This document shows, piece after piece, positions 1-64,000 of a stretch of 64,000 nt of DNA (position 1 is the stretch's first letter; every line of letters starts with the position of its first letter). Origin of the DNA: Salinimicrobium profundisediminis (GTDB lineage: Bacteria > Bacteroidota > Bacteroidia > Flavobacteriales > Flavobacteriaceae); the NCBI RefSeq assembly GCF_026241755.1, contig NZ_JAPJDA010000008.1, positions 1-64,000 of the forward strand. The letters run 5' to 3'. Made by a program: the position numbers and the translations under genes. The notes beneath the pieces are model-generated. The model did not search any database and was not told the DNA's origin. It saw nothing but the letters and a program-made list of their open reading frames with translations.

Positions 1-66
1 TACTTGAGCTCACGCTCAAAGATTACTATTTTTTTCACGCGAGGCAAGCCTCGGGGTATTTACCCT
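1..66. repeat. Cluster of three small hairpins at window edge
   Basis: Three perfect inverted repeats follow each other: TTGAGC/GCTCAA around a 4-base loop (about 4-19), CGAGGC/GCCTCG (about 40-53) and GGGTA/TACCC (about 54-65). They lie 3' of the DUF5606 gene on its coding strand. No T-tract follows on that strand, so a standard terminator is unlikely. It could be a small intergenic repeat element; no second copy is visible in this window. Confidence 0.4.
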
Positions 67-90
67 CCAAGAATAAATTTATTGTTGCGG

Positions 91-552
91 CTATTCTTCT
101 TCGCCGCCTGTATCATTTGGAGTCTTTTCGGTTTCTGAGCTTTCTTCGGAAGCATTTTCGTCTCCTTTAGAAAAGTTTATAATCCCTTTGCTCACCAACA
201 GGTTATACCACTGAATGATCTTCTTAATATCGCTGATATAAACGCGGTCTTCGTCATAATCGGGCAGCACTTCGCTGAAGTATTCTTCCAGTTTGGCCTT
301 AGATTCTTTATGACTTATAGCCTCTCCCCCATTTTCTTTATCATAGATCTTCTGAAATACCTCACGTAGAGGAACTTCTTCGCTGTAGGTATATATGGCA
401 ATCTCACTGAGAAGGCTCACATTGTGGCGCATGTTCACAGAGATTTTTTTTCCGTCTAACATAGATTCGGCTACAAATCCGCCCCGGGTTTGAGCCTTAA
501 GTTCATACAATCCCGGTTTTCCCGAAATTGATAACACTTTATCTAACTTCAT
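91..552 (-). CDS. DUF5606 family protein
   Basis: This 153-residue protein matches the small conserved Bacteroidota family DUF5606. The N-terminal half (about residues 1-60) is an SH3-like small-barrel type sequence with the pattern SGKPGLYELKAQTRGGFVAE. The middle holds a short helical segment, and the last 25 residues are an acidic, Ser/Glu-rich low-complexity tail. No signal peptide or membrane segment is visible. The molecular function is unknown. It is codirectional with def, 58 bases downstream of it, and may be cotranscribed with it, although a weak promoter can be drawn in the gap. The family assignment is confident; a role is not. Confidence 0.85.
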   Translation of the reverse strand: MKLDKVLSISGKPGLYELKAQTRGGFVAESMLDGKKISVNMRHNVSLLSEIAIYTYSEEVPLREVFQKIYDKENGGEAISHKESKAKLEEYFSEVLPDYDEDRVYISDIKKIIQWYNLLVSKGIINFSKGDENASEESSETEKTPNDTGGEEE

Positions 553-573
553 ATTTATTTAAATTTTGGATCG

Positions 574-604
574 CAAATATCTTACCTCCTGCCTAGAAAT
601 CAAA
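574..604 (-). promoter_or_regulatory. Weak candidate promoter for the DUF5606 gene
   Basis: On the minus strand a TTTG (about 601-604) lies 19 bases upstream of GATATTTG (about 574-581), one mismatch from TAnnTTTG. The start codon is 22 bases further on. Confidence 0.3.
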
Positions 605-609
605 AATAA

Positions 610-1200
610 TTAACGGCCTTTTTTTAATTCAGCAAACTTCATGCGGTAATCTACCTGTATCTTCCCTTTAGAGATATTGGTCAATTTGCCTTTTATAAGC
701 CTCTTTTTGAGACTACTTAGCTTATCTGTGAACAGGATTCCTTCGATATGATCGTATTCATGCTGAATCACACGCGCAGCAAGCCCTTTATAGCTTTGGG
801 TGTGCTTGTTAAAGTCTTCATCAAAATACTCGATAGTTATCTCAGGTTTTCTAAAGACATCTTCCCTAACATCAGGAATGCTGAGACAACCTTCATTAAA
901 AGCCCATTCATCTCCTTTTTCCTCAAGGATTTTTGCATTGATGAACACTTTTTTAAGAGAAGCCAGTTCTTTTCTCTCTTCTTCAGAAAGATCTTCATCT
1001 TCGGCAAACGGGGAAGTATCTATCATAAATATACGAATAGGAAGCCCCACCTGTGGTGCAGCCAACCCTACGCCATAGGCGCCGTACATTGTCTCCCACA
1101 TGTTTTCAATCAATTCTTTTAGTTTAGGATAATCGGCAGAAATATCTTTCGCTTTCTTTCTTAACACCGGATCTCCGTAAGCGGTTATTGGAAGTATCAT
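610..1200 (-). CDS. def: Peptide deformylase
   Basis: Removes the N-terminal formyl group from nascent proteins in the cytoplasm. All three family motifs are present: GVGLAAPQVGL (motif 1), EGCLSIP with the metal-binding Cys (motif 2) and QHEYDHIEG with the two metal-binding His and catalytic Glu (motif 3). I start it at the ATG at 1200, giving 196 residues beginning MILPITAYGDPVLR, as in homologues. The open frame continues 34 codons upstream to 1302, but that part runs through the direct repeats and into the S23 gene and looks non-coding. An S23-type gene separates it from ruvX. Confidence 0.95.
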   Translation of the reverse strand: MILPITAYGDPVLRKKAKDISADYPKLKELIENMWETMYGAYGVGLAAPQVGLPIRIFMIDTSPFAEDEDLSEEERKELASLKKVFINAKILEEKGDEWAFNEGCLSIPDVREDVFRKPEITIEYFDEDFNKHTQSYKGLAARVIQHEYDHIEGILFTDKLSSLKKRLIKGKLTNISKGKIQVDYRMKFAELKKGR

Positions 1201-1213
1201 GTTATTGTCTAAG

Positions 1214-1237
1214 GTATAATGTATATTGTATAATGTA
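1214..1237. repeat. Two direct copies of GTATAATGTA
   Basis: The 10-mer GTATAATGTA occurs twice with starts 14 bases apart, between the S23-type gene and the def start. It could mark the 3' boundary of an inserted S23 cassette or be part of a def promoter. Short AT-rich repeats also arise by chance. Confidence 0.4.
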
Positions 1238-1258
1238 ACTCTATCGTTTTTCTGTGCC

Positions 1259-1618
1259 TCAGGATCTCTCCTGCGACTTAACAGCAGTCTTTCTCGAAGC
1301 AATAAAAATTGCAGTCAATTGCCTTGCCTCCTCTAAAACAAGCTCATATGTTCCTTCCGTTAGAATATTCTCCTCTACGAGAAATTCAATCCAAAAAATA
1401 CACTCATCAGCTTCTTCTATTACTATGCTTAATTTAGAAATAAAAGATCGTTTTGTTTGCCCCAAATTGGCTGCACGATAATTTGCAGCCACAGAGGTTG
1501 ATGCCCTTATCAATTGCTTCTGTACATGATCCTGCAGAACTCCTTTAGGAAAAGAAAGAGCCAGTTTAACACATTTATGTGCAAAATTATTAGAACGTTT
1601 TCTAAGGTCTCTTTCCAT
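1259..1618 (-). CDS. Four-helix-bundle protein, S23 / 23S rRNA intervening-sequence type
   Basis: This 119-residue protein fits the four-helix-bundle family named after ORFs inside 23S rRNA intervening sequences. Typical features are an N-terminal basic helix, then IRASTSVAANYRAA (about residues 38-51), then SFISKLSIVIEEADECIFWIEFL (about 63-85) and a final helix. Stand-alone copies are common in Bacteroidota and their role is unknown; RNA binding has been suggested for the family. Here it sits alone between ruvX and def, on the same strand, preceded by heptamer repeats. It looks like an inserted cassette rather than a fixed operon member. Family confidence is high. Confidence 0.85.
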   Translation of the reverse strand: MERDLRKRSNNFAHKCVKLALSFPKGVLQDHVQKQLIRASTSVAANYRAANLGQTKRSFISKLSIVIEEADECIFWIEFLVEENILTEGTYELVLEEARQLTAIFIASRKTAVKSQERS

Positions 1619-1637
1619 ATCAACTCTAAATTAATTC

Positions 1638-1672
1638 TTATCTCTTATCCCTTATTCCTTACCCCTTAATCA
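1638..1672 (-). repeat. Heptamer repeat tract upstream of the S23-type gene
   Basis: Read on the plus strand, this tract is five imperfect seven-base units: TTATCTC, TTATCCC, TTATTCC, TTACCCC, TTAATCA. On the minus strand it is a GGGATAA-like ladder between the ruvX stop and the S23 start, with the last unit touching the ruvX stop codon. Confidence 0.6.
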
Positions 1673-2077
1673 TTTATAAAGGTAGCTTTGCAAAATAATT
1701 GTCGCGCTTATTTCGTCTACAAGGGCTTTGTTTTGCCTTTGCTTCTTTTTAAGTCCGCTGTCAATCATTGACTGGAAAGCCATTTTGGAGGTAAAACGTT
1801 CGTCTACTCTTTCGAGCTTCATTTCGGGAAAAATTTCCCTGAACTTTTTCAGGAATTCCTGGATATTAACTTCGCTTTGCGAGGCCGTACTGTCCATTTG
1901 TTTTGGTTCACCCAGCAAAATAAGCTCAACATTTTCTTCGGAAAAATATTTTTTCAGAAAAGTCAAAAGTTCAGCTGTGGGAACAGTGGTGAGTCCCGAG
2001 GCTATAATTTTTAGCTCATCAGAAACCGCAACCCCCGTGCGTTTGGTACCATAATCAAGTGCGAGTATCCTTCCCAT
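1670..2077 (-). CDS. ruvX: Putative pre-16S rRNA nuclease / Holliday junction resolvase-like YqgF
   Basis: This 135-residue cytoplasmic protein has the RNase H-like fold of the YqgF/RuvX family. The acidic motif RILALDYGTKRTGVAVSD begins at residue 3, LLGEPKQMD lies near residue 55, the VDERFTS motif near 95, and the C-terminal KALVDEISATIILQSYL helix carries the last conserved acidic residue. Family members are linked to 16S rRNA 5' end maturation; resolvase activity was an earlier proposal. It starts at the ATG at 2077, with a good promoter just upstream, and is divergent from dapD. Confidence 0.93.
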   Translation of the reverse strand: MGRILALDYGTKRTGVAVSDELKIIASGLTTVPTAELLTFLKKYFSEENVELILLGEPKQMDSTASQSEVNIQEFLKKFREIFPEMKLERVDERFTSKMAFQSMIDSGLKKKQRQNKALVDEISATIILQSYLYK

Positions 2078-2087
2078 AATTCAGCTG

Positions 2088-2117
2088 CAAAGATACGTCT
2101 TAATTCGAGAACCCAAA
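2088..2117 (-). promoter_or_regulatory. Promoter of ruvX
   Basis: On the minus strand a TTTG (about 2114-2117) is followed after 18 bases by TATCTTTG (about 2088-2095), an exact TAnnTTTG box. Predicted transcription would start a few bases before the ATG at 2077, so the leader would be very short. Confidence 0.6.
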
Positions 2118-2174
2118 AACAAGTCAATACCCGCCACACAGCTAAAGGCTTCGGCTAATTCAAGTTAAATGTAT

Positions 2175-2182
2175 TACCTTCG
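2175..2182 (+). promoter_or_regulatory. Candidate -7 box for dapD
   Basis: TACCTTCG is one base from the TAnnTTTG box and is about 117 bases upstream of the dapD ATG. No clear -33 element is seen. The dispersed palindrome at 2212 would lie in the leader RNA. Confidence 0.3.
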
Positions 2183-2211
2183 CACCGCTAAAAGCCGGCA
2201 CAAAAAAAGCC

Positions 2212-2234
2212 TTTCAAAAATGCCATTTTTGACA
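2212..2234. repeat. Dispersed palindrome, copy 1
   Basis: The right arm is CATTTTTGACA; the left arm is TTTCAAAAATG, one base from the perfect complement. It lies between ruvX and dapD, 65 bases before the dapD start. It belongs to the family described at 42209. Confidence 0.7.
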
Positions 2235-2298
2235 GATATTTCTACCGGAATTTGATTCCGGATTGTGCAAATGATTTAAAACAGGAAAAATACTGAGC

Positions 2299-3114
2299 AT
2301 GGAACATTTAAAAGACATCATAGAAAAAGCCTGGGACAACAGGGAACTTCTAAATACATCTGAAACTACCAACGCCATAAGAGAGGTAATTGAACTTTTG
2401 GACAACGGGAAACTACGTGTTGCCGAACCCACAGCCGAAGGATGGCAGGTAAACGAATGGGTGAAGAAAGCTGTAGTGCTGTATTTCCCTATTCAGAAAA
2501 TGGAGACTTTAGAAGCAGGCATCTTTGAATATCACGATAAAATCCCCCTTAAAAAAGGATATAAGGAAAAAGGGATACGAGTGGTGCCAAACGCAGTAGC
2601 CCGCCATGGAGCATACATTTCAAGCGGTGTGATCATGATGCCAAGCTATGTGAATATTGGAGCTTATGTTGATGAAGGCACTATGGTTGACACCTGGGCA
2701 ACAGTAGGTAGCTGTGCCCAAATTGGAAAAAACGTACATTTGAGTGGCGGCGTTGGTATTGGAGGCGTTCTTGAACCATTACAGGCCGCACCGGTAATTA
2801 TCGAAGATAATGCCTTTTTAGGATCCAGAAGTATCGTGGTTGAAGGTGTAAAGGTCGAAAAAGAAGCTGTTTTGGGTGCCAATGTAGTTCTTACCGCCTC
2901 TACAAAAATTATTGATGTTACCGGCGATGAACCTGTAGAGATGAAAGGTATTGTACCTGCCCGTTCGGTGGTAATACCCGGAAGCTACACAAAAAAGTTC
3001 CCTGCAGGAGAATACCAGGTGCCATGTGCCCTGATCATTGGGAAAAGAAAAGAAAGCACCAACAAAAAAACTTCTCTTAACGATGCACTAAGAGAACACA
3101 ATGTGGCTGTATAG
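2299..3114 (+). CDS. dapD: 2,3,4,5-tetrahydropyridine-2,6-dicarboxylate N-succinyltransferase
   Basis: Catalyses the succinyl-CoA-dependent acylation step of the lysine/meso-diaminopimelate pathway in the cytoplasm. The 271-residue length fits DapD. An N-terminal helical domain (about 1-100) is followed by a left-handed beta-helix of hexapeptide repeats. Recognisable segments include VPNAVARHGAYISSGVIMMP, YVDEGTMVDTWATVGSCAQIG and HLSGGVGIGGVLEP. The C-terminal part holds GIVPARSVVIPGS. It starts at an ATG preceded by an AT-rich leader and stands alone, divergent from ruvX and 80 bases upstream of the GT9 gene. Confidence 0.95.
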   Translation: MEHLKDIIEKAWDNRELLNTSETTNAIREVIELLDNGKLRVAEPTAEGWQVNEWVKKAVVLYFPIQKMETLEAGIFEYHDKIPLKKGYKEKGIRVVPNAVARHGAYISSGVIMMPSYVNIGAYVDEGTMVDTWATVGSCAQIGKNVHLSGGVGIGGVLEPLQAAPVIIEDNAFLGSRSIVVEGVKVEKEAVLGANVVLTASTKIIDVTGDEPVEMKGIVPARSVVIPGSYTKKFPAGEYQVPCALIIGKRKESTNKKTSLNDALREHNVAV

Positions 3115-3194
3115 CTCACTTTTTCATTCTGTTGGAAAGAACATATTCGGTCTGTGTAAGTAAAGGAATTCTCTCCTTTGGAGGGATTAGTTAA

Positions 3195-4262
3195 ATGAAG
3201 GTATTGATCATACAGCAAAAAATGATTGGGGATGTACTTACATCCTCAATCTTATTTGAAGCCCTTCACAAGAAGTTCCCAAAAGCAGAACTTCATTACC
3301 TCATTCAGCCTCACACTTTACCGGTTGTTGAGAACAATCCTTTTATTGACAAATTCATTATTTATAATTCGGGGCTTAATAAGAACCCCTTCAGGTTTCT
3401 GCAGTTTGTTAATCGCATCAGGCAAGAAGAATACACCCATGTCATCGATATATATTCCAAGATAAGTACAGGAATAATTTCCTTATTATCGGGAGCTAGC
3501 TGCAGGCTGAGTTATCATAAGAAATATACCAGTCCTTTTTACTCACAAACCTTTCAGAATATAAAAAATCCGTCTACCTGTGCCGGGCTGGCTATAGAAA
3601 ACAGAATGCAGTTTTTACAGGCCTTTCATACGGATTTTCCTATGCATTCCCGTCCAAAAATATACCTGGAAAAGCTTCAGAAAGAAAAAGCCGCTACTCA
3701 TCTTGAACAAGGCGGAATTTGTCATAGTAATCCTCTTATTATGTGTGGGATTTTAGGAAGCTCCGGCAACAAGAGCTATCCTCCTGCTTATATGTCCAAA
3801 CTTCTCGATACCGTGGCTAACCAGGTAAAGGATAGTCAGATTTTATTTAATTATTCACCATCACAGGAAAAAGAAGCTATTGCTATCTATAACCTATGCT
3901 CTGAAACCACCAGGTCCAGGATATTTTTCAACCTATACGCCAGGGAACTGGCAGATTATATTTCAAATTGTGCCAACTGTGATATTTTCATAGGAAATGA
4001 AGGTGGAGCAGCTAATATTGCCAAAGCACTGGCAGTCCCTACTTTTTCTATACATTCCCCTTCTATAAAAAAGAATTACTGGGGAATTTACTGTGATGAC
4101 AGAGATAAAGTTTCTGTTCATCTGGAAGACTATGAGCCCAGCCTTTTTCAGAATAAAAAAGAAAAGGAAATTAGGGCAAAAAACCTGAAATACTATAAAG
4201 TGTTTAGACCTGAATTAATTCAACCAAAGCTGGAATCCTTTCTTAAAAACCTCGACCTATGA
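3195..4262 (+). CDS. Glycosyltransferase family 9 (heptosyltransferase-like)
   Basis: This 355-residue protein has the two-Rossmann GT-B architecture of family GT9 (lipopolysaccharide heptosyltransferases). It opens with KVLIIQQKMIGDVLTSSILF, the usual N-terminal motif. The C-terminal domain has FIGNEGGAANIAKALAVPTFSIHSP (about residues 270-294), the nucleotide-sugar-binding loop in which Asp-Ser-Gly of classical members is Asn-Glu-Gly-Gly. No signal peptide is seen; it should act on the inner face of the inner membrane. It overlaps the next gene by 4 bases (ATGA), so the two are translationally coupled. The sugar donor cannot be told from sequence. Confidence 0.85.
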   Translation: MKVLIIQQKMIGDVLTSSILFEALHKKFPKAELHYLIQPHTLPVVENNPFIDKFIIYNSGLNKNPFRFLQFVNRIRQEEYTHVIDIYSKISTGIISLLSGASCRLSYHKKYTSPFYSQTFQNIKNPSTCAGLAIENRMQFLQAFHTDFPMHSRPKIYLEKLQKEKAATHLEQGGICHSNPLIMCGILGSSGNKSYPPAYMSKLLDTVANQVKDSQILFNYSPSQEKEAIAIYNLCSETTRSRIFFNLYARELADYISNCANCDIFIGNEGGAANIAKALAVPTFSIHSPSIKKNYWGIYCDDRDKVSVHLEDYEPSLFQNKKEKEIRAKNLKYYKVFRPELIQPKLESFLKNLDL

Positions 4263-5323
4263 ATTATCGCTTCCTAATCTACATTAGCTATTCATACGCA
4301 TTCCCTATTGGAGAGCCACTGGAGAAAGAAATTTTAGCACGTGGATATGAGGTAAAATGGTTTGCCGACCGGGAAGAGACCCGAGAAAAAATCAGCAGTG
4401 AAAAACAAGCACTTGATAACATTAAAGAGGTTATGGATTATCAACCTCACGTGGTTCTAAGTATCACTAATACCATTGCCGATTTTATTCCAGGGCTAAA
4501 AGTTCAGGTGTTTCATGGCTTTGAAACCAGCAAAAGAAACTTTAAAAAAGGACATTTCAGGATAAGAGGTTTCTTTGATCTTTACTGTACACACGGGCCT
4601 TCAACCACTCAAATATTTTTAGAACTGCAAAAAAAACACAAACACTTCGAGGTACGCGAGACAGGTTGGCCCAAACTGGATCCTCTTTTTCCTGTACATG
4701 ATGAACCCAGGGAAAAACCGTGTATTCTGGTTGCCTCAACATTTACCGAACGACTTAGCCTCGCCTATAATGATGATGTGGTCAAAGAAATTACGCGACT
4801 TTCAAAAAGGGGAGAATGGGAGTTTAAGGTAGTACTGCATCCAAAATTGCCTGAAGAAATCGTTAATAAATTTCGGGAAATTCAGAATGAAAATCTCACC
4901 TATTATGAAACCACTAACCTAATTCCTCTTTTTAAGGAAGCAGATGTGTTGCTTGCAGATTCTACCTCGGTTATTACAGAGTTCTTACTGCAGGAAAAAC
5001 CGGTGGTTACCTTTAGAAATTCTAAACCCGGACCACAGCTCATTAATGTTACTGAAGTAAGGGATGTGGAAGTTGCACTTACCGAAGCTCTCGACCCACA
5101 AGTACAACTTCTGGAAAACATCAAGGAATTTAATCAGAGAGTGCATCCGTATAAGGATGGAATATCCAGCAAAAGACTAATTGATGCTTGCCTGGAATTT
5201 CTTCACGCAGACAAAACAGAACTTAAGCCGAAACCCTGGAACCTTATAAGGAAATTTAAAGAACGAAGAAAGCTTAGTTATTTTCCACTTAAAACATATC
5301 GGAGACCCCCAACCATTAAATAA
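4259..5323 (+). CDS. CDP-glycerol glycerophosphotransferase-like protein
   Basis: This 354-residue protein resembles the C-terminal GT-B-like domain of the Glyphos_transf family, which polymerises polyol phosphates in teichoic acids and some capsules. Matching features are the HGFETSKRNF segment near residue 85, TGWPKLDPLF near residue 135, and LLADSTSVITEFLLQEKPVV (about 235-254) with the Ser/Thr-Glu phosphate-binding residues. No membrane segment is present. In Gram-negatives such genes sit in capsule or O-antigen loci. Coupling to the GT9 gene and the Stealth gene downstream point to a phosphate-containing surface glycan. The substrate is inferred only by family. Confidence 0.75.
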   Translation: MNYRFLIYISYSYAFPIGEPLEKEILARGYEVKWFADREETREKISSEKQALDNIKEVMDYQPHVVLSITNTIADFIPGLKVQVFHGFETSKRNFKKGHFRIRGFFDLYCTHGPSTTQIFLELQKKHKHFEVRETGWPKLDPLFPVHDEPREKPCILVASTFTERLSLAYNDDVVKEITRLSKRGEWEFKVVLHPKLPEEIVNKFREIQNENLTYYETTNLIPLFKEADVLLADSTSVITEFLLQEKPVVTFRNSKPGPQLINVTEVRDVEVALTEALDPQVQLLENIKEFNQRVHPYKDGISSKRLIDACLEFLHADKTELKPKPWNLIRKFKERRKLSYFPLKTYRRPPTIK

Positions 5324-5478
5324 CACCAACTAATTATACTTTTTTTACTATTATTGTGATTTTCATGATTTTAGTATACCTATAACCATGATCTATAAAG
5401 ATTATCCATAATTTTGGTATTATTTATTTCTCAAAATTAACTTCCTGAAATAAAAATCTCTGATTAAACTCTTACTGA

Positions 5479-6468
5479 ATGACAAAACCTGTAGAAAATA
5501 TTCAAGTTGATGCCGTTATCACGTGGGTGAATGGAAATGATAGAAATTGGCAGGAAAAGATTAATACTTATTCTGAATCTAAAATTAATTTCTCTTCTAA
5601 AAACCACCTTAAAAGATATAATTCAATTGGAGAAATAGACATTGCAATTAAATCGATAATTAAATTTGCTCCTTTTATTAAGAATATTTTCCTGGTAACC
5701 GATAATCAGTCGCCTGAGTCCTTTGATTCCCTGCAATCACTTGCTCTAAAGAATGGAGTAAACCTTGAACTTGTTGATCACAAAGTTATTTTTAGGGGTT
5801 TTGAAGAATATCTACCCACTTTCAACTCGTGCTCCATTATCTCTATGTTATTTAAGATACCCAACTTATCTGAGCACTTTATTATTTTCAATGATGATAC
5901 TTTCATAATGAAAGAAACATCAGTAGATGATTTTTTTATTGATGGAGAACCCATTATAAGAGGTGAATGGCAACAGTTTAATGAGAACAGGGTATTAAGA
6001 AAAAAATACCATGCTGTGTTGAATCTTTTGAACATTCCCATAAAGAAGAAAAATACGGGGTTTAAGAGATTACAACAAAATAGCGCCAGATTAGCTCAAA
6101 TGGATAAGTATGTTAGACGTTTCCACACTCCGGTTAGTGTTAGAAAGTCAACTCTTGTTAACTTTTTTAAACAAGATTCTGTATTAAGAGAAAACATCCA
6201 GCACAGGTTTAGAAATGAAAATCAATTTATTTTATCTTCCTTATCTGAGCATCTGGAAATTCAAAATGATACTTATCATTATCGGAATTATTCACAACTA
6301 ACATATTTTAGATCATACAAAAATCTATGGTTGACCAAGTTAAAGCTGAAGTGGTATAAAAAAGATCAGAGAAAACTTTTCGTCACCTTCCAAAGTTTGG
6401 ATATGGCAAACGATAAAATATTAGATTATATTTTGAATTGGATAGAAAAACAACTTAACAATAACTAA
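5479..6468 (+). CDS. Stealth-family sugar-phosphate transferase
   Basis: This 329-residue protein carries the Stealth conserved regions: CR1 with DAVITWVNGNDRNW (about residues 11-24), CR2 with GEIDIAIKSIIKFAPFIKN and the VTDNQSP segment (about 54-80) plus FNDDTFI (about 139-145), CR3 with RRFHTPVSVRK, and a C-terminal CR4-like part. Stealth proteins transfer hexose-1-phosphates to make phosphodiester-linked capsular polysaccharides. The gene is visibly more AT-rich than its neighbours and has its own 155-base AT-rich upstream gap, which suggests separate acquisition. With the two preceding genes it forms a small surface-polymer cluster. It converges on the AgaS remnant. Confidence 0.88.
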   Translation: MTKPVENIQVDAVITWVNGNDRNWQEKINTYSESKINFSSKNHLKRYNSIGEIDIAIKSIIKFAPFIKNIFLVTDNQSPESFDSLQSLALKNGVNLELVDHKVIFRGFEEYLPTFNSCSIISMLFKIPNLSEHFIIFNDDTFIMKETSVDDFFIDGEPIIRGEWQQFNENRVLRKKYHAVLNLLNIPIKKKNTGFKRLQQNSARLAQMDKYVRRFHTPVSVRKSTLVNFFKQDSVLRENIQHRFRNENQFILSSLSEHLEIQNDTYHYRNYSQLTYFRSYKNLWLTKLKLKWYKKDQRKLFVTFQSLDMANDKILDYILNWIEKQLNNN

Positions 6469-6480
6469 AAAGTTCCTATT

Positions 6481-6690
6481 TTAAAGCTGCAAAGCGAAAG
6501 CCAAAGAAACTTTATTCCCCCCAGCACCAGCCAGGAGAACCTGCAATTCCTTTTTTTGCCAAAATAGGCTGTAAATATTCATTTATTTCCTTCGATCTCT
6601 GCTGAATCAATTCAAAGGTTAACCGCCATATTTCGGGCTGCCCTGTAATTTCCTGTTGCGTGTATATATTCACAAATTCTGTTTTAAGAT
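6481..6690 (-). pseudogene. Remnant of an AgaS-type SIS-domain sugar isomerase/deaminase, frameshifted
   Basis: Read on the minus strand, one frame gives YTQQEITGQPEIWRLTFEL then IQQRSKEINEYLQPILAKKG. This closely fits the N-terminus of AgaS/tagatose-6-phosphate isomerase-like SIS proteins, which begin with T-x-x-E-I-x-x-Q-P-x-x-W. After a run of seven A the reading moves by one base and continues as LQVLLAGAGG, matching the first SIS strand and phosphate loop (IILTGAGTS in relatives), then stops at about 6481. The rest of the usual roughly 380-residue protein is missing. No intact start is seen. AgaS acts on GalN-6-P or tagatose-6-P, which fits the neighbouring GalNAc-directed locus. The family call is recognition by eye. 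Confidence 0.7.
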
Positions 6691-6787
6691 GGGTGATAAA
6701 GTTGACAATTTAAATGTTCAACTAAAACTATGAAAAAATTTGTCTTTACAAAAGACAATGAAATATTTCGGAAATTAGAAACATTCG

Positions 6788-6807
6788 TTTAGCTATTATT
6801 TAGCTAA
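6788..6807. promoter_or_regulatory. Paired TTTAGCTA repeats upstream of susC
   Basis: TTTAGCTA occurs twice with starts 11 bases apart, one helical turn. The second copy contains the perfect palindrome TTAGCTAA. It lies about 170 bases upstream of the predicted promoter. This spacing suits a dimeric activator site, but no regulator is encoded beside it. Confidence 0.35.
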
Positions 6808-6975
6808 TTAATACTTCCGAATTTGAATTAATTTATATACACCTCCAATTTTACAATTTTAAAAAAAATTTTCAAAATTGAGGCAAAACCCCTATATCAT
6901 AAGGCATACGTTACAAAATATACATTCACAAACAGCAAAACATTCATAATTCCATAAATAATTATTAATATTTTG

Positions 6976-7006
6976 TTTGGAATTAATACGCAAAAATATA
7001 ACTTAG
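6976..7006 (+). promoter_or_regulatory. Promoter of the susC-led PUL operon
   Basis: TTTG (about 6976-6979), 19 bases, then TAACTTAG (about 6999-7006), one base from TAnnTTTG. Spacing fits the Bacteroidota -33/-7 promoter. The predicted leader before the ATG at 7096 is about 80 bases. Confidence 0.5.
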
Positions 7007-7095
7007 CAGAAGTTATCGAAGAATAAATTCTTTCGTTTACTATTTAATTTCTGTTGAACTTCTTAAAACTAACCAAAAACAACCCTACCAGACTT

Positions 7096-10000
7096 ATGAA
7101 AAAAATCGTAATAACCACTTATTTTCTACTTTTCTCCATCATTATGTTGGGACAAACTACAGTAGAAGTAAGCGGAAAAGTCGTAGACAATGATTCAGGA
7201 ATCCCCATTCCAGGTGTCAACATCATTGAAAAAGGTACTACTAATGGCACCATGACAGATTTTGATGGGAATTTTGTCCTTGAGGCTCCCGCCAACGCAA
7301 CTTTAGTAATTTCATACTTAGGCTACACCACTCAGGAAATTAATATTAACAACAAAAGCGAAATCGATATCGCGCTCCAGCAAGGTGCCGCTGCTTTAGA
7401 TGAAGTTGTAGTGGTGGGTTATGGCACCCAGAAAAAGGTAAATCTTACCGGATCTGTTGCTTCTGTAGACGGAGATATGCTTGAAAGCAGAGCTATAACG
7501 AGCGTTTCTGCAGGCCTTTCGGGTCTTCTGCCGGGAGTCTCTGTAAGGCAATCTTCAGGAATGCCAGGAGCTGATGGCGGGACTATAAGAATTCGTGGAA
7601 CAGGCACCTTAAACCAGGCCTCCCCAATGGTTTTGATTGATGGGGTGGAAGGCTCCTTAAATGATGTACAAAGCAATGATATTGCGAGTATTTCGGTATT
7701 AAAAGACGCAGCCTCAGCGGCTATTTACGGGTCAAAAGCTGCGAATGGAGTGATTTTGATAACCACAAAAACCGGTAAATATGGTGAGCCCACCGTCAAT
7801 TTTTCAAGTGATATTGGTTGGCAGTCTCCAACTAAACTTCCAGATTATTTAGGATCTTATGATTATGCCACTCTTTACAATGAAGCGTTAGAAAATAGCG
7901 GAAAAGCAGCAAAATTCAGTGAAGAAGATTTGGAATTATTCCGTAATGGTTCAGATCCTTTCGGACATCCAGATACAGATTGGCAAGACCTGCTCTATCA
8001 AGGCTCAGGATTTGTAATGACCAATAACTTTGGAATATCCGGAGGTTCAGATTTCACTAGATATCGGGCATCAATAAATCATCAAAAACAAGAAGGTATA
8101 ATTAAACATACTGGAAAGAACGAATATAACGGGAGGCTTAATTTAACTCTTACCCCCAAGAAATGGCTTACTACAAATATGAATCTATCCTACACTCAGA
8201 TGGATCGTGAACAACCAAATAATGCGTATGTAGGAGGTGGTATAGACCAAATAATAAGACAAGCTAATAGAATTGCCCCCTGGATTCCTTATAAAAATGA
8301 AGATGGAACTTACGGTACAATTTCAGATGGTAACCCAATAGCCTGGCTGGATATGGGCCCACAAATAAATTACCTTAGAAAAACATTTGTAGGTATTGGA
8401 TCAGTTCAAGTTGATTTAATGAAAGGCCTTAATGTAAAAGCGTTAGTTTCTCATAGAAATGTTGAATCTGATAATTCAGAAATGAATAAAGAGATTCAAT
8501 ACAACCCTTCGAAATATCACGGGCCTACAAAATTACTTGAAGATTTAAGCTCGAGCACACGAAACACATTAGATTTAACAGCCAATTATTTTAGTACGCT
8601 AAATGAAGTACATAATGTAGCGGTATTAGCTGGTTATCATGCCGAATCTTTTAATTATAAAAGAACTACCGCCTACCGTGAAAACTTCCCAAGTACCGAA
8701 CTCCCCAATTTAGATGCAGGGTCTACCAATGGAATGAAGAACTCAGGCTATACAAGAGATTTAAATATGGTATCATGGTTTGGCCGAATAAATTATGATT
8801 TTGATGGACGTTACTTACTTGAGGCTAATGTACGCGCTGATGCTTCCTCCAGATTTGCTGAAGACAACAGAGTGGGAGTTTTCCCCTCCTTTTCGGCAGG
8901 ATGGAGAATTTCAGAAGAAGCATTTTTTGAAAACGCCAAAAGCATATTTAATGATTTAAAACTTAGAGCCTCATGGGGCCAGCTGGGTAACCAGGATGCC
9001 TTAGATGACTATTACCCAACAATTCCTACCTTAGGATTAGGTGCCGACTACCCATTTAATAGCACCATAACTCCTGGTGCTGCCGTGATAAATGCAAAAA
9101 ACGAAGCCTTGATCTGGGAAAAAACTACCAGTTATGGTTTAGGGCTTGACACACGAATATTTAACAGGCTAGATCTAACTGTAGATGTGTATAAAAAACT
9201 TACCGAAGGTATTATTATGCAAGTGCCGGCGCCTAATGAATTTGCTTTAAATAACTTCTTCGATAACGTTGGAAAACTTGACAATAAAGGGATAGAAGCT
9301 ACCCTGAATTACAGGGATACATTTGGAGACCTTGATTTTGGCTTTGGAGCAAACCTGGCCTACAATAAAAATGAATTGGTTCAACTGGCAGGAACCGATC
9401 AAATTATTAGTGGACGCCAAATTCGCCAATTAGGAAAATCTCTGGATGCCTGGTACGGCTATAAAACAGATGGTTTACACCAAAGTCAGGCAGGTATTGA
9501 TAATTATCCCACCAATACAATATATGGCAACCAGATAAAGCCAGGTGATTTAAGATATGTTGACACCAATGGAGATGGCGAAGTAAATGCCGATGACCGG
9601 GTGCTATTAGGTAACTCTACACCAAATTTCAATTTTGGTTTTAATTTAAACTTGGGATATAAAAACTTTGATTTATTAGCCCTCTTCCAAGGTGCAACAG
9701 GTGCTTATGGCTATATGGATTTTGATGCTATTGGAGCCGTTAACGGCGATGCCCAAAAACCATCTGCCATTTGGTTAGATAGATGGACACCAACTAATAC
9801 CAACACTAGTGTACCACGACTCGTAGATGGAATATATGGCCCTAGTATGCCACAAAACTCAACAACAAGTTACTGGTTGAGGAGCACAGATTATTTGAGG
9901 ATGAAAAACCTTCAAATTGGATATAACATTCCCCAAAATATTTTAGAAAGCTGGAATATCTCACGCCTTAGAGTGTATTACAGTGCCCAAAATCTCTTTA

Positions 10001-10107
10001 CAGTTACAAATTATCTCAAAGGATGGGATCCAGAAGCACCATCAGGACGTGGTAGCAGCTATCCAGTCGTAATGACTAATTCGGTAGGATTGAACTTAAC
10101 TTTTTAA
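7096..10107 (+). CDS. susC: SusC/RagA-type TonB-dependent outer-membrane transporter
   Basis: Outer-membrane beta-barrel that imports oligosaccharides with SusD, driven by TonB. From the ATG at 7096 it has 1003 residues; an upstream TTG at 7054 stays in frame but lies before the signal peptide MKKIVITTYFLLFSIIMLG. A carboxypeptidase-regulatory-like domain follows (about 22-100, with the DFDGNF and YLGY motifs). Next is the plug with GYGTQKKVNLTGSVASV and IRIRGTGTLNQASPMVLIDG. The plug ends with the SusC-specific ISVLKDAASAAIYGSKAANG. The rest is the 22-strand barrel ending in a C-terminal Phe. It is 10 bases from susD. Together they define the PUL; the ligand is inferred from the enzymes. Confidence 0.96.
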   Translation: MKKIVITTYFLLFSIIMLGQTTVEVSGKVVDNDSGIPIPGVNIIEKGTTNGTMTDFDGNFVLEAPANATLVISYLGYTTQEININNKSEIDIALQQGAAALDEVVVVGYGTQKKVNLTGSVASVDGDMLESRAITSVSAGLSGLLPGVSVRQSSGMPGADGGTIRIRGTGTLNQASPMVLIDGVEGSLNDVQSNDIASISVLKDAASAAIYGSKAANGVILITTKTGKYGEPTVNFSSDIGWQSPTKLPDYLGSYDYATLYNEALENSGKAAKFSEEDLELFRNGSDPFGHPDTDWQDLLYQGSGFVMTNNFGISGGSDFTRYRASINHQKQEGIIKHTGKNEYNGRLNLTLTPKKWLTTNMNLSYTQMDREQPNNAYVGGGIDQIIRQANRIAPWIPYKNEDGTYGTISDGNPIAWLDMGPQINYLRKTFVGIGSVQVDLMKGLNVKALVSHRNVESDNSEMNKEIQYNPSKYHGPTKLLEDLSSSTRNTLDLTANYFSTLNEVHNVAVLAGYHAESFNYKRTTAYRENFPSTELPNLDAGSTNGMKNSGYTRDLNMVSWFGRINYDFDGRYLLEANVRADASSRFAEDNRVGVFPSFSAGWRISEEAFFENAKSIFNDLKLRASWGQLGNQDALDDYYPTIPTLGLGADYPFNSTITPGAAVINAKNEALIWEKTTSYGLGLDTRIFNRLDLTVDVYKKLTEGIIMQVPAPNEFALNNFFDNVGKLDNKGIEATLNYRDTFGDLDFGFGANLAYNKNELVQLAGTDQIISGRQIRQLGKSLDAWYGYKTDGLHQSQAGIDNYPTNTIYGNQIKPGDLRYVDTNGDGEVNADDRVLLGNSTPNFNFGFNLNLGYKNFDLLALFQGATGAYGYMDFDAIGAVNGDAQKPSAIWLDRWTPTNTNTSVPRLVDGIYGPSMPQNSTTSYWLRSTDYLRMKNLQIGYNIPQNILESWNISRLRVYYSAQNLFTVTNYLKGWDPEAPSGRGSSYPVVMTNSVGLNLTF

Positions 10108-10117
10108 TTTAAAAAAT

Positions 10118-11713
10118 ATGAGAAAAATAATATACTTACTGGGAATAGTAGTTACGTTAAGTGCTTGTGACGATTCATTTTTAGAAACAGCACCAAATGA
10201 CGCTCTCTCCCCTTCCACTTTCTGGAAAAATGAAAAAGATTTAGAGCTGGCACTCACGGGAATATATAATGGATTTGAAAGTGGAGGTTCCCTGATGTAC
10301 CGTGATGCAGGCTCAGATAACGCATATAATAATTTCCCATGGGAAGGCTGGACCAATATAGGTAATGGAAATGTTTCTGCAGCAGACCCGGGGGCTTCAT
10401 ATTATAATTTTGGAACCATAAACCGAAGTAATGAATTTCTTGAAAATGTAGATAAAGCAACTGAAGTCTCAGAAGAAAAAAGGGCCATTTATAAAGCTCA
10501 GGTACGTTTTATTAGAGCATATAATTACTATGTACTTACTACGAATTATGGCGATGTACCTTTGATTACCGAAAACTTTGCCACTCCCGAAGAAGCTAAA
10601 GTTCCACGAGATTCCCGGGAGATCATCCGCAAATTTATTGAAGACGAATTAAAGGATGTAATTGGAGTACTCCCAGAATCTTATCCCGGAGGAGAATATG
10701 GTAAAGCTACAAAGGGCGCAGCTCAAGCATTGCTTATGAGATATTACCTCTACTTTAAAGAGTACAGCAAAGCTTTGACAACTGCTAAAGAGATATCTGG
10801 CTATTCATTAAACCCAACTTTTGAAGGTCTTTTTGATCCGGCAAATGAACAAAACAGCGAAGTGATTTTATCGGTACAGCACACTGCAGACTTTTATGCT
10901 ATGGATTTTACTCCGTTTTTACCCAATGGACTTGGGGGCTGGTCTTCAGTAGTTCCTACACAATCATTAGTAGATGCCTTTGAAATGACTGACGGGAAAA
11001 CCATCGAAGAAGCCAGGGAAACAGGAGAGTATGATCCCTCCAATCCATATAAAAACAGGGATCCAAGATTGAGAGCAACGATTGTTTATCCAGGTCAGGT
11101 TTTTGCAAACCAGGTGTACCTATCTATAGAAGAAGGCAGTAATGACTACTACAGCACAGCCGACAATGCTTCTAAAACTGGTTATAATTTTAAAAAGTAT
11201 ACAACTTTTATGGATTTAGATCCAGGTTCACCGTATTGGAATATGGGTAATGATATTTATATTTTTAGATATGCCGAAGTGCTTTTAACCATTGCTGAAG
11301 CGAAGGTAGAGTTAGGACAAATAGACAATGAACTATATGAAGCCATAGATAAAGTACGGTTAAGAGCAAATATGCCTGCAGTAGACAGAGCTAAATATTC
11401 ATCTCAAGAAAGTTTAAGAAAATTGGTGAGAAATGAACGTCGCGTGGAATTTGCTATGGAAGGATTACGTAGAGATGATATCATACGCTGGGAAATTGCC
11501 GGTGATGTTCTTAATGGAGATTTAATCGGTGTGAAAAGAGGAACAGTTCTCGAATCCACACAACCAAATGGGGACCATAATGTATCTTTGAACCTCCCTG
11601 CAAACTTAATTGAGAACCGTCAATTTCAAGCTCCTAAAAACTATCTCTTACCTATTCCACAGGGGGCAATTGATAAAAATCCTAATTTAAAACCGAATAA
11701 TACAGGATATTAA
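10118..11713 (+). CDS. susD: SusD/RagB-type glycan-binding lipoprotein
   Basis: Surface lipoprotein that caps the SusC barrel and binds oligosaccharides. The N-terminus MRKIIYLLGIVVTLSAC is a lipoprotein signal with Cys at residue 17, followed by DDSFLETAPNDALSPSTFWK, the usual SusD opening. TPR-like helices follow, with FIRAYNYYVLTTNYGDVPL near residue 130. The C-terminal domain contains EVLLTIAEAKVELG, RLRANMP and RNERRVEFAMEGLRRDDIIRW. It ends with the typical LLPIPQGAIDKNPNLKPN. The 531-residue length is normal. It is directly downstream of susC, with a terminator hairpin 80 bases after its stop. Confidence 0.96.
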   Translation: MRKIIYLLGIVVTLSACDDSFLETAPNDALSPSTFWKNEKDLELALTGIYNGFESGGSLMYRDAGSDNAYNNFPWEGWTNIGNGNVSAADPGASYYNFGTINRSNEFLENVDKATEVSEEKRAIYKAQVRFIRAYNYYVLTTNYGDVPLITENFATPEEAKVPRDSREIIRKFIEDELKDVIGVLPESYPGGEYGKATKGAAQALLMRYYLYFKEYSKALTTAKEISGYSLNPTFEGLFDPANEQNSEVILSVQHTADFYAMDFTPFLPNGLGGWSSVVPTQSLVDAFEMTDGKTIEEARETGEYDPSNPYKNRDPRLRATIVYPGQVFANQVYLSIEEGSNDYYSTADNASKTGYNFKKYTTFMDLDPGSPYWNMGNDIYIFRYAEVLLTIAEAKVELGQIDNELYEAIDKVRLRANMPAVDRAKYSSQESLRKLVRNERRVEFAMEGLRRDDIIRWEIAGDVLNGDLIGVKRGTVLESTQPNGDHNVSLNLPANLIENRQFQAPKNYLLPIPQGAIDKNPNLKPNNTGY

Positions 11714-11792
11714 AACTTGTCATTTATTTAAATATTTAGAAGAAACAAAATATACACTATTTAACTATTTGAATTTTAGCCTCTATTGTAAT

Positions 11793-11820
11793 GCCCTGCT
11801 GAAATTTCCGCAGGGCTTTT
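11793..11820 (+). terminator. Intrinsic terminator after susCD
   Basis: GCCCTGC (11793-11799) pairs perfectly with GCAGGGC (11810-11816) around a 10-base loop, followed by TTTT and further T-rich sequence. It lies between susD and the first enzyme gene and could reduce read-through so that susCD are expressed above the enzymes. Confidence 0.75.
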
Positions 11821-11894
11821 ACTATATTTTTGTTTCTGTTGCTCAGATCCTTTATCAGGCTGTAGCTAATTGTATAACTCCTCCCCCGATTTTC

Positions 11895-13886
11895 ATGAAA
11901 AAATTAACTCTAACCTTTATTGTTGCATTACTCCACTTCTGTGTTCTTGCCCAAAATTCCATAAATATCATTCCTGCACCCCAACAGTGGAATCCCACGG
12001 GAAGTCAAATACACTTTAAAGCAATACATGTAAAATTCCCTTCTAATATTAATGATAAAGAACAAATACTGTTAAACAGATTTAAACTTGAACTGATAGA
12101 TCTTGGAATTCCCCTTATAGATGCTCCGGGTGATTCTGTTCTAAATTTGGAATTTGACACAGCGTATTTTGATATTAATGCTCAAAAGGATGCTTACCAC
12201 ATAAAACTGGGTATGAATACCGCTATAAAAGCCGACTCATACAATGGCCTGGTTCACGCCACCAGAACATTGCTGCAGTTATTCTCTCAGGCTAACCAAA
12301 ATGGTAAACTTTCAGCCGGCACAATTATCGACTTCCCAACTTACGAAAAACGTATGTTGATGATTGATGTGGCCCGCAAGTTTTTTACTGTAGATGAATT
12401 GAAGGATTTTATTAGGATTATGGCCTGGGTAAAGATGAATGAACTTCATTTACATCTTAGTGATAATTCCTGGGGAGGTTACAGTGCATACCGCCTGGAA
12501 AGCAAAAAATATCCCGAACTCACAGCAAAAGATGGCTATTATAGCTGGGAAGAGATTGAGGAACTTCAGGATTTTGCAGCCTCTTACGGTATTACGATTA
12601 CACCAGAGATAGATTCCCCTGGGCATTCCCTGGCCTTTACAAATATACGACCCGATCTTAAGAGCCCTTGGCTAAGTCCAAATTACCTGGATATTACTAA
12701 TGAAGATACGTACGAATTTATGGAAGAAATCCTGGCAGAAGTTATTCCTCATTTTAACGCTCCCGATTTTCATCTAGGTACAGATGAGTATCGTATTAAC
12801 AGCATAAAAGACGACTCCCTCAAATTTAAAATTGGAGACACATTCCTAAAATATATAAATCACTTTAATACAGTTGTCAAAAAACACGGAAAAAATGCCC
12901 GAATCTGGTCCGGATTTGAAAATATGCCAGGTAACACAACAATAGACAATGATGTGATCATAGACATGTGGGAAACCAGTGCTGCCAAAGATAAATCCCA
13001 GGAAGGATATAGTTTAATTAATTCTTCCCACTATTTCTCCTACATAGTTCCCGGAGCTCCTTATTACGGGGTGAACAATAAATTTATTTATGAAGAATGG
13101 AGCCCTCTCATCTTTAGTAATAAAAAGGAACAAAACCTGTCGCAAGGTGATCAAAATCTCCTGGGAAGTAAATTACATATCTGGAATGACTTTGGCCCCA
13201 CAGGATACAATATTTCTGAAATTGCACGACTCGTGCTGCCATCCATATTTGTTTTTTCTGAAAAAATGTGGGGGACAAAAGCCTACGACTCGGTAGAAGA
13301 ATTTAATAGTAAAGCAACAGCTTTAATAAAAATTCCGAACACTTCGATCCTGTCACGGTATTTCACGAATGAAAATATCATACTCAGCAAAAATAAAATT
13401 GATTTATCCGGAAGTTCAAAAAAAGAGACTTGCACAACATTAAAGAATTTAGAATATCCCTGGTCTGCAGAAATTACCCTTAAAAGAACAAGCTCCTCTC
13501 CCGGTAAAGAAGCACTGTTATCTTCACAATTGGCCACAGTTTATACAGATTTGGAATATACTTTTAAGGAAAATGACACCTCATACACAAAAAGAGGTAT
13601 TGCCATTGTTCGGGCAAATCAAACAGAAGGAGATACCCCGCTAACCTCTCATAAACCAAATGTGATAATTTTTGAACATAATATTCCTATCGACAAAACA
13701 ACTCATTTGAGAATATTGGGTGAAAAAGGCAAAACCACTTTATACGCTGATGGAAAATTAATTGGAAGTAAGAATATCCAAACCTTGATTCCTTTAGAAT
13801 TCTTTGGCTCCTCAGTAGAATCAGTCTTTCAGGGTGTCATCCAAAATATTAAAGTAAAACAGCTTGAAGAAAAAAGACCTTTTTGA
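11895..13886 (+). CDS. GH20 glycosidase with lacto-N-biosidase-like active-site motif
   Basis: Starts at the ATG at 11895 (663 residues); the open frame reaches back to 11769 through the terminator, which cannot be coding. A signal peptide (MKKLTLTFIVALLHFCVLAQ) is followed by a GH20b-type alpha/beta domain, then the GH20 barrel with MLMIDVARKFFTVDELKDFI and MNELHLHLSDNSWGG. The catalytic Asp-Glu pair lies in HLGTDEY, about residues 296-297. Threonine before Asp-Glu is the form seen in lacto-N-biosidases rather than the GGDE of ordinary hexosaminidases. The last roughly 190 residues look like a concanavalin/LamG-type domain ending in LYADGKLIGSKN. Beta-N-acetylhexosaminidase or lacto-N-biosidase activity is likely; which one is inference. 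Confidence 0.85.
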   Translation: MKKLTLTFIVALLHFCVLAQNSINIIPAPQQWNPTGSQIHFKAIHVKFPSNINDKEQILLNRFKLELIDLGIPLIDAPGDSVLNLEFDTAYFDINAQKDAYHIKLGMNTAIKADSYNGLVHATRTLLQLFSQANQNGKLSAGTIIDFPTYEKRMLMIDVARKFFTVDELKDFIRIMAWVKMNELHLHLSDNSWGGYSAYRLESKKYPELTAKDGYYSWEEIEELQDFAASYGITITPEIDSPGHSLAFTNIRPDLKSPWLSPNYLDITNEDTYEFMEEILAEVIPHFNAPDFHLGTDEYRINSIKDDSLKFKIGDTFLKYINHFNTVVKKHGKNARIWSGFENMPGNTTIDNDVIIDMWETSAAKDKSQEGYSLINSSHYFSYIVPGAPYYGVNNKFIYEEWSPLIFSNKKEQNLSQGDQNLLGSKLHIWNDFGPTGYNISEIARLVLPSIFVFSEKMWGTKAYDSVEEFNSKATALIKIPNTSILSRYFTNENIILSKNKIDLSGSSKKETCTTLKNLEYPWSAEITLKRTSSSPGKEALLSSQLATVYTDLEYTFKENDTSYTKRGIAIVRANQTEGDTPLTSHKPNVIIFEHNIPIDKTTHLRILGEKGKTTLYADGKLIGSKNIQTLIPLEFFGSSVESVFQGVIQNIKVKQLEEKRPF

Positions 13887-13963
13887 CCACCCATTGGGTC
13901 TCTAAAATGAATTGGAGTCATTAATTTCAATTTCTTCTGAATAATCTAATAATCGTCTTTACA

Positions 13964-15265
13964 ATGAAAAAATTCCAGCTTTTAGTAATCGTTCTATTAA
14001 ATATTCTCCTGATTTCCTGTGAAAATAAGGAGTCTTCTAAAGAAGCATCGGTACAGTATACACAACGCATTCCCGCAGGAGAAAATTCATGGATTTCCCA
14101 CAATGAACAGCACGATCATCAAACTATAACAAAAGAAGGAATCCGAAACTGGAACGGCAGCGAACCTCTAAAGACCTACTTCAGGATTTCAGGGCAAGGC
14201 GAACTAAGTGTGGGCTTACACTTAAAGACCTCTTCTGAAAAAGTTATTTTAAAGGCTACTTTAAATGGTATAAGTAAGAAAATACCTCTCAAAAATGACA
14301 TTTTTGGTGATGTTTACCTGGGAGAGTATCCAATCAACCAGTCTGGATACCAGGAACTTATTTTGGAAATATTACAGCCAGATCCAGATGTTTCTGTGGA
14401 TATAAATGAAGTCTTATTAGCCGGAAATGCTGCAGAAGGCGATGTGAATTTTGTAATAGACAATTTCCATTTTGGGCGTCGGGGTCCCTCTGTACACCTC
14501 CGCTACCCTATTCCGGAGAAAAGTGAAAAAACACTATATTTTTATAACGAAATAGAAGTCCCCGAAGGCGAAGATGTAATTGGCTCCTATTATATGGCAA
14601 ACGGATTTTCTCACGGCTATTTTGGCATACAGGTAAATTCTGAGAGCGAACGCCGCATTCTTTTCTCGGTATGGAGCCCTTACGACACGCAAGATCCTGC
14701 TGAGATCCCCGAAGACCAGAAAATCGTATTACTTAAAAAAGGCGACGGAGTGAATACGGGCGAATTCGGCAACGAAGGTTCAGGCGGGCAAAGTTTTAAA
14801 CGCTATATGTGGAAAGCAGGAACAACCTACCGTTTCCTATTAAAAGGCGAACCTGCCGGTCCCGATCATACTGTCTATACCGCCTATTTTTACACACCTG
14901 AAAAAGACCAGTGGGAGCTTATCGCCAGTTTTAAAAGACCCAAGGCAAGTAATTACCTTGGTAATTTATATTCTTTCTTAGAAAATTTTGTGCCTGCCAC
15001 CGGTGATACTGCTCGAAAAGCTCATTATAAAAACCAGTGGATCTATGATAAAGACAAGGGCTGGATAGAACTCACCAAGGCTATCTTTACAGCCGATGCC
15101 ACGGCTAACCAAAAAGACCGGCTGGATTATGCAGGTGGTGAAATCGATGAAGGTTATTATTTGAAGAACTGTGGATTTTTCAACGATTTTACTCAAGTTG
15201 AAACAGAGTTTAGCCGCAAGGAAAATGGTTCTGCTCCTCAAATAAAATTTGAAAATCTTCCGTAG
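13964..15265 (+). CDS. DUF5077/DUF3472 lipoprotein of glycan-utilisation loci
   Basis: This 433-residue protein begins with a lipoprotein signal (MKKFQLLVIVLLNILLISC, Cys at 19). An N-terminal domain with NSWISHNEQHDHQTITKEG and ISGQGELSVGLHLKT resembles DUF5077. The C-terminal two thirds, with FHFGRRGPSVHLRYPIP, YYMANGFSHGYFGIQVNSE and FSVWSPYDTQDP, is DUF3472. Both domains recur in Bacteroidota glycan loci and look like beta-sandwich carbohydrate-associated modules; catalytic activity is not established as far as I know. It is 77 bases after the GH20 gene on the same strand, so a surface glycan-binding or accessory role in this PUL is likely. Confidence 0.8.
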   Translation: MKKFQLLVIVLLNILLISCENKESSKEASVQYTQRIPAGENSWISHNEQHDHQTITKEGIRNWNGSEPLKTYFRISGQGELSVGLHLKTSSEKVILKATLNGISKKIPLKNDIFGDVYLGEYPINQSGYQELILEILQPDPDVSVDINEVLLAGNAAEGDVNFVIDNFHFGRRGPSVHLRYPIPEKSEKTLYFYNEIEVPEGEDVIGSYYMANGFSHGYFGIQVNSESERRILFSVWSPYDTQDPAEIPEDQKIVLLKKGDGVNTGEFGNEGSGGQSFKRYMWKAGTTYRFLLKGEPAGPDHTVYTAYFYTPEKDQWELIASFKRPKASNYLGNLYSFLENFVPATGDTARKAHYKNQWIYDKDKGWIELTKAIFTADATANQKDRLDYAGGEIDEGYYLKNCGFFNDFTQVETEFSRKENGSAPQIKFENLP

Positions 15266-15481
15266 ATCCTAATCAACATCTTTCCTTTAAATAATTAAAT
15301 TTTTAGTAGCTATCACAACAAAAGGTAAATTATTCGATTACGAATTTATCTAATAATGAATTATATAACTCAAAATTAAAAGCTTATACTTTCGAGACTG
15401 AAAAATTTGGCTTTATACTAAATTGTAAATCGTATTCTAAAAACTGAATAACCTGTATTTAACCTTCTTAACACAATTACT

Positions 15482-16708
15482 ATGACGCCTAAACCCCTAA
15501 TTCTACTGCTTGCACTCTGTTTCTCATTGTTTTCAAGTGCCCAGGACTCCCTGTTGGCTCCTACTCCCCCCATGGGATTTATGACCTGGAATTATTTTGG
15601 AGATGATATTAATGAACAAGACATCAAATCTATGGCCGATGCTATGGTAGAGGAAGGTCTTGTAGAGCTGGGTTATGAGTACATTTTTATTGATGACGGC
15701 TGGCAGGGAGGTCGCGATAAAAGAAACAATATAATTCCCGATCCTGAAAAATTTCCTTCAGGAATTAAAGCTCTGGCAAAATACCTTCACAGCAAGGGAA
15801 TGAAACTTGGTATCTATTCCGATGCGGCACAACTTACCTGTGCCGGGTACACAGCCAGTCTGGGGTTTGAAGAACAAGACGCCAAAACTTTTGCATCCTG
15901 GGATGTAGACTATTTAAAATACGACTACTGTGGTGCCCCAACCGATAGAAAAACTGCAGAGAAAAGGTACTCTAAAATGGCTGATGCTTTGCAAAATTCT
16001 GGGCGGCAGATCGTGTTTTCTGTATGTGAATGGGGACAGCGGGAGCCTTGGCTATGGGCTAAAGAGGCTGGCGGACAGTTGTGGCGAACCACTTATGATA
16101 TTCGGGATAAATGGAGTGCAAACGCTCCCGAAGGCACCAACCTTCATGAAGAAAGTATTGGTTATGGAATACTTGATATTCTGGAAATCAATGCCGAACT
16201 GGATGAATATGCCGGTCCGGGAGGATGGAATGACCCAGATATGCTTGTGGTGGGGCTTCATGGCAAAAGTGGCCCTTCTGGAGATCAGGGTGGTCATGGT
16301 GCCACAAATACCGAATATCAAAGCCAAATGAGTTTGTGGTCTCTTATAGCTGCCCCATTGATGATAAGCAATGACGTGAGAAATATGGATGAAGAAACCC
16401 GGAGAATTCTAACTAATAAAGATATAATTGCCATAGATCAGGATCCATTGGGCAAACAGGGCAAAAGAGTAATTAATAAAGACAACTGGCAGGTTTTCGT
16501 GAAACCTTTAACCGATGGAAATTATGCGGTTGGTATCTTAAATACTTCTGAAAAAAAACAAAGATTTAAAGAAAACCTGAGCAGTTTAGGTCTGGACGGA
16601 AAATATAAACTGCTGGATGTATGGAGCAAAAAAGATTACAGAAAAACTGACAAATTAAATTTCCAAGTTCAATCCCACGAAACATTAGTGTTTAAACTGA
16701 GTCGATAA
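15482..16708 (+). CDS. GH27 alpha-galactosidase / alpha-N-acetylgalactosaminidase
   Basis: Cleaves terminal alpha-linked galactose, and in some relatives alpha-GalNAc. A signal peptide (MTPKPLILLLALCFSLFSSAQ) is followed by PPMGFMTWNYFGDDINEQDI and YIFIDDGWQGGRD, the classic GH27 opening. The nucleophile Asp is in VDYLKYDYCG (about residue 148) and the acid/base Asp in WRTTYDIRDKW (about residue 205). GGWNDPDMLVVG and LWSLIAAPLMISNDVR complete the barrel. A C-terminal beta domain ends the 408-residue protein. It is preceded by a 216-base AT-rich gap that may hold its own promoter (a TACTTTCG box near 15390). The Tyr after Lys in the nucleophile motif does not settle Gal versus GalNAc. Confidence 0.93.
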   Translation: MTPKPLILLLALCFSLFSSAQDSLLAPTPPMGFMTWNYFGDDINEQDIKSMADAMVEEGLVELGYEYIFIDDGWQGGRDKRNNIIPDPEKFPSGIKALAKYLHSKGMKLGIYSDAAQLTCAGYTASLGFEEQDAKTFASWDVDYLKYDYCGAPTDRKTAEKRYSKMADALQNSGRQIVFSVCEWGQREPWLWAKEAGGQLWRTTYDIRDKWSANAPEGTNLHEESIGYGILDILEINAELDEYAGPGGWNDPDMLVVGLHGKSGPSGDQGGHGATNTEYQSQMSLWSLIAAPLMISNDVRNMDEETRRILTNKDIIAIDQDPLGKQGKRVINKDNWQVFVKPLTDGNYAVGILNTSEKKQRFKENLSSLGLDGKYKLLDVWSKKDYRKTDKLNFQVQSHETLVFKLSR

Positions 16709-16781
16709 CACTTTTTTAATATCACTGGTTTAAGTTACCACCTCAACTTATATTTCTTTTACAGAAGTCTAAATTCTTGTT

Positions 16782-18596
16782 ATGAACATCATCAAGTCAG
16801 TTTTTTTGGTATTTGCATTTTTCTTCCTGGATGCTCCAATGTGGGCTCAAAATCCTGTAGATCAAAATTTTTCCGATAAAATAACAGGACAGGATGAATT
16901 TCCAGAGACTTACTCTGAAATATCGAACCCCATTCCTACTCCGGTGCATTTGTGGCAGAATAAGCGTCAAAATGTAATAGGCTGGGGAAACACTGATACT
17001 CGCTACAAAAAAGAGGAACCAGCCAGGGTCGGGGATATTTCCAATAAGGTTGAGATGACCGGCTGGAAGGGTGAGCGGGTATCTGCCCAATTCGTGGTTT
17101 CGGCAGTTAAATCTCCTTTAGAACTTTCCTTTGAAGTGAGCGATTTAGTGCATAACAGTAATAAAAAGTGGAGAATAGAACAGAGAACTATTTCTACAGG
17201 GTTTGTGCGCTATGTAATGACCGATGAACTCAATAAAGATAAAAAAGGAGCATGCGGTCACCGAAACGCTAAAGATTTTGATTCTACCCTTGTGGCCGAC
17301 CCTATAGATCATCTCACTAAAAGCCTTTTAATTCCTAAAAATTCGACCCGTCCCGGATGGGTGAAAATATGGATCCCTCAAAATGCTTTTCCCGGAAGCT
17401 ATACAGGAACCTTAAAAGTACTGGATGGCAAAAAAGTCATAAAAAAACTGAGAATTGAGATTAACGTCAAAGACCGAAAAATACCAACCCCTCAAAAATG
17501 GCGTTTTCACCTCGATCTTTGGCAAAACCCTTACGCTGCTGCACGTTACTATCAAACCGAACTGTGGAGTAAGGCTCATTTTGAAGCTATGGAAAAAGAT
17601 ATTCAGCATTACGCCAATGCCGGAGGAAAATCTATTACTGCCTCTATTATGAATAAACCCTGGAACGGACAAACCTATGACCCCTTTCAATCTATGGTGA
17701 CCTGGAAGCGGAAAATAAATGGGCAATGGGAATTTGGCTTTACCGCTTTTGATAAGTGGGTAGAGTTCATAATAAAAATGGGCGTAGATAAACAAATTAA
17801 CTGCTATTCCATGGTGCCATGGCGGTTATCCTTTGAATATTTTGATGAAGCCAGTAATTCTATGAAAATTGTAGAAACGGAACCCGGGGAAAAAGAATAT
17901 GAAGAAATGTGGGGCGCAATGCTCACCTCATTTGCCGCCCATCTCAAAGAAAAAGGCTGGTTTCACAAAACCTATATTTCTATGGACGAGCGCCCTATGG
18001 AAGTGATGCAGGAAACCATAAAGGTCATTAAAGCAGCCGATGCAAATTTCAAGATTTCATTTGCAGGTGGAAACCATCCAGAATTATATGAAGAAATTGA
18101 TGACTACTGTCTTTCTATGGAAGAGTCATTTCCCCAGGAAGTTAAGGAGGAGCGTAAAAACAATAGCAAGATTAGTACTTTTTATACCAGTTGTGCACAT
18201 GCTGCTCCCAACAGTTTTACTTTTAGTCCGCCGGCCGAGAGCGAATGGTATGGCTGGTATGCAGCTTCACAAGGTCTTGATGGATACCTGCGTTGGGCTT
18301 ATGCCAGCTGGGTTAAAGAACCTTTACTAGACAGCAGGTTTACTACCTGGGCTGCGGGAGACACCTATTTTGTTTATCCCGGTGGAAGGACTTCCATAAG
18401 ATTTGAAAAACTCCTTGCAGGCATTCAGGCGTATGAAAAAATTCTGATTTTGAAAGAAGAATTCAGAAATACCAATAATCAAAAGGCTCTAAAAGAATTG
18501 GAGGAAATCCTGCATCTTTTCAGTAATAACAACTTTGACCAAACCACTGCTTCCGAAGTAATAGAGAAAGCAAAGCTTGTAATCAATTCCTTTTAG
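16782..18596 (+). CDS. GH123-like beta-N-acetylgalactosaminidase (DUF4091)
   Basis: GH123 enzymes remove terminal beta-GalNAc, typically from glycosphingolipids, by substrate-assisted catalysis with an Asp-Glu pair. This 604-residue protein has a signal peptide (ending MWAQ), an N-terminal beta-sandwich (about 50-230), then the catalytic domain. The Asp-Glu pair is in YISMDERPMEV, about residues 401-402. SEWYGWYAASQGLDGYLRWA and DTYFVYPGGRTSIRFEKL are typical C-terminal DUF4091/GH123 motifs. It is 73 bases after the GH27 gene and ends the plus-strand PUL operon, converging on the GH2 gene. Function is by family; no ligand is proven. Confidence 0.88.
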   Translation: MNIIKSVFLVFAFFFLDAPMWAQNPVDQNFSDKITGQDEFPETYSEISNPIPTPVHLWQNKRQNVIGWGNTDTRYKKEEPARVGDISNKVEMTGWKGERVSAQFVVSAVKSPLELSFEVSDLVHNSNKKWRIEQRTISTGFVRYVMTDELNKDKKGACGHRNAKDFDSTLVADPIDHLTKSLLIPKNSTRPGWVKIWIPQNAFPGSYTGTLKVLDGKKVIKKLRIEINVKDRKIPTPQKWRFHLDLWQNPYAAARYYQTELWSKAHFEAMEKDIQHYANAGGKSITASIMNKPWNGQTYDPFQSMVTWKRKINGQWEFGFTAFDKWVEFIIKMGVDKQINCYSMVPWRLSFEYFDEASNSMKIVETEPGEKEYEEMWGAMLTSFAAHLKEKGWFHKTYISMDERPMEVMQETIKVIKAADANFKISFAGGNHPELYEEIDDYCLSMEESFPQEVKEERKNNSKISTFYTSCAHAAPNSFTFSPPAESEWYGWYAASQGLDGYLRWAYASWVKEPLLDSRFTTWAAGDTYFVYPGGRTSIRFEKLLAGIQAYEKILILKEEFRNTNNQKALKELEEILHLFSNNNFDQTTASEVIEKAKLVINSF

Positions 18597-18621
18597 AAGG
18601 CCTGATGTACCCAAAAAAGCT

Positions 18622-18644
18622 TGTCAAAAATGGCATTTTTCACC
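18622..18644. repeat. Dispersed palindrome, copy 2
   Basis: The left arm TGTCAAAAATG is perfect. The right arm CATTTTTCACC lacks the GA of the consensus. It lies 25 bases after the GH123 stop. It belongs to the family described at 42209. Confidence 0.65.
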
Positions 18645-18840
18645 TGAAGAATTCCTCTACATAACCTCCATAACCTTCAAATTTTGTGGAGGATTAAGCC
18701 TATATATTCTCCTGTTCAGCCAGTAAATAAAGGCTGATCTTGACCATGAGCGGAATTGTGTCCTATTCCTTGAGACACTTAGAAGATGCGGATTCAATAT
18801 TCATTAATAAGTAGCTCCTTTTTTTTTTTAAACATAAAGA

Positions 18841-18879
18841 AGCCTGCCAGATTTAGGTAAGGTCAAAATCTGACAGGCT
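18841..18879 (-). terminator. Terminator of the minus-strand GH2 gene
   Basis: Two 14-base arms (AGCCTGCCAGATTT at 18841-18854 and AAATCTGACAGGCT at 18866-18879) pair at 13 of 14 positions around an 11-base loop. On the minus strand they are followed by TTCTTTATGTTT. The hairpin begins 23 bases after the GH2 stop. Confidence 0.75.
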
Positions 18880-18901
18880 GCACTACTGCTCAACCAAAAA
18901 T

Positions 18902-22057
<3,156 letters not shown>

Positions 22058-22079
22058 TTAGCTTCGGAAAAAATATTCA

Positions 22080-22101
22080 GTTGAAATGACATTTTTGGAA
22101 C
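22080..22101. repeat. Degenerate dispersed palindrome
   Basis: TGAAATGACATTTTTGGAA keeps the central half (CATTTTTG) but has lost most of the left arm. It lies about 50 bases upstream of the GH2 start. Confidence 0.4.
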
Positions 22102-22206
22102 CTCCGGGTATTTTCCATTCCAGCTGAAGTTTTTGTTTCTTCCCACATCATCATACCACAAACCAACAACCAAAATAAATATAAAATTAGGATGCACTTC
22201 TTATAA

Positions 22207-22235
22207 AGTTCCTGTCCTGTACCAGGACAGGAACT
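22207..22235 (-). terminator. Terminator after GH109
   Basis: Arms AGTTCCTGTCCTG (22207-22219) and CAGGACAGGAACT (22223-22235) are perfectly complementary over 13 bases with a 3-base loop. On the minus strand, TTATAAG follows. It lies about 95 bases after the GH109 stop. Confidence 0.7.
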
Positions 22236-22330
22236 ATTACAAGGGATACACGAAAGTACATACTAAGGAGGTAAAAACACATCTGGTTACAGAAAGACTT
22301 TCATTTAAAATTTAGGAAACTTAACAGCTC

Positions 22331-23809
22331 CTATTCAACAGATAATTGCTTGCTGTTTGCTTTTCTATCTAAATTTCTTACTCCGGTAGTACCTCCGCCT
22401 TCTAAAGTTAAATTCACAGGTTTGTTAGTTTTCCAGGCCCCACGAGTAAAATCTGGTACTTCAATAGAATTAGATTTATTGGCAATAGACCATTCACTCA
22501 ATGAAGTTATACTACTCCAGGCAGCGGCATCATAAACATCCATATCCATGGGAAGTCCATTTCTAAGACAGTCAATCAACCTCCAGTCCATCATAAAATC
22601 CATCCCCCCATGGCCGCCAACTTTTTTAGCCATTTCTCCAACTTTACGTACAATTTCGGGAGTATATTTCTCTTCAAGTTCTTTCATTTTATCTGCATCG
22701 GCGATCTCATGACCAAAAGCAATGTGCTGTAAAGGCCATTTTTGGGCGAAACACTTGGTACCGCTTAACATATGAATACGGGAATAAGGTCGGGGTGAAC
22801 TAATATCATGCTGAATCATGATGGTACGACCCTTATTAGTTTTGATAAGCTGGATGTCCATATTTCCCCTCATATTGGCTCCCACAAATTGTTTTAAATC
22901 GGGGTTTTTTTCAGCTTCTTCTTCAATTCTTTTGCTCAGGGTAAAATCGTCACTCATTATAGAGGTAAGAAAGTCCATCTTATCTCCTCTATTAATATCC
23001 ATAGCCTGACAAATTGGACCTAAACCATGAGTAGGATATACGTTGGCATGACGTTTATTTTCCTTGAGTCGCCAGTAATTATCATAAGCACCATCGGTCA
23101 TTTTATCATCCTGAGGCCGGTTAAAGTGCCAGTAATCAAGATCGTGGATATACGCCCCTTCCCCATGTACAAGATCTCCAAAAACACCCTGCCTTGCCAT
23201 GTTAAGGGTCATTAACTCAAAAAAGTCATAGCAGCAATTTTCAAGAATCACACAATGTTTGCGGGTTCTTTCAGAAGTTTCAACAATTTGCCAGCATTCC
23301 TCCAGGGTACGTGCAGTAGAAACTTCAACAGCCGTATGCTTACCGTTTTCCATAGCTTCAAGAGCAATGGGTATGTGCCATTCCCAGGAAGTAACAATAT
23401 ACACCAGGTCAATATTATCACTTTGGCACATCTCTATATACCCCTTTTCACCATTTACGTATTCAGCTGCTTTTGGTAATCCGGCTTTCTTCAGTATTTC
23501 CTGTCCTCCATCAACAGCAGCCTGCCGGGTATCACAAAGCGCTGTAATTTCTACACCTTCAATAAAAGTCATTCTCTCTACAGCCCCTGCCCCACGATCT
23601 CCAATCCCCACAATCCCTATCCGAACAGTATCAAGTGCAGGTGCAGCATAACCCGACATATTAAAATTCATAGCCGGCCGCCTGCTTGCAGCAGCTTTAA
23701 TTTGCGATAATTTCTCCTCGCTGGCACAGGATTTTAAAAATGCCCCGGTAGCAATAGCGCCCGATCCAAGGGCCATATTTCTTAAAAACGATCTGCGATC
23801 TGCACTCAT
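22331..23809 (-). CDS. GH109 NAD-dependent alpha-N-acetylgalactosaminidase (Gfo/Idh/MocA fold), Tat-exported
   Basis: GH109 enzymes remove alpha-GalNAc (for example blood-group A or Tn structures) through an NAD-dependent oxidation-elimination route. The 492-residue protein opens with a twin-arginine signal (DRRSFLRNMALGSGAIATGA), fitting export of a folded, NAD-loaded enzyme. A Cys at about 29 might be lipidated. The Rossmann motif is VRIGIVGIGDRGAGAVERM (about 61-80). Family motifs include CCYDFFELMTLNMARQGVFG, AYIHDLDYWHFNRP, YWRLKENKRHANVYPTHGLG and CQAMDINRGDKMDFL. A TATTTTTG box lies 73 bases upstream. It lies between a sialate esterase and a beta-galactosidase. Confidence 0.9.
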   Translation of the reverse strand: MSADRRSFLRNMALGSGAIATGAFLKSCASEEKLSQIKAAASRRPAMNFNMSGYAAPALDTVRIGIVGIGDRGAGAVERMTFIEGVEITALCDTRQAAVDGGQEILKKAGLPKAAEYVNGEKGYIEMCQSDNIDLVYIVTSWEWHIPIALEAMENGKHTAVEVSTARTLEECWQIVETSERTRKHCVILENCCYDFFELMTLNMARQGVFGDLVHGEGAYIHDLDYWHFNRPQDDKMTDGAYDNYWRLKENKRHANVYPTHGLGPICQAMDINRGDKMDFLTSIMSDDFTLSKRIEEEAEKNPDLKQFVGANMRGNMDIQLIKTNKGRTIMIQHDISSPRPYSRIHMLSGTKCFAQKWPLQHIAFGHEIADADKMKELEEKYTPEIVRKVGEMAKKVGGHGGMDFMMDWRLIDCLRNGLPMDMDVYDAAAWSSITSLSEWSIANKSNSIEVPDFTRGAWKTNKPVNLTLEGGGTTGVRNLDRKANSKQLSVE

Positions 23810-23881
23810 AATAGATATTTTTATTTATTGTTGATTTTTTCTTTGCTGAAGAATGGTTAATTAATGATGAAACCTGATTCT

Positions 23882-23889
23882 CAAAAATA
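23882..23889 (-). promoter_or_regulatory. Candidate -7 box for GH109
   Basis: On the minus strand this reads TATTTTTG, an exact TAnnTTTG box, 73 bases before the ATG at 23809. I see no clear -33 TTG at the expected distance. The 284-base gap around it is extremely AT-rich. Confidence 0.4.
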
Positions 23890-24048
23890 TAAAAAAGTAT
23901 TAAAATATTCGATAATGAAAGTTAAAATTTCATTTTAGTAAGAAAATTAAAAGAATAAAAATTTCGTTATCTTATTTAAAACTTAAAAATCAATTTTATT
24001 CCCTGAAGGCTTTAAAGTTTTAATACATTCTATTAGTCCATTTTGTAA

Positions 24049-24072
24049 GGTGTCAAAAATGACATTTTAGGA
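24049..24072. repeat. Dispersed palindrome, copy 3
   Basis: GGTGTCAAAAATG is intact on the left; the right arm is shortened (CATTTTAGGAG). It lies about 20 bases after the sialate esterase stop, in the gap before GH109. Confidence 0.65.
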
Positions 24073-24093
24073 GTCTCTATTTACGCTTGCTGT

Positions 24094-25620
24094 TTAATCT
24101 ACTCCAATTTGAAAAGTGGAAGCCGGCAACTGCTCACTGTTCATAAGGTTTCCTGAAGAATAGGGAAGCCAGCCATAGTATATCATTTCAGGCTTTTGAG
24201 AGGTTTTTATAATGATTCTGGTCCCGTCGATTATACCCGGTACAGGATGTTTTCCGTTTAAAGAAAAACCTTGAACGGCTTCTTCCCCTGGCGTTTTTAA
24301 GCCTCCTGCGGTGTGTGCAAAATTGATGATCACTTTCCCCTGAGAATAGGACGCCCCTATAGGTAAAGGACCAGAAACTTCAATATTCTTGTTATAATCA
24401 TTGCGCAATGCCCACCGCGCCAACCTTTCACCTATCACTTTTTTGTTGCGTGGATGTACATCATTTTTGTTACCCACATCACTACTTACCGCCATGCCAG
24501 CATGTTTTATTTCCTGTAACAGAAGCCGTTGCAGATTGCGAAACAGTGGCCAATACTGCGACTTATAATTGGTAGTATCTATAGAAGAAAGCTGTACCCA
24601 ATAAAAAGGCAGGGAGTTTTGATGCCATTTTTCCCGATAACTTTTAATCAGTAATTTCTGTAATTGGGGGTACTCTAAAACTCGTGGTAACTCCTGAGCA
24701 TTACTTTCTCCCTGATACCATAAAACGCCTTTTATGGGCATATTTACAATAGGCTTGACTCCAGATTCATAGATAAATCCGGGTTTGTAAGCGTGATTGG
24801 CCCCTGTTTGGTTACTATACAAAGCAACTCCTCCAACATTTTGCTCTCCTCTTTCTCTAACCCAAACGGGTAATTCGTCATTTTCGAGCCAATTCCCAGA
24901 AATTTTATTTCGAAACTTTCGGTCTTTTAAAAGCGTTTCTTCGGAAATGAAGGCTTCGATTGGAGCACCACCAACAGCTAGATTTATGAGGCCTACCGGA
25001 ATGTTTTCATGTTGAAGTATTTCTTTTCCGAAGTAATAGCCTACAGCACTTAATTTCGCCACCTGCGGCAGTGCACTCTCCTCCCAGCTACCCCTAAAAA
25101 AACCGGCAGGATGCAGTTTTTCAAGATCTTCTTCAGAGTATTTTTCACCATAAATACCTTTACCAACATATTGTGGATTATAAAAGCGAAGTGCAGAACC
25201 AGCGAGCTGTTCCTTTTCGGTTTCATAATGCATCTCCTGCCCCAGCGACCATTCCATATTTGACTGACCCGCTAACAGCCACACATCTCCAATGAGAATA
25301 TTCGAATACTCCAAAGAATCGGTTTTGGTGTAAACCGATAAAACCCGGGGGACGGCATTGCCCGGCAAGGCTGAAAAAGAGACCTGCCAGGATGAATCGG
25401 CACTGGTTTCTACTTCTTTCACTTCTGAAGAAAATTTGACCTGTACAATTTCTCCAGGGAGGTATTCCCCCCATATAACAATGGGCATGTCTCGTTGCAA
25501 CACCATATTATCTGAAAAGATATATGGCATGGTAACCTGGGAATACCCAGTTAAATGGAGAGCCAAAAATGTCAATATTGTGTACCATTTTTGAAATAAA
25601 AATTTACTCTTGATCATCAT
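24094..25620 (-). CDS. Sialate O-acetylesterase (SGNH-type)
   Basis: Removes O-acetyl groups from sialic acids so that sialidase can act. The 508-residue protein has a signal peptide (LTFLALHLTGYSQ) and the family opening MPYIFSDNMVLQRDMPIVIWG, followed by a beta-sandwich. The SGNH block I is LLAGQSNMEWSLGQEM, with the nucleophile Ser near residue 120. GVLWYQGESNA near residue 300 and NDVHPRNKKVIGERLA near residue 390 supply the remaining motifs and the catalytic Asp-x-His. It lies downstream of GH33 and GH20 on the same strand but after a strong terminator. The pairing with a GH33 sialidase supports the substrate. Confidence 0.92.
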   Translation of the reverse strand: MMIKSKFLFQKWYTILTFLALHLTGYSQVTMPYIFSDNMVLQRDMPIVIWGEYLPGEIVQVKFSSEVKEVETSADSSWQVSFSALPGNAVPRVLSVYTKTDSLEYSNILIGDVWLLAGQSNMEWSLGQEMHYETEKEQLAGSALRFYNPQYVGKGIYGEKYSEEDLEKLHPAGFFRGSWEESALPQVAKLSAVGYYFGKEILQHENIPVGLINLAVGGAPIEAFISEETLLKDRKFRNKISGNWLENDELPVWVRERGEQNVGGVALYSNQTGANHAYKPGFIYESGVKPIVNMPIKGVLWYQGESNAQELPRVLEYPQLQKLLIKSYREKWHQNSLPFYWVQLSSIDTTNYKSQYWPLFRNLQRLLLQEIKHAGMAVSSDVGNKNDVHPRNKKVIGERLARWALRNDYNKNIEVSGPLPIGASYSQGKVIINFAHTAGGLKTPGEEAVQGFSLNGKHPVPGIIDGTRIIIKTSQKPEMIYYGWLPYSSGNLMNSEQLPASTFQIGVD

Positions 25621-25640
25621 ATAGCTTCAGGATATTATAA

Positions 25641-25690
25641 AAAAACTCCTGTTCATTGAAAGTTGAAAATTTCGCTGAACAGGAGTTTTT
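25641..25690 (-). terminator. Terminator between GH20 and the sialate esterase
   Basis: AAAAACTCCTGTTC (25641-25654) and GAACAGGAGTTTTT (25677-25690) form a perfect 14-base stem with a 22-base loop. On the minus strand a run of seven T then ATAAT follows. It lies 26 bases after the GH20 stop and 20 bases before the esterase start, so the esterase would depend on read-through or a promoter I cannot see. Confidence 0.8.
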
Positions 25691-25715
25691 AGACTCACAT
25701 CAAACAAGTGTAGGG

Positions 25716-27377
25716 TTATTGTTGTTTACCTTCTGTTAAATTTTGCTCCTCTTCAAATACATGAGTGGCATAGTTATAACCAAGCGCCTCATAACGCTCT
25801 TTCATTACCTCCAGTCTTGACAGGAAGCCTTCCCAATCTTTTTTCGCAGAGGGTGTCCAGTTCACTTCAGATAAAGCTGTGAGCCGGGGTAAAACCATGT
25901 ATTCTACATGATCGGTTGTTTTTATATATTCTGTCCACAAATTTGCCTGAGCTCCTAAAATATGCTTTGCTTGCTCTTCTGAGAGTTCTTCTGGCACAGG
26001 GTTGAAAGAATAAACTTTTTCAACAGGCACAAAACCACCTATTCCCAGGGGTTCATCTTCATTTTTGGACTGATAATAATCAAAATACAGGTGATCGTTA
26101 GGGGTCATTACTACATCGTGACCCTGTTTAGCCGCTTCTATACCACCTTTAGAGCCTCTCCAGGACATTACTGTGGCATTAGGTGCCAAACCACCTTCAA
26201 GGATCTCGTCCCAACCTATAATTTGCCGACCATTTTCATTAAGAAACTTTTCGATTCGTTGTATAAAATAACTCTGTAATTCATGTTCATCCTTCAAACC
26301 TTCACGTTTGATCACCGCCTGTGCCTGTGCACTCTCTTCCCACTCCTTTTTAGGAGCTTCATCTCCCCCAATATGTATATATTCACTCGGGAACAACTCC
26401 ATCACCTCTGTAAGCACATCTTCCAGGAACTCAAAAGTTTCTTCTTTAGGAGCAAAAATTGTAGGAAAAACACCCCATTTAGTTTCCACTTCATAAGGTC
26501 CTGTACCATTCCCTAACTCCGGGTATGCAGCTAAAGCGGCTGTAGCATGGCCGGGCATTTCAATTTCTGGAATTATCGTAATGTGCCTGGCTGCAGCGTA
26601 AGCCACTATTTCTTTCACCTCCTCCTGGGTATAAAAACCTCCATATTCTTTTCCGTCATTTTCATCCCAGTTCTTTTCAACCATAGTCCCTTTTCTTACC
26701 GAACCTATTTCAGTAAGTTTCGGATATTTTTTAATCTCAATACGCCAGCCCTGATCTTCGGTTAAATGCCAGTGAAAACGGTTCATTTTATGTAGCGCGA
26801 GTAAATCGACATACTTTTTTATAAATTCTACCGGGAACATGTGACGACCCACATCCAGGTGCATTCCGCGATAAGAGAATTGAGGAGCATCTTCTATTTC
26901 AACAGCGGGGATAGTCAAACTTTCAACTTGTCCTACTTCAGCTGATGGAGGCATCAACAAGCGTAAAGACTGAATTCCGTAAAAAACCCCTTGTGGTGTT
27001 TTTCCGGAAATTTCTATTTGATCAAAGCTAACCTTCAGCCTGTAACCTTCTTCTTCCTGAATTTCAGAATCAAGTTTGAGAACAATGACATGATCATTTT
27101 TTTCTGTAGAAGTTGTAGTTTCTATCTTAAACCCTGAAGCTGTAGAAAGCATCTCAGCCAGGAAAGCAGCCTCTTTAGATAGCGTATCTTCTGTAACAAT
27201 GTGTGTGTTGTCATCTACTAAAAACCTGCCCTTCGCGGTGTTCATATTAACAGGAAGTGGTATTATGGCATAGTCTTCAGGAGTATTTTCAACGTCTTTA
27301 AACTCCGTGTATGATTTCCCTGTTTCACAAGAGCTAATCATAATTAGTAAAAGTAGAAATGGTAAAATATTTTTCAT
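25716..27377 (-). CDS. GH20 beta-N-acetylhexosaminidase, lipoprotein
   Basis: Canonical exo-hexosaminidase releasing terminal GlcNAc/GalNAc. The 553-residue protein starts with a lipoprotein signal (MKNILPFLLLLIMISSC, Cys at 17). A GH20b domain (about 35-160) is followed by the catalytic barrel with FSYRGMHLDVGRHMFPVEFI and MNRFHWHLTEDQGWRIEIK. The catalytic Asp-Glu pair is in IHIGGDEAPKKEW, about residues 339-340. GWDEILEGGLAPNATVMSWRG and ALSEVNWTP complete the family signature. It is 52 bases after the sialidase gene and probably cotranscribed with it. This is the only one of the three GH20 proteins here with the full canonical motif set. Confidence 0.95.
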   Translation of the reverse strand: MKNILPFLLLLIMISSCETGKSYTEFKDVENTPEDYAIIPLPVNMNTAKGRFLVDDNTHIVTEDTLSKEAAFLAEMLSTASGFKIETTTSTEKNDHVIVLKLDSEIQEEEGYRLKVSFDQIEISGKTPQGVFYGIQSLRLLMPPSAEVGQVESLTIPAVEIEDAPQFSYRGMHLDVGRHMFPVEFIKKYVDLLALHKMNRFHWHLTEDQGWRIEIKKYPKLTEIGSVRKGTMVEKNWDENDGKEYGGFYTQEEVKEIVAYAAARHITIIPEIEMPGHATAALAAYPELGNGTGPYEVETKWGVFPTIFAPKEETFEFLEDVLTEVMELFPSEYIHIGGDEAPKKEWEESAQAQAVIKREGLKDEHELQSYFIQRIEKFLNENGRQIIGWDEILEGGLAPNATVMSWRGSKGGIEAAKQGHDVVMTPNDHLYFDYYQSKNEDEPLGIGGFVPVEKVYSFNPVPEELSEEQAKHILGAQANLWTEYIKTTDHVEYMVLPRLTALSEVNWTPSAKKDWEGFLSRLEVMKERYEALGYNYATHVFEEEQNLTEGKQQ

Positions 27378-27429
27378 ATCAATAAATTTAGAAACGATTT
27401 AATCGGCAAAAATTGAATTCTATAATAAT

Positions 27430-28569
27430 TTATTCTTTGTTAATACTGTCTTCACCATTAGTCAGCCATTCCAAAGAAAAGCTGGTAAAAGAGTTCTCTT
27501 TATAATCATCTTTTTCAAAAAAGACTCCTATTTCACCATTTTCAAGTATTGTCATCGACGAATATGCCGCACCACCTGTATAAATAGTTTTCCCTTCACT
27601 CCAGGTTTCACCTTCATCATAACTAATTCTAACCGTTAAATTCTTACGAGCTTTTGCATCGTTGGAATTGGAAAATAAAAGCCTGTTTTTATCGTCTCCA
27701 TCCTCAACAGAAGTATAACGGAGAATACTGGCATTGTTTCCAGGATCCACAAGGATTTCTTCGGTTTTTGTATTCCAAGTTTTTCCTTTATCTTCCGAAA
27801 TATGTACATAACGGTGACCTTCCCCTGTATTCACACGGGAGTTGATCATATAATCTCCATTACTTAGCTGTATTACTTTAGACTCATCGGCCGGTGTTAC
27901 AGGAGAGTCGATAAGGAACCAGGTGTCTCCATGATCGTCGCTGGCAAATAAATAAACGCCTTCTTTTAATCTTACAAGAGTGTGCAATAACCTTCCTTCT
28001 GAAGTTTGAATACCCCTGCCCGAAGTAATAAACTTAAAATCGTTGTGCCATTCTTCTTTGGAGATCTGAGCAGTGATATCTTTGGGGCTGGTCCAGGTTT
28101 TCCCATTGTCGCTACTTTTCATAACATGCAAGTAGTACACATCCTTTTCTTTATCCAGGTCCATATAATTGTAGAACAGGAAAACCTCCCCGGTTTGTTC
28201 ATCGACAATCATTGAAGGGTCTGAAGCTGACCGGCCTTCGGGAAAATCTATGACGGTTTCTTTAGTGGTCCAGGTCTTACCGTTATCGGCACTTCTACGC
28301 TGCACAATATTTATATTCCCACTACCACGAAGGTCTGCACAGGAAGGAACCCGTTCATCAATAGCGGCAATTAAATCTCCATTTGGAGCTGTCACCAATG
28401 CCGGAATACGATAACAGGAAATATCCGGATTGTTTTCTGCACTAAAAAGATTGTGAAACACCAAATCCTTAGATATATTTTCTTGTGACGGCTTGGGTGT
28501 TTTAGAGGAAGTGAACGAATTGCAGGCACTAAGAGCAGCAAAAGTCAAAATAAGCAGAGGCTTTTTCAT
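27430..28569 (-). CDS. nanH: GH33 exo-alpha-sialidase, lipoprotein
   Basis: Removes terminal sialic acid from glycoconjugates. The 379-residue protein has a lipoprotein signal (MKKPLLILTFAALSAC, Cys at 16). The arginine-containing FRIP-type motif is YRIPALVTAPNGD (about residues 57-69). Five Asp-box repeats of the form S-x-D-x-G-x-T-W mark the propeller blades: SADNGKTW, SSDNGKTW, SDDHGDTW, SEDKGKTW and SYDEGETW. The conserved Glu/Tyr region lies between blades 4 and 6. It is the first gene of the minus-strand PUL transcript with a TATCTTTG box about 110 bases upstream, and is followed by GH20 and the sialate esterase. Confidence 0.95.
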   Translation of the reverse strand: MKKPLLILTFAALSACNSFTSSKTPKPSQENISKDLVFHNLFSAENNPDISCYRIPALVTAPNGDLIAAIDERVPSCADLRGSGNINIVQRRSADNGKTWTTKETVIDFPEGRSASDPSMIVDEQTGEVFLFYNYMDLDKEKDVYYLHVMKSSDNGKTWTSPKDITAQISKEEWHNDFKFITSGRGIQTSEGRLLHTLVRLKEGVYLFASDDHGDTWFLIDSPVTPADESKVIQLSNGDYMINSRVNTGEGHRYVHISEDKGKTWNTKTEEILVDPGNNASILRYTSVEDGDDKNRLLFSNSNDAKARKNLTVRISYDEGETWSEGKTIYTGGAAYSSMTILENGEIGVFFEKDDYKENSFTSFSLEWLTNGEDSINKE

Positions 28570-29040
28570 TATAGGCGATTTATATATGTAGGGTATAGAA
28601 TTTAAAATTTATGACACCAACCCTCCTTATGGAGATGCAATTAAAACCTGAAAATTTTGCCTGAGATAACCTTCAGAAACTCAAAGATAGCATTTAACTC
28701 AAAAATTCCGTTAAATTTGAAAACAATTTCTTTTGTATCCTTTTTATTTTAACTTTCGAATTACTTGTAGATAGAAACTATTATCTTTATTAAAGATTTA
28801 AACAAAAGTTTTAGTGAATTTCTTTTAGTGCAAAAACTGAAAGAAGTACTTAAAAATATAAAGACTCAGAAGGACTTGATTAACAGTTTAGCAAGGTTAA
28901 CAAAACTTATAAAAATAAAATAATAGCCTGAAGTATCTCCAAATACCAAACAACACCCTCAGCCAATTTTTGAATTTCATTTATAGTCTACATCGCGAAT
29001 GAACCATAGCAGATTACTTTCAACTTACAACCTTCACCTC
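28570..29040. other. Divergent intergenic region between GH33 and the 890-residue GH20
   Basis: About 430-470 AT-rich bases. It holds the minus-strand -7 box at 28682-28689 and a plus-strand near-match TAACTTTC at about 28750. I see no palindrome copy, no gene and no regulator. Control of both transcripts is likely to sit here. Confidence 0.5.
28682..28689 (-). promoter_or_regulatory. Candidate -7 box for the GH33-led operon
   Basis: On the minus strand this reads TATCTTTG, an exact TAnnTTTG box. It is 113 bases before the GH33 ATG. A properly spaced -33 TTG is not evident. Confidence 0.45.
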
Positions 29041-31740
29041 ATGAAGGAGAGAACCAGGTTTATTTTTAGTCAGGGAGCAATATTCTTTTTACTTGTTTTA
29101 ATATCACAACAGGTTTTGGCTCAAGAGACGGTTTTAATTCCGAAACCTCAGAAAATAAACCAAAAAACCAGCCATAGTTTTAATCTTAATAATTCCAGGG
29201 TCTGGACCAATGAAACGGCTCATAATAATTTTACATTAGAACAATTAAAAAAAGTATTTTCAGAAAAAGCACAGGCAAAATTATCGACTGTAAAAACAGC
29301 CAAAAAAGCTGATATCATTCTCTATTCTGCAAGTGAAGGGGCTGTTTCCATTCCAAAAAATTTACTTCCTTCTTCCGAAGTTCTTCAGAAGATCGGCCCA
29401 CAGGGCTACTGGCTCAAAATAGATGATAAAATCCGCATAATTGCCAATACCTCTCAGGGGCTTTTCTATGGGGTTCAAACCTTGAAACAACTTCTCAAAA
29501 CATCAGAAGAAAATGCCCTTTTTGAAACTGAAATTATAGATTGGCCTGCCCTTGAATATCGAGGCTGGATGGATGATATTAGCCGCGGCCCCATCCCTAC
29601 TTTAGACTATGTAAAGAGTGTGATCAAAACGCTTTCAGAATATAAACTGAATTTTATAAACCTGTACACCGAGCACACCCTTCGCAATGAAAAATTTGCC
29701 GATATCGCACCTCCTGATGCCTTTACCCCAGCAGAAATTACTGAATTAGAGAAATTTGCCGCTCCATATCACGTCTCCATTATAGGCAATCAACAGGCAT
29801 TCGGACATATGGAAGAGATCCTGAAAATTCCCTTTTACAATAATATTGCCGACACTAAATGGAATTTGAATCCGGGTAGTCCTGCAACTTACAAGTTTCT
29901 TGAAACCTACTTAGGCGATGCTGCCCAAGCCTATGAACATCCTTTTTTCAATATTGGAGCCGATGAAACAGACGGACTGGGTTCAGGGAAAGCAAAAGAT
30001 TTGGTTGATTCTTTAGGAATGGAAGCCGTTTATGCTATGCATATTAATAAACTGGACGGGATTTTGAAAAAGTACGGTAAACGCACTATGATGTGGGGAG
30101 ACATTGCGGTAAACCATCAGGAAATTATTGAACAGCTCCCAAAAGATCTCATTATCCTCTCCTGGGGCTATGACCCGCGAGACAGTTTTGATGAAGCTAT
30201 TGTACCTTTTAAGGAGTCAGGTTTTGATTTCATGGTAGCTCCAGGGGTGAGAAGCTGGAGCGAGATCTATCCCAACCTGGATGTCGCGGTTAAAAACATC
30301 GCTAACTACGTGCGCGACGGGAAAGAATATGGTGCCATGGGAATGATAAATACAGCCTGGGATGATGATGGCGAAACCTTGTTTAATGCTAACTGGCACG
30401 GAATGATTTGGGGAGCAGAAATGTCCTGGAACCCTATTTCCAGCCAGGAAGAAGAGCAGGCCAGCCGGGAAAGACAGAACCGGCGTGAAATATTTGAAAA
30501 GGGAGTAGATCAATTCTTCTTTGGGGTCACCGGGAAGTCAAGTGTAATGAAAAGCCTTAATAAATTTGCACAGCTAAGAGAAATCCCCGTGTTTTCAAGT
30601 ATGGCAAATGCCTCTACCTGGAGCAGTATTTACGAGTTTTATCCCGAAGAAGAAACAGCATCAATTGCGGCTGCGAACCAGAAGATGCTCAAAGAAGCGA
30701 ATAAGTTAATGCTTGAACTGCAGGAAAAAACCCGGCAGGTAAATACCAATAAAACAGCAGTTAGGGTTGCAGCTTTGGCAGCACAACGTGCCGCTTACAC
30801 TGCCAAAAAGAACCTGTTTATATTAGAATTACAGAAACTTTATAACAACAAAGAAGGGGTTAACCTTAAGCTAATAAAACAAAAAAGGGAGGAATTACTA
30901 GACGAACTTCACCTGCTAAAAATAGCATATGTACAGGCCTGGCAAGAGGAAAACAGAGCTTACTGGCTCGATGAAAACCTGAAAAAATACGATGCACAGG
31001 CGCAGGATTTGTTAGACATAGAAACTCATGTTTTTATAAAAGCGGGGCAGGCCATTCAACCTGGCGAAATGAAAATAGAATTAAACAGCCTCTTCCCTCT
31101 AACTAAATTGCACTACAGCCTTGATGGTAGTGAACCCACGAAAGACTCCCCCGTCTTTAATGGAAATCTGAGTATAAATTCTAACACCCTGGTACAGGCA
31201 AGAGGATATAATGATGGTAAAGCCGGAGAAATCTCTTCAAGATTCTTCAATGTTCATAAAGCGCTGGGTGTTACTCCAAAAATAAAGGGCAGTTACAGCA
31301 CCGCCAACCCTGCCTATACAGCTGGAGGTCCAACTGGCTTAACCGACGGACTCAAAGGTTCCGAAAATTTTGCAGATGGCCGCTGGCAGGGTTATGCCGG
31401 CCAGGATGTAGAAGTGGTACTCGATTTGGGTGCCCCAACTGAAGTAAATGAAATTTCAGCCGACTTTTATCAGCGTTTAATTTCATGGATTATGCTGCCA
31501 AAAAATGTAGAATTTCACGCGTCTAAAGACGGAAAAAATTACCAAAAAGTAGCTCAGGCAAATAGTCCTTTAGATGAAAAAGATCAGGGTTTAATAATTC
31601 AGGAGTTTTCTTCTGGGCCTTTAAAACTAAAGACAAGATTTCTCAAAGTAAAAATAAATTCCCAGGGAATGTTACCCGAATGGCATACAGGAGCCGGCAA
31701 ACCAGGCTTCATTTTTATAGATGAGATTGTGGTTAAATAA
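29041..31740 (+). CDS. Divergent GH20-type glycosidase with CHB_HEX_C and F5/8C-like C-terminal domains
   Basis: From the ATG at 29041 it has 899 residues (an in-frame ATG at 28999 adds 14 unconserved residues before the signal peptide). An N-terminal GH20b-like domain (about 30-165) leads into a barrel with LEYRGWMDDISRGPIPTLDY. The likely Asp-Glu pair is in FFNIGADETDGLG, about residues 308-309. The usual HWHLTE motif is replaced by INLYTEHTLR, so this is an outlying subfamily. A helical linker (about 540-675) precedes a chitobiase C-terminal-like domain (SLDGSEPTKDSPVF) and a discoidin-like domain (GRWQGYAGQDVEVVLDLG). It probably acts on N-acetylhexosaminides; the exact linkage is unknown. 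Confidence 0.82.
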   Translation: MKERTRFIFSQGAIFFLLVLISQQVLAQETVLIPKPQKINQKTSHSFNLNNSRVWTNETAHNNFTLEQLKKVFSEKAQAKLSTVKTAKKADIILYSASEGAVSIPKNLLPSSEVLQKIGPQGYWLKIDDKIRIIANTSQGLFYGVQTLKQLLKTSEENALFETEIIDWPALEYRGWMDDISRGPIPTLDYVKSVIKTLSEYKLNFINLYTEHTLRNEKFADIAPPDAFTPAEITELEKFAAPYHVSIIGNQQAFGHMEEILKIPFYNNIADTKWNLNPGSPATYKFLETYLGDAAQAYEHPFFNIGADETDGLGSGKAKDLVDSLGMEAVYAMHINKLDGILKKYGKRTMMWGDIAVNHQEIIEQLPKDLIILSWGYDPRDSFDEAIVPFKESGFDFMVAPGVRSWSEIYPNLDVAVKNIANYVRDGKEYGAMGMINTAWDDDGETLFNANWHGMIWGAEMSWNPISSQEEEQASRERQNRREIFEKGVDQFFFGVTGKSSVMKSLNKFAQLREIPVFSSMANASTWSSIYEFYPEEETASIAAANQKMLKEANKLMLELQEKTRQVNTNKTAVRVAALAAQRAAYTAKKNLFILELQKLYNNKEGVNLKLIKQKREELLDELHLLKIAYVQAWQEENRAYWLDENLKKYDAQAQDLLDIETHVFIKAGQAIQPGEMKIELNSLFPLTKLHYSLDGSEPTKDSPVFNGNLSINSNTLVQARGYNDGKAGEISSRFFNVHKALGVTPKIKGSYSTANPAYTAGGPTGLTDGLKGSENFADGRWQGYAGQDVEVVLDLGAPTEVNEISADFYQRLISWIMLPKNVEFHASKDGKNYQKVAQANSPLDEKDQGLIIQEFSSGPLKLKTRFLKVKINSQGMLPEWHTGAGKPGFIFIDEIVVK

Positions 31741-31760
31741 TTAAGAAAATCAATAAATCA

Positions 31761-31805
31761 GCTGTCTTGAAATTCATGGGAAATGATTCTAGATTTTATG
31801 ACAGC
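31761..31805 (+). terminator. Possible terminator after the 899-residue GH20
   Basis: GCTGTC (31761-31766) pairs with GACAGC (31800-31805) around a long AT-rich loop and is followed by CTAATTTATT. The stem is short and the loop is long, so support is moderate. Confidence 0.4.
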
Positions 31806-31834
31806 CTAATTTATTGTTACAGGTATATCTTCCA

Positions 31835-31855
31835 TCTGCTGAGTCCTTCAGCAGA
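31835..31855. other. Small perfect hairpin in a convergent gap
   Basis: TCTGCTGA and TCAGCAGA form an 8-base stem with a 5-base loop (GTCCT), followed on the plus strand by A6. It lies about 50 bases beyond the stop of the minus-strand GH2 gene but has no T-tract on that strand. It may help end transcription from either side. Confidence 0.35.
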
Positions 31856-31902
31856 AAAAAATGAACTATTCTGAGATTAGATCATAAAAAAATGAGGCTC
31901 AC

Positions 31903-34275
31903 TTACTCGACCTTAATTTTGCTAACAGGTATACCCTCTGCTCTAGCTTCAATAGTTACAGGAGCTTTAAATTCTTTTGTTCTTAAAAGGATCGTGGCAA
32001 TACCGGCTTCGGCTTTAACCGGATTTTCGCCAATGAGTTCGGCATTTTCTCCGGAAGTGATCTCAAAAGTCACCGGCAAACTGGCGTTGTGAACCAGGGT
32101 TCCGTTTTCATCCAGGAGTTTGGCATAGACAAAAACTACATCTGAAGTCTCCCGTGCAATCTCCTTTCCCGAAATATCTACCGAAAGTGCCATTTTTGAC
32201 ACCTCGCCCGGCGTGCGTACCAAATGTGTGGCGACTTCTTTCCCGTCAATGAATCCAACTGCTTTTAATTCCCCCGGAACAAATTCAGGAATCGAAAAAG
32301 TGTATGGCGGATACCACAGTTCATCTGAAAAGGACGTGCGTGTCGGTTTCTTTTTCTCAATAAGTTCGCCGTTCAGGTATAAAGCCACTTCTTCAGCATT
32401 GCTGTATACAGTGATATCTGGGGCGGAATTAGGCTGCCAGTAGTTGGCGATATACACCATAGGTTCTGAAAAATTCCCCTGATATGGCGGCTTCTGACTC
32501 TTATAAAAGTAGTAACTGAATTTTGGGATCCTGAAAATATCTGAAATCCCTGAAGCTTCAAGATCATTGGCATATCCGCGGTTATAATCGAACATGAGCC
32601 AGTTGGACATTCCAATGGTTTGTTCGCCCTTTAAGTTTGAATTTGTGGCTTCCTGAAAATTCAATGCCTGCTGTAAAAGCATTTTTTCACCGGCAGCTCT
32701 AAGCTGTCTGCTGGTACGCTCTTCTTCCTTAAGATCGCCAAAAGCCTTCTGGTTAAAACCGGCATTTTGCGCGTAATATTCCCAGTCGCCATATTCAGCA
32801 ATTAGAATCGGGCGATTGGGTGTGTTATAATCATTCCAGTAGTTAGGCGGCTGTGCATGTTGCCGCGCCGGAATAAACAGGTCATAAGCCGGATGATCTA
32901 TCCAGCCGGCACTAAAAGTATTGTCATAAGGCAGTTCGGCTTTAAGGATTTCATTGGCTTCCACCATAAATGCTTCAGTCATTCCCGATTCATTCAAAGA
33001 ATTTTCCCAAAAAATGACGCTGGGATGATTGCGATCGCGACAAACCATATCCTTTACATTCTGCAGCGCATTTTCAGCAAATGTTCCTTCCTCAAAATAC
33101 TGCCAGCCGGGAATGGCATTCATCACCAACAAGCCCAGCTCATCACAGGCTTTCAAAAAAGCCGTGGCATGTGGATAATGTGAAAGCCGCACGAAGTTGA
33201 AACCTGCCTGTTTAATTTTGTAGGCATCGCGATAATTGGCTTCATTAGAAATGGCGTAACCAACGTAAGGATATTCCTGGTGGCGGTTGGTGCCATTAAT
33301 GAACAATTCCTGGCCGTTGAGATAAAATGCGTTTCCGGTAAGTTCGATCTTCCTAATCCCGGTGGTGATGGCCTGCCGGTCTATAACTTCTTCGCCTTCC
33401 AGAACTTCAACTTCCAGTTCGTATAAATTCGGATGAGAAGGGCTCCAAAGCTTCGGATTTTCTACGGAAACTTCAGCGGTAAAATGTTCATCCCCGCCGG
33501 AAGCCAGTTTTTTATAAGGTGTCAAAAATGTCATTTTCACGCCTTCTTCCGAAGTAAAAATGGCACGCACTTTCAGTTCTTTTTCAGCTTCAGCATCATT
33601 GACAACATGCACTTTTACAAATCCGGAAGCTTTTTCCGAAGAAACGCTATCGAAATGCACTAAAATTCCGCCGCCGTTCACCTCTTTTGCATAAACGGGA
33701 TCTGAAATATGTACCAGATTGGTCTTTATGAGCTGCACATTGCGATAAATGCCGCCATAAAGGTTAAAATCGAGATCGGCCAGCGGTTTTCCGGGAGGAA
33801 TGGTGGCGTCATCAACATTAATGACCTCTACCTGTATGATGTTTTGGGAATTATTCTTCAAAAAAGGCGTTGCGTCGACAGTAAAAGGAAGATAACCGCC
33901 TTTGTGCGTCTTTACCAGAGAATCGTTGATGCTCACGCGCGCCTCCTGCATTATGCCTTCAAAATGGAAAAACCACTTCTCATTTTTGACCTTTTCAACA
34001 GGAAAATCTTTGCTGTAAAGCGATTTTCCCTGCCACTGGTCATTCACCACCAAAGGCTCGATCTTTACAGAATGAGGCAAAACCACTTCTTCTACAGGTC
34101 TTTCTGTTAAACCTGAAGGATCTTCGCGGTAAAATTTCCAGTTGTTGTTAAAGTTGATGACCTGTCGGGGAAGCTTCTGCTGTGCCCCTACTTTTTTGGA
34201 AGGAGGTAGGGACTCGCAACCAAAAAAAGTAAGGGATAAACAGACTAAAATGATAGCTTTTAACTGTTGTTTCAT
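31903..34275 (-). CDS. GH2 glycosidase with DUF4982 and C-terminal Ig-like domain, lipoprotein
   Basis: From the ATG at 34275 this is a 790-residue lipoprotein (MKQQLKAIILVCLSLTFFGC, Cys at 20). The upstream in-frame start at 34305 precedes the signal peptide. GH2 domains run in order: jelly roll, Ig-like, and barrel with the acid/base Glu in WENSLNESGM (about residue 428) and nucleophile Glu in ILIAEYGDWEYY (about 492). A DUF4982 domain (VALYLNGELIEKKK) and an invasin-like Ig domain (VDISGKEIARETSDVVFVYA) follow. Beta-galactosidase is the commonest activity of this architecture. The gene looks more GC-rich than neighbouring PUL genes, suggesting separate origin. It holds two words of the dispersed palindrome. 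Confidence 0.9.
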   Translation of the reverse strand: MKQQLKAIILVCLSLTFFGCESLPPSKKVGAQQKLPRQVINFNNNWKFYREDPSGLTERPVEEVVLPHSVKIEPLVVNDQWQGKSLYSKDFPVEKVKNEKWFFHFEGIMQEARVSINDSLVKTHKGGYLPFTVDATPFLKNNSQNIIQVEVINVDDATIPPGKPLADLDFNLYGGIYRNVQLIKTNLVHISDPVYAKEVNGGGILVHFDSVSSEKASGFVKVHVVNDAEAEKELKVRAIFTSEEGVKMTFLTPYKKLASGGDEHFTAEVSVENPKLWSPSHPNLYELEVEVLEGEEVIDRQAITTGIRKIELTGNAFYLNGQELFINGTNRHQEYPYVGYAISNEANYRDAYKIKQAGFNFVRLSHYPHATAFLKACDELGLLVMNAIPGWQYFEEGTFAENALQNVKDMVCRDRNHPSVIFWENSLNESGMTEAFMVEANEILKAELPYDNTFSAGWIDHPAYDLFIPARQHAQPPNYWNDYNTPNRPILIAEYGDWEYYAQNAGFNQKAFGDLKEEERTSRQLRAAGEKMLLQQALNFQEATNSNLKGEQTIGMSNWLMFDYNRGYANDLEASGISDIFRIPKFSYYFYKSQKPPYQGNFSEPMVYIANYWQPNSAPDITVYSNAEEVALYLNGELIEKKKPTRTSFSDELWYPPYTFSIPEFVPGELKAVGFIDGKEVATHLVRTPGEVSKMALSVDISGKEIARETSDVVFVYAKLLDENGTLVHNASLPVTFEITSGENAELIGENPVKAEAGIATILLRTKEFKAPVTIEARAEGIPVSKIKVE
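33518..33540. repeat. Dispersed palindrome word inside a coding region
   Basis: GGTGTCAAAAATGTCATTT is embedded in the GH2 gene, where the minus strand encodes VKMTFLTPYKK. A second word, GTGCCATTTTTGACACC, is at about 32187-32203 in the same gene. Confidence 0.5.
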
Positions 34276-34357
34276 ACAGCAGTTTATAAATGTAAATATT
34301 ACCATTATTTTTGAAATTAAAAAGACTTTTTAGAAAAAATTTCTTCTGAAGAATTTC

Positions 34358-35083
34358 CTATAGCACGCCGAAGTCGCTTCCGCCTTTTATGAGGTCGCTG
34401 TAGCGTTTGTGGTCAAATTTATAGAGAAATGCACCGCGTTTTGAGGAAGATTTATCTTTTTCATCAAGTTTTACAAGCACATTATGAGAGAAAACTTTTT
34501 TGCGGAAGTTGCGGGTATCGAGCTCCCTTTGAAAAATAGCCTCGTACACACTCTGAAGCTGCGGGATTGTAAATTTTTCGGAAAGTAATTCAAACCCCAA
34601 TGGTTGGTACCGGGCTTTATTTTTGAGTTTTTCAAGAGCGTCGGCAACCATTTGTTCATGATCGAGCACCAAAGGAGGTAGATCGTTCACATCATGCCAC
34701 ACCGCTCCATGTTCTTTTACCAGCTCTTTATCGTATTCATTGAGCCTGATGAGGGCATATTGCCCTACCGAGATACACCTGTAGCCGGGATCTCTGTCTA
34801 CAGCGCCATACACCTTCAGCTCTTCCATGTAGACCTCTTTGAGTCCTGTGATCTCCTCGAGCACCCTTTCGGCAGCAGCCGAAACGTCTTCATCAAGCTT
34901 CACAAAACTTCCAATGAGCGACCACTGCCCTTCTAAAGGCGAAACCCTTCTTTTAAACAACAACAGCTTTAAACTTCCGGCGTCAAACCCAAAGATGATA
35001 CAATCTGTCGCCACCAACATCTTCTCGCTTTGCTCATAGAACTTTCTCGTGACAGCCGGCAGCCCCTCTTTTTCTTCGTACAT
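34358..35083 (-). CDS. NUDIX-domain transcriptional regulator (NrtR/AraR-like), putative galactose regulator
   Basis: The 241-residue protein has an N-terminal Nudix-fold domain (about 15-150) and a C-terminal winged helix with FTIPQLQSVYEAIFQRELDTRNFRKKVF (about 170-197). The Nudix box is degenerate: GSFVKLDEDVSAAAERVLEE lacks the expected catalytic Glu positions, as in family members that bind ligand without hydrolysing it. Bacteroidota relatives regulate sugar pathways such as arabinose. It is divergent from galK with a 104-base gap containing a perfect inverted repeat over the galK promoter. I infer local control of galK-galT and perhaps of the symporter or the PUL. Confidence 0.85.
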   Translation of the reverse strand: MYEEKEGLPAVTRKFYEQSEKMLVATDCIIFGFDAGSLKLLLFKRRVSPLEGQWSLIGSFVKLDEDVSAAAERVLEEITGLKEVYMEELKVYGAVDRDPGYRCISVGQYALIRLNEYDKELVKEHGAVWHDVNDLPPLVLDHEQMVADALEKLKNKARYQPLGFELLSEKFTIPQLQSVYEAIFQRELDTRNFRKKVFSHNVLVKLDEKDKSSSKRGAFLYKFDHKRYSDLIKGGSDFGVL

Positions 35084-35137
35084 TAACAGTGATATTACTT
35101 ACTACAAAAAAACCATTTTTTTTCGGATTAAAAAATG

Positions 35138-35154
35138 ATTGTACGATATACAAT
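35138..35154. promoter_or_regulatory. Candidate operator for the NUDIX-type regulator
   Basis: ATTGTA, five bases (CGATA), TACAAT: a perfect inverted repeat with 6-base arms. Its left arm contains the TTG at the -33 position relative to the galK -7 box. Binding there would occlude the galK promoter. Confidence 0.6.
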
Positions 35155-35157
35155 TAT

Positions 35158-35165
35158 TAACTTTG
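35158..35165 (+). promoter_or_regulatory. -7 box of galK
   Basis: TAACTTTG, an exact TAnnTTTG match, 22 bases before the GTG start. A TTG at about 35139-35141 lies 16 bases upstream, slightly short for the usual spacing. Confidence 0.55.
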
Positions 35166-35187
35166 AGAAAATTAAATTTTCAGCATT

Positions 35188-36348
35188 GTGAAAAATATAA
35201 CGGAAGATACCGTACCAGAACCTTTCAGAAATTTTAAAAAAAAATTCACGGTATATGCCCCCGGCAGGATCAATCTTATTGGTGAGCATACAGACTATAA
35301 CAATGGTTTTGTGCTGCCTACAGCAATAGATAAGACCATTAAGCTGCACTTTAGAGCCAACCACACTCCCTACACCTGCAACGTGTACAGCAAAACTTAC
35401 CAGAAATACTTAAAATTTGATCTCCGGCAAATCTCCAGAAGTGATGAAGAGTGGGAGAATTACATTTTAGGGGTGGTCAACGAAATACAGAAACTTGGGG
35501 AATATCCCGAAGGTTTTGATTGCATTATTGAAAGTGATCTACCCGTGGGTGCCGGCATAAGTTCTTCTGCTGCGCTGGAATGCGGAGTAGCCTTTGGCCT
35601 GAACGAACTCTTTCACCTCGATCTTTCCCGCCAGGCCATAGCCGAACTTTCGAGGAATGCCGAACACAATTATGTGGGCACAAAATGCGGGATTATGGAT
35701 CAATATTCTTCGATTCTAAGTAAAGAGGGACATCTCATTTTGCTTGACTGCCGCAATCTTGAAGCTACTTATATTCCGGCCGATTTTGAAGGTCACAAAC
35801 TGCTGCTTTTAAATACTGGAGTTTCACACAGCCTTGCCTCGAGCGAGTACAACACCCGCAGAAAAGAATGTGAGGAGGCCGTGAAATTTATAAACCAAAG
35901 ATACCCCGAAGTTGCCTCGCTAAGAGACGTTAACCTGGCACGCCTGGCCGAATTTAAAGACACCCTGCCCGAGCTGCTTTACACCCGGGCCCATTATGTG
36001 GTTTCAGAAAATGAAAGAGTGCTTAAAGCCGTAGAAGCTATGAAGCAAAAAGACCTCGAACAATTTGGGCTGCTCATGTACCAGTCTCACAAGGGCTTGC
36101 GCGACGAATACCAGGTGAGCTGTAAAGAACTGGATTTTCTGGTAGATCTCACTACCGAATATGCTCCGGTTAAAGGTGCGAGGATGATGGGCGGCGGCTT
36201 TGGTGGCTGCACCATTAATTTAATTGAAGAAAACGCTATTGAAGAGTTTATAAAAATTGCTTCGGAAGCATATCAAAAGGAATTCAACATCACTCCTGAA
36301 GCTATAGTCGTATCACCCGAACAGGGTACCTACCTCATCAAAAATTAA
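35188..36348 (+). CDS. galK: Galactokinase
   Basis: Phosphorylates alpha-D-galactose with ATP to galactose-1-phosphate, the first Leloir step. This 386-residue GHMP kinase has the galactokinase signature APGRINLIGEHTDYNNGFVLP (about residues 24-44), the ATP-binding VGAGISSSAALE (about 125-136) and MMGGGFGGCTI (about 333-343). GTG at 35188 is the only sensible start, since no ATG occurs before the signature. It is 5 bases upstream of galT, so the two form one operon. Confidence 0.97.
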   Translation: MKNITEDTVPEPFRNFKKKFTVYAPGRINLIGEHTDYNNGFVLPTAIDKTIKLHFRANHTPYTCNVYSKTYQKYLKFDLRQISRSDEEWENYILGVVNEIQKLGEYPEGFDCIIESDLPVGAGISSSAALECGVAFGLNELFHLDLSRQAIAELSRNAEHNYVGTKCGIMDQYSSILSKEGHLILLDCRNLEATYIPADFEGHKLLLLNTGVSHSLASSEYNTRRKECEEAVKFINQRYPEVASLRDVNLARLAEFKDTLPELLYTRAHYVVSENERVLKAVEAMKQKDLEQFGLLMYQSHKGLRDEYQVSCKELDFLVDLTTEYAPVKGARMMGGGFGGCTINLIEENAIEEFIKIASEAYQKEFNITPEAIVVSPEQGTYLIKN

Positions 36349-36353
36349 TATTC

Positions 36354-37394
36354 ATGTCTGAAGATTTCAATACTCATCCTCACAAAAGGTATAATATTCT
36401 AACAGGAGAATGGATCCTGGTGTCTCCCCACCGCACCAAAAGGCCCTGGCAGGGGCGACTTGAAAAAGTGGCTGAAGAAAAAAGGCCTTCTTATGACGCC
36501 GACTGCTTTCTTTGCCCCGGAAATAAAAGGGCTAGCGGAGACACGAATCCAGAGTATGTTGAGCCATATACTTTTAGAAACGACTTTTCTGCATTATTGC
36601 CGGGAGGCCCACAGGAAGACTTTGAAGATGGATTGTTAAAGGCAAGTTCTGAAACAGGCCTTTGCCGGGTAGTTTGTTTTTCCCCCGATCATTCCCTCAC
36701 GCTGCCCGTAATGGAGACAGAAGATATCATTAAGGTTGTACAAAAATGGAAAGAAGAATATGCCGATTTGGGTAACATGGAAGATATTAATCACGTTATG
36801 ATCTTCGAGAACAAAGGCGACATGATGGGGTGTAGCAATCCGCACCCACACGGGCAAATATGGGCACAGCTTTCTGTTCCGGTAGAAGTACAAAAAAAGA
36901 CCGAACATCAGAAAAAATACTGGGAACGCAATAAGAGAAGCCTTTTAGGAGATTACCTTGAGCAGGAATTAAAATTAGAAGAAAGGATCGTCATTAAAAA
37001 TGAACATTTTGTTGCCCTTGTGCCCTACTGGGCAATTTGGCCTTACGAAACCATGATCATCCCGCGGCGGCAAATGCAACATATTGGCCAGCTTACTGCG
37101 GAAGAGGAAAAAGCTTATGCAGAGATCCTGAAACAGCTCACCATAAAATACGACAACCTGTTTCAAACCTCTTTCCCCTATTCTTCGGGAATCCATCAAC
37201 AGCCCACAAACAACAGCGATTATCCCGAATGGCATTTCCACATGTCTTTCTATCCCCCGCTGTTAAGGTCTAAAACAGTGAAGAAATTCATGGTGGGATA
37301 TGAGCTTTTTGCCAGCCCGCAGAGGGACATCACTGCTGAACAGGCTGCAGAAACTCTTAGGGAACTTCCAGACCAACATTACACGCTGGAATAA
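36354..37394 (+). CDS. galT: Galactose-1-phosphate uridylyltransferase
   Basis: Exchanges UMP between UDP-glucose and galactose-1-phosphate. The 346-residue length and motifs fit GalT: RYNILTGEWILVSPHRTKRP at residues 9-28 and CFLCPGNKRASGD at about 53 (zinc-site Cys pair). The active-site His are in GCSNPHPHGQIW (about 160-171), and HQQPTNNSDYPEWHFHMSF near residue 280 is typical. It follows galK by 5 bases. A dispersed palindrome starts at the base after its stop codon, followed by a bidirectional terminator. Confidence 0.97.
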   Translation: MSEDFNTHPHKRYNILTGEWILVSPHRTKRPWQGRLEKVAEEKRPSYDADCFLCPGNKRASGDTNPEYVEPYTFRNDFSALLPGGPQEDFEDGLLKASSETGLCRVVCFSPDHSLTLPVMETEDIIKVVQKWKEEYADLGNMEDINHVMIFENKGDMMGCSNPHPHGQIWAQLSVPVEVQKKTEHQKKYWERNKRSLLGDYLEQELKLEERIVIKNEHFVALVPYWAIWPYETMIIPRRQMQHIGQLTAEEEKAYAEILKQLTIKYDNLFQTSFPYSSGIHQQPTNNSDYPEWHFHMSFYPPLLRSKTVKKFMVGYELFASPQRDITAEQAAETLRELPDQHYTLE

Positions 37395-37421
37395 GGTGTC
37401 AAAAATGCCATTTTTGAAACC
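37395..37421. repeat. Dispersed palindrome, copy 4
   Basis: GGTGTCAAAAATG then C then CATTTTTGAAACC. The inverted repeat is nearly perfect. It abuts the galT stop codon, and a separate GACC/GGTC terminator follows 43 bases later. Confidence 0.75.
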
Positions 37422-37463
37422 CTCTTCAGCTTTATTCATATAAATTTCTGAAGCCGTCCAAAT

Positions 37464-37495
37464 AAAAAAAGACCATCATTTGACGGTCTTTTTTT
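37464..37495. terminator. Bidirectional terminator between galT and the symporter gene
   Basis: A run of seven A, GACC, a short imperfect inner stem (ATCA/TGAC), GGTC and a run of seven T. It serves galT on the plus strand and the SGLT gene on the minus strand, whose stop codons flank it. Confidence 0.85.
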
Positions 37496-37516
37496 ATTAA
37501 AAACTTCCGAAGAGAT

Positions 37517-39193
37517 CTACCAGAAAATTGCGTACAACATTGTTACGATCAATAAGATCGCAAAAGCACCAATATTAAAGGCCGGCCCTGTCTTAAAGAG
37601 GCTTTTGCTAATAATTATCGCTTTTGGATGCGTTGCACCTTTATTCTCAACATAGCTAAACAACATCATAATCGCCATGGTAAGTATCCAGGTGATAAAC
37701 ATTTGGTGCATAAATGGCAATTCCACGAAAATCGGACTATCAATCCATCCTGAAGGACCTACTTTAAAATAGAGGGCGATAGGAATAGAAGCCAGCACCC
37801 CAAAAATAGCTGCATTGTTGGTCGTTTTTTTCCAGAACAAGCCCAGCATGAACACGGCCAGGATTCCCGGGCTAACCACCCCTGTGTACTCCTGAATATA
37901 TTGAAAAACCTGTCCTAAACTTCTAAGTTGTGGCGCCAGTAACACAGCAATGACAAGGGCAAGGGTAGCTGAAAGCCTTCCTACAGTTACGAGTCGTTTT
38001 TCAGAAGCTCCTTTTTGTATGTAAGGTTTATAGATATCCATCGTAAAGATAGTTGCAGTCGAGTTAAGCATAGAGGCAATTGAAGAAACTATGGCCGCCG
38101 CAAGAGCTGCCAATACAAGCCCTTTTAATCCAATTGGCACGAATTCTTTAATCAGCCACGGGAAAGCGTTGTCATTAATGATCCTGCCACCTTCAGCAAC
38201 AAAAGAAGGATCTGTAAATTCTGGTCCAAAAGCTCCGCCGGGGCCGGTGTTCATCACATAAGCGATGATTCCCGGTACAACCACGATCAACGGAATTAAA
38301 AGTTTCAGAAACCCTGCAAGAATAATCCCTTTTTGAGACTCCCGCAAACTCTTGGCGGCAAGGGTCCTTTGAATAATATACTGGTTAAAGCCCCAGTAGT
38401 AAAGGTTTGCTACCCACATCCCTCCAAGAAGAACGGCCAAACCAGGAAGATCCCACCAGGCATCTTTTCCGCCAGGGGTAATGATCTCTCCTTTTTCAAG
38501 GATCATAGAGAATTTTTCGGGCACCTGTTCGTATATGGTGACAATTCCCGAAATAATTCCGCCATCTTCAGAAACATGAGAAAGACCTATATAAGTAGTG
38601 ATCAAACCACCCACGATCAAAAGAACCACCTGTACAACATCTGTCCAGGCCACGGCAGCGAGTCCGCCATACAAAGAGTAGGCAGCTGCAAACAGCGCAA
38701 GTCCTATAATAGAATACAGGAAGATAGATCCATCTCCCGAACCTACAATAGTATCTAAAGCAGTAGCACCCAGGTAGAGAACCGATGTAAGGTTAACAAA
38801 TATAAAAAGTGCGATCCAGAAGACCGCAAGGATTGTTTTTAGGTTCGTACTGTACCTTACCTCAATAAATTCAGGAATGGTGTACAGCCCCTTTTCAATA
38901 AAAATGGGAAGAAAGTATTTCCCCACAATAATAAGCGTAATAGCCGCCATCCACTCGTATGAAGCAATAGCCAGCCCAATCGCAAAACCGGAACCCGACA
39001 TTCCAATAAATTGTTCTGCGGAAATGTTGGCCGCAATAAGCGAAGTACCAATAGCCCACCACGGAAGCGACTTACTTGCCAGGAAGTAATCTTCTGAAGT
39101 TTTTCCTTTGCCACGGGAGACCCATAGTCCTATCCCAATGATCATCAATGCATAGCAGGCAAAAATTATCTTATCGAGTAATGCAAATTCCAT
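37517..39193 (-). CDS. Sodium/sugar symporter, SGLT type (SSS family)
   Basis: Inner-membrane Na+-coupled sugar importer. The 558-residue protein has about 14 predicted hydrophobic segments. Recognisable SSS features are FLASKSLPWWAIGTSLIAAN near residue 37 and ISAEQFIGMSGSGFAIG at about 57-73. Further along are AYSLYGGLAAVAWTDVVQ at about 170-187 and ALAAAIVSSIASMLNSTATIF near residue 360. It resembles the Vibrio galactose transporter vSGLT. Position between galT and galM supports galactose as the substrate; glucose or other hexoses remain possible. Confidence 0.93.
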   Translation of the reverse strand: MEFALLDKIIFACYALMIIGIGLWVSRGKGKTSEDYFLASKSLPWWAIGTSLIAANISAEQFIGMSGSGFAIGLAIASYEWMAAITLIIVGKYFLPIFIEKGLYTIPEFIEVRYSTNLKTILAVFWIALFIFVNLTSVLYLGATALDTIVGSGDGSIFLYSIIGLALFAAAYSLYGGLAAVAWTDVVQVVLLIVGGLITTYIGLSHVSEDGGIISGIVTIYEQVPEKFSMILEKGEIITPGGKDAWWDLPGLAVLLGGMWVANLYYWGFNQYIIQRTLAAKSLRESQKGIILAGFLKLLIPLIVVVPGIIAYVMNTGPGGAFGPEFTDPSFVAEGGRIINDNAFPWLIKEFVPIGLKGLVLAALAAAIVSSIASMLNSTATIFTMDIYKPYIQKGASEKRLVTVGRLSATLALVIAVLLAPQLRSLGQVFQYIQEYTGVVSPGILAVFMLGLFWKKTTNNAAIFGVLASIPIALYFKVGPSGWIDSPIFVELPFMHQMFITWILTMAIMMLFSYVENKGATHPKAIIISKSLFKTGPAFNIGAFAILLIVTMLYAIFW

Positions 39194-39282
39194 AAAACCA
39201 AAAATTAAGGAGAATTAGTGATCGCAGGCCACCACCACGCAGGTCGGGGCCTACTAAAATTTTGTTAAATATAAGAGATTAG

Positions 39283-39290
39283 CAAAAATA
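39283..39290 (-). promoter_or_regulatory. Candidate -7 box for the SGLT gene
   Basis: On the minus strand this is TATTTTTG (TAnnTTTG). The leader before the ATG at 39193 would be about 85 bases and would contain an AGGCC/GGCCT hairpin (about 39229-39253). Confidence 0.4.
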
Positions 39291-39312
39291 AAGGTAAGTT
39301 ATACAGTTAAAG

Positions 39313-40263
39313 TTATGAACCGGTTATAAACTTCCATTTGGTGGTATTCTCATAAGTTTCTCCCGGACTTAATCTTACAGATGGAAAATGGGAATGATGC
39401 GGGGCATCTGGAAATTTTTGGGTCTCAAGACAAACTGCAGCACGTTCAGATCCCACCTCTGTAGAATATTCCCAATCTGTAGGCAGATCTTCGGGAACAT
39501 AGACCACCACAGCCGGCTGATTGGTTTCCACCTCCAGTTTTATTCCCGATTTGTCTCCTTTCAGAAAGATCTTTTCTGCATTTTCGTTCAATTGATACAC
39601 GGTATCTAACGGCACCTCTCCTATTAATGCTACCTCTCTGAAATCAAATTCGGTACCCGTCACACCGGTCATCTTTCCTGTGGGCACCAGTTGCGCATCG
39701 GGCTCGAGAAATGCATCTGCAGGGATTTGGAGCCGGTGGCCATTCACATCTCCACGACCATTCAGGTTAAAATATGCGTGGTTGGTAATATTCACCACAG
39801 TGCCTTTATCTGTTGTGGCCGAATACGCTATACTTACCTCATTTTCTTCTGTAAGCGTGTATTTAACCCGAACTGTGAGATTTCCGGGGTAGCCCTCTTC
39901 CCCATCAGGAGAAAAATATTCCAGCACCACGTATGGATTATGCTCTTCTCCCTGTTCTATGAGTTTCCAGAATTTATAAGAAAATCCGAAGTTACCTCCG
40001 TGAAGGTGAACGCCATTCTTTTCGTGAAGTTTATAGGTTTTTCCATCAAGGGTGAATTGCCCTTTCGAGATTCTGCCGGCATAGCGACCCACTGTCGCTC
40101 CAAAGTATTTCCCTTGCTGGTGGTAGGCCTCAGAGAGGTAATCTTCCGGGCGGGAAGGCCCTACAATAACATTTGTACCATTTATTTTTAAACTGAAGAT
40201 CGTAGCTCCAAAATTGAGGATTTCCAGTTCTGTTCCTGTTTGATTTTTAAGCCTTAAGAGCAT
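39313..40263 (-). CDS. galM: Aldose 1-epimerase (galactose mutarotase)
   Basis: Interconverts alpha and beta anomers of galactose so that galactokinase can use it. Motifs include ILNFGATIFSLKING near the start, YFGATVGRYAGRISKGQF with the active-site Arg, NITNHAYFNLNGRG with the catalytic His, and LETQKFPDAPHHSHFPS near the end. I start at the ATG at 40263 (316 residues, beginning MLLRLKNQTGTE as in homologues). An upstream TTG at 40293 would add ten residues and overlap the DUF885 stop by 4 bases, which could be genuine coupling. No signal peptide is visible, so it should be cytoplasmic. It is codirectional with the symporter gene. Confidence 0.93.
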   Translation of the reverse strand: MLLRLKNQTGTELEILNFGATIFSLKINGTNVIVGPSRPEDYLSEAYHQQGKYFGATVGRYAGRISKGQFTLDGKTYKLHEKNGVHLHGGNFGFSYKFWKLIEQGEEHNPYVVLEYFSPDGEEGYPGNLTVRVKYTLTEENEVSIAYSATTDKGTVVNITNHAYFNLNGRGDVNGHRLQIPADAFLEPDAQLVPTGKMTGVTGTEFDFREVALIGEVPLDTVYQLNENAEKIFLKGDKSGIKLEVETNQPAVVVYVPEDLPTDWEYSTEVGSERAAVCLETQKFPDAPHHSHFPSVRLSPGETYENTTKWKFITGS

Positions 40264-40289
40264 TAACTCTTCGGCCGTGTCTTTTGTTT

Positions 40290-42122
40290 TCAAGCTTTTT
40301 TATTATTAACCCATTCTACAACCAGTTCTTCAAGTATATTCAATGGAACAGATCCGTTGGTAAGGACTACCTCATGAAACTCCCGAATATCAAAATCTTC
40401 TTCCAGCTCCTTCTTCGCATATTCCCGCAATTCCAGGATCTTGTTCATTCCAATTTTATAGGCAGTAGCCTGCCCCGGCATTACTATGTGCCGCTCTACC
40501 ATTTTTACCGCATCACTTTCGGCGTTGGGGGAATTTTGAACATAATAATCTATAGCCTCATCACGTGTCCATTTTTTAGAATGAATTCCGGTGTCAACAA
40601 CCAGTCTGATAGATCTCCAGAGTTCCATAGCCAGTCTTCCGAAGTCGGAATAAGGATCTTCGTAGAAACCTATTTCTTTCGGCACCAATTCACTGTAAAG
40701 GCCCCAGCCTTCAACGTAGGCTCCATAACCTCCCAATTTCCTGAACATCGGCAAACTGTCCAGTTCCTGGGCAATGGCAAGCTGCATGTGGTGCCCGGGT
40801 ATGCCCTCGTGATAGGCAAGCGCTTCCAGCTGATAGGTGGGCATAGCCTCCATATCATATAGATTGGCGTAATAAGTTCCCGGGCGGGAACCGTCTATTG
40901 CCGGCTGCTGATAAAATGCCTTCCCTGCACTTTTCTCCCTGAAAGGTTCAACGGCCTTCACCACAATATCTGCTTCGGGTTGCGTTAAAAACAGCTCGTC
41001 GAGATGCCCTTTCATTTTATTAATGGCCGCTTTGGCTTCGGCTAAATACTGCTGCCTGCCTTCTTCTGAATTTTCATAGTAAAACTGGTCATCCTCACGC
41101 ATAAACTGGAAAAAATCCTTCAGGCTGCCGTCAAAACCCACCTGCTTCATAATATCTTCCATTTCTTTATGAATACGCGCCACCTCACTAAGGCCAATTT
41201 CGTGAATCTCTTCAGCAGATAAATCGGTAGTGGTAGTCCTTTTCAATGCATTCTCATAAAAGGCTTTTCCCTTCGGAAATTTCCACGCACCATGATCGGC
41301 TGTAGCGCGCTGTTGCTGATCCTTTAGCTTTGCAATCAGGTTTTCGTAAGCCGGTTTAACTGAAGTGAGCAGGGCTTCCTGAGCCTCCAGGATCAATTTA
41401 TCTTTTTGAGCATCTGGAACCTCCAGCTTTTCCACTTTACTGCGAAAATCTTCTAAAAGTGTACTTGCTTCAGCCGATTTCTCAAAAGGGCGACCCTGCA
41501 ATAGGTTTTGGGAAGCCTCCACCGTTTGGGCAAACACAAAGGCCGGCGGCATAATCTGGTTCATTTCCCGTAGTTCGAGCCCTTTTATAACATCGTCTAT
41601 TACTGCAGGTATCTTGTTGAGCCGGGCAATGTAGGCTTTTGCATCACTAACCGAATCTATCTTATGCATATTGATCAAAAATGCCGGTAACTGCGCATGG
41701 ACGCCAAACATTTGATTCACCGGGTAGTTGTAGAGCCTAAAATCGTAATCTTCAATCTCGTTTTCCAGTTGTTGACGGTAAAGCTTATAGCTAAGTGCCG
41801 CCTGCCCTTCAAGAGCTTCAGGATTTATTTCATCTTTCAGAAAATCGAGCCTTTGCCTTGCCTTTTTAAGATCATCGGCGTAGCGCAAGTGCGAAAAATC
41901 GTCCCAGGAATCATAATTTGTTTTTATTCCGAGGCGGGTTTGCAGCATGGGAGAATCGGCAAGATCTTTCTGAAATTCCTCCTCAAAAAAGAGATTTAAT
42001 TGTGCTGTTTCCTGCTGAATTTCTTCCGAAGTGATCTCTGTTTCTTCTGAAGCATTCCTGCAGGCAGAAAAGGCCAGAATAATGACAGGTAAAAGCAGGG
42101 TTTTGATGATTTTGATCTTCAT
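40290..42122 (-). CDS. DUF885 family lipoprotein, putative metallopeptidase
   Basis: From the ATG at 42122 this is a 610-residue lipoprotein (MKIKIIKTLLLPVIILAFSAC, Cys at 21). The DUF885 family contains an HExxH-like zinc motif, here AYHEGIPGHHMQLA, and other hallmarks such as PNAESDAVKMVERHIVMPGQ and TAYKIGMNKILELREYA. Relatives are probably peptidases; the substrate is unknown. The GTG two codons upstream is a less likely start. Its stop region overlaps the possible TTG start of galM, so it may be cotranscribed with galM, although the functional link is unclear. Confidence 0.88.
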   Translation of the reverse strand: MKIKIIKTLLLPVIILAFSACRNASEETEITSEEIQQETAQLNLFFEEEFQKDLADSPMLQTRLGIKTNYDSWDDFSHLRYADDLKKARQRLDFLKDEINPEALEGQAALSYKLYRQQLENEIEDYDFRLYNYPVNQMFGVHAQLPAFLINMHKIDSVSDAKAYIARLNKIPAVIDDVIKGLELREMNQIMPPAFVFAQTVEASQNLLQGRPFEKSAEASTLLEDFRSKVEKLEVPDAQKDKLILEAQEALLTSVKPAYENLIAKLKDQQQRATADHGAWKFPKGKAFYENALKRTTTTDLSAEEIHEIGLSEVARIHKEMEDIMKQVGFDGSLKDFFQFMREDDQFYYENSEEGRQQYLAEAKAAINKMKGHLDELFLTQPEADIVVKAVEPFREKSAGKAFYQQPAIDGSRPGTYYANLYDMEAMPTYQLEALAYHEGIPGHHMQLAIAQELDSLPMFRKLGGYGAYVEGWGLYSELVPKEIGFYEDPYSDFGRLAMELWRSIRLVVDTGIHSKKWTRDEAIDYYVQNSPNAESDAVKMVERHIVMPGQATAYKIGMNKILELREYAKKELEEDFDIREFHEVVLTNGSVPLNILEELVVEWVNNKKA

Positions 42123-42208
42123 GGGCACTATAATTTGATCCTGAAAATTGAATGTTGAAAATAGTAAATAAACTGCAATCCTGCAGCGGCACAGTCAAAG
42201 AAAAAGAG

Positions 42209-42233
42209 ATGTCAAAAATGGCATTTTTGACAC
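42209..42233. repeat. Dispersed palindrome, best copy
   Basis: TGTCAAAAATG, one central G, CATTTTTGACA: an 11-base perfect inverted repeat. It is flanked by ACC on the right, as in most copies. It lies between the CocE-like gene stop (42243) and the DUF885 start. It is AT-rich with no GC clamp or separate T-tract, so it is not a typical terminator. Confidence 0.85.
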
Positions 42234-42242
42234 CTCAGTATT

Positions 42243-44111
42243 CTATTCCAGCACCGAGAAAATAATCTGGGAATCGTGGAAGACTTTGTGTTCCTGCTTT
42301 TGAAAATCCTCTTCTTCGGCTTCAAAAATATTGTCTACGTAGGTCTGCGGATTAAGGTCGATTAACGGAAACCAGCTGCTTTGCACCTGAATTTGCAATT
42401 TATGACCTTTTTTGAAGGTGTGGTGCACATCCTGAAGTTGCAGGTTTACTTGCGTCTTCTTGTTAGGTTCAAAAGGTTCAGGATTGGAGAAACTGTTTCT
42501 AAACCTGCCTCTTATAACTTCGCTGCGAACCATCATGTGGTAATTGCTCATAGAGAGATAATCCTGTGTTTCTTCGAAATCTTCGGCATCGGGCGGAAAA
42601 ACATCAACAACTTTCACAATCCAATCAGCTGCTGTTCCTGTAGTCGCCACCTGCAATTTTGCCAGCACTTCTCCGGCCAAAGTGAAGTCTTCCTCTAAAA
42701 CTTCAGTTTCATAAACCAGCACATCGGGCCTGCGTGCTGCAAAACGCTGATCATCGGTCATGTACTTCCGCGGAGTAAAGACCATTTTGATATCTTCAGA
42801 ATAAGGCACCGGTTTATTGGGGTCGCTAATGAATGTTTCGGCACCAGAGGCAACAGCAGGAACAGCTACAGGCCCTGCAATTAGCTGCTGATCATCACCC
42901 AGGTAAAAGGCCTTCTTTTTTGCCATTTTTGGAGGCCAGGCTTCATAGGTTTTCCATTCCATCAAGCCAGTATCGAACATGTAAGCTTCAGGAAGCGCAA
43001 GATGTTCATCAGCCTCTCCTTTTAAAAAGTGGTTAAAAAAGAGGGTCTCCACTTCCTTTTGATAATTTTCAGAAATATTATCGCCAAAATACACATTACC
43101 AATAGCCTGCCGATCTTTTTTACGAGCCCAGTCACCGTGGCTCCAGGGCCCCATTACAAGCATATTATAAGTATCGCCGTTCTTCTCTATGGTCTCATAA
43201 ATATTGAACGGCCCGTAAAGATCTTCGGCATCAAATAAGCCGCCAACAACCATTACTGCAGGTTTAATATCCTTTAAATGTTGTACAATTCCGCGTTTTT
43301 GCCAAAACTCGTCGTAATTAGGGTGCTCCTTAAGCTGTTGCCAGAAAACATTGTCTTCTCCGTAATATTTATCGAGATTTTTAAGAGGCCCCGCATCGAG
43401 GAAAAACTGGTATTGATCTTTGGTATTGAGCTCGGGAAAAGAATACCAGGCAGTATCGCTGGGGGTGCTTTTTTCATATCCAAAAACAGCCGTAGCCCGC
43501 CAGTAGCTCAACATATAGGCACCATTGTGGTGAAAATCATCAAAAAAGAAATCCCCGATAGAAGCCTGTGGCGAAACCGCTTTTATCGCCGGATGATTGG
43601 CCAAAAGGGAATAAGTGGTGTAAAAACCGGGATAGGAAATACCCCAGAGACCCACGCGTCCGTTGTTGTTCTTTACATTCTTCACCAGCCATTCTACAGT
43701 GTCATAAGTATCGCTGGCTTCATCAAACTGTTTTCCTTTTTTCTTCGGAATAAAAGCCCGCATATTGTCGTACACGCCTTCGCTCATCCACCTGCCGCGC
43801 ACATCCTGGTATACGAAAATATTCCCCTGTTTCATCAAATATTCGTTGGGGCCTAACTGTGACCGGAACTGCCCTTTTCCATACGGCCTTGAGCTATATG
43901 GTGTGCGGGTCATAAGAATTGGATACTCCTTTGAAGTATCTTTTGGGGAAAAGATGGTGGTATGAAGCTTTGTACCATCTCTCATAGGAATGACCACCTC
44001 CTTTTTGGTGTAGTGGTCTTTGACTTCATATTGGGTTGCGGTTTGTGCTAATCCATGGCTGCTAACCAGCACAAACAGCACCGGCAGGAAATAAATTTTG
44101 AAAAATTTCAT
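42243..44111 (-). CDS. CocE/NonD family hydrolase (X-Pro dipeptidyl-peptidase S15-like), exported
   Basis: The 622-residue protein has a signal peptide (MKFFKIYFLPVLFVLVSSHGLAQ). The alpha/beta-hydrolase domain contains VVIPMRDGTKLHTTIFSP and the nucleophile elbow VGLWGISYPGFYTTY, with Ser near residue 162. VVGGLFDAEDLYGPF carries the catalytic Asp and MGPWSHGDW the catalytic His. The C-terminal jelly-roll domain is PepX_C-like. Members cleave esters, acyl-amides or Xaa-Pro peptides; sequence alone does not decide. It precedes the DUF885 gene on the same strand, so both may serve periplasmic peptide turnover. Confidence 0.92.
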   Translation of the reverse strand: MKFFKIYFLPVLFVLVSSHGLAQTATQYEVKDHYTKKEVVIPMRDGTKLHTTIFSPKDTSKEYPILMTRTPYSSRPYGKGQFRSQLGPNEYLMKQGNIFVYQDVRGRWMSEGVYDNMRAFIPKKKGKQFDEASDTYDTVEWLVKNVKNNNGRVGLWGISYPGFYTTYSLLANHPAIKAVSPQASIGDFFFDDFHHNGAYMLSYWRATAVFGYEKSTPSDTAWYSFPELNTKDQYQFFLDAGPLKNLDKYYGEDNVFWQQLKEHPNYDEFWQKRGIVQHLKDIKPAVMVVGGLFDAEDLYGPFNIYETIEKNGDTYNMLVMGPWSHGDWARKKDRQAIGNVYFGDNISENYQKEVETLFFNHFLKGEADEHLALPEAYMFDTGLMEWKTYEAWPPKMAKKKAFYLGDDQQLIAGPVAVPAVASGAETFISDPNKPVPYSEDIKMVFTPRKYMTDDQRFAARRPDVLVYETEVLEEDFTLAGEVLAKLQVATTGTAADWIVKVVDVFPPDAEDFEETQDYLSMSNYHMMVRSEVIRGRFRNSFSNPEPFEPNKKTQVNLQLQDVHHTFKKGHKLQIQVQSSWFPLIDLNPQTYVDNIFEAEEEDFQKQEHKVFHDSQIIFSVLE

Positions 44112-44177
44112 CTGTAAGCTAAGTTTTGAAGTCCCTAAAGATAGAAATTCCTTTCAAAAACCTGCTGCCGGTAAACT

Positions 44178-46187
44178 TTACTGGGCGTTAAATTCTTCTA
44201 CACCTTCATTTAACCAGCTTGCAAACTCTTCTGAATTTGGCGTATATCCAACCGGTTGATTGAGCATGTTCATGTTGTGATCGAGCAAAACATAGAACGG
44301 CTGGGAGTTATTCCGGAAGTTAAGTGTTTGAAAAGTAGCCCATTTGTCTCCTATGGTTTCTATTTTCTTAATGCCTCCTGTAGGCTTCTGATAGTTAAAC
44401 TTTTGATCTTCGGGCAGCTCTTTGCGGTCATCTACATAAAGGGAAATGAGCACAAATTCATCCTGCATAAGATCAAAAACCTGGGGGTCACTCCAAACCT
44501 GCTCCTCCATTTTTCGGCAGTTCACACAGGCCCAGCCGGTAAAATCGAGAAGTATGGGTTTATTTTCAGCTTTTGCCGCCGCAACGCCTTCATCAAAATC
44601 TTTGTAAGCTTTTAAACCTAAAGGCCCTTCGGTTTCTTTTTCGTAGACGCTGTAAAATAAAGGTGGCGGGAAACCGCTAAGCAACTTAAGGTTGGCTGCA
44701 GGCGTGTTGGTGAGGCCGGGCACGAGGTAGACCACAAAAGCGAGGGTTGCAATACCCAGCAGCAATCTTCCCTTACCCAATTTCGATTTTGGCCCATCAT
44801 GAGGAAAGCGCAGCACTCCAAAGAGATAGAGCAGTAAACCGATGCCTACAACGATCCAGATGCCAATGAAAATTTCCCTTTTTAGAAGCCCCCAGTGTTG
44901 CACCAGGTCGGCATTGGAAAGGAACTTGAATGCAAGTGCCAGTTCGATGAAACCGAGCACAACTTTTACTGAATTTAACCAGCCACCGCTTTTTGGCAGC
45001 GAATTGAGCCAGTTGGGAAAAAGTGCAAACAATGCAAACGGAAGCGCCAGGGCCAGCCCAAAGCCTCCCATCCCGAAAGATAACTGGATTGCACCACCAT
45101 CGGTAGTAAGGGAACTTCCCAGCAGAGATCCTAAAATGGGTCCTGTACAGGAGAAAGATACCAGCGCCAGGGTAAGCGCCATAAAGAAAACACCTATAAC
45201 CCCTCCAAAGCTGGAAGCCTTGTCGTCCATTTTGTTGCTCCAGGAACTGGGCAGGGTGATCTCGTAATACCCAAAAAATGAAAAAGCAAAAAATATAAAG
45301 ATCACAAAGAAAATAATGTTCAATGTGGTGTTGGTAGAAATGTTGTTGAGGATGCCGGGGTCAAGCGAATCGAGCAGGTGGAACGGCAAACTGAGCAATA
45401 GGTAAATAAGGAAAATAAATACGCCATACATGATTGCATTAACAAGTCCTTTTCTGCGGGTTTTTGCACCTTTGGTAAAGAAGGAAACGGTCAACGGAAT
45501 CATAGGAAACACACAGGGCGTGAGCAATGCGATAAGGCCACCAATGAAACCCAGGAAAAAAATAGTGGTGTAATTATGCCCTTTTTCATCAGCAATATCT
45601 ACTCCGCCCACACCTTTTACATCAATATGCAAAGCTTCGGTAAGCCGCTGATCTTTATCTGAAACCTCAAGATCTGTAAAACCTTCTTCTACCTGATTCT
45701 CTCCTATGTTGAAAGTAAACCGCTCTGTTTCGGGCGGAAGACATTTTTCATCGTCACAAACCGAAAAGTAAACTTCCGCAGTGATCAACAGATCAGTTGA
45801 GTCCAGCACTTTGATCTTTTGTTTGAAAACAGCTTCCCCTTCAAAGTACGTAATGTCGGCTTCAAACACCGCATCATATAGCGCAGGAACATCGGGCTCA
45901 ACGGTAGGCCCCACGAGCTCATATTTTCCGGGAGCTTCAGAAAAAGTAAAAGCTGTAGGAATAGGTGCAATGTCAATCTTCACTTCCTCTTGGGAATAGA
46001 GGTGCCAGCCGGGTTCCAAAAATGCCGAAAATACGAGCTGGTATATTGAATCGTTCTCCTGCTCTACCCTGGCCTCCCATTCAATAGGGTCTTCCATGCC
46101 CTGCCCCAGGTTATTGGGGTCAAAGATCTGGGCTTCAGCATTAAAAAAACTTAAAAAGAAAACAATTAAAAGAATCGGTAATCTCAT
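44178..46187 (-). CDS. dsbD: Protein-disulfide reductase DsbD family
   Basis: Transfers reducing power across the inner membrane to periplasmic thiol proteins. The 669-residue protein has a signal peptide (ending FFNAEA), an N-terminal DsbD-alpha-like domain with FSVCDDEKCLPPETERF (about 130-150) and eight hydrophobic segments (about 210-510). The segment LLTPCVFPMIPLTVSFFTKG carries one membrane Cys and VSFSCTGPILGSLLG the other. A C-terminal thioredoxin domain has DFTGWACVNCRKMEEQVW (CVNC motif, near 550). Its ATG overlaps the tilS stop by 4 bases. Confidence 0.94.
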   Translation of the reverse strand: MRLPILLIVFFLSFFNAEAQIFDPNNLGQGMEDPIEWEARVEQENDSIYQLVFSAFLEPGWHLYSQEEVKIDIAPIPTAFTFSEAPGKYELVGPTVEPDVPALYDAVFEADITYFEGEAVFKQKIKVLDSTDLLITAEVYFSVCDDEKCLPPETERFTFNIGENQVEEGFTDLEVSDKDQRLTEALHIDVKGVGGVDIADEKGHNYTTIFFLGFIGGLIALLTPCVFPMIPLTVSFFTKGAKTRRKGLVNAIMYGVFIFLIYLLLSLPFHLLDSLDPGILNNISTNTTLNIIFFVIFIFFAFSFFGYYEITLPSSWSNKMDDKASSFGGVIGVFFMALTLALVSFSCTGPILGSLLGSSLTTDGGAIQLSFGMGGFGLALALPFALFALFPNWLNSLPKSGGWLNSVKVVLGFIELALAFKFLSNADLVQHWGLLKREIFIGIWIVVGIGLLLYLFGVLRFPHDGPKSKLGKGRLLLGIATLAFVVYLVPGLTNTPAANLKLLSGFPPPLFYSVYEKETEGPLGLKAYKDFDEGVAAAKAENKPILLDFTGWACVNCRKMEEQVWSDPQVFDLMQDEFVLISLYVDDRKELPEDQKFNYQKPTGGIKKIETIGDKWATFQTLNFRNNSQPFYVLLDHNMNMLNQPVGYTPNSEEFASWLNEGVEEFNAQ

Positions 46188-47494
46188 GGTGTGTAACTTA
46201 ATCTCAGAATTTCCTGTGTACTGTCTTCAACAGCAAAGCGTGCATCGGCACGGTAGTTTATTACCCAAACAATTTCCTGCCCCGAACACAGCAACCAGCA
46301 ATTTTCTTTTTGTGGCAAAGATAACTTCTCATCTTTGAAAAACTTGCTTATTTTTTTCTTCCCTTTCATCCCAAACGGATAAAAATAATCGCCCTGCTGC
46401 CACTTTCTTACAGTGAGGGGAAATTGCAGCTTGTCCCGATCAAGAAAGATGACGCTAGCATCGCTTTTTTCGAGCTCTTCTGCCGGTTCAAACTGAAAAG
46501 TACCCATGGGCAGCATCACCACTTCTTCATCTTCTTTGATGGTATAGATCTTATCTTCCAGCGGGGAAACAACGGTGAGCAGTAAATCTTCCCGCCCCCT
46601 TATAAGCCTGTGGGTTTTTGAGTAGACGATTTTTCCGGGTTGTGACTCCAGCAGGCCGTGCACATCCTCCCATTCGGTAAAGCCAAAAGACTTAAAAAGT
46701 TCGTACATCACAGCTTTTGTACTGGGAAGGGCCTGCAGCAATTTAACCTTAAAAGAATACCCATACTCTTCCTGCTTTGCCACCTTCGGAAAAATCACCG
46801 AAACATAATCTTCAATAAGCTGGGAACTTTGTTGCAGATGACTTCGGGTTTTTGCGAAACTCTCCAATAACTGCGGATTCATTTCCAGCAACGTAGGGAT
46901 CACCTCCAGCCGAACTTTGTTCCTGAAGTATTTGGTAGATGCATTGCTGCTGTCTTCACGCCACTGAAGCTCCTGCCCACGGGCATATTTTTCTATTTCC
47001 TCCCGCGAGAAAGGCAACAACGGCCGAATAACACAATCATTAACATCTGGAATTCCTGTGAGGCCTTCCAGCCCTGTTCCTCTTATAAGGTTGATGAGAA
47101 CAGTTTCAAGATTGTCATTGGCGTGATGGGCTGTGAAAATATAGTCAAACTGCAATGTTTCGCGCAGCTCCCTAAACCAATTGTACCTTAGCTCCCTTGC
47201 CGCCATTTGAATGGAAATTTTCTTCCCGGCAGCATAAGCTTCAGTTTCAAAACCTTCAATAAAAATTTCAGTTTCCAACGCATCTGCAAGTTCCAGAACA
47301 AAAGATTCGTCGCCTTCGCTCTCTTCTCCCCGCAGGTTAAAATTACAGTGGGCAAGAGCTATGTCAAGACCTGCCTGCCGGCACAAATGGGCCAGCACCA
47401 CACTGTCTACACCGCCACTCACGGCAAGAAGTATCTTGCGTGTAAGGGTTTTAGAAAACTGTTCCTCAAGGTGTTTTTTGAACTTTGACAGCAT
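46184..47494 (-). CDS. tilS: tRNA(Ile)-lysidine synthetase
   Basis: Modifies C34 of the AUA-reading isoleucine tRNA to lysidine with ATP and lysine; essential in most bacteria. The PP-loop motif LLAVSGGVDSVVLAHL begins near residue 21. ALAHCNFNLRGEESEGDE and FTAHHANDNLETVLINLIRGTGLEGLTG are conserved TilS blocks, and the C-terminal domain holds WQQGDYFYPFGMKGKKKISKF. I start at the ATG at 47494 (436 residues) rather than the TTG at 47527. It overlaps dsbD by 4 bases and follows pabB by 58 bases. Confidence 0.95.
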   Translation of the reverse strand: MLSKFKKHLEEQFSKTLTRKILLAVSGGVDSVVLAHLCRQAGLDIALAHCNFNLRGEESEGDESFVLELADALETEIFIEGFETEAYAAGKKISIQMAARELRYNWFRELRETLQFDYIFTAHHANDNLETVLINLIRGTGLEGLTGIPDVNDCVIRPLLPFSREEIEKYARGQELQWREDSSNASTKYFRNKVRLEVIPTLLEMNPQLLESFAKTRSHLQQSSQLIEDYVSVIFPKVAKQEEYGYSFKVKLLQALPSTKAVMYELFKSFGFTEWEDVHGLLESQPGKIVYSKTHRLIRGREDLLLTVVSPLEDKIYTIKEDEEVVMLPMGTFQFEPAEELEKSDASVIFLDRDKLQFPLTVRKWQQGDYFYPFGMKGKKKISKFFKDEKLSLPQKENCWLLCSGQEIVWVINYRADARFAVEDSTQEILRLSYTP

Positions 47495-47552
47495 AGGCTC
47501 AAAGATATCAAAATGGATGGGTTGCAATACTCTTTTTTCTGAAGAATTCCCT

Positions 47553-48863
47553 TTAATCGTGCTCCTCCAGCACCTTTTTTAATGCTGCCGCTTTTACCAG
47601 GCATTCTTCATATTCATTTTCGGGGATAGAACGCGACGTGATGGCGCTACCTACCGAAAAAGACACGTATTTAGAAGCCTGATTATATAAAATACTGCGG
47701 ATAACCACGTTAAAATCAAAATCGCCTGCAGGATCAAAATATCCTACCGCCCCGCTATACAGGCCACGCCTCGTTTCTTCCAGCTCTTCAATGATCTCCA
47801 TGGCCGAGATCTTGGGAGCACCCGTCATACTCCCCATAGGAAAAGTAGTGCGCAGCACCTCAACTGCAGGTATACCTTCCTCCAGCCTTGCTTTTACAGT
47901 AGATATCATTTGGTGCACCTGCCTAAAGCTGTACACCCTGCAAAGTTCGGTTACCTCAACACTGCCTTTTTTTGCTGTTTTTGAAAGGTCATTGCGAACC
48001 AGATCTACAATCATGATATTTTCTGACCTTTCTTTAGGATCTCTTTCAAGCTGCAGGGCAAGTTCTTTATCTTTTTCGGGATCAAAAAGGGCTCTGGGCG
48101 CAGTTCCTTTTATGGGCTGGGAAATTAATTGGTCACCTTTCTTCTGAAGGTATCTTTCGGGGGAAGCTGATAGCAAATAATGATCGTTATTTCTGAAAAA
48201 TGTGGCAAAAGGAGGTTTGGAAATATCATTTAAGGCTGAAAATTTCAGAAATGGATCAAAAATGGCACTTTCAGCATAGAATTCCTGACAAAAATTGGCT
48301 TCATAGATATCTCCCCGCTGAATATGCCCCAACATTTCCTGAACTTTCAGGAAATAAGCCTCTTTTGAGATTCGGGGACTTAGCCTGATCTCATTTTTCA
48401 CCACCGGAAAAATTCCCTCCTGAAAATGCCCTTTTTGAAGGATCTGTTCCAGGTCTTCTTCCAGCTCATCATCTACTAACCCGAGATAATTCAACTCGAG
48501 TTCATTTGCTTTCAGAGTAATGATCTTCTTCGGCTGAAAAAAGAACAATTCAGGAAAAAAAAGCCAGTCGTGGTTGTTGCTCTTCAGGTGTTCCACGTCA
48601 TTTTTGAGATCATAAGTGAGATATCCAAAAATCCAGTCGGCAGTGGTTTCCTGGTATTCCTTAAGCTTGTCAAAAGCTTCCGAAGCATCGGTTTGAATGG
48701 CTGTAAAGGCATCTACGGCGAGTAAAGCCTCAAAATTCGAGTAGCCGTCTTTATGTTCATTGCTGTCTAACCACACCACTTCATTGTACTGGCGGGCCCA
48801 GTGCAACAGCGCCTTTTTAATGGGAAAATCTTTGTCAAATTTGACCTTTTTGGATATCCTCAC
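47553..48863 (-). CDS. pabB: Aminodeoxychorismate synthase component I (anthranilate synthase component I family)
   Basis: Aminates chorismate for folate synthesis with a glutaminase partner. The 436-residue protein has the chorismate-binding core: QRGDIYEANFCQEF, LLSASPERYLQK, SQPIKGTAPR, ENIMIVDLVRNDL, RTTFPMGSMTGAPKISAMEII and RGLYSGAVGYFDPAGDFDFN. The start is a GTG at 48863 that overlaps the stop of the FMN-reductase gene. The motifs fit PabB better than TrpE, as no trp genes adjoin, but the two are closely related. Confidence 0.88.
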   Translation of the reverse strand: MRISKKVKFDKDFPIKKALLHWARQYNEVVWLDSNEHKDGYSNFEALLAVDAFTAIQTDASEAFDKLKEYQETTADWIFGYLTYDLKNDVEHLKSNNHDWLFFPELFFFQPKKIITLKANELELNYLGLVDDELEEDLEQILQKGHFQEGIFPVVKNEIRLSPRISKEAYFLKVQEMLGHIQRGDIYEANFCQEFYAESAIFDPFLKFSALNDISKPPFATFFRNNDHYLLSASPERYLQKKGDQLISQPIKGTAPRALFDPEKDKELALQLERDPKERSENIMIVDLVRNDLSKTAKKGSVEVTELCRVYSFRQVHQMISTVKARLEEGIPAVEVLRTTFPMGSMTGAPKISAMEIIEELEETRRGLYSGAVGYFDPAGDFDFNVVIRSILYNQASKYVSFSVGSAITSRSIPENEYEECLVKAAALKKVLEEHD

Positions 48864-49408
48864 TCCGCTGCTTCCTTAATATTTTGAGAAAAAGAAGTGA
48901 TCACATCAATGATGCCCAGGTCGAAAATCTCATTGACCACAACGCCTTTTTCGGAATCAAAATTTTCGTAGAACTGCGGCAGGCTGAAGCTCTCTACCAC
49001 TTCACCTCCAAAACGCGGAAACTGGTTCTTGCAGTATTCTAAAGCCGAGGCACCACCGCGCTTGCCCGGTGAGGTACTCATTAAAAGTATCTTCTTGCCG
49101 CCGAGAAAATTCTTTTCAACCCGTGACAGCCAGTCGATAATATTCTTGAAAAACCCTGAAACATTGGAGTTGTACTCATTCACTGCTATAATTAGAGCAG
49201 GAGCCTCAACAATTTTCTTATAAATAAACTTGACGTTTTCGGGGAAGCCTTCTTTTTCCTTTACAATGCTGTAAAGAGGAATATCCAGCTTGTTAAGCTC
49301 GAGCACCTCTACCTGATGATCTGAAATTCGCCGGGTTACATTGAGAATTAACTGGTGATTGATAGATGTTGGGCTGCTGGAGCCGGCAAAAGCCAGGATC
49401 TTTGTCAT
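48860..49408 (-). CDS. NADPH-dependent FMN reductase family protein
   Basis: A 182-residue flavodoxin-fold oxidoreductase starting at the ATG at 49408; a TTG at 49429 in the same frame lies inside the promoter. The FMN phosphate loop is AFAGSSSPTSINHQL (about residues 5-19). VNEYNSNVSGFFKNIIDWLSR (about 78-98) is the isoalloxazine-contact segment typical of the family, and LLMSTSPGKRGGA follows. Members reduce quinones, chromate or azo compounds in vitro; the true substrate is unknown. Its stop overlaps the pabB GTG by 4 bases, so it leads an operon with pabB, tilS and dsbD. Confidence 0.9.
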   Translation of the reverse strand: MTKILAFAGSSSPTSINHQLILNVTRRISDHQVEVLELNKLDIPLYSIVKEKEGFPENVKFIYKKIVEAPALIIAVNEYNSNVSGFFKNIIDWLSRVEKNFLGGKKILLMSTSPGKRGGASALEYCKNQFPRFGGEVVESFSLPQFYENFDSEKGVVVNEIFDLGIIDVITSFSQNIKEAAE

Positions 49409-49426
49409 AGTAGTAAAATTAGCAGT

Positions 49427-49434
49427 CAAAAATA
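49427..49434 (-). promoter_or_regulatory. Candidate -7 box for the FMN reductase-pabB operon
   Basis: On the minus strand this is TATTTTTG, an exact TAnnTTTG box 19 bases before the ATG at 49408. This supports the downstream ATG over the TTG at 49429, which falls inside the box. Confidence 0.5.
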
Positions 49435-49506
49435 CAAAATAGGCCGGGAAGAAATAAAGATAGCCTTAGCTTAAACAAAACCCATAGGCTTTCAATAAAT
49501 TAAGTT

Positions 49507-49514
49507 TAACTTTG
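49507..49514 (+). promoter_or_regulatory. -7 box of the DEAD-box helicase gene
   Basis: TAACTTTG, an exact TAnnTTTG box. It overlaps the TTG that opens the longest frame at 49512, so the GTG at 49533 is the more credible start. Confidence 0.6.
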
Positions 49515-49532
49515 CCCCTTAAATTTTACTGC

Positions 49533-50882
49533 GTGACTTTTCAGGACCTCAACCTTACTACTCCCTTATTAAATGCACTTGAAGATCAAAAGATCTCTAC
49601 TCCTACGCCTATCCAGGAGCAATCTTTACCTGTAATTCTCTCGGGAAGGGATATGGTGGGAATTGCCCAGACAGGTACGGGAAAAACCCTTGCATACCTT
49701 CTTCCCCTTTTAAAGACCCTAAAATATTCTGAACAAAAGAACCCGAGGATCCTCATTCTGGTACCCACGCGGGAACTTGTGGTGCAGGTAGCAGAAGAAC
49801 TTGAAAAGCTTACCAAGTACATAAACACGCGCATTCTTGGTATTTACGGTGGCACCAACATCAATACTCAAAAACAACTGGTAGCTCAGGGATTGGATAT
49901 TTTGGTCGCCACACCGGGTAGACTTTATGATCTTGCCATTAACCGCGACCTGCAGTTAAAATCTGTTCAAAAGCTGGTGATAGATGAAGTTGATGTGATG
50001 CTTGATTTGGGCTTTAGGTTCCAGCTGACGAATATTTTAGAGCTGCTCCCGGCCAACAGGCAAAACATTATGTTCTCGGCCACCATGACGGCCGATGTAG
50101 AGAAACTGATTCAGGAAAACTTTAAAAATCCCGAAACTGTATCGGTAGCCGCCAGTGGTGCCCCGCTGGAAAACATCAACCAGGAAGGCTTTGAAGTCCC
50201 AAACTTTTACACCAAGGTGAATCTGCTGAAACACCTGCTGGCCGATAAAGAAACTTTCCACAAGGTGCTCATTTTTGCTGGGAACAAAAGAATAGCCGAT
50301 CGGCTTTTTCAAAACCTCGATCCTCTTTTCCCCGAAGAATGTACCGTGATCCATTCCAACAAGACCCAGAACTACCGTTTGAGGAGCATAAGGCAGTTTG
50401 GAGACGGATTTTGCCGCATACTCGTAGCTACAGACGTTATGGCACGAGGTCTCGATATTGAACAGGTGAGCCACGTCATTAACTTTGATACTCCTGCCTA
50501 CCCCGAAAATTACATACACCGCATTGGCCGTACAGGAAGGGCCGAAAAAGAAGGACACGCCATACTTTTCACAACTCCTTCGGAAACAGAAGATCTTGAG
50601 AAGATAGAATCTTTGATGGACCTGAAGATCTCTTTTCAACCTTTGCCCGATGCTGTGGAAGTATCTACAGAACTTATTCCGGAAGAACAGCCTAAATCTG
50701 ATGAAATTTACAATCCGAATAAATCTTCAGATGAAGATCAACCGGGCCCTGCTTTTCACGACAAAAAGGATAAGAACAAAAAAGTGAACTTAGGCGGATC
50801 CTATCGCCGGGAGATCAAGAAAAAGTACAAAAAGCCAAAGACCCGCGGCGACAAAAACTACAACCGTAAGAAGAAAAAATAG
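49533..50882 (+). CDS. DEAD/DEAH-box ATP-dependent RNA helicase
   Basis: Unwinds RNA in ribosome assembly or mRNA turnover. From the GTG at 49533 it has 449 residues. Motifs are in order: Q-motif PTPIQEQSLP, motif I AQTGTGKT, Ia PTRELVVQ, GG, Ib TPGRL, II as DEVD in place of DEAD, and III SAT. Domain 2 has ATDVMARGLDIEQVSHVIN and HRIGRTGRAEKEG. DEVD is seen in a subset of bacterial helicases. A highly basic tail (about the last 60 residues, ending in a KNYNRKKKK run) probably binds RNA. It is monocistronic with its own promoter. Confidence 0.95.
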   Translation: MTFQDLNLTTPLLNALEDQKISTPTPIQEQSLPVILSGRDMVGIAQTGTGKTLAYLLPLLKTLKYSEQKNPRILILVPTRELVVQVAEELEKLTKYINTRILGIYGGTNINTQKQLVAQGLDILVATPGRLYDLAINRDLQLKSVQKLVIDEVDVMLDLGFRFQLTNILELLPANRQNIMFSATMTADVEKLIQENFKNPETVSVAASGAPLENINQEGFEVPNFYTKVNLLKHLLADKETFHKVLIFAGNKRIADRLFQNLDPLFPEECTVIHSNKTQNYRLRSIRQFGDGFCRILVATDVMARGLDIEQVSHVINFDTPAYPENYIHRIGRTGRAEKEGHAILFTTPSETEDLEKIESLMDLKISFQPLPDAVEVSTELIPEEQPKSDEIYNPNKSSDEDQPGPAFHDKKDKNKKVNLGGSYRREIKKKYKKPKTRGDKNYNRKKKK

Positions 50883-51298
50883 ACCCGATTCTACATTTTT
50901 AATGGTCCTGTTTTAAGATAAGATTTTCTTAATAATTAGTTAAGCCACTGTAAGATTATCCAGGGAAGATCTCCGGATACCCTGCACCTTTAATCCAAAA
51001 AATTTGACGTTTATCTTCTTTAAGAGAGGACATTTAACTTATTGTAAACTACCAAGTAACATGCTACACCTCCCCTATTGATGCAGATTTTTACAAACTG
51101 AGCAAATAAATTGAAAATTTTTCTGTGAGAAAACACAGTAGGTACGCAGCTTCCGGGAATGTGTAAGATATTTTTTGTAAAAATCTGGTATTGTGATGGT
51201 TGAGTTATTAAAAATTTATCCTAATTTTAACTTACTCCCCCTAATAGCCTAATATCGGAATGAGCAGAACGAAAGAACTGCTGTCTAATATTTTTTAG
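50883..51298. other. Long intergenic region with nested inverted repeats
   Basis: 416 bases between the helicase and histidine-kinase genes. AGATTTTTACAAA (51085-51097) and TTTGTAAAAATCT (51174-51186) are perfectly complementary over 13 bases, 76 bases apart. Between them lies CTGTG/CACAG (51123-51138). CAGGG/CCCTG near 50966-50990 is another small stem. No open frame or protein similarity is seen. A structured leader or small RNA is possible. Confidence 0.4.
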
Positions 51299-53662
51299 AT
51301 GCAAAAAACTACTTTTATGCCAGATGAAATTTCTACTGGTGCTGCGCACAGCCTCTCCAGTGCTTTTAATGGGCGTGATAATCAGGAATTTCTTCTGTTT
51401 ATTTTTTCTGCGGAAGATCTTTCCATTGAGGCAGTAAATTACCGGTTTCTGCAATACTTCAAAGACAGTTCTCCTGTTAAAGAAGACAGCGACAACTTTT
51501 ACCGGGAAAAGATCCATCCTGAAGATTACCCGTTTTTTTTACAGCTTCTGAAAAAATCTCACCCCCCTTCAAATCCCCAAGAAGGAACAAAGATAATACG
51601 GGTAAAATCTGCTTTTGGACACTGGAAAAGTTTTCAATTTGAATTTCGCAAGTATGACGGCTTTAAGGGTCGCAAGGAAAGTTTTATTCTTACCCTTGCC
51701 AAACCTGTAGATAATTCCAGCGTTAAGGGAAGAAAAAAACTGGGGCTCGAAAAAGAACAACTGCTGCAGGAAAGCCTTAACCGCTATAGGGTCCTGGTAA
51801 ATTCATTAGATCAGGGATTTGGAGTGGTTGAAATGATCTTTGACCTGGAAAAGCATCCTATTGATTATCTTTTTGTTGAAGTCAATCCGGCGTTTGAAAA
51901 ACATACCGGTTTGAGAAACCCGCTGGGCCAAACTATGAGGGAATTTTATCGCGATCATGAGAGCCACTGGTTTAATACTCTTGGGGAAGTTGCTTTTACA
52001 GGAAAAGCTGTACGCTTTGAAGATTACGCTGTTGCACATAACCGGTGGTTTGATGTCTACGCCTTCCCCATAGGAAGTTCAAAAAGCAGAAAAGTAGCCT
52101 GCCTTTTCTCAGACATTACCCCACGTAAAGAAGCCGAAGAAAAGCTGCAAAGATTAAACGAGGATCTTGAACTAAAGGTAAAAAGCCGCACACATGAGCT
52201 GGAGGAAAATAATGAACTGCTCCAAATGGTTTTTGATACAGTAAAACAGGGCATCTTTGTAATGAAACCGCTTTTTGGAGAGAATTATGACATTGTAGAT
52301 TTTACCCATGTAAGAGTAAATAAGATCATTAACCGCTACTACAACCAACCTCAAATGGTAGGGCGCAGTTTTCTAAAGTATAATCCTGGCGCAACCGAAA
52401 AAGGGGTCTTTGAGGCCCTGAAGCAAACGATGCTGACAGGAGAATCTACCGATTTTGAAATCCAAGTTGATCGTAACGGTAAAAATAACTGGTTCCAAAT
52501 TTCGGGGAGGCGTCAAAAAGGCCTTCTCATCTGTTCCCTTGAAAATATTACAAGGAATAAATTAAAGGCTCAAAAATTAAAGGAAAACAGCAGGTTTAAA
52601 AAGCAACTGGTAGAAACTTCACCAGACGTGATAATGATCTTCAACCTGTATACCGAGAAAATAAGATACATCAACAGAGATATATCGGCTGAAGAAGGTA
52701 TGACTGTGGAGAAAATTGAGGGTATGTCATTACCTGATATCTTCCCGTTAATCCACCCTCAGGACCGGCAGAAAACCCTGGGCTTTCACAGCGGACTTTT
52801 AAGAAGCTCTGATGATGATGTGCTAGAAGTAGAGTTCAGGTTAAAAGCACATGAAAAACAATGGGAATGTTATAATGCCCGGGGCAAGGTGTTCATGAGA
52901 AATGAAAAAGGAAATGTAGTGGAGTACATTGTTCTCCTCAGAAATGTTCAGGCCCAAAAAATGACACAGCAGGCCTTAATAACTGCCGAGAAACTTTCTA
53001 TTAAAGGAGAAATAGCGAGAACCCTGGCCCACGAGTTGAGAAACCCACTGGCCAGCATCAACATGTCTGTAGACATACTGGAAAAACTTGGCGGTGAATC
53101 GCATACAAAGAACTACACTGACATTATAAAGAGGAGCACCTCGACCTTAAATAATTTGGTGACCGATCTTTTAACGGCATCAAATTACTCGAAGCCTAAA
53201 ATGAAAAAGTGCTGTTTGGCAAGAACCACAAACAAAGCTTTAAGTCATGCCAAAGATCGTATTTACCTTACAGGGGTTAGTGTATACAAAAAATACCGCG
53301 GCACCTACTTTATAAATGCCGACGAGGAGAAGCTTCAAATTGCAATACTGAATATTATTGTTAATGCCAGTGAAGCAATGGTGCCAAATGAGGGTAAACT
53401 GACTCTTAGTATTAAGAAAAGAAAAAACACTTACTCCCTTACCATTACAGATAACGGCTGTGGGATGGTGAAGGAACAGCTGGACAGGCTCTTTGAATCT
53501 TTTTACACACGAAAACCCGGCGGCATGGGAATTGGACTATGTTCGGTCAAGAACATCCTTGATGATCATGATGCGACAATTGAAGTGCAAAGCGTTCCCA
53601 ATGAAGGAACCACATTTATACTTACTTTTCCTGTTCATGAAGACGTTAAAAAAGGAAAATAA
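51299..53662 (+). CDS. PAS-domain sensor histidine kinase, predicted cytoplasmic
   Basis: The 787-residue protein has no transmembrane segment. PAS-like domains lie at about 30-130, 155-290 (LNRYRVLVNSLDQGFGVVEMIF), 305-420 and 430-560 (VETSPDVIMIFNLYTEKIRYINR). A short coiled coil (about 283-310) joins the second and third. The dimerisation helix carries the phospho-accepting His in ARTLAHELRNPLASINMS (about residue 577). The ATPase domain has the N-box NIIVNASEAM, G1 DNGCGM and G2 GGMGIGLCS. No response regulator is adjacent, so it is an orphan. The signal it senses is unknown. Confidence 0.93.
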   Translation: MQKTTFMPDEISTGAAHSLSSAFNGRDNQEFLLFIFSAEDLSIEAVNYRFLQYFKDSSPVKEDSDNFYREKIHPEDYPFFLQLLKKSHPPSNPQEGTKIIRVKSAFGHWKSFQFEFRKYDGFKGRKESFILTLAKPVDNSSVKGRKKLGLEKEQLLQESLNRYRVLVNSLDQGFGVVEMIFDLEKHPIDYLFVEVNPAFEKHTGLRNPLGQTMREFYRDHESHWFNTLGEVAFTGKAVRFEDYAVAHNRWFDVYAFPIGSSKSRKVACLFSDITPRKEAEEKLQRLNEDLELKVKSRTHELEENNELLQMVFDTVKQGIFVMKPLFGENYDIVDFTHVRVNKIINRYYNQPQMVGRSFLKYNPGATEKGVFEALKQTMLTGESTDFEIQVDRNGKNNWFQISGRRQKGLLICSLENITRNKLKAQKLKENSRFKKQLVETSPDVIMIFNLYTEKIRYINRDISAEEGMTVEKIEGMSLPDIFPLIHPQDRQKTLGFHSGLLRSSDDDVLEVEFRLKAHEKQWECYNARGKVFMRNEKGNVVEYIVLLRNVQAQKMTQQALITAEKLSIKGEIARTLAHELRNPLASINMSVDILEKLGGESHTKNYTDIIKRSTSTLNNLVTDLLTASNYSKPKMKKCCLARTTNKALSHAKDRIYLTGVSVYKKYRGTYFINADEEKLQIAILNIIVNASEAMVPNEGKLTLSIKKRKNTYSLTITDNGCGMVKEQLDRLFESFYTRKPGGMGIGLCSVKNILDDHDATIEVQSVPNEGTTFILTFPVHEDVKKGK

Positions 53663-53773
53663 GCAGGTGAAGTTCAAAAAAAGCGATTATTGTGTATCTT
53701 CGGCAATTGTAAAAGAGGGGGATTTCTTTATAAATTCCACAAAGAAAATCATTACAAAAGTTGATCGCAATAT

Positions 53774-55306
53774 ATGGGGATAATTGATTCCATAGGGAAT
53801 CTGGTGATGAAGAGCCGGATCGAAGACTTAGAAAATTCCATTAATAATCCTCATGAGACCCAGCAACGGGTCCTGCAGCAACTTCTGGAAACGACTAAGA
53901 ACACCTATTACGGAAGGAAATTCCACTTTAAAGATATTCATAATTACCGCCAGTTTGTTGAACAGGTACCGCTTAATAATTACGAAGACCTCCATCCTTA
54001 TATAGAATTGATCCTAAAAGGGGAAACTAACGTACTTTGGCCTACCCCAATAAAATGGTTCGCCAAATCATCGGGAACCACGGGAGCCACCAGCAAAATG
54101 ATCCCTGTTTCTACAGAAGGATTAGAGCAGTGTCATTACCAGGGAGGTCGGGATATGCTGGCCTTATACATTCACAACTATCCCGATGCCAGGTTGTTTT
54201 CCGGAAAAAACCTGTCAATTGGCGGTAGCCAGGAAGGGAAACAGTCCAGCAACAACAGTCATTATATTGCCAATATCTCGGCCATTGTGATGAAAAACCT
54301 TCCATTTTGGGCCCAGTTTGGAAGAACTCCGGGGCTGGAGGTCACTATGATGAATAACTGGGAAGAGAAGATCAAAAAGATCGCTGAAATAACTTCTCAC
54401 CAACGGGTTACCAGCCTTGCCGGTTCCCCCATGTGGATGTTATTACTGCTCCAGCACATTATCAAAGAGAAAAACATTACCTACATCCAGGATGTATGGC
54501 CCGATCTTGAGGTATTTTTTCACGGATCTGTTTCTTTTGCACCATACAGGCCCCTTTTTGAGGAGCTCGACAAAGATAAAAGCCTTAGGTACCTTGAGAT
54601 CTTTAATGCTACTGAAGGATTTTTTGCACTTCAGGATCAAAAAGATGATCCTTCCCTCCTGCTGATGCTCAACTACGGAATTTTCTATGAGTTTATTCCT
54701 GAAAAAGAATTCCTTTCAGAAAACCCGAAGGTAATTCCCCTGAGTGAAGTCGAATTAGGGAAAAATTATTCGATGGTGATAAGTACAAACTCAGGTTTGT
54801 GGCGTTATAAAATTGGTGATACAATAAAATTCACCAGCACCAGCCCGTACCGTTTTACCATAAGCGGCCGTACCAAGCACTGTATCAATGTTTTTGGAGA
54901 AGATCTTTTTGCTGAACATGCCGAAAAAGCCATTTCACAGGCCTGCCGGGAAACAAGCGCGATTCTCCGCGATTTTACCGCAGCGCCCTATTTTTACGAC
55001 CGGCGTAAAAAAGGATATCACGAATGGATCATAGAGTTTGTGAGATCTCCCGCAAATATGGAGAATTTTACAGATGTGCTGGACAGGGAATTGGGCAGGT
55101 ACAATGATGATTATGCTTCAAAGCGGAAGAATGACATCGCCATTGAACGGCCTGTAGTGCGTGAAATGCCCGAAGGTACTTTCTATGAATGGCTAAAACG
55201 TAAAAATAAACTGGGTGGGCAGCATAAGGTACCACGCCTCTCCAACAGCCGCGAATTTGTAGAAGAACTTCTCAACATAAGAAGCTCCCTGCAGCAGGAG
55301 ATTTAA
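53774..55306 (+). CDS. GH3-family acyl-acid-amido synthetase-like protein
   Basis: This 510-residue protein belongs to the GH3 family (auxin-responsive GH3 in plants), adenylating enzymes that join carboxylic acids to amino acids. Visible motifs are the ATP-binding loop WFAKSSGTTGATSKMIPVS (about residues 95-113), YLEIFNATEGFFALQ (about 275-289), GLWRYKIGDTIKFTS (about 340-354) and FTISGRTKHCINVFGEDL. Bacterial members have largely unknown substrates. Here GH3 is a protein family name, not glycoside hydrolase family 3. It follows the kinase gene by 111 bases and its stop overlaps the convergent TlpA stop. Confidence 0.9.
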   Translation: MGIIDSIGNLVMKSRIEDLENSINNPHETQQRVLQQLLETTKNTYYGRKFHFKDIHNYRQFVEQVPLNNYEDLHPYIELILKGETNVLWPTPIKWFAKSSGTTGATSKMIPVSTEGLEQCHYQGGRDMLALYIHNYPDARLFSGKNLSIGGSQEGKQSSNNSHYIANISAIVMKNLPFWAQFGRTPGLEVTMMNNWEEKIKKIAEITSHQRVTSLAGSPMWMLLLLQHIIKEKNITYIQDVWPDLEVFFHGSVSFAPYRPLFEELDKDKSLRYLEIFNATEGFFALQDQKDDPSLLLMLNYGIFYEFIPEKEFLSENPKVIPLSEVELGKNYSMVISTNSGLWRYKIGDTIKFTSTSPYRFTISGRTKHCINVFGEDLFAEHAEKAISQACRETSAILRDFTAAPYFYDRRKKGYHEWIIEFVRSPANMENFTDVLDRELGRYNDDYASKRKNDIAIERPVVREMPEGTFYEWLKRKNKLGGQHKVPRLSNSREFVEELLNIRSSLQQEI

Positions 55307-55866
55307 TCTTCGGCCAGTAACTGATCAAGCAGCCCTTTAAAACCCGAATCGTTCCAGTTTGCCGATCCTTTTTTGTTTACTGCTATTTTGCCTTTTTTAG
55401 AGATCACTATGGTGGTAGGTAAACTGCGTGACTGCAGCTTTTGAGGAGCCATATCAAGAGGCTGATAAACGGGGAGCCTGTAGTGGTTTTTATTTAAGAA
55501 CTGTTGTAGTTTGGCTGCCTCTTCAGTAGAAACAAAATAGAAATCAACCTTGTCGCCATACTGGTCATACAATTTCTGAAAAGAAGGCATTTCAGCAATA
55601 CATGGAGGGCACCAGGTTGCCCACAAATTCACCACGGCCACTTTCCCGATACTGCTTTTGAAATTTACCGGCTCTCCATTTAGATCAACGAGGTTCCAAT
55701 TGTAATTCTCAAGCGTATCGCGCTCATCTTCGGCAATTTTAGAAGGGCTAAACGAGATCATGCGGTTAAGACCCACCTGTATAGGTTTACGAGTTTGGGG
55801 AACCAGCAACAAAATGATGAGAATAATGAACAGGATATTAGACCAGTTCTTCTTTAAAAATTCCAT
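55303..55866 (-). CDS. TlpA-type membrane-anchored thioredoxin
   Basis: A 187-residue thiol-disulfide oxidoreductase with one N-terminal membrane anchor (about residues 9-25, WSNILFIILIILLLVP) and a periplasmic thioredoxin domain. The active site is NLWATWCPPCIAEMPSF, with the CPPC pair near residues 90-93. SLPTTIVISKKGKIAVNK gives the conserved cis-Pro region. It may work in cytochrome c maturation or reduce periplasmic proteins. It is divergent from the M3 peptidase and convergent with the GH3-type gene, with stops overlapping in TTAA. Confidence 0.92.
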   Translation of the reverse strand: MEFLKKNWSNILFIILIILLLVPQTRKPIQVGLNRMISFSPSKIAEDERDTLENYNWNLVDLNGEPVNFKSSIGKVAVVNLWATWCPPCIAEMPSFQKLYDQYGDKVDFYFVSTEEAAKLQQFLNKNHYRLPVYQPLDMAPQKLQSRSLPTTIVISKKGKIAVNKKGSANWNDSGFKGLLDQLLAED

Positions 55867-55908
55867 TTGGTAAATTCTGATGCATAAAAGTAAGCCGAAT
55901 TATTTACC

Positions 55909-55931
55909 TGTCAAAAATGGCATTTTTGAAG
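55909..55931. repeat. Dispersed palindrome, copy 6
   Basis: TGTCAAAAATG, G, CATTTTTGAAG. The left arm is perfect and the right arm differs only in its last bases. It lies in the divergent gap between the TlpA-type and M3-peptidase genes. Confidence 0.75.
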
Positions 55932-55992
55932 CCCCTTGTTTTTTAAGATTATTAGTATCTTGAAGACCGAACAAAAAAAATGATAATTGAAA

Positions 55993-58179
55993 ATGATCCC
56001 CACTAAGAAAATAAGTCTTGGATTAATAACAGCCGCGATTATATCGGCTTGTGGCCCGGGTAGTTCTACTGCTCCTGCCACTCCCACCAATTCTGATGAA
56101 ACAGTACAAAAAACTACTATGAAAAACGATCTTTTACAAGAGTGGACCGGGCCCTATGGCGGGGTGCCCCGGTTTGATGAAATGAAGCTGGAAGATCTTA
56201 AACCTGCACTGGAACAGGGAATGGCTTCCCACCTGCAGGAAGTGCTTATGATCTCTGCCAATCCTGCGCCACCAACCTTTGAAAATACCATTTTGGCCAT
56301 GCAGCAGTCGGGTGAAGCCCTGGACAGGGCCTTTACCTACTACGGAGTTTGGAGCAGCAATATGTCTTCACCTGAATTCAGGGAAATTCAGCAGGAACTG
56401 GCACCAAAGATCTCTGAATACTCTTCAAAAATATCCCAAAATAAAGAGCTTTTTGAAAGAATAAAAGCTGTGTATGAGCAGTCGCAGGTAGATCCTCTCC
56501 CAGCTCAACAGCAACGTGCGGTACAACTTATGTACGAGGATTTTGCTATGGAAGGCGCAGATCTTAACGAAGCCGACAAAGAGAGATATGCTCAAATCAA
56601 CAAAGAACTTTCGCGTCTTTACACGCAGTTTAGCAACAATGTTTTAGCCGAAGAAGAAAACTACGTGGTTTATCTTGAAGAAGATCAGCTAAGCGGCCTG
56701 CCCGAATCTTTTGTCAAAGCAGCGGCCAAAGCAGCAACCGATCGGGGTAAAGAAGGTAAATATGCCGTACTTAACACCCGCTCTTCTATGGATCCTTTCC
56801 TCACCTATTCTGATGAAAGAGAGCTTAGAAAGAAGGTGTGGGACAATTACTATTCCCGTGGTGACAACAATGACGAATATGACAACAAGCAAATTATCAA
56901 GGAAATCCTGAAGTTACGCGATGAGCGTGTAGAACTGCTCGGTTTTGAAAATTATGCCCAATGGAGGTTGCAAGACCGCATGGCAAAAACTCCCGAAAGA
57001 GCCATGGAGCTTATGGAGGCAGTTTGGCCGGCAGCCCTGGCTCGTGTAGAAGAAGAAGTGGCCGATATGCAGGCAGTGGCCGAAGCTGAAGGAAAAGATA
57101 TCGTAATAGCCCCGTGGGATTATCGTTATTACGCCGAAAAGGTGAGACAGGAAAAATACGATCTCGAATCGGATGAAGTTAAGCAATACCTCCAGCTCAA
57201 TAAATTGACAGAAGCGCTCTTCTTTACAGCCGACAGAGTTTTCAATTATAAATTCACCCCTGTACCAAAAGGTACCGTTCCTGTATTTCATGAAGACGTA
57301 AAGGTGTGGGAAGTGACCAATAAAGATACCGGTAAACATATTGGCCTCTGGTATCTTGATCCATACGCGCGAAGAGGGAAAAGATCTGGTGCATGGGCTT
57401 CTCAATATCGCAGCCATGCCGAAATGGAAGGAAAGGAAGAAACTGTTCTTGCCTCCAACAACTCGAATTTTGTAAAACCTGCGCCGGGAGAACCATCGCT
57501 CATTTCGTGGGATGATGCTACCACTTTTTTCCACGAGTTTGGTCATGCCCTGCATTTCTTTTCTTCAGAAGTAAAATATCCTATTTTAAACAGTGGAGTG
57601 AGAGATTATACCGAATTCCAGTCTCAGCTGCTGGAAAAATGGTTGTCTACCGATGAAGTGATCAATCGCTTTTTGGTGCATCACGAGACAGGAGAACCTA
57701 TCCCGCAGGAACTGGTGGAAAAGATCAAAAAAGCTTCCACTTTTAATCAGGGATTTGCAACCACCGAATTCCTTGCTTCTGCTTTGATGGATATGAAGTT
57801 GCACACCACAGATCCTTCAGAAATTGATATGGATACTTTCGAAAAAGAGACTCTTGATGAACTCAATATGCCTTCTGAAATTGTAATGAGGCACCGTACG
57901 CCCCATTTTGGGCACGTATTCTCGGGCGAAGGTTATGCTACCGGTTATTACGGCTACCTGTGGGCTGATGTTTTAACTTCGGATGCTGCGGAAGCTTTTA
58001 GAGAAGCACCGGGCGGATTCTATGATGAAAATGTAGCTGCAAAACTGGTGAAGTATTTATTCGCACCACGTAATGCAATGGATCCGGCTGAAGCTTATCA
58101 GCTCTTTAGAGGAAGAGATGCAAATATTGATGCGCTAATGAGAGACAGGGGCTTCCCTGTTCCTTCAACTAAAGAATAG
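55993..58179 (+). CDS. dcp: M3 family peptidyl-dipeptidase, lipoprotein
   Basis: Zinc metallopeptidase of family M3 (Dcp type), releasing C-terminal dipeptides. From the ATG at 55993 it has 728 residues (the TTG at 55987 is less likely). The lipoprotein signal ends LITAAIISAC, with Cys near residue 20. The zinc motif is TTFFHEFGHALHFF (HEFGH, near residue 518), with the third ligand Glu in YTEFQSQLLEKWL. Further family blocks are GLWYLDPYARRGKRSGAW and FGHVFSGEGYATGYYGYLWADV. It should be periplasmic or surface-anchored and serve peptide use. It ends at a bidirectional terminator. Confidence 0.93.
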   Translation: MIPTKKISLGLITAAIISACGPGSSTAPATPTNSDETVQKTTMKNDLLQEWTGPYGGVPRFDEMKLEDLKPALEQGMASHLQEVLMISANPAPPTFENTILAMQQSGEALDRAFTYYGVWSSNMSSPEFREIQQELAPKISEYSSKISQNKELFERIKAVYEQSQVDPLPAQQQRAVQLMYEDFAMEGADLNEADKERYAQINKELSRLYTQFSNNVLAEEENYVVYLEEDQLSGLPESFVKAAAKAATDRGKEGKYAVLNTRSSMDPFLTYSDERELRKKVWDNYYSRGDNNDEYDNKQIIKEILKLRDERVELLGFENYAQWRLQDRMAKTPERAMELMEAVWPAALARVEEEVADMQAVAEAEGKDIVIAPWDYRYYAEKVRQEKYDLESDEVKQYLQLNKLTEALFFTADRVFNYKFTPVPKGTVPVFHEDVKVWEVTNKDTGKHIGLWYLDPYARRGKRSGAWASQYRSHAEMEGKEETVLASNNSNFVKPAPGEPSLISWDDATTFFHEFGHALHFFSSEVKYPILNSGVRDYTEFQSQLLEKWLSTDEVINRFLVHHETGEPIPQELVEKIKKASTFNQGFATTEFLASALMDMKLHTTDPSEIDMDTFEKETLDELNMPSEIVMRHRTPHFGHVFSGEGYATGYYGYLWADVLTSDAAEAFREAPGGFYDENVAAKLVKYLFAPRNAMDPAEAYQLFRGRDANIDALMRDRGFPVPSTKE

Positions 58180-58201
58180 CAACAGGATTTTTCTTAAAAA
58201 C

Positions 58202-58233
58202 AAAATAGGCCGGAAATGATTCCGGCCTATTTT
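58202..58233. terminator. Bidirectional terminator between the M3 peptidase and CrtI-like genes
   Basis: AAAATAGGCCGGAA (58202-58215) and TTCCGGCCTATTTT (58220-58233) form a perfect 14-base stem with the loop ATGA. T-rich sequence follows on both strands. Confidence 0.9.
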
Positions 58234-58234
58234 A

Positions 58235-59668
58235 TTATAGCAATTCGCTAAAATGATCTTTGAGTGCTTTTTGAGCCGCGTGAAAGCCGCACATACCATG
58301 AACGCCACCACCAGGAGGCGTAGATGAAGAACAAATGTACACCCGTGGATCTGGCGTAGCATAAGGAGATATTTTGGCCACAGGCCTCGTGAATAGCTGT
58401 GTTATATCCTGTCGTCCTCCATTGATATCCCCTCCCACGAGATTAGGATCAAACTGTTCGAGTGCCACTGTGTTCATCGCCGATCTTTCCAGGATAGTAT
58501 CTTTAAAACCCGGAGCAGCACGTTCAATTTGATTTTCTATGATCTCTGTATAATCGGTGGTATCGCCGTTGGGGACGTGAATATACGCCCAGGCCGTGTG
58601 CTTACCTTCGGGCGCCCGCGTGGAATCAAAAGGGGTATGTTGGGCAACAAGCACATAAGGAGTATCGGTCATTTTTTTGTCGTGAATGCCTTTTTCAGAC
58701 TCTTCAATTTCCTTCTGAGAAAATCCTAGATGTATAGTTGCGGCTTTTCGGCATTTTTCACTGGTAAAAGGAATAGGTTCACTAAGCGCCCAGTCCATTT
58801 TGAAAACACCGGCACCATATTTATAAGCCTCCAGCCGCTTGCGGTAAAGAGAATTAAAATTAAGCCCCTTGATCTTCAGCAGCTGTTTTGGGGTAAGATC
58901 AAAGAGATAAGAATACGCATTGGGCAGGTCGCGAATATCGTTTACCAACTGGTCACAGTAGATCTCACCGCCCAGAGATTTATAGTGCTGTACTAGGGCA
59001 TCAAAGAAATTCCCAGCTCCTCCTTTTGGAAAAGGCCAGTTATATTTATGCGCACTGGTGGTGAGCACCAGTCCAAAAGAAGCCGAGATCAAAGTGTTTA
59101 GAGGAAGTGTGGAATGAGCGGCCGAGCCGTAAAAAAACATCTTCGTTTTCTCATTTTTAAAGTATTTATCCGCAATCATTTTTGCTGAAGGCAAAGCTTT
59201 GAGTCCGAACTTCATAAATTGCAAAGGATGATCGGGAATGCCCAGTGGCCCCAACAGGTCTTCATTGAGCTTATCCCAATTCTCCAACAAAGGATTGATA
59301 AGGTTGAGATAGGCATCCTGATCTTCTCCCAACTGTGCGGCCGTGGCTTGAATATCTTTGTAGCAGGCATAAGCTGTACCATCATCAAAAGGATGAGCAT
59401 AGGCAACTTCGGGAAAGACCCACTCCAGGCCGTACTGCTGCAGGGGCAGATTCCGGAAGAAAGGAGAGGCCAGCCCCAGGGGCATAATAGCCGAACCTAC
59501 ATCGTGCTTAAAGCCCGGGAGGGTTAACTCCTTTGTTTTAGTGGCACCACCGGGTACCGCTGCCTGCTCAAAAATGGCAGTTTTTAATCCTTTTTGCTGT
59601 AATCTTATGGCTGCAGCTATGCCATTGCTTCCGCAACCAATAATTATGGCATCATATTTTTTAGACAT
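58235..59668 (-). CDS. FAD-dependent oxidoreductase, CrtI/phytoene-desaturase-like
   Basis: The 477-residue protein opens with YDAIIIGCGSNGIAAAIRL and FEQAAVPGGATKTKEL, the FAD-binding fold and second glycine motif of the CrtI/RetC family. The C-terminal region with YICSSSTPPGGGVHGMCGFHAA is typical of the same family. Members desaturate or isomerise isoprenoids, but this subgroup lies apart from the carotenoid genes and its substrate is unknown. No other crt gene lies nearby. Its ATG overlaps the stop of the upstream SDR gene by one base (TAATG), so the pair is translationally coupled and may act in one pathway. Confidence 0.88.
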   Translation of the reverse strand: MSKKYDAIIIGCGSNGIAAAIRLQQKGLKTAIFEQAAVPGGATKTKELTLPGFKHDVGSAIMPLGLASPFFRNLPLQQYGLEWVFPEVAYAHPFDDGTAYACYKDIQATAAQLGEDQDAYLNLINPLLENWDKLNEDLLGPLGIPDHPLQFMKFGLKALPSAKMIADKYFKNEKTKMFFYGSAAHSTLPLNTLISASFGLVLTTSAHKYNWPFPKGGAGNFFDALVQHYKSLGGEIYCDQLVNDIRDLPNAYSYLFDLTPKQLLKIKGLNFNSLYRKRLEAYKYGAGVFKMDWALSEPIPFTSEKCRKAATIHLGFSQKEIEESEKGIHDKKMTDTPYVLVAQHTPFDSTRAPEGKHTAWAYIHVPNGDTTDYTEIIENQIERAAPGFKDTILERSAMNTVALEQFDPNLVGGDINGGRQDITQLFTRPVAKISPYATPDPRVYICSSSTPPGGGVHGMCGFHAAQKALKDHFSELL

Positions 59669-60537
59669 TATGGTAAATCTTTTTCCAGGTCGAGGCTGTT
59701 GAGATACTCTTCAAAGGTGATTTCACCATTCTTCTCTCCAACCATATCATGAGTAGTTACAAATTTGAAGTAATGAAGTTTAGCCGAAATATCATCATCT
59801 ACCATTTCGGGAAGAAACATCCCCCATTCAGCGATCTTTTCGGGAACGGGGATCACCTTCCCTCCCACTTTTTCGGCAACCATATCGGCCATTTCCCTGC
59901 GGGTATGTATCAAAGGACCTCCCACTTCTTTTAATTCGGGCCCTTCCTGTAAATATTTCACCACAACTTTAGCCAAATCTTTTTGATGGATACTGTTGGT
60001 TTTAGCCTCCCCATCACCTACAATGGGAATGACTTTTCTTTTGGCCATTATGGCAAGGTCATGGAGACCCGAATAAAACCCAACCGGTCTTATAATGGTA
60101 TGATCAAGGCCAGAAGCTTCGAGCGCATCTTCAAACATCTTGTGAGATTTGGCCACTTCATATTCCAGCGCTTTTTCGGCACCTTTAATAGAAACATAAA
60201 TAAATCGTTTGACACCATTTTTAATGGCATCATCAAGAATATTGGAATTTGCGTAAAAATCATTCTCCACGAATGATTTGCCCCGGTTGGTAAATAAACT
60301 AACACTTTTCCCCAGGGTAGAGATCACTATAGAAACATCTTTTGTAATGTCTTTAATCACATCATTACCTTCACTGGCATCGGCTTTCCAAATATCATTC
60401 GTATAAGGAGAGACCTCTTCGGCCCCATCTTCAGAATGTACCAGTGCTCTAACATCTTTCCCCTGTTGGTGTAGTAATTTAAGGACTTCAAGCCCCAGGG
60501 CACCGGAAGCTCCGGCTAATAGAATTTTCTCCTCCAT
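59668..60537 (-). CDS. NmrA-like atypical short-chain dehydrogenase/reductase
   Basis: The 289-residue protein has an N-terminal Rossmann motif LLAGASGALGLEVLKLL (GxxGxxG, residues about 5-21) and the FIYVSIKGAEKA segment near residue 110, followed by HTIIRPVGFYSGLHDL. It lacks the classical YxxxK catalytic motif and fits the NAD(P)-binding NmrA/atypical SDR group. It may bind NAD(P)H or act as a reductase. It is coupled by a one-base stop/start overlap to the CrtI-like gene. Confidence 0.87.
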   Translation of the reverse strand: MEEKILLAGASGALGLEVLKLLHQQGKDVRALVHSEDGAEEVSPYTNDIWKADASEGNDVIKDITKDVSIVISTLGKSVSLFTNRGKSFVENDFYANSNILDDAIKNGVKRFIYVSIKGAEKALEYEVAKSHKMFEDALEASGLDHTIIRPVGFYSGLHDLAIMAKRKVIPIVGDGEAKTNSIHQKDLAKVVVKYLQEGPELKEVGGPLIHTRREMADMVAEKVGGKVIPVPEKIAEWGMFLPEMVDDDISAKLHYFKFVTTHDMVGEKNGEITFEEYLNSLDLEKDLP

Positions 60538-60611
60538 GACTATAAGCTTTCTTCCTGAAATTACAGGAAATAATCTGAAGAAGGTCCGGAATTTAAAGGA
60601 TTAACAAAAAA

Positions 60612-60830
60612 TTAGAGCGTTACCCTGCTCGCTTTCTCCCGCTCCATTTCACGCCTGCAAAATACTTTTAGTTGTTCTTTTGCTTTAATAAGTGATAGTT
60701 TCTTGCGATGTACACAGGTCACCCGCTCGGGTTTTTTGGAATTGATCAATTTAGAAAGGGTAGCTTTTTCTGAAGAATTCAACAAATCAAGATGAGGCTT
60801 CATCAATTTGTAGATAGTAATGGCATCCAT
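60612..60830 (-). CDS. Small hypothetical protein, basic C-terminus
   Basis: A 72-residue open frame from MDAITIYKLMKPHLDLLN. It is predicted helical and is basic in its C-terminal half (HRKKLSLIKAKEQLKVFCRRE), with two Cys. No domain is recognised. Longer in-frame starts exist up to 60905 but look less protein-like. Coding status is supported by size, position in a gap and charged-helix composition only. Such small proteins are frequent in flavobacteria. Confidence 0.5.
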   Translation of the reverse strand: MDAITIYKLMKPHLDLLNSSEKATLSKLINSKKPERVTCVHRKKLSLIKAKEQLKVFCRREMEREKASRVTL

Positions 60831-61017
60831 AATTGATTTTTTTCTAGCAACTGCTAATAGGTTGTTCCTAAAGGTAATAAAAATTAGGAACATGAGGAAG
60901 CACACGCTACAGAGATGCTTCTAAAGAAATAAGAAAAAGAATAATGGTAAGGAAAAATCAGGCACAGAAAACATCACCCTCAAAAGAAGGACCTCTTACA
61001 CCTTTGTAAATTTTCTA

Positions 61018-61161
61018 TTATCCTGCAATTTCCAAAATGACTAAAACTATGGCGAAAATGGCGATCAAAAAGATCATTCCAAGTACTATAGCAATTATCA
61101 CCTTTTGGGTAGTAGAAAACTCGACGGTGTAATTATTCCAGATGTTTGTTAGTGCGCTCAT
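61018..61161 (-). CDS. Small single-pass membrane protein
   Basis: A 47-residue frame from the ATG at 61161. An N-terminal polar segment (MSALTNIWNNYTVEFSTTQK) is followed by one strong transmembrane helix (about residues 20-45, VIIAIVLGMIFLIAIFAIVLV). No family is recognised. The composition is clearly not random, and the longer frame to 61248 adds a Cys-rich start that looks non-coding. Confidence 0.5.
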   Translation of the reverse strand: MSALTNIWNNYTVEFSTTQKVIIAIVLGMIFLIAIFAIVLVILEIAG

Positions 61162-61369
61162 AGGTAACGGAGTTTTATAATTCCAAATACAACCTACACA
61201 TAACTTACTGTGCTTCTTAAATTTACAACAAAAAATTTGCTTTAACAACTAAATATTAAGAAGACGCCAGGTTTAAATATCAGGGATAATTCTCTATCTT
61301 TTCCAGGTGCTGTTTTTGAGCTTAAAAGGAATTATTAAAGTTTTAGCATAAAATAGCATCTGCCTGCCG

Positions 61370-61377
61370 TATTTTTG
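61370..61377 (+). promoter_or_regulatory. -7 box of the MATE gene, implying a near-leaderless transcript
   Basis: TATTTTTG, an exact TAnnTTTG box ending 6 bases before the ATG at 61384. Transcription would start at or near the start codon. No clear -33 TTG is seen at the expected distance (a TTTTAG lies at about 61341). Confidence 0.5.
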
Positions 61378-61383
61378 TAGCAC

Positions 61384-62748
61384 ATGAATCAAAAAAGGAA
61401 ATATACCGAAGGAGGGATCTTTACGTCCCTTTTCCACCTCGCCGTTCCTATAATCCTGGCAAACATACTCCAAACCGCTTACCAGCTAATCGATACCTTT
61501 TGGCTGGGTAGACTGGGTGCCAATGCTGTTGCTGCAGTAAGCATCAGTTTCCCCCTGTTATTCCTGGTGTTGTCTCTGGGCTCGGGCTTAACCTTGGCGG
61601 GAACCGTGCTGGTCTCTCAATATTATGGTGCCGAAGATCAAAAAAGAGTAGATTTTAATTCATCGCAGACCATTTCCCTTATCTTTTTTATATCTCTATT
61701 CCTTTCGGTGTTGAGCTATTTTGCAGCTGCACCGCTCATGAAACTCATTGGTGCAGGCCCTGAAATCCTGGAAGATTCAGTGAGTTACTTTCAGGTCTCA
61801 TCCATTGGATTTGTGTTTCTCTTTATGTTCTTTTCCTTCCAGTCGCTCATGCGCGGGATAGGAAATGTGATGCTGCCCGTTTATATCGTACTATTTACCG
61901 TATTCCTGAACCTTATCCTGGACCCGCTATTTATCTATGGATACGGTCCCATACCCGGATATGGGGTAGCTGGGGCGGCAGTTGCAAGTATTATTACCCA
62001 GGCACTTTCAGCAGTCATAGGCCTGTGGATCCTTTTTAGAGGCAGGAGCGGAATCAGGATTCATTTTAACCAGATGAGACCTCATATTTCTACCTTAAAA
62101 CGGATTGTCAATCTTGGAATTCCTGCCAGTATAGAACAATCTACCAGGGCCCTGGGAATGACCTTTATGGTAGTGCTTGTAACGGGCTTTGGAAGTGAAG
62201 TGGTGGCAGCCTACGGGATTGGCGCCCGAATTTTAAGCTTTATCATTATCCCGGCACTGGGGCTCGCCATTGCCACCACCTCTCTCGTAGGACAAAACAT
62301 TGGGGCCATAAAAATTAAACGGGCAGAGCAGGTTGCAAACTTAAGTAGCAAAATCGCCTTTTTTGGCCTAACAGGCATGGGAGTTCTCATGTACTTCTTT
62401 GCTGTTCCCATCACAGCTTTCTTTATTCCAAATGACCCTGAAGTAATTAATGATGCCGCATATTTCATAAAGATTATGGCACCCAGTTTCGGACTTTTAG
62501 GCGTACAGCAGGTTTTAAACGGGGTTTTTAATGGTGCAGGATTCACCAAAGCCTCAATGCTCATTTCAATCCTCAATCTCTGGATCATCAGGTTTCCTGT
62601 GGCTTTTATGCTTTCGCACAAAACCAACCTTAGCTACGAAGGGATCTGGTGGGCGTTTCCAATTTCGAACCTCATTGCTGCCCTTGCCGCTTTTATTTAC
62701 TTTAAACGGGGTTACTGGAAACTGAGACTGTATAAGAAGAGAAATTAA
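61384..62748 (+). CDS. MATE family multidrug/Na+ antiporter
   Basis: Inner-membrane exporter of cationic drugs or metabolites driven by Na+ or H+. The 454-residue protein has 12 predicted membrane helices in two homologous halves. Visible MATE features are LFHLAVPIILANILQTAYQLIDTFWLGRLG (about residues 16-45), the first-half LDPLFIYGYGPIPGYGVAGAA (about 179-199) and the second-half FNGAGFTKASM (about 381-391). It is monocistronic. The drug is not predictable from sequence. Confidence 0.94.
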   Translation: MNQKRKYTEGGIFTSLFHLAVPIILANILQTAYQLIDTFWLGRLGANAVAAVSISFPLLFLVLSLGSGLTLAGTVLVSQYYGAEDQKRVDFNSSQTISLIFFISLFLSVLSYFAAAPLMKLIGAGPEILEDSVSYFQVSSIGFVFLFMFFSFQSLMRGIGNVMLPVYIVLFTVFLNLILDPLFIYGYGPIPGYGVAGAAVASIITQALSAVIGLWILFRGRSGIRIHFNQMRPHISTLKRIVNLGIPASIEQSTRALGMTFMVVLVTGFGSEVVAAYGIGARILSFIIIPALGLAIATTSLVGQNIGAIKIKRAEQVANLSSKIAFFGLTGMGVLMYFFAVPITAFFIPNDPEVINDAAYFIKIMAPSFGLLGVQQVLNGVFNGAGFTKASMLISILNLWIIRFPVAFMLSHKTNLSYEGIWWAFPISNLIAALAAFIYFKRGYWKLRLYKKRN

Positions 62749-62862
62749 CAGCAGCCCCGATTCACAAGAGCTTAACAATTATATTTTTTTGCTGTTAAAA
62801 GTCTTTTGGTTCCGTTCCAAAAATGAGAATTTAGAGTTATAATCAACTTAAAATCAGCAAAC

Positions 62863-63147
62863 ATGGCACAGTCAGATTCTAAGACCACAAAAGATCATAA
62901 CACCATTAAAAACTGGACCGAAGAAAGAGACGGAAAACCTGCAGTGGTAGAAAGTGCAACCAACAGTAGTGAAGGCGGGGGTTTACTCCGCATCAATTTC
63001 CCCGGTTATGCAGAAGATAATCTCAAAAATATCTCGTGGGAAGAGTTCTTCAGGATATTCGACGAAAATGATTTACAATTCCTTTACCAGGAAAAAACCA
63101 AAGATGGTGGAGAAAGTAAGTTTTTCAAATTCGTGAGCGACAATTAA
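62863..63147 (+). CDS. Small conserved protein, often misnamed 1,4-alpha-glucan branching enzyme
   Basis: A 94-residue cytoplasmic protein with THE family pattern HNTIKNWTEERDGKPAVV (about residues 12-29), LLRINFPGYAEDN and ISWEEFFRIFDENDLQFLYQ, ending KFFKFVS. From memory, proteins of this form are widespread in Bacteroidota and Proteobacteria and are often labelled 1,4-alpha-glucan branching enzyme, although they lack a GH13 catalytic domain. Function is unknown. It is monocistronic between the MATE gene and the aldose epimerase. Confidence 0.8.
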   Translation: MAQSDSKTTKDHNTIKNWTEERDGKPAVVESATNSSEGGGLLRINFPGYAEDNLKNISWEEFFRIFDENDLQFLYQEKTKDGGESKFFKFVSDN

Positions 63148-63323
63148 TAAAAAACTCTGGAAAAGGTCAAAGAGAAAAACCTATTCAGAATTGGATAATT
63201 CAGGAACTCAGAAAACCATTTTTTTCTACTGAAGAGAACTTCTGAAGACTTTTACTTCTTAATATAGCACCAATAAGCTAAATTTGATTTTCAATTTTCC
63301 TGCTAAGGAATAAGTTACATTTC

Positions 63324-64000
63324 ATGTACAAAATAAAGAACGATCAATTAAGCATAGGTGTACGAAAAACCGGTGCTGAACTCTGCAGCCTGAAAAAGAC
63401 CGGAAGTGAACTTGAATATCTCTGGCAGGGAACACCCGAAATTTGGGGCGGGCAGGCCCCAAACCTTTTTCCTGTTGTTGGAGGTCTAAAAGAAGATACC
63501 TACTTCTTTGAAGGCAGGAAATATTCTTTGCCAAGGCATGGCTTTCTTAGGCTCAATAAAAATTTCAGACTTAAAGAACAGCATGAAAAGCAGCTGGTTT
63601 TTGAGCTAAGCTATTCCGAAGAAACCCTGAAAGTATATCCGTTCAAATTTACTTTCGAAATAAGTTTTACCCTCAAAAAAAATAATGTATGTGTTTCTCA
63701 TCGGGTTCTTAATCTTGATTTGAAGCCGCTCTACTTTTCCCTTGGCGGGCATCCTGCTTTTAATGTCCCGCTCTATGAGGATGAATCTCTGGAAGATTAT
63801 TTTCTTGAGTTTGATTGTGATATGGACCTTCACAGCTATACCCTCACTAATAAAGGTTTAATCAAAGAGCAGACAGTTGAAGTGCTCAAAAATGATAAAA
63901 AGATCCAGCTTCATAAAAACCTTTTTGACCGGGATGCTCTAATTTTTAAAAATATTCCCTCAAAAAGAATCAGCTTAAAAAATAAGTCCGGCAAAAATAT
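63324..64000 (+). CDS. Aldose 1-epimerase family protein (LacX/YeaD-like), cut by window end
   Basis: An open frame of 225 codons from the ATG at 63324 runs off the right edge without a stop. It begins MYKIKNDQLSIGVRKTGAEL and continues with YLWQGTPEIWGGQAPNLFPVVGG, FEGRKYSLPRHGFLR and SLGGHPAFNVPL. These are hallmarks of the LacX-like branch of the aldose 1-epimerase superfamily (beta-supersandwich), in which RHGF and GGHPAFN hold the conserved His residues. Family members are usually about 285 residues, so roughly the last 60 are missing. It may be a hexose-6-phosphate mutarotase or act on another sugar; it is distinct from the galM at 39313. Confidence 0.88.
   Translation, partial: MYKIKNDQLSIGVRKTGAELCSLKKTGSELEYLWQGTPEIWGGQAPNLFPVVGGLKEDTYFFEGRKYSLPRHGFLRLNKNFRLKEQHEKQLVFELSYSEETLKVYPFKFTFEISFTLKKNNVCVSHRVLNLDLKPLYFSLGGHPAFNVPLYEDESLEDYFLEFDCDMDLHSYTLTNKGLIKEQTVEVLKNDKKIQLHKNLFDRDALIFKNIPSKRISLKNKSGKN

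Follow-up and report, generated by a model that had tools for sequence, protein, structure and literature searches.

The stretch of Salinimicrobium profundisediminis DNA analysed here (64,000 nucleotides, GC 0.41, hereafter the window) carries around position 42221 a palindrome that recurs in several other intergenic gaps. The question raised by this locus is what kind of element is repeated in this way, how far it extends beyond the window and what could read it.

A dyad site repeated across the genus

The initial annotation had described inverted pairs of a word between genes and single words inside genes, and had judged them to be well above chance in 64 kb. The excess is borne out: the window contains 15 matches to TGTCAAAAATG at ≤1 mismatch, where 100 dinucleotide shuffles average 3.25 ± 1.65 (maximum 9); for TCAAAAATG the numbers are 22 and 2.35 ± 1.49 (maximum 6). 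The six palindromes that had been named all lie in gaps and the decayed copy reported near 22080 was recovered (Table 1), all assignments to genes or gaps here and below being based on uncurated gene calls from a codon-bias script. The copy centred at 2223 sits between RuvX and a tetrahydrodipicolinate succinyltransferase-like gene, the one at 37408 lies 13 bp past the stop of gene 36354-37394 (galT-like, judged by eye), and the stretch of one genic copy (14279..14317) also matches dispersed places in congeners. As for the single words in genes, some do lack a second arm (41675, 63886, 48607, 33989, 20007), but several are degenerate full palindromes (14298, 17501, 32190, 33531, 48265, 59577).

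Table 1 Copies of the dyad site in the window
Feature	Position	Strand	Centre	Core mismatches	Context
Dyad site	2204..2242	.	2223	0	divergent gap
Genic dyad site	14279..14317	.	14298	0	within gene 13964-15265
Degenerate genic dyad	17482..17520	.	17501	3	within gene 16839-18596
Dyad site	18614..18652	.	18633	1	convergent gap
Decayed copy	22070..22108	.	22089	3	intergenic
Dyad site	24043..24081	.	24062	1	tandem gap, upstream gene's stop 32 bp away
Degenerate dyad	25553..25591	.	25572	2	tandem gap; additional to the named copies
Genic dyad site	32171..32209	.	32190	2	within gene 31903-34305
Genic dyad site	33512..33550	.	33531	2	within gene 31903-34305
Dyad site	37389..37427	.	37408	0	convergent gap
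Dyad site	42202..42240	.	42221	0	22 bp past stop of gene 42243-44111
Degenerate genic dyad	48246..48284	.	48265	3	within gene 47553-48863
Dyad site	55901..55939	.	55920	0	divergent gap
Genic dyad site	59558..59596	.	59577	2	within gene 58235-59668

The repeated unit is a dyad of about 39 bp, AAAA-n-AGG-nnT-CAAAAATG-N-CATTTTTG-Ann-CCT-n-TTTT, with a core of 17 bp. The symmetrised profile, built from 464 kb of the S. profundisediminis genome (G000; the window and 20 stretches), reads as an A tract at -19 to -16, A-G-G at -14 to -12, T at -11 and -9, CAAAAATG, a free centre and the mirror half, with A/T tracts at both ends. The same base preferences appear when left and right columns are analysed separately, genic copies included, and the centre base differs among copies and often among species too. 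Positions outside the core hold 8.8 bits in intergenic and 5.3 bits in genic copies. The total information amounts to 32.5 and 26.8 bits respectively, figures inflated because the sites had been selected at ≤2 mismatches; marking 700 places needs, by an arithmetic estimate, roughly 12.5-13.5 bits, which is below these totals.

The genome-wide count stands far above expectation and copies are plentiful outside the window: G000 has 9 exact 23-mers (control 0), 91 exact TCAAAAATGNCATTTTTGA (control 0) and 416 cores at ≤1 mismatch (control 1). The word CAAAAATGNCATTTTTG was also counted at ≤2 mismatches in 12 Salinimicrobium genomes (G000-G011), with the reversed word as control (in brackets). G000 has 698 sites (9) and its nearest sister, G009, 683 (8). 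They are followed by G007 with 410 (11), G005 with 382 (5), G004 with 361 (11), G010 with 357 (9), the 75% complete G008 with 325 (3), G011 with 323 (9) and G006 with 316 (6), and then by G002 with 112 (4), G003 with 43 (5) and the 74% complete G001 with 2 (2). The over-representation is specific to the lineage: in a draw of 299 genomes of the family, at ≤1 mismatch, G000, G009 and G002 have 416, 365 and 42 sites and the 296 genomes from outside the genus 0-5 each. Within genes, synonymous shuffles yield 4.8 sites per 420 kb against 28 observed in G000 (≤2 mismatches) and 2.9 per 345 kb against 27 observed in G009, a scale on which the count of G003 appears to lie near background. A de novo search for palindromes with at least four copies found none in 200-kb samples of G002 and G003; the Salegentibacter rows of that search stem from orthologous loci, where one place is counted repeatedly. 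The palindrome is thus a genus-specific, two-fold symmetric DNA site present in several hundred copies per genome (about 690 in two species).

Of the 42 sites that G002 has at ≤1 mismatch, 13 fall on C15, a contig of 15 kb, and 6 on C8, of 10 kb. Both contigs appear to carry integron-like cassette arrays (L192 on G002:C15, 15124 bp; L193 on G002:C8), and similar arrays take up parts of other Salinimicrobium loci (L212, L215, L216, L218, L220 and L221). The G002 arrays consist of small, mostly same-strand ORFs at GC 0.33 with attC-like repeats between them; the ORFs include a HigB toxin and HTH proteins, and 7 of the 10 scanned have no Pfam match. For G002 and G005, array repeats of 130-146 bp were recorded. 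Several species have, near arrays or at most about 2.3 kb from a contig end, a recombinase of about 400-440 aa that scores just at the cut-off of NF040815 (XerA/integron integrase) and below that of TIGR02249; in G009 it has no apparent array beside it, and TIGR02249 is above cut-off in none of the 12 genomes. Several types of array repeat carry the dyad site. In G002 three different types do so, which would fit acquisition of these dyads from site-rich relatives better than an origin of the motif in the G002 cassette array, the alternative considered.

Other repeats were also observed. A second over-represented word family, CTTCCGAAG / TCTTCGGAA / TCCGAAGAA, occurs in the stretches of G000 and G009 (CTTCCGAAG 72 times against 8.2 expected in 464 kb) and perhaps corresponds to TTCG-loop terminator stems. 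A gap of about 1.1 kb in G009 contains three tandem units of about 357 bp, with one dyad each (L120:6640-7380), and two more short dispersed repeats, ACTACTAACTACTA-like and CTAGAAACTAGAGTCTAG-like (L103:13488-13521, L103:14721-14755), have many genus-wide matches at roughly 80-97% identity.

Placement and conservation of the sites

Placement was studied at ≤2 mismatches in 464 kb of G000 and 400 kb of G009; sites less than 40 bp from a stretch end were dropped, hits less than 12 bp apart were merged, and stretches picked around known sites were kept out of the density figures. The G000 sample comprises 67 sites (39 intergenic and 28 genic, for a coding fraction of 0.91) and the G009 sample 78 (50 intergenic and 28 genic, coding fraction 0.86), so that the density per kb is about 13 and 11 times higher in gaps than in genes. 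Mapping relative to gene ends, which the initial annotation had proposed, shows more than this excess in gaps. Summed over both species, gap length predicts 21.4 sites in divergent, 22.9 in convergent and 44.7 in tandem gaps, where 11, 28 and 50 respectively are observed, and the tandem-gap sites lean weakly towards the upstream stop (15 of 22 and 18 of 28; random placement does as well in 6.6% and 9.3% of cases). Along the complete G009 chromosome, 20 even samples of 20 kb contain 1-8 sites each with no evident trend by coordinate, and the spacing of sites shows no regularity beyond that of random placement (cv 1.04 and 1.25 against 0.97). A stretch of 44 kb in C13 of G000 (about 145-189 kb, L101-L103) is a site desert with a counterpart of about 50 kb in G009 (about 2.45-2.50 Mb). 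Its genes in G000 resemble, by their first residues and by eye, a polysaccharide-degradation island, and sites may be absent from later-acquired DNA, as in this 44-50 kb desert.

The mismatch spectrum was compared with that of permuted palindromes, a control milder than the synonymous shuffle. Gaps of G000 contain 19, 9, 11, 14, 20 and 103 cores at 0-5 mismatches, against 0, 0.02, 0.03, 0.9, 8.3 and 48.7 for the permuted palindromes; the series are 12, 14, 24, 12, 31 and 70 against 0, 0, 0.08, 1.0, 8.0 and 50.2 in G009 gaps, and 6, 6, 16, 48, 116 and 455 against 0, 0.03, 0.33, 4.7, 38 and 233 in the genes of G000. Perfect copies stand out in the gaps of G000 but are not the commonest class in those of G009, and the sign of drive seen in the former genome is therefore not general.

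To what extent individual sites are maintained can be seen in the species comparison. Among 50 sites of G000 (from the window and C13), 40 could be aligned to G009, at an overall identity of 0.87. The core is identical at 0.94 of intergenic and 0.98 of genic positions and the outer flanks at 0.80 and 0.87, whereas the arms (9-19) reach 0.92 in genes and 0.78 in gaps, the latter no better than flanks. Third codon positions of genic cores are identical to G009 in 108 of 112 cases, when 81.1 are expected from the same codons elsewhere (z 5.9). The corresponding figures are 107 of 129 against 87.7 (z 3.7) in the genic arms and 345 of 476 against 324.0 (z 2.1) at 20-60 bp from the genic sites. Compared with G007 (79% identity), core third positions are kept in 53 of 64 cases against 37.5 (z 4.2) and those of the arms in 47 of 73 against 39.2 (z 1.9); with G004 the values are 23 of 30 against 17.1 (z 2.3) and 19 of 33 against 16.0; with G010 the core gives 4 of 6 against 3.0, numbers that are too small. 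A kb-scale zone of raised identity around the sites, which an uptake function predicts, was looked for and not found.

At single loci, the 42221 site is kept as a palindrome or near-palindrome in 6 of the 8 congener loci shown, both arms being altered together in two close relatives, and the S. catena and S. marinum loci have no palindrome at this position. The 55920 site is recognisable in all five congener loci that span it, and some congeners retain the 37408 site, others having lost it or carrying a replacement. Alignable sites change by in-place substitution and not by insertion (10 of the 50 could not be aligned to G009). The sites are thus held at fixed places by selection or drive, synonymous positions in genes included.

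The conserved unit is the whole dyad. Where an exact genic half-word has a partner arm with 0-3 mismatches, third positions are the same in 75 of 76 cases in the exact arm and in 71 of 76 in the other, and both arms of these near-full dyads together give 146 of 152 against 110.6 expected. With 4 mismatches in the partner, the exact arm is conserved (39 of 43 against 31.3), and with 5-8 mismatches there is no significant conservation (100 of 122 against 92.1). Relative to synonymous shuffles, isolated genic half-words are over-frequent by 2.26 times in G000, 2.69 times in G009, 2.62 times in the site-poor G002, 1.42 times in G003 and 1.25 times in the Salegentibacter loci. The half-word was nevertheless rejected as the main unit, since it shows no significant conservation when its partner arm is poor. 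The picture of inverted pairs between genes and single words within them thus gives way to one in which the conserved genic units are whole, degenerate dyads.

Candidate readers and functions of the dyad

A palindrome can be read as a hairpin or as double-stranded DNA. In genic copies, the arms pair no better at ±6 to ±19 than shuffled partners do (largest z 1.7), with a complementarity excess of z 2.4 at ±3, among 21 offsets; intergenic copies have a weak pairing excess at ±8 to ±13 (z 1.2-2.4). As the genic arms vary independently, the data agree better with double-stranded DNA being read by a protein of two-fold symmetry than with a hairpin, and an RNA or cruciform hairpin as the general function was rejected for genic copies, given the lack of arm covariation at ±6 to ±19. 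Judging from the sequence profile, the reader is very probably a dimeric or dimer-of-dimers protein, whose predicted contacts would lie at about ±3-8 and ±12-14 and in the A/T tracts at ±16-19, around a bendable TG-N-CA centre. Outside the profile, genic copies of the G000 and G009 stretches show at offset ±21 a complementarity of 0.50 against 0.26 expected (z 4.1).

As to what such a protein would do, we tentatively favor, by analogy, a self-DNA tag for natural transformation, a functional counterpart of the DUS/USS. Cells would preferentially import or process fragments bearing the site, and recombination of these fragments would propagate sites and restore damaged ones at places where they are harmless, such as gene ends, the gaps between convergent genes and synonymous parts of coding sequence; for a minority of the copies at gene ends, a terminator stem would be a second role. 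Competence-driven molecular drive would in this way have lifted a kinkable 39-bp palindrome from background to about 690 copies within the genus. A more doubtful proposal is that the site could be the first uptake-type self-DNA signal in Bacteroidota and the first such signal of any kind to be a true dyad, recognised by a symmetric protein and not by a type IV minor pilin. The uptake tag would account for a copy number of DUS/USS order with a wide spread along the G009 chromosome, for the lineage-bound growth of the counts over the 12 congeners (2, 43, 112, 316-410 and 683-698), for an information content above need, for the perfect copies common in G000 gaps and for the core third-position conservation. 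In-place substitution where sites are alignable, the deficit in divergent gaps and the lack of a coherent regulon by eye are also in its favor. Yet both halves of the dyad are needed, while USS and DUS are non-palindromic single words, dimeric chromosomal proteins usually have dyads as their sites, and the predicted kb-scale rise in identity was not found.

The competence genes bear on the uptake tag as well. The ComEC domain is intact in 10 of the 12 congeners (195-211 bits, open frames of 648-690 aa), all of which have at least 112 sites. In G003 (99% complete), all that is left of comEC is a decayed copy interrupted by in-frame stops and missing large internal parts (L252:950-1901), and in G001 (74% complete) the sole ComEC match, of 19 bits, is below the cut-off; tblastn confirmed the remnant in G003 and found no ComEC in the G001 piece. 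This pattern resembles the loss of an uptake tag after the loss of competence, but it is confounded by phylogeny. The proteins most similar to the DsbD-like protein of the window (84-89% identity) come from six Salinimicrobium records, and a tree built on six proteins from the dsbD region places S. marinum at the first branch (support 1.0), with low support (0.37) for the order of S. catena and MAG LH_M86. By GC match, G002 would be S. catena and G003 S. marinum. With identities taken from GC, the lineage with the broken comEC probably branches before the rise of the motif, and since S. marinum is first in the tree and its GC matches G003, the motif may simply have arisen later. A T2SSE/PilB-type ATPase is above cut-off in G000 and not in G009 or G003. 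A pilin receptor of known type is thus unsupported in G009, whose site count is near the highest. The G000 gene (G000:C21:22380-23510) gives a strong T2SSE/PilB-like match of 414 bits and could be accessory or a contamination, which is estimated at 2.46%. PMC7965970 reports that the Flavobacteriales member Riemerella columbina transforms preferentially with its own DNA, which is in favor of the uptake tag, and that Flavobacterium johnsoniae, which speaks against it, was not competent under the conditions used.

About as likely as the uptake tag is a chromosome-organising or nucleoid site, in which a dimeric protein would bind the several hundred dyads and bend, bridge or mark the nucleoid in the manner of Noc, SlmA or MatP. 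A dyad whose halves are conserved together with no arm covariation in genes agrees with such a site, as do a constraint largely restricted to about ±20 bp, graded degenerate copies in genes and in G009 gaps too, and the absence of a visible regulon. Against it stand the hundreds of copies, when Noc and SlmA have tens that are sparse near the terminus, the lack of a visible trend over the 20 G009 samples, an approximately twofold difference in copy number between groups within the genus, and the fact that no candidate protein was found among the genes neighbouring the sites.

An operator of a global transcription factor is unlikely. The dyad has a suitable shape, the 2223 and 55920 copies lie in divergent gaps, and the stretches surveyed contain 103 site-gene pairs with a site ≤220 bp upstream of a start; by eye, a LysR-type (L114:14210) and a Crp/Fnr-like (L116:4335) regulator have one site beside each. 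Yet divergent gaps hold only about half the sites predicted from their length, 28 of 67 sites in G000 and 28 of 78 in G009 are inside genes, and the flanking genes look unrelated by eye.

Intrinsic, possibly bidirectional, terminator stems are a very improbable explanation of the sites in general. In some gaps the outer arms do pair well and are accompanied by a T run, arms change together in orthologues (42221; L107:4780) and the weak intergenic pairing excess points the same way, but the stem and T-run rule picks out no more than 13 of the 89 intergenic sites and a single one of the 56 in genes, and stems explain neither the conserved genic copies nor their lack of covariation. The 13 intergenic cases indicate that a minority of gene-end copies also act as terminators.

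Least tenable is a REP/MITE-like mobile palindrome, an alternative raised by the initial annotation, which would fit a short, many-copied palindrome that favors convergent and tandem over divergent gaps in a genus where 9 of 12 congeners have Y1 transposase matches (8 above cut-off), but which was rejected because alignable sites change by substitution and not by insertion, and which is also opposed by the 361 sites of G004 with no Y1 match, by the A/T tracts on both sides, by the conserved synonymous positions and by a profile with no neighbouring tetranucleotide tag, where symmetrisation would show a tag at half strength.

Comparison with known systems and significance

DUS are non-palindromic, and the Salinimicrobium site is unlike DUS and USS in being dyad-symmetric, in requiring both halves and in having a Bacteroidota host. 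In the available part of PMC12616744, USS are likewise non-palindromic and consist of a core with spaced A/T-rich tracts, the latter a point of likeness to the Salinimicrobium site. As far as the accessible descriptions of DUS and USS go, other shared traits are the hundreds of copies, the lineage specificity, the high density in gaps combined with presence in genes and the location of some copies in terminator-like stems. For five Pasteurellaceae genomes, the available part of PMC2346458 gives 47-70% of USS in genes against 84-89% coding sequence. The Salinimicrobium dyad has 42% (G000) and 36% (G009) in genes against 91% and 86% coding. The initial comparison with uptake sequences therefore stands as regards abundance far above chance, lineage specificity and distribution over gaps and genes, and fails as regards the single-word unit and the non-palindromic form.

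MatP sites are palindromic and serve a sequence-specific chromosomal protein. So do the sites of Noc and SlmA in the available part of PMC4726725, where Noc sites are 14-bp palindromes with about 70 copies, SlmA sites number 24-52, and both are under-represented near the terminus; the Salinimicrobium dyad differs in its hundreds of copies and its lack of a trend over 20 samples. HIP1 of cyanobacteria is also a highly iterated, lineage-bound palindrome (PMC4390886), but it is an 8-mer linked to orphan methyltransferases, while the Salinimicrobium site spans 17-39 bp with a free centre. REP/GTAG elements, according to the accessible part of PMC3733652, share a length of 20-40 bp, a high copy number and a mostly intergenic location with some copies within ORFs. 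The Salinimicrobium site has neither a GTAG/CGTC tag nor, where alignable, an insertion signature, it keeps synonymous positions, and 56 of the 145 sampled sites are in genes, at odds with extragenic confinement of the REP type.

The site is accordingly filed as a lineage-specific, high-copy recognition word, set apart from membership in DUS/USS; relative to the portions of the literature available, it differs from USS in symmetry and host, from Noc and SlmA sites in number and from REP in its mode of change. Open full-text searches on the motif, on Salinimicrobium palindromes and on uptake sequences in Flavobacteria gave, among the matches listed, no description of this motif. Hundreds of copies per genome together with synonymous conservation imply a chromosome-wide recognition system. 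If it marks the nucleoid, it would be the densest sequence-specific chromosomal mark of the Noc, SlmA and MatP kind, none denser being known to us; if it is an uptake tag, the Bacteroidota would gain a testable signal of an unexpected, symmetric form.
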